Source: a bacterium
GTDB lineage: Bacteria > UBA9089 > CG2-30-40-21 > SBAY01
NCBI GenBank assembly: GCA_040757115.1
Contig: JBFLYA010000078.1
Span: 1 to 9,949, forward strand
Length of the DNA stretch: 9,949 nt
Direction of reading: 5' to 3'
Part shown: in pieces, positions 1 to 9,949 of the stretch
Numbering within the stretch: the first letter of the stretch is position 1
Layout of the letters: each line of letters begins with the position of its first letter
The notes under the pieces: model-generated
Databases searched by the model: none
What the model was told of the DNA's origin: nothing
Seen by the model: only the letters and a program-made list of their open reading frames with translations
Made by a program: the position numbers and the translations under genes

Positions 1-30
1 TTATGGAAATTTGTTGTTTTCCACAATCAA

Positions 31-70
31 TTTCTACCTATTTCTATAAATTTCAATCTATTTCTATTAT
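31..70. repeat. four-copy 10-bp T-rich tandem repeat
   Basis: Four successive 10-base units (31-40, 41-50, 51-60, 61-70) all begin TTTC, with consensus TTTCTANNTA. A pyrimidine-rich stretch follows, in which CTTATCTCC recurs at 71-79 and 88-96. The 10-bp period matches the helical repeat, so phased T-tracts could bend the DNA; that is inference. No credible gene occupies 1-229: the only long open frame there is low-complexity and has no ribosome binding site. Confidence 0.5.
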
Positions 71-163
71 CTTATCTCCATATCACTCTTATCTCCTTAT
101 CCCCTTTCTTACACTTTTGATATATACCCTGAACGGTTACGTAGTATCTCAATGGGTAATTAT

Positions 164-216
164 GCTTACAAAGTTTAGTGGCAATTCTCCCCCCGCCGCT
201 GAACTCTGCGTTAGAC
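164..216 (+). other. degenerate attC-like site or its right half
   Basis: The right side ends in GTTAGAC (210-216), which fits the integron R' box GTTRRRY. Five bases (TCTGC) precede it, then the L'-like arm GCCGCTGAAC (195-204). That arm can pair with GTTTAGTGGC (173-182) over ten positions, two of them G-T wobbles. The left R'' box (expected RYYYAAC) is not recognisable; only GCTTAC at 164-169 lies near the expected place. There is also no extrahelical base. It could be a worn attC, a right-half remnant, or chance. Confidence 0.25.
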
Positions 217-229
217 TAAAAGAGATTAA

Positions 230-393
230 ACCACGAAGGGCAGGGAGAACACGAAGTGAAATTTGATGAAATATCTAATAAAGTTAGCAAATATTAAAGT
301 TGGCTTGTTAATAAATTCAATGTAGAAAGGTTGAAAGAAGGCATAAAAAGATTTGTCTTGTCCAATCTTCGTGACCTTCGTGCTCTTCGTGGT
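230..393. mobile_element. MITE-like element with imperfect terminal inverted repeats
   Basis: The sequence at 230-256 begins ACCACGAAG and is matched in reverse complement by 367-393, which ends CTTCGTGGT; about 22 of 27 positions agree. The ~110 bases between are AT-rich and non-coding. The right arm is itself a run of CTTCGTG-type words. Nothing in it codes for a transposase, so if it moves it would need one supplied from elsewhere. No target-site duplication is evident. Confidence 0.35.
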
Positions 394-401
394 AAAAAAC
401 A

Positions 402-450
402 GTCTAACAAAACAATGAACCTGACAGAGCAAGTTATTTTATCGTTAGGC
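402..450 (+). other. attC-like recombination site (short)
   Basis: In order: GTCTAAC (402-408, fits R'' RYYYAAC), a 5-base spacer, AATGAACCTG (414-423), a 6-base loop, CAAGTTATT (430-438), a 5-base spacer, and GTTAGGC (444-450, fits R' GTTRRRY). The two inner arms pair over nine positions with one mismatch. They leave a single unpaired G (417) on the left arm, where attC sites carry an extrahelical base. At 49 bases it is shorter than usual attC sites (roughly 55-140). It overlaps the start of the ORF at 415, so one of the two readings is likely wrong or degenerate. Confidence 0.4.
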
Positions 451-603
451 ATCCCAGAGGAGGAAGTGAAATCTTTGAAACAGGTTTATAAAGGTATAGA
501 TGAAGATGATGTTATCCGTCTTGAGAGACAGATAGGACTTCCTATGGGAACAAAAATCCTTGTTATGGTAAAAACATTTTGCATGGATGAACAAAAGAAA
601 TAA
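415..603 (+). CDS. small hypothetical protein
   Basis: A 62-residue open frame from ATG 415, acidic in the middle and ending in a lysine tail. I do not recognise a family. The frame stays open back to a TTG at 331, but that stretch is read through the right arm of the inverted repeat at 367-393 and is unlikely to be coding. There is no clear Shine-Dalgarno before ATG 415. An AGGAGG-like run at 458-463 could instead serve a TTG at 475, giving about 43 residues. Its first dozen codons overlap an attC-like site. It ends 75 bases before a truncated PIN toxin, the place an antitoxin would occupy, but it does not look like a usual VapB. Whether it is expressed is uncertain. Confidence 0.35.
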   Translation: MNLTEQVILSLGIPEEEVKSLKQVYKGIDEDDVIRLERQIGLPMGTKILVMVKTFCMDEQKK

Positions 604-678
604 AGGATACATAGATGAAACTACTTGAGCGAGGGTTTTATCTTGGGAAAAAATTATATTCAAAAGGAGAGGATCTAT

Positions 679-2418
679 ATGACAGATAAACTGATAGATA
701 CGAACATTCTTGTATATGCTTACGATACCTCTGAAGGAATAAAACATGAGAAGTCAAAAAACCTTTTGAAACAGATATGGAAAGCAGGTGGAGGAATTGT
801 CTGTGTGCAAAATCTGATAGAATTTTTTATTGTTATCACCCCAATTGTCTTATTGTCTTTATCGTTTATCCCTTTTGCTTCTGCTGATGGGTTCATTCAT
901 ATTTACTATGAAGACAAGTGGAATTTATTCAATGAAGACCAGCAACTCTGTGCAATTAACTATAAAGACGGATTCCAAAATATGATTTTAATAGTAGACC
1001 CAGGTCAAGAACTAACCGGAGAAAAAGCAGTTTGGATATTTCCTATTCCAGTAAAACCAAATAGAATTGCTATCAATATTGTGAAAGATTTCCCTCAATT
1101 TTTGGGTTATGATGTTCAAGATAAAGCTGATGAATCAATCTCTAATGTTTTTATGGCTATGCGAGCAACCCAAATTTATACCTTTCCAGTCTTATCTCTC
1201 ACTATGCTTAAAATGGAAGGAGGAAGAAAGGGACTGGAAGATATGTTGGAGGAAGTTACCATTTATAACCATATTGAAAAAATGGGACTTACTACAGAAT
1301 TGGTTTCTGCTGTTGATGGGTCTTCATTGACAAATTATGTAACTTCAAAAGGTTTAAACTTACCAGAATCTTCAAGGTCTATTTTAGATGAATATATAGG
1401 TCGAGAATATTCTTTTGTCATATCCTGGATTTCTAATATTGAAAAATTCAAACAGGAGCAAGGATCAGTAAAACAAGGCTATGGTGAAAAGTGGGAAATG
1501 GGGACAAGTAATTCAATTGGGGTTTTTATTACATTCCCAACTGATAAAATATACTATCCTCTAAAACCAACATCTGTTTATGGAAGTAAAAGAGTTGCAG
1601 CAGTCATTTATGTTTTAGATTATGTCGAGCCTGAATTATACGATGGAGTTAAAACAAATGCCGAACTAAATTATTTCTTTGAAAACCAATTAAGTGCTCC
1701 AGAAGGATTAAGAGATTTTTTTGCTGAATATGAAAAGAAGCCTTACACTTACTATGCAGGAGAGGCTCAAGAACAAGGTTTCACGGTAAAAGATGTAAAA
1801 TATACAAGAATCAAAATAAATCCACCTTCAAAATATTTAACTCAAGATTTATGGATGAAAGTATCTGCCCCATTTAAAATAAAAGCAGCTGATTTTGCAA
1901 GCAGATATGGATTATTATACGGTTTAATATTTTTTATATTATGTTCTTGCTTAGCAAGTTTATTATCGGGTATGATTATTTTTAGAAACAAAACAATCTC
2001 AAAATTAAAATTTACATTGTTTGGTCTATGGAATTTCCTGACATTAATTGGTTTTTCAATCGCCGCTTATATTACTAAAATTGACATTAAATCTACCCAA
2101 TCACAAGAAATTCAAAAAAGTGATATTTCATTTGGAAAGATTATTACACGAAGCTTACTTATTGCACTTGTGATTACTGTTCTGTTTTTATTCCTCCTGT
2201 TTTTATTCCTATATACAAGTTCATTGAGATACTGGGATTTTGAAATGACTACTTCTGTGCTAATTATGTATGCTATTACAAGTGCATTCATCGCTATTTT
2301 TGAATGGGGTTATTACAAAAACAGGGAAATAATGAAGTTCATAATTTTGTTTACAGCACTATTTATTGTTCTAACAATAATTTCTCAAGAATTTTTGAAT
2401 TTGATAATCATTTTCTAA
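679..2418 (+). CDS. chimeric ORF: truncated PIN (VapC-like) toxin fused to a membrane protein
   Basis: The start is ATG 679, behind AAGGAGAGG (664-672), giving 579 residues. Residues 1-54 match the N-terminal third of a PIN-domain ribonuclease: KLIDTNILVYAYD carries the first catalytic Asp (D7), and VQNLIEFF carries a conserved acidic position (E48). A complete PIN domain is about 130 residues, so the later acidic residues are missing and nuclease activity is unlikely. From about residue 51 the sequence becomes a signal-peptide-like segment (PIVLLSLSFIPFASA, 55-69). A ~340-residue extracytoplasmic region starting DGFIHIYYEDKW follows. Then come about five membrane spans, near 410-433, 445-465, 492-514, 525-546 and 554-579. 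The second part resembles archaeal and bacterial DUF2330-like surface proteins, but I hold that weakly. The membrane protein seems to have lost its own start and borrowed that of the toxin. A genuine deletion fusion and an assembly chimera are both possible. Confidence 0.7.
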   Translation: MTDKLIDTNILVYAYDTSEGIKHEKSKNLLKQIWKAGGGIVCVQNLIEFFIVITPIVLLSLSFIPFASADGFIHIYYEDKWNLFNEDQQLCAINYKDGFQNMILIVDPGQELTGEKAVWIFPIPVKPNRIAINIVKDFPQFLGYDVQDKADESISNVFMAMRATQIYTFPVLSLTMLKMEGGRKGLEDMLEEVTIYNHIEKMGLTTELVSAVDGSSLTNYVTSKGLNLPESSRSILDEYIGREYSFVISWISNIEKFKQEQGSVKQGYGEKWEMGTSNSIGVFITFPTDKIYYPLKPTSVYGSKRVAAVIYVLDYVEPELYDGVKTNAELNYFFENQLSAPEGLRDFFAEYEKKPYTYYAGEAQEQGFTVKDVKYTRIKINPPSKYLTQDLWMKVSAPFKIKAADFASRYGLLYGLIFFILCSCLASLLSGMIIFRNKTISKLKFTLFGLWNFLTLIGFSIAAYITKIDIKSTQSQEIQKSDISFGKIITRSLLIALVITVLFLFLLFLFLYTSSLRYWDFEMTTSVLIMYAITSAFIAIFEWGYYKNREIMKFIILFTALFIVLTIISQEFLNLIIIF

Positions 2419-2430
2419 AAAACACAATCA

Positions 2431-2454
2431 GAGTCAGACCTCGAAAGCAGAATT
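2431..2454. repeat. half copy of the GGTCAGACC palindrome
   Basis: GAGTCAGACCTCGAAAGCAG (2431-2450) and the next few bases match the left arm of the perfect palindrome at 8281-8306 except for a few substitutions. No matching right arm follows. It lies 12 bases after the stop of the chimeric ORF. Confidence 0.6.
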
Positions 2455-2490
2455 AACTTGACGATAGAAGAAAAACGGCGACCATTAAAA

Positions 2491-2547
2491 GTCTAACCGA
2501 TCAATGAAGCGGATTCGCTTTGCTCACCGCTTATTTCTGTCTTAGAC
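2491..2547 (+). other. attC-like integron recombination site
   Basis: This 57-base site reads GTCTAAC (2491-2497, R''), spacer CGATC, AATGAAGCGG (2503-2512, L''), a 14-base loop, CCGCTTATT (2527-2535, L'), spacer TCTGT, and CTTAGAC (2541-2547, R'). The outer arms pair over six bases. The inner arms pair over nine, leaving one unpaired G (2506) on the left arm. This is the layout of known attC sites: two boxes per side, 5-base spacers, and an extrahelical base in L''. The R' box has C instead of the G of the essential GTT triplet, which should impair recombination. It sits between the chimeric ORF and the toxin-antitoxin pair, as an attC between two cassettes would. Confidence 0.5.
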
Positions 2548-2572
2548 GTGAGAATATGAGGAGGCAAAAACA

Positions 2573-2782
2573 ATGTTGGAAGTACACAAAAGAATAGTTC
2601 TCGATGAAAATCAACGCCCATTTGCTATTCAGATACCTATTGAGGAATTCGAACGATTGGAAGATGTCATCGAGAATTATGGGCTGTCAAAGATGATGGG
2701 CGAAGTAAAGGATGACGAAAAAATGTCCGTAGAGGAAGCAAGAGAATATTATGGGTGGTTGAAGACAAATGTGGAATGTTGA
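2573..2782 (+). CDS. RelB/Phd-type antitoxin of a type II toxin-antitoxin pair
   Basis: A 69-residue protein starting 8 bases after a perfect AGGAGG (2559-2564). The N-terminus (RIVLDENQRPFAIQIPIEEF) has the look of antitoxins whose first part dimerises and binds their own operator. The acidic C-terminal half (KDDEKMSVEEAREYYGWL) would wrap around and neutralise the toxin. Its last 14 bases overlap the start of a RelE-like reading frame, the usual antitoxin-first, coupled arrangement. Since the toxin gene is frameshifted, this antitoxin may be a leftover, or may act against related toxins elsewhere. Family membership is inferred from sequence style and context. Confidence 0.75.
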   Translation: MLEVHKRIVLDENQRPFAIQIPIEEFERLEDVIENYGLSKMMGEVKDDEKMSVEEAREYYGWLKTNVEC

Positions 2783-3031
2783 GTACACAAAGCGTTTTCT
2801 TAAAGAGCTATCCGAATTGCCAAAAGAAGTCCGATCTCGGGCAGAAAAGATAGTCTTTGAGGAACTGCTGATTGGTAACCCCTTTTCGCTTGGATATATT
2901 GAGGGTATCCAGATAAGTATAAGATTCGGGTTGGTGATTACAGAATCGGTATCACAATAGATAAGCAAAGCGATTTGATAATTTGTCAACGGATAGCCCA
3001 TCGCAAAGATATATACAGGATGTTCCCATGA
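2769..3031 (+). pseudogene. RelE/ParE-superfamily toxin, frameshifted
   Basis: The frame from ATG 2769 gives a typical RelE start (VEYTKRFLKELSELPKEVR, then ELLIGNPFSLGYIE). After codon 45 (GAG, 2901-2903) it goes wrong and stops at 2960. The true continuation lies in the -1 frame from about 2903: GYPDKYKIRVGDYRIGITID, then a run ending QRIAHRKDIYRMFP and a stop at 3029-3031. Joined, the two parts give about 87 residues, normal for the family. They include the basic core (KYKIRVGDYR) and the C-terminal R-x-x-HRKDIYR motif associated with mRNA cleavage at the ribosome. A deletion of 3n+1 bases in the loop before GYPDKY would explain the shift. No slippery heptamer is visible, so programmed frameshifting is unlikely. 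The toxin is probably dead. Confidence 0.8.
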
Positions 3032-3057
3032 AAAGATAATTAGGGATAGGGGAGTAA

Positions 3058-3115
3058 GGTCAGACCTTGAATGTAGAAAGTAGTTCCTTTTACATTCAAC
3101 ATTCACGGTCTGACC
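3058..3115. repeat. GGTCAGACC palindromic repeat, full copy
   Basis: GGTCAGACCTTGAATG (3058-3073) pairs with CATTCACGGTCTGACC (3100-3115), 15 of 16 positions, with 26 bases between. A G-rich lead of TAGGGATAGGGGAG type (3041-3054) precedes it. The first 28 bases (3056-3083) recur exactly at 9250-9277. It is REP-like in size and form. Families of this kind are often moved by REP-associated tyrosine transposases, but none is encoded here. Confidence 0.8.
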
Positions 3116-3197
3116 CTGACCCCAAACCTTGCTCTGTTTTTTCTCTGCGTCTCTGCAGTAAAGGATTACCTAAACGGTTACAAAACATCGTTGTCAT

Positions 3198-3225
3198 ATT
3201 ATACCACAATTTCAATCTATGTCAA
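3198..3225 (-). promoter_or_regulatory. sigma70-type promoter reading leftward
   Basis: On the minus strand TTGACA (3225-3220) and TATAAT (3203-3198) are both perfect, with a 16-base spacer. The predicted start is near 3190. The transcript would run through the palindrome at 3058-3115 and antisense to the RelE pseudogene and its antitoxin. No minus-strand gene is evident in its path, so it may serve a non-coding RNA, be left over from a lost gene, or be an AT-rich coincidence. Confidence 0.45.
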
Positions 3226-3351
3226 TTAAAATTTTATACATACACTAAAATTTGTTCATCGTCAAACAAAATGTAGTTTTTTTGTCAACACTCACTCGAG
3301 GTCTAACCCAAAATAGTAGAAGATATTTTTAAAAAATTCTCGATCAGCCAC

Positions 3352-3380
3352 TTGACAAAAAAGGAAAAATAAAGTATAAT
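3352..3380 (+). promoter_or_regulatory. consensus sigma70 promoter of the Rhs gene
   Basis: TTGACA (3352-3357) and TATAAT (3375-3380) are both perfect and separated by exactly 17 bases. Transcription should start near 3387, leaving a leader of about 60 bases before ATG 3450, with AAGG (3437-3440) as a modest ribosome binding site. It is the only full-consensus plus-strand promoter I see in the window. Confidence 0.75.
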
Positions 3381-3449
3381 TATCAGTATATTAGAAGACT
3401 CTCGGATATCAAGTTTGAAGGGGATTTTTATAAGATAAGGACTATTAAA

Positions 3450-6400
3450 ATGAAGAAATTTGCATCTCTATTGTTAGTATTATTAATATCAATACTTATT
3501 TTGCCAACAAAAGAGTGTTTTAGTGAAGAAGAGAGAGGATGTGGGATAAGAAGGTATATAAGTGAAGTTAAAATAGTCTCTGAATGGCAAATTGATGTCA
3601 CGGTAATGGTTAAGTTTAGTGAGGATTGTAGTCAATCTGGGAATTATATAAAGGTATGGATAGAACATGCCGGATGGTATTATGAGGATATAATCTATGA
3701 TGTTCCAGTAGGAGAGTGGATAGTTCATACTTTCCATTTCTTTACCTATGAACAATTGGCTAATGGAACCTCTCTTCGAATAGTATTAGAGGCTTATTCT
3801 CCTCCTATTACCTTTAAAAATGATGAAGTAAGAGGCAAGGTATATATGGATACCGAAAATCCTATCCTGGGTATCCCCTATGATAGAAATGCCTTGATAT
3901 TTGAGCCAATAAATATTACAAATGGTAATATGATTATGACTTCTAAAGATATGTTTTTACCTGGCAAGAATCTTCATATTAAATTTGATAGAACATATAA
4001 TAGCAGAAGTAATGAGATTGGACCATTTGGATATGGCTGGACTCATAGTTATAATATGTATCTTTTATTCAAATCTCAAAATCCAATGGCTGGAGCACTA
4101 AAGTTCTATGTAACATATCACTCTCAACCCCCACCACAAATTCCAAAATTTAGTGAAAAGAATTCAAAGGATAATGATAATTTTGTGGTAGTTGTAGATG
4201 AAACTGGTAGGTGGATTGTATTCACTAAACAAAATGATACTTATCTCCCACCTCCTGGAATCCATTCTACTTTAACAAAGAACATAGATAATACATATAC
4301 TTTACGAGAAAAGGATACTACTGAATATAATTTTGATTCAAATGGCAACTTAACTTCTATAATAGATAGAAATGACAATCAGATAAGTCTTACCTACACC
4401 GATAATAAACTTACTCGAATAACCAGTTCATCAGGACGGTTTATTGAACTGGAATATTATCCTGAAGAATACATTAAGTTAATTAGAGATAATATGGGAA
4501 GAGAGGTATCTTATATTTATGAAGGAGATGACCTGGTCAAAGTTATTGACCAGGAAAATAACGAGACTAAATATACTTATTTAAATCATAACCTCACTCA
4601 GAGAACAGATGCAAACTCAAATTCTATATATTTTACCTACCATTATGATAATGATATGGTAACTGAGGCAAAAGGTGCTGGAAATAATTACAAGCTGAGT
4701 TTATCTTATGACCCGGTATACAACAAAATTGTAGTTACAGACTCAAAAGGATATAATACGGAATATTATTATAATGAGAGTAATGTAATAACTAAGATTG
4801 TTGACGGAGTAGGTAATATTCAAGAATTTGGCTGGGATACGGATTTAAATAAGATATGGGTTAAAGATGCAAATGGGAATATTACAAAGATGGGTTATGA
4901 TTCAATGGGTAATATAACCAGCATAACTCCTCCAGCACCATTTGATACTCAAATTACTAATTTTACATATCACCCAACATATAATTTTATCACTTCTATT
5001 GACGACCCTATACATCCTGCTACTACATTTACATATAATGATAATACAGGTGATTTACTTTTTGTCACAGACCCATTAGAAAACCAGACCGAATATCAAT
5101 ATAATGGATATGGACAGTGCATATTGATGATAGATGCTAAACACAATAAAACAAAATATGAATATGAGAATAGATGGGGAGACCTTACTGAGGTAATAGA
5201 AGGATATGAAGTATTAAATTATGTGACTCAATTTAGTTATGATGATGTTGGTAATAGAATAAGTATGACAGATGCAAATGGAAATATCACTGAGTATATT
5301 TATGACAACTGTAATAGACTCACGGATATAATCTATCCAGGAGATAATGGCACTACGGATTATGAATATGATGGAGTTGGTAATAGAATAAGTATAACAG
5401 ACGCAAATGGTGTACTAACTACCTATGAATATGATGTTGTTAATCGACCTGGAACTGTTACTATTGACCCATTCGGATTAGCTATTAGAACTGCTTATCA
5501 ATACGATACTGAGGGAAATAGAATTAGTCTAACTGACTCCAACGGCAATGTTACTCATTATGAATATGACCCATTAAACAGATTAATAAAGGTAATCTCG
5601 GAAGACCCGGATGGTCCAGGACCTAAGGAGTCAGGTATTACTATATTTGAATATGACCCGGTGGGTAATAGAACTAAGATGATAGATGGAGAAGGAAATA
5701 TTACCAGATATGAGTATGATGTATTAAATAGACCTGGGACAGTCACACAGGTTTTAGATGGTAGAGACTTAAAGACTGGCTATGAATATGATGAGGTAGG
5801 TAACTTAAGATTTATTACAGATGCCAATGGACATACATCAGAATATCAATATGATGCCTTAAATCGCCTACGATTTAGTATTGACCCATTACTCAATACC
5901 ACTGAATACCAATATGATGAGGCAGGTAATTTAGATTATAAGATAAGTGCTAATGGGACTATGATTAACTATGTTTATGATGAGGTAAATAGACTAACAT
6001 CAATAATATATCCAGATACTAAACAGGTAAATTATGAATATGACCCGGTAGGGAACTTAACTAAGATGCAAGATTTTTATTTTAATACCTGGTATGAATA
6101 TGATGAATTAAATAGATTAAGTACTGAGACTCATTTTGCAGATTTTCTTAAGGTAAGGTATGGTTATGATAATGTAGGAAATAGAATAAGCCTTAGTGAC
6201 CCGTATGGAAGGACACTGAGATACAAATATGATCCAGCCAATCGATTAACTAATTTAGTCTTACAGGATAACAAAGGTACAATTTCATATACCTACAATC
6301 CAGTAGGAACTATAAAAGAGGTAGATTATCCTAATTTAGTAAGAGTTTCTTATACCTATGATAATTTAAACAGATTAACCCAACTGGTAAACAGAAACCA

Positions 6401-7691
6401 GGCAGGAACTATATCTTTCTTTAGTTATGATTATGATAAAGTAGGAAATAGAAATTATATGTTCACAAATAGTGGGACAACAAGTTATACTTATGATAAC
6501 CTATACAGGTTGACACATGTGAAATATCCTGAGCAAAGTTTTACTGATTATACCTATGATGATGTAGGTAATCGTGATACGATGACTACTTTAGAAGGGG
6601 TAACAAACTATACTTATGATGAGGCAAATAGACTTATTCAAGCAGGGAGTATTACCTACGGTTATGATAATAATGGTAATATAATTGAAAAGGTAACACC
6701 GCAAGGGACTATTAGTTATACCTACGATTATGAAAATAGGCTAATAATAGTAAGTAAGGGTTCACAGCCACAGGTTAATTACTATTATGATGGATATGGT
6801 AGGAGGTTAGCCAGACAAGTCGGTAATGAGGTAACAATCTATCTCTGGGATGGGCAGAATGAGTTAATGGAGTATGATTATTTTACTGCCAGTCCATTAG
6901 CAGAATATATTTATGCAGATGGTCAGCTTGTATCAAAGGATTTAGTCATGGGAGGATTATTCACTGCTTTCTTCCATCACGATGGATTAGGGAGTATAAG
7001 GGATATCACAGATAGGGAAGGAAATGTTCTAACTTCGTATGACTACGATGCATTTGGAGAGGTAAAACAGGGATACATTGGTAAATATAACTATAACTCC
7101 TTCACGGGGAAACAATATGACCCAGAGAGTAAGTTATATTACTTCGGCGCCAGATACTATGACCCGAAAATAGGGAGGTTTATAACAAAAGACCCAATAT
7201 TAGAGCCGATAGTGTTACAGAGTTTATCCTTGCCTTTTGAAATACTGTTATCAAAACCTTCTCCTGTTATTTTCCTGATTCCTCATATGAAAGAAACTCC
7301 TCAGGAGTTTCATCCATATATGTATTGCTACAATAATCCTGTAAACTGGGTAGACCTATGGGGATTATGTTCTGAAGAAGATTGGGGATTATATGGAGGA
7401 ATAAATTTAAAAGACTGGGGAGCAAAAATAGGAATTATAGGAATTTCTGGAGGAGCGAAAGATACAAAAGCTTATGTAAGTGGGCAACTTTTAGTTTTAG
7501 GAATAGAAGCAGGATATAATTGGTGGAATATGCAGTTTTATTATGAACCTTCCATGGGTATTGAATTTCAGGCTGGTCCTTTTTATGGAGGTTGGGATCT
7601 TGTAAAATTTACCGAGACACTCTGGAGTCCAGGAATAATAGGGAAATTTCCAGAAATAATAGAGAATTTTCAGAAGAAGAAGAAAAATTAA
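3450..7691 (+). CDS. secreted Rhs/YD-repeat polymorphic toxin with variable C-terminal tip
   Basis: A 1413-residue protein. Residues 1-25 form a signal peptide (KKFASLLLVLLISILILP); the cysteine at 23 lacks a lipobox. An unassigned beta-rich domain covers about 30-140. A DUF6531-like entry segment follows near 153-210 (PINITNGNMIM, FDRTYNSRSNEIGPFGYGW). About forty YD repeats (YEYDxxGNRxxxTDxNG type) run from ~285 to ~1180; in this family they wrap into a hollow shell around the toxic tip. The Rhs-associated core is at ~1180-1265 (GLGSIRD, YDYDAFGEV, YYFGARYYDPKIGRF), and the core ends HPYMYCYNNPVNWVDLWGL. The usual DPxGL cleavage motif reads DLWGL here. The remaining 107 residues (1307-1413) are a glycine- and aromatic-rich tip (CT1) of no family I recognise. 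The signal peptide and the lack of a PAAR domain suggest Sec export to the cell surface rather than type VI loading. The next gene is the likely immunity partner. Confidence 0.9.
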   Translation: MKKFASLLLVLLISILILPTKECFSEEERGCGIRRYISEVKIVSEWQIDVTVMVKFSEDCSQSGNYIKVWIEHAGWYYEDIIYDVPVGEWIVHTFHFFTYEQLANGTSLRIVLEAYSPPITFKNDEVRGKVYMDTENPILGIPYDRNALIFEPINITNGNMIMTSKDMFLPGKNLHIKFDRTYNSRSNEIGPFGYGWTHSYNMYLLFKSQNPMAGALKFYVTYHSQPPPQIPKFSEKNSKDNDNFVVVVDETGRWIVFTKQNDTYLPPPGIHSTLTKNIDNTYTLREKDTTEYNFDSNGNLTSIIDRNDNQISLTYTDNKLTRITSSSGRFIELEYYPEEYIKLIRDNMGREVSYIYEGDDLVKVIDQENNETKYTYLNHNLTQRTDANSNSIYFTYHYDNDMVTEAKGAGNNYKLSLSYDPVYNKIVVTDSKGYNTEYYYNESNVITKIVDGVGNIQEFGWDTDLNKIWVKDANGNITKMGYDSMGNITSITPPAPFDTQITNFTYHPTYNFITSIDDPIHPATTFTYNDNTGDLLFVTDPLENQTEYQYNGYGQCILMIDAKHNKTKYEYENRWGDLTEVIEGYEVLNYVTQFSYDDVGNRISMTDANGNITEYIYDNCNRLTDIIYPGDNGTTDYEYDGVGNRISITDANGVLTTYEYDVVNRPGTVTIDPFGLAIRTAYQYDTEGNRISLTDSNGNVTHYEYDPLNRLIKVISEDPDGPGPKESGITIFEYDPVGNRTKMIDGEGNITRYEYDVLNRPGTVTQVLDGRDLKTGYEYDEVGNLRFITDANGHTSEYQYDALNRLRFSIDPLLNTTEYQYDEAGNLDYKISANGTMINYVYDEVNRLTSIIYPDTKQVNYEYDPVGNLTKMQDFYFNTWYEYDELNRLSTETHFADFLKVRYGYDNVGNRISLSDPYGRTLRYKYDPANRLTNLVLQDNKGTISYTYNPVGTIKEVDYPNLVRVSYTYDNLNRLTQLVNRNQAGTISFFSYDYDKVGNRNYMFTNSGTTSYTYDNLYRLTHVKYPEQSFTDYTYDDVGNRDTMTTLEGVTNYTYDEANRLIQAGSITYGYDNNGNIIEKVTPQGTISYTYDYENRLIIVSKGSQPQVNYYYDGYGRRLARQVGNEVTIYLWDGQNELMEYDYFTASPLAEYIYADGQLVSKDLVMGGLFTAFFHHDGLGSIRDITDREGNVLTSYDYDAFGEVKQGYIGKYNYNSFTGKQYDPESKLYYFGARYYDPKIGRFITKDPILEPIVLQSLSLPFEILLSKPSPVIFLIPHMKETPQEFHPYMYCYNNPVNWVDLWGLCSEEDWGLYGGINLKDWGAKIGIIGISGGAKDTKAYVSGQLLVLGIEAGYNWWNMQFYYEPSMGIEFQAGPFYGGWDLVKFTETLWSPGIIGKFPEIIENFQKKKKN

Positions 7692-7729
7692 TATCAAACA
7701 AATTTTAAAAAATACATTTGGTAAAAATA

Positions 7730-8239
7730 ATGGAAAATCCAAATATTTTAGTAAACCATAATAAATATTGTTATACAAGTTTTTGGAAACGCAGTATTTC
7801 TCTTACAATTGATTTTTTGATTCTTGATTTAGTCGGATTTTTATGGATGTTTTTCTTTTCTTTAGGAATGTTAGTATTTTTCCGAATAATACTAAAAGTA
7901 GATGATATTAGAAAGATTAATCTTTTATGGGAAATAATTAGTCAAGTGTGGGTAATAATATCTTTTATATTATTAAGTAGTTACTTTATTTTTATGCATG
8001 GAAGATATGGAGCTACATTGGGTAAAATGATTGTAAGGATAAAGGTTGTTAAGCAAGATTATACACCTATAAATTATAAAATTGCTATGATAAGATATTT
8101 CGCTTTTCTCTTATCATGTGCCACATGTGGGATTGGTTTTCTTTTAGCTGCCTTTGATTCTAAGAAACAGAGTTTACACGATAAAATTGCTAAGACTTAT
8201 GTGGTGTATAGATGTTCAATACAGGATAATGAGAAATAA
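7730..8239 (+). CDS. RDD-family membrane protein, candidate immunity protein for CT1
   Basis: 169 residues from ATG 7730, 38 bases after the Rhs stop; a TTG at 7718 is an alternative start, and neither has a good ribosome binding site. The RDD signature is clear: FWKRSISLTIDFLILD (an Arg, then two Asp in the first membrane span), GATLGKMIVRIKVV before the last span, and LHDKIAKTYVVYR at the end. Three to four hydrophobic spans are visible. RDD proteins are poorly understood, and some have been linked to ion or small-molecule transport. Its place directly behind a variable toxin tip makes an immunity role the best guess. An integral membrane partner would suggest that CT1 acts at the membrane. 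Both points are inference from position. Confidence 0.75.
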   Translation: MENPNILVNHNKYCYTSFWKRSISLTIDFLILDLVGFLWMFFFSLGMLVFFRIILKVDDIRKINLLWEIISQVWVIISFILLSSYFIFMHGRYGATLGKMIVRIKVVKQDYTPINYKIAMIRYFAFLLSCATCGIGFLLAAFDSKKQSLHDKIAKTYVVYRCSIQDNEK

Positions 8240-8280
8240 GGGGGGAATCGGGGGTCGCTCGGAATCGGATAGTGGGATTG

Positions 8281-8339
8281 GGGTCAGACCTCGAAAAGAG
8301 AATTTAAACTGTCTAAATTCTCTTTTCGAGGTCTGACCC
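8281..8339. repeat. perfect 26-bp GGTCAGACC palindrome
   Basis: The 26 bases 8281-8306 (starting GGGTCAGACCTCGAAAAGAG) are exactly complementary to 8314-8339, with a 7-base loop AACTGTC. A G-rich stretch (8239-8280) leads into it. It lies 41 bases after the RDD gene and directly before the displaced Rhs core end: the Rhs frame opens at 8337, inside its last bases. RNA of either strand would form a very stable hairpin and might stop transcripts from the Rhs operon, although no U-tract follows. Confidence 0.9.
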
Positions 8340-8378
8340 TACCTACATACTTCATCTCCTGATTTTATAGTCCCAGAG

Positions 8379-8738
8379 ATGATAGATATTCCCCAAGACC
8401 TCCATCCCTATATGTACTGCTACAATAACCCAATTAATTGGATAGACCCGTTTGGACTATGCCCGGAAGAGCCTGGACTTGAATCTACATGGGATGAGTT
8501 AATGCTTATCCCAGGGTTAGGACTTGTTGGGAAAGTAGGGAAAGGAGCAAAATTTCTAGAGAAAGCAGAGGCTCTGATTTCCGGATATTTAAAACGCTCA
8601 AAATCATATCATTCTGAATATGCAAAGAAAACTTATCAGGAAATCATAGAACTAGCTAAAAAAGGTGATAAAAAAGCTCAACAAATGAAAAAGTTAATTC
8701 AGGAAAGAAAACGATTATTGAAGAAGAGGAAAAAATGA
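8379..8738 (+). CDS. orphan Rhs core end with alternative toxin tip (CT2)
   Basis: 119 residues from ATG 8379; the same frame is open from 8337 and reads Rhs-like SSPDFIVPEMIDIPQDLHPY from inside the palindrome's end. The opening LHPYMYCYNNPINWIDPFGL is the conserved last segment of the Rhs core, nearly the same as in the main gene (FHPYMYCYNNPVNWVDLWGL), and it keeps the DPxGL motif. The remaining ~92 residues are a different tip: a hydrophobic glycine-rich stretch (LIPGLGLVGKVGKGAKF), then a strongly basic helical part (SYHSEYAKKTYQEIIELAKK, ending KRLLKKRKK). I cannot assign a toxin family; the basic charge would suit a nucleic-acid target. There is no ribosome binding site or promoter, so it looks like a silent spare tip that would work after recombining onto the main gene. 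Confidence 0.8.
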   Translation: MIDIPQDLHPYMYCYNNPINWIDPFGLCPEEPGLESTWDELMLIPGLGLVGKVGKGAKFLEKAEALISGYLKRSKSYHSEYAKKTYQEIIELAKKGDKKAQQMKKLIQERKRLLKKRKK

Positions 8739-9226
8739 GAAATTTCAAATATCTGAAAGAAAAAATGGAAGCAATCGAGATTTTAGAGAAACAAGAAGAC
8801 TTTAGGAAATCTTTAAAAGAGGTTCAACATCTCTTAACAGAATTTCCTTATCTTACTCCTTTATTAGTCCTAAAAGGGGAGTTGATTCAACTTTTGGATG
8901 AAGAGGATAGTAACCAATGGAAACTTGAAGATGCAAAAGAGGCATTAGAACAAGCAGTGGCAATTGATGAAAAATCTATGGATGCTTTACTTGAATTAGC
9001 TTTTTATTCTTACGCAGTAGAGGACAACAATGAAATAGCTCTTCATCTTTTTGAGAAGAGTATAAATATGAGTAGAAAATTTTTAGAGGAAGCATATGGG
9101 GGTAAATGTAAGTGTTTATTTGAAACTAATCGAAAAGAAGAAGCTTTAAAATGTCTTAAAGAATCTCTTATAATATTTCCTGAATCAGAGAAATTAAAAG
9201 AAACAGAAGAAGATTTCAAGGATTAG
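8735..9226 (+). CDS. TPR-like protein, candidate immunity protein for CT2
   Basis: 163 residues, acidic and all-helical. Its ATG overlaps the CT2 stop (ATGA, 8735-8738), the tight coupling typical of toxin-immunity pairs. Helical pairs of tetratricopeptide type are visible: DAKEALEQAVAIDEKSMDAL (~68-87), then NNEIALHLFEKSI (~98-110), then RKEEALKCLKESLIIFPESE (~133-152). Such repeats bind other proteins. The acidic helical surface fits the very basic CT2 tip, so neutralisation by direct binding is plausible. There is no signal peptide, so it should act in the cytoplasm. The specific immunity role is inferred from the overlap and from its place behind the tip. Confidence 0.75.
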   Translation: MRNFKYLKEKMEAIEILEKQEDFRKSLKEVQHLLTEFPYLTPLLVLKGELIQLLDEEDSNQWKLEDAKEALEQAVAIDEKSMDALLELAFYSYAVEDNNEIALHLFEKSINMSRKFLEEAYGGKCKCLFETNRKEEALKCLKESLIIFPESEKLKETEEDFKD

Positions 9227-9232
9227 GGATTA

Positions 9233-9277
9233 GGGTCAGATTAGGAATTAAGGTCAGACCTTGAATGTAGAAAGTAG
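9233..9277. repeat. partial GGTCAGACC repeats at the module 2/3 border
   Basis: A GGATTAGGGATTAGGG lead (9221-9235) runs into GGGTCAGA (9233-9240). The stretch 9250-9277 then repeats 3056-3083 exactly (28 bases). The right arm of the palindrome is missing. Instead there is a short hairpin, ATTAAGT (9280-9286) pairing with ACTTAAT (9293-9299). The copy begins 7 bases after the TPR gene stop. Confidence 0.75.
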
Positions 9278-9298
9278 GGATTAAGTTTTTCCACTTAA

Positions 9299-9318
9299 TT
9301 GCTCTTTGACAATCTAAT
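9299..9318 (+). promoter_or_regulatory. boxA-like antitermination sequence
   Basis: TTGCTCTTTGACAATCTAAT closely resembles the boxA element of rRNA operon leaders (E. coli TGCTCTTTAACAATTTA), which binds NusB and ribosomal protein S10 to prevent premature termination. It lies immediately before the third Rhs module. It may be functional, part of the repeat family, or a fragment of another leader. TTGACA inside it has no -10 at usable spacing. Confidence 0.35.
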
Positions 9319-9949
9319 ATTATGATAGTTTTGGCAGAAGGTTAGCCAGGCAGGGTGGAAGTGAGATAAAAGTATATCTCTGGGATGGGCAGAAAGAGTT
9401 TATGGAGTATGATTTTTGGAGTGCCAAGCCATTAGGAGAATATATTTATGCAAATGACCAGCTTGTATCAAAGGATTTAGTCATGGGAGGATTATTCACT
9501 GCTTTCTTCCATCACGATGGATTAGGGAGTATAAGGGATATCACAGATAGGGGAGGAAATGTTCTAACTTCTTATGACTACGATGCATTTGGAGAGGTAA
9601 AGCAAGGCTACATTGGTAAATATAACTATAACTCCTTCACAGGCAAACAATATGACCCAGAAAGTAAGTTATTTTACTTTGGCGCAAGATGGTATGATCC
9701 CCAAGTGGGGAGATTTGTGAGTAAGGATCTAGCGAATATAGCTACAGTACAACTTCCCTATGAACATCGGCCAATAGGAAATATTGGGTCACTTCAAGGT
9801 TACATATATGATCCTACACTACACTACAACATCTTTATGTATATGTAAGCAATAATCCGATTAATTGGATTGATCTTTATGGATTACAACCACATGCAGG
9901 ATTTATAGCAGCCTTACTTAAGATGTCAAATAAGAGTAGAATAGGGTCA
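9318..9949 (+). pseudogene. third Rhs 3'-end module (core fragment and start of CT3), frameshifted
   Basis: Rhs homology begins abruptly at 9318 (YYDSFGRRLARQGGSE, then YLWDGQKEFMEYD) and runs parallel to main-gene residues ~1112-1265. It has the same GLGSIRD, YDYDAFGEV and FYFGARWYDPQVGRF motifs. Bases 9459-9552 equal 6924-7017 exactly (94 bases), and the flanks are also very similar. After RFVSKDL the linker is unlike the main gene's. The frame stops at 9848, but the -1 frame from about 9827 gives LYVYVSNNPINWIDLYGL, the expected core end, then QPHAGFIAALLKMSNKS, the start of a third tip running off the window. There is no promoter, no start codon at the homology edge, and one frameshift: a degraded or silent spare module. 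Confidence 0.85.
9944..9949. repeat. possible start of a further GGTCAGACC copy
   Basis: The window ends in GGGTCA, the first six bases of the repeat as written at 8281. Six bases prove little, but the position, just past the opening of CT3, continues the spacing of copies around each module. Confidence 0.3.

Follow-up and report, generated by a model that had tools for sequence, protein, structure and literature searches.

Repeats identified as ends of TIRYT-type transposase elements in and around orphan Rhs toxin-tip modules

The window analysed here (9,949 nucleotides, positions 1–9949 of contig C78) comes from a bacterial genome of 4.32 Mb (G000) and contains one complete rhs gene followed by two core-end fragments with different tips, an organization that the initial annotation had recognized correctly. 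It was compared with a congener (G001) and with three relatives carrying intact transposase elements (G003, G010 and G006); all are metagenome bins with fragmented assemblies. The features, in contig coordinates, are as follows.

2430–2466, + strand: isolated left end of a TIRYT element, AGTCAGACCTCGAAAGCAGAATTAACTTGAC, near-identical to the intact G003 element over its left terminal repeat and −35 region
3058–3115, + strand: complete type-A palindrome (86.7 bits with model R1), 335 bases upstream of the rhs gene
3234–3308, − strand: degenerate left end of a second element type (GGTTAGACCTCGAGTGAGTGTTGACA...), also present at G000:C30:18824 and in G001
3450–7691, + strand: full-length rhs gene, 1413 aa, with DUF6531 and RHS repeats (Pfam/NCBIfam) and TIGR03696; probable signal peptide, core at 7044–7367 and tip CT1 at ~7368–7691
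7730–8239, + strand: RDD-family membrane protein (PF06271, E=2e-23), candidate immunity protein for tip 1 from its position
8282–8338, + strand: complete type-B palindrome with TCGAAAAGAGAATT arms, directly abutting orphan module 2 at its truncated 5′ end
8344–8738, + strand: orphan Rhs module 2, a truncated core end (TIGR03696) plus tip CT2; ORF 8379–8738
8735–9226, + strand: TPR protein (PF07719), candidate immunity protein for tip 2 from its position
9252–9277, + strand: left half only of a type-A palindrome, also present in G001:C339
9286–9318, + strand: leader TTAATTGCTCTTTGACAATCTAATATTATGAT, common to orphan modules in two genomes
9315–9949, + strand: orphan Rhs module 3, a core end 87% identical to 6780–7192, then a different tip
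9944–9949, + strand: first bases of a fourth palindrome, of which a complete copy lies past an N gap (contig 10063–10120)

Module 2 and the TPR gene together present a core-end fragment, a different tip and an adjacent small gene, as in orphan rhs-CT/rhsI modules; module 3 is incomplete, with a frameshift near 9840 and a tip broken by the next palindrome. Module 2 is 98% identical to contig C112 over 209 bp from 8344, and Rhs core matches in the genome are located on C31, C112, C70, C15, C347, C210 and C78. The module 3 leader is found upstream of three orphan Rhs modules in the two genomes, and could be a promoter or an ancestral junction. One C112 orphan frame (L071:6452–7663, − strand) opens in a palindrome and has, ahead of the core, an InhA-like MAM/choice-of-anchor-J region, which is unusual for an orphan module. 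Elsewhere in the window, a VapC-like PIN start (MTDKLIDTNILVYAYDTSEG...; 679–2418) continues near 830 into the frame of an unrelated membrane protein and, judged by eye, seems to be a toxin gene cut short, and a RelB antitoxin gene is followed by a RelE-like frame shifted near 2918 (2573–3031).

The palindromes have two types of arm, type A (TTGAATGTAGAAAG...) and type B (TCGAAAAGAGAATT...), with the outer motif GGTCAGACC common to both. With at most one mismatch allowed, the window contains 12 occurrences of this motif where 0.78 would be expected, and shuffled sequences never gave as many. The initial annotation had placed palindromes before the main gene, between modules 1 and 2, between modules 2 and 3, and perhaps at the window end. 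The copies before the main gene and between modules 1 and 2 are complete, that between modules 2 and 3 is present as a half, and the suspected copy at 9944 proved real when the contig was extended rightwards past the 100-N assembly gap at which the window ends, the two sides of which overlap by 18 bases (AAGAGTAGAATAGGGTCA). Further along, the contig has a decayed Y1 transposase gene (10975–11106) with GGTCTGACCCC at its end (11146), then a single arm (11796) and a fifth complete palindrome (11840–11897); the transposase relic is too short to be detected by PF01797 alone and was found by direct protein search. The module 2 frame does open within the palindrome at 8282 as had been noticed, a trivial circumstance because the GGTCTGACC segment of that palindrome contains an in-frame TGA (8334–8336).

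Across the 4.32 Mb genome a covariance model finds 25 complete palindromes, and exact matching finds 56 arms compared with 14 for the reversed sequence; the palindromes are therefore dispersed miniature elements and not components of Rhs. Their consensus folds as a single long hairpin (−30 kcal/mol) with compensatory change in 7 of 23 pairs. There is no GTAG-type tetranucleotide tag in the palindrome alignment (A1), no T run follows the palindromes, and the copy number is below the >100 used as a criterion for GTAG-type REP/REPIN sequences. In the literature the bare motif matched primers and unrelated sequences only.

Intact transposase genes in G003, G010 and G006 are bounded by terminal inverted repeats with the sequence of the palindrome arm (GGGGTCAGACC...): GGTCAGACC is situated 60–72 bases upstream and GGTCTGACC, with the TGA stop codon within it, downstream. 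Upstream of the intact G003 gene (323 aa) are GGGGTCAGACCTCGAAAGCAGAATTAA and a TTGACA/TATTAT promoter; the gene finishes in AATTCTGCTTTCGAGGTCTGACCCC, its stop codon falling inside the terminal inverted repeat of ~27–30 bp. The G010 and G006 elements are similarly arranged; in G006 the inner arms differ (TTGAAAACTGAACAG) and the outer arm is the same. The protein consists of a Y1_Tnp domain and a DnaA-C-like C-terminus: PF01797 scores above cut-off in the three intact relatives and the HxH motif is invariant, NF047646 (REP_Tyr_transpos) matches with E=5e-19 at 68.5 bits, below its cut-off of 80, and the C-terminal region matches PF08299 (E 4e-8 to 2e-7) and TIGR00362 (E=5e-10). A scan of GTDB contigs revealed relatives in Brocadia, Kuenenia, Scalindua and others. 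Those with at least 48% identity have the upstream GGTCAGACC arm in 12 of 13 cases and the downstream GGTCTGACC in all 11 that are full-length, and those below 48% have GGGGTC-type ends (e.g. GGGGTCAGGTC) in 20 of 23.

TIRYT/TIRtron elements have GGGGWSAS ends (PMC3733652), and TnpA-REP subclass 2.1 combines a Y1 transposase with a DnaA-C-like C-terminus (PMC6006769). The elements found here have a Y1 HUH transposase related to RAYT, GGGGWSAS terminal inverted repeats around the gene (GGGGTCAG arms) and the helix-turn-helix/DnaA-C-like C-terminal region of subclass 2.1. By sequence, the palindromes are identified as terminal inverted repeats and predicted hairpin-forming miniature derivatives of TIRYT/RAYT-type Y1 (HUH) elements (TIRtrons). 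For type A, the commonest, this link rests on the shared outer arm, since none of the intact elements found has type-A inner arms. No intact element of the subfamily is present in G000, which holds only relics (C12 and C78:10975–11154), so that the mobilizing enzyme may be absent from the assembly or already lost; the repeat family is not defined by having an intact element alongside it in the genome, yet the lack of one limits any claim of current mobility. Two other Y1 transposase genes of G000 were noted. One (C7:12900–14200; L078 ~2400–3700) is apparently inserted in a CRISPR array, with CRISPR repeats (GTGCGAATAATAGACCTGATGAATAAGGGATTGCGAC) on either side and a different inverted repeat (GGTCTTTAGACC) at the ends of the gene, and the other, of IS200 type, forms in frame the C-terminal ~120 aa of a 1111-aa protein, an apparent fusion (G000:C205; L076:1804–5139, − strand).

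The palindromes are enriched ~20-fold at the Rhs loci of G000. Six of the 25 complete copies are within Rhs DNA (70 kb, 1.6% of the genome), where 0.3–0.4 would be expected (P ~1e-6); counted as clusters there are 3 of 17 (P = 0.001), and with the discovery contig excluded 3 of 21 copies (P = 0.0014 by copies, 0.013 by clusters), all of these P values being rough because the tests are post hoc and the copies clustered. The initial annotation had named an equal density at tip borders and in other intergenic regions as the outcome that would count against it; the density at Rhs loci is instead far above that of other intergenic DNA, as estimated from 20 contigs picked irrespective of palindromes. 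In G001, Rhs contigs make up 41.6 kb, or 0.9%, of the genome and carry 8 of the 58 arms, four of these arms being on C339, the ortholog of the window's Rhs locus. The association of this repeat family with Rhs loci is modestly new, the kind of repeat itself being known. A general association between TIRYT and Rhs was considered and rejected, with Rhs genes near the transposase in 5 of 80 GTDB loci and in none among close relatives.

The proposal that a palindrome borders each tip module does not hold across the genome, where most orphan-module borders are without one. Palindromes are found at the starts of both orphan modules on C78, at about one of seven on C112, at none of four on C70 (five tandem modules without any palindrome) and not at the single module on C210, where two solo arms are each at least 1.5 kb from the module; there are none at the Rhs loci of C15 and C347. 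The orphan modules of G001:C40 begin with the module 3 leader and have no adjoining palindrome, and the border of module 3 therefore predates, or is independent of, the repeat at 9252. A low-complexity repeat (GATGCGACCCTTCATGGTTCC and variants) fills palindrome-free gaps between orphan Rhs modules (L168 1340–1560; L070 ~8957–9244). When exchanged tips were compared between the species, as the initial annotation had suggested for strains, the homology with G001 stopped at 7195 in the main gene and 9727 in module 3, within the GRF..KD core motif and not at palindromes. Exchange at the core motif is expected for Rhs (PMC3150448), and to judge from these junctions the main gene exchanges its tips by way of the conserved Rhs core rather than the palindrome. 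Neither feature of a dedicated tip-exchange boundary, presence at most borders and exchange junctions within the element, was found.

Three junctions relative to G001 coincide with palindromes, one in module 2 (C78:8282 versus C339:3824) and two outside Rhs modules (C78:10124 versus C56:4174 and C257:1775 versus G001:C205:5690). Downstream of the RDD gene in G001:C339, ...GGGGTCAGACCTCGAATTGAGAAAATAG runs straight into TGATAAAAAAGCTC within the module 2 tip, with neither the palindrome of 8282 nor the initial 310 bp of module 2 in between; homology between module 2 and a fuller C112 orphan module is likewise lost within ~12 bases of the palindrome. The suggestion that this palindrome marks a break point is thus borne out by both comparisons. 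In G001:C56 the repeat adjoins sequence corresponding to C78:10535, such that the 410 bp next to the repeat differ, and C257 and G001:C205 have 1.2 kb in common that ends inside a repeat on either side. Within Rhs coding sequence, a repeat at C112:1554–1620 cuts the core exactly at the repeat edge, the repeat at C78:9944/10063 interrupts tip 3, and transposase ends interrupt Rhs tips at G001:C40:581 and G006:C65:241. Few repeats have informative flanks in both species; the DNA flanking that at C78:11835 is the same in both, and the flanks of the C290 repeat have no single-copy ortholog in G001. Contig C257 also contains a high-copy repeat of ~300 bp (L034:78–375) with >30 matches in the congener.

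Most of this is probably explained by element ends that accumulate in the orphan-tip region and help to break it, without being dedicated boundary marks, while tips are exchanged through the core. Orphan tip/immunity modules would be unexpressed and tolerant of damage, and insertions of elements and deletions beside their ends would for this reason persist there, truncating modules; the repeated arms may then offer homology or hairpin sites for more rearrangement. The junctions themselves could be products of a putative deletion process linked to the transposase, of crossovers between repeat copies or of slipped replication at hairpins, and the enrichment at Rhs loci could also reflect targeting or selection.

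The first proposal, that the palindrome serves Rhs tip modules specifically as a border or a place of exchange, would suit the enrichment in both genomes and the break at 8282, but is largely refuted and highly improbable: palindromes are missing from most module borders, sister modules start with the module 3 leader and no adjoining palindrome, exchange junctions fall at the core motif, the same kind of break occurs outside Rhs modules, and the arm is that of an unrelated transposase element. Assembly of the cluster mainly by homologous recombination, through crossing over between dispersed palindrome copies, would account for the coincidence of junctions with arms, for the C257/C205 segment and for a GGGGAGCAGA(G)GGGGTCAGACCTCGAATTGAGAAA stretch common to C78:11776–11822 and G001:C339. 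It is nevertheless unlikely, as the shared homology is only 40–70 bp, modules on C70 and C112 are in tandem without repeats, and insertions inside Rhs coding regions are indicative of transposition or of adjacent deletion. Selection for a transcription terminator or an mRNA-stabilising hairpin behind each module draws on the strong hairpin with its compensatory changes and on the several palindromes located after immunity genes; copies within coding sequence (C112:1554 and tip 3), upstream of a gene (3058) and on transposase ends, together with the lack of a T run, make it exceedingly improbable. It is also very unlikely that Rhs tip/immunity modules in this phylum are repeatedly cut, duplicated and moved by the action of terminal repeats of a Y1 transposase family, in which case a partly domesticated transposase system would contribute to polymorphic-toxin turnover.

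With accumulation of element ends as the preferred reading, a previously unexplained palindrome gains an identity through a broad match of transposase and end sequences that links it to the widespread, little studied TIRYT transposases, and the locus illustrates how mobile-element ends may build up in, and break, silent toxin-tip reservoirs. It also cautions that a repeat at module borders need not be a dedicated recombination site.

The elements resemble TIRYT/TIRtrons in their Y1 HUH transposase with a DnaA-C-like C-terminus, in their GGGGWSAS-type ends, in the overlap of the repeat with the 3′ end of the gene and in the dispersal of single and dimeric repeats in the genome; they differ in that the repeats are concentrated at Rhs orphan-module loci and rearrangement junctions and that their own genome has transposase relics only. 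With the REP/REPIN sequences of RAYTs (PMC2817692, PMC3116915) they share short extragenic hairpin repeats thought to be mobilized in trans by a Y1 transposase, although here there is no GTAG-type tag, complete copies are few and the ends are the element's own terminal repeats. As with orphan rhs-CT/rhsI modules (PMC3150448), the full rhs gene is followed by core-end fragments that carry other tips and by candidate immunity genes, but the modules here are partly decayed by mobile-element ends. The neisserial dRS3/NIME repeats and maf silent cassettes (PMC3898611) similarly place short inverted repeats, proposed to raise rearrangement, beside silent cassettes; however, the repeat differs, there is no Y1 transposase there, and maf cassette exchange, unlike the exchange described here, uses repeats common to the upstream gene (PMC3898611).
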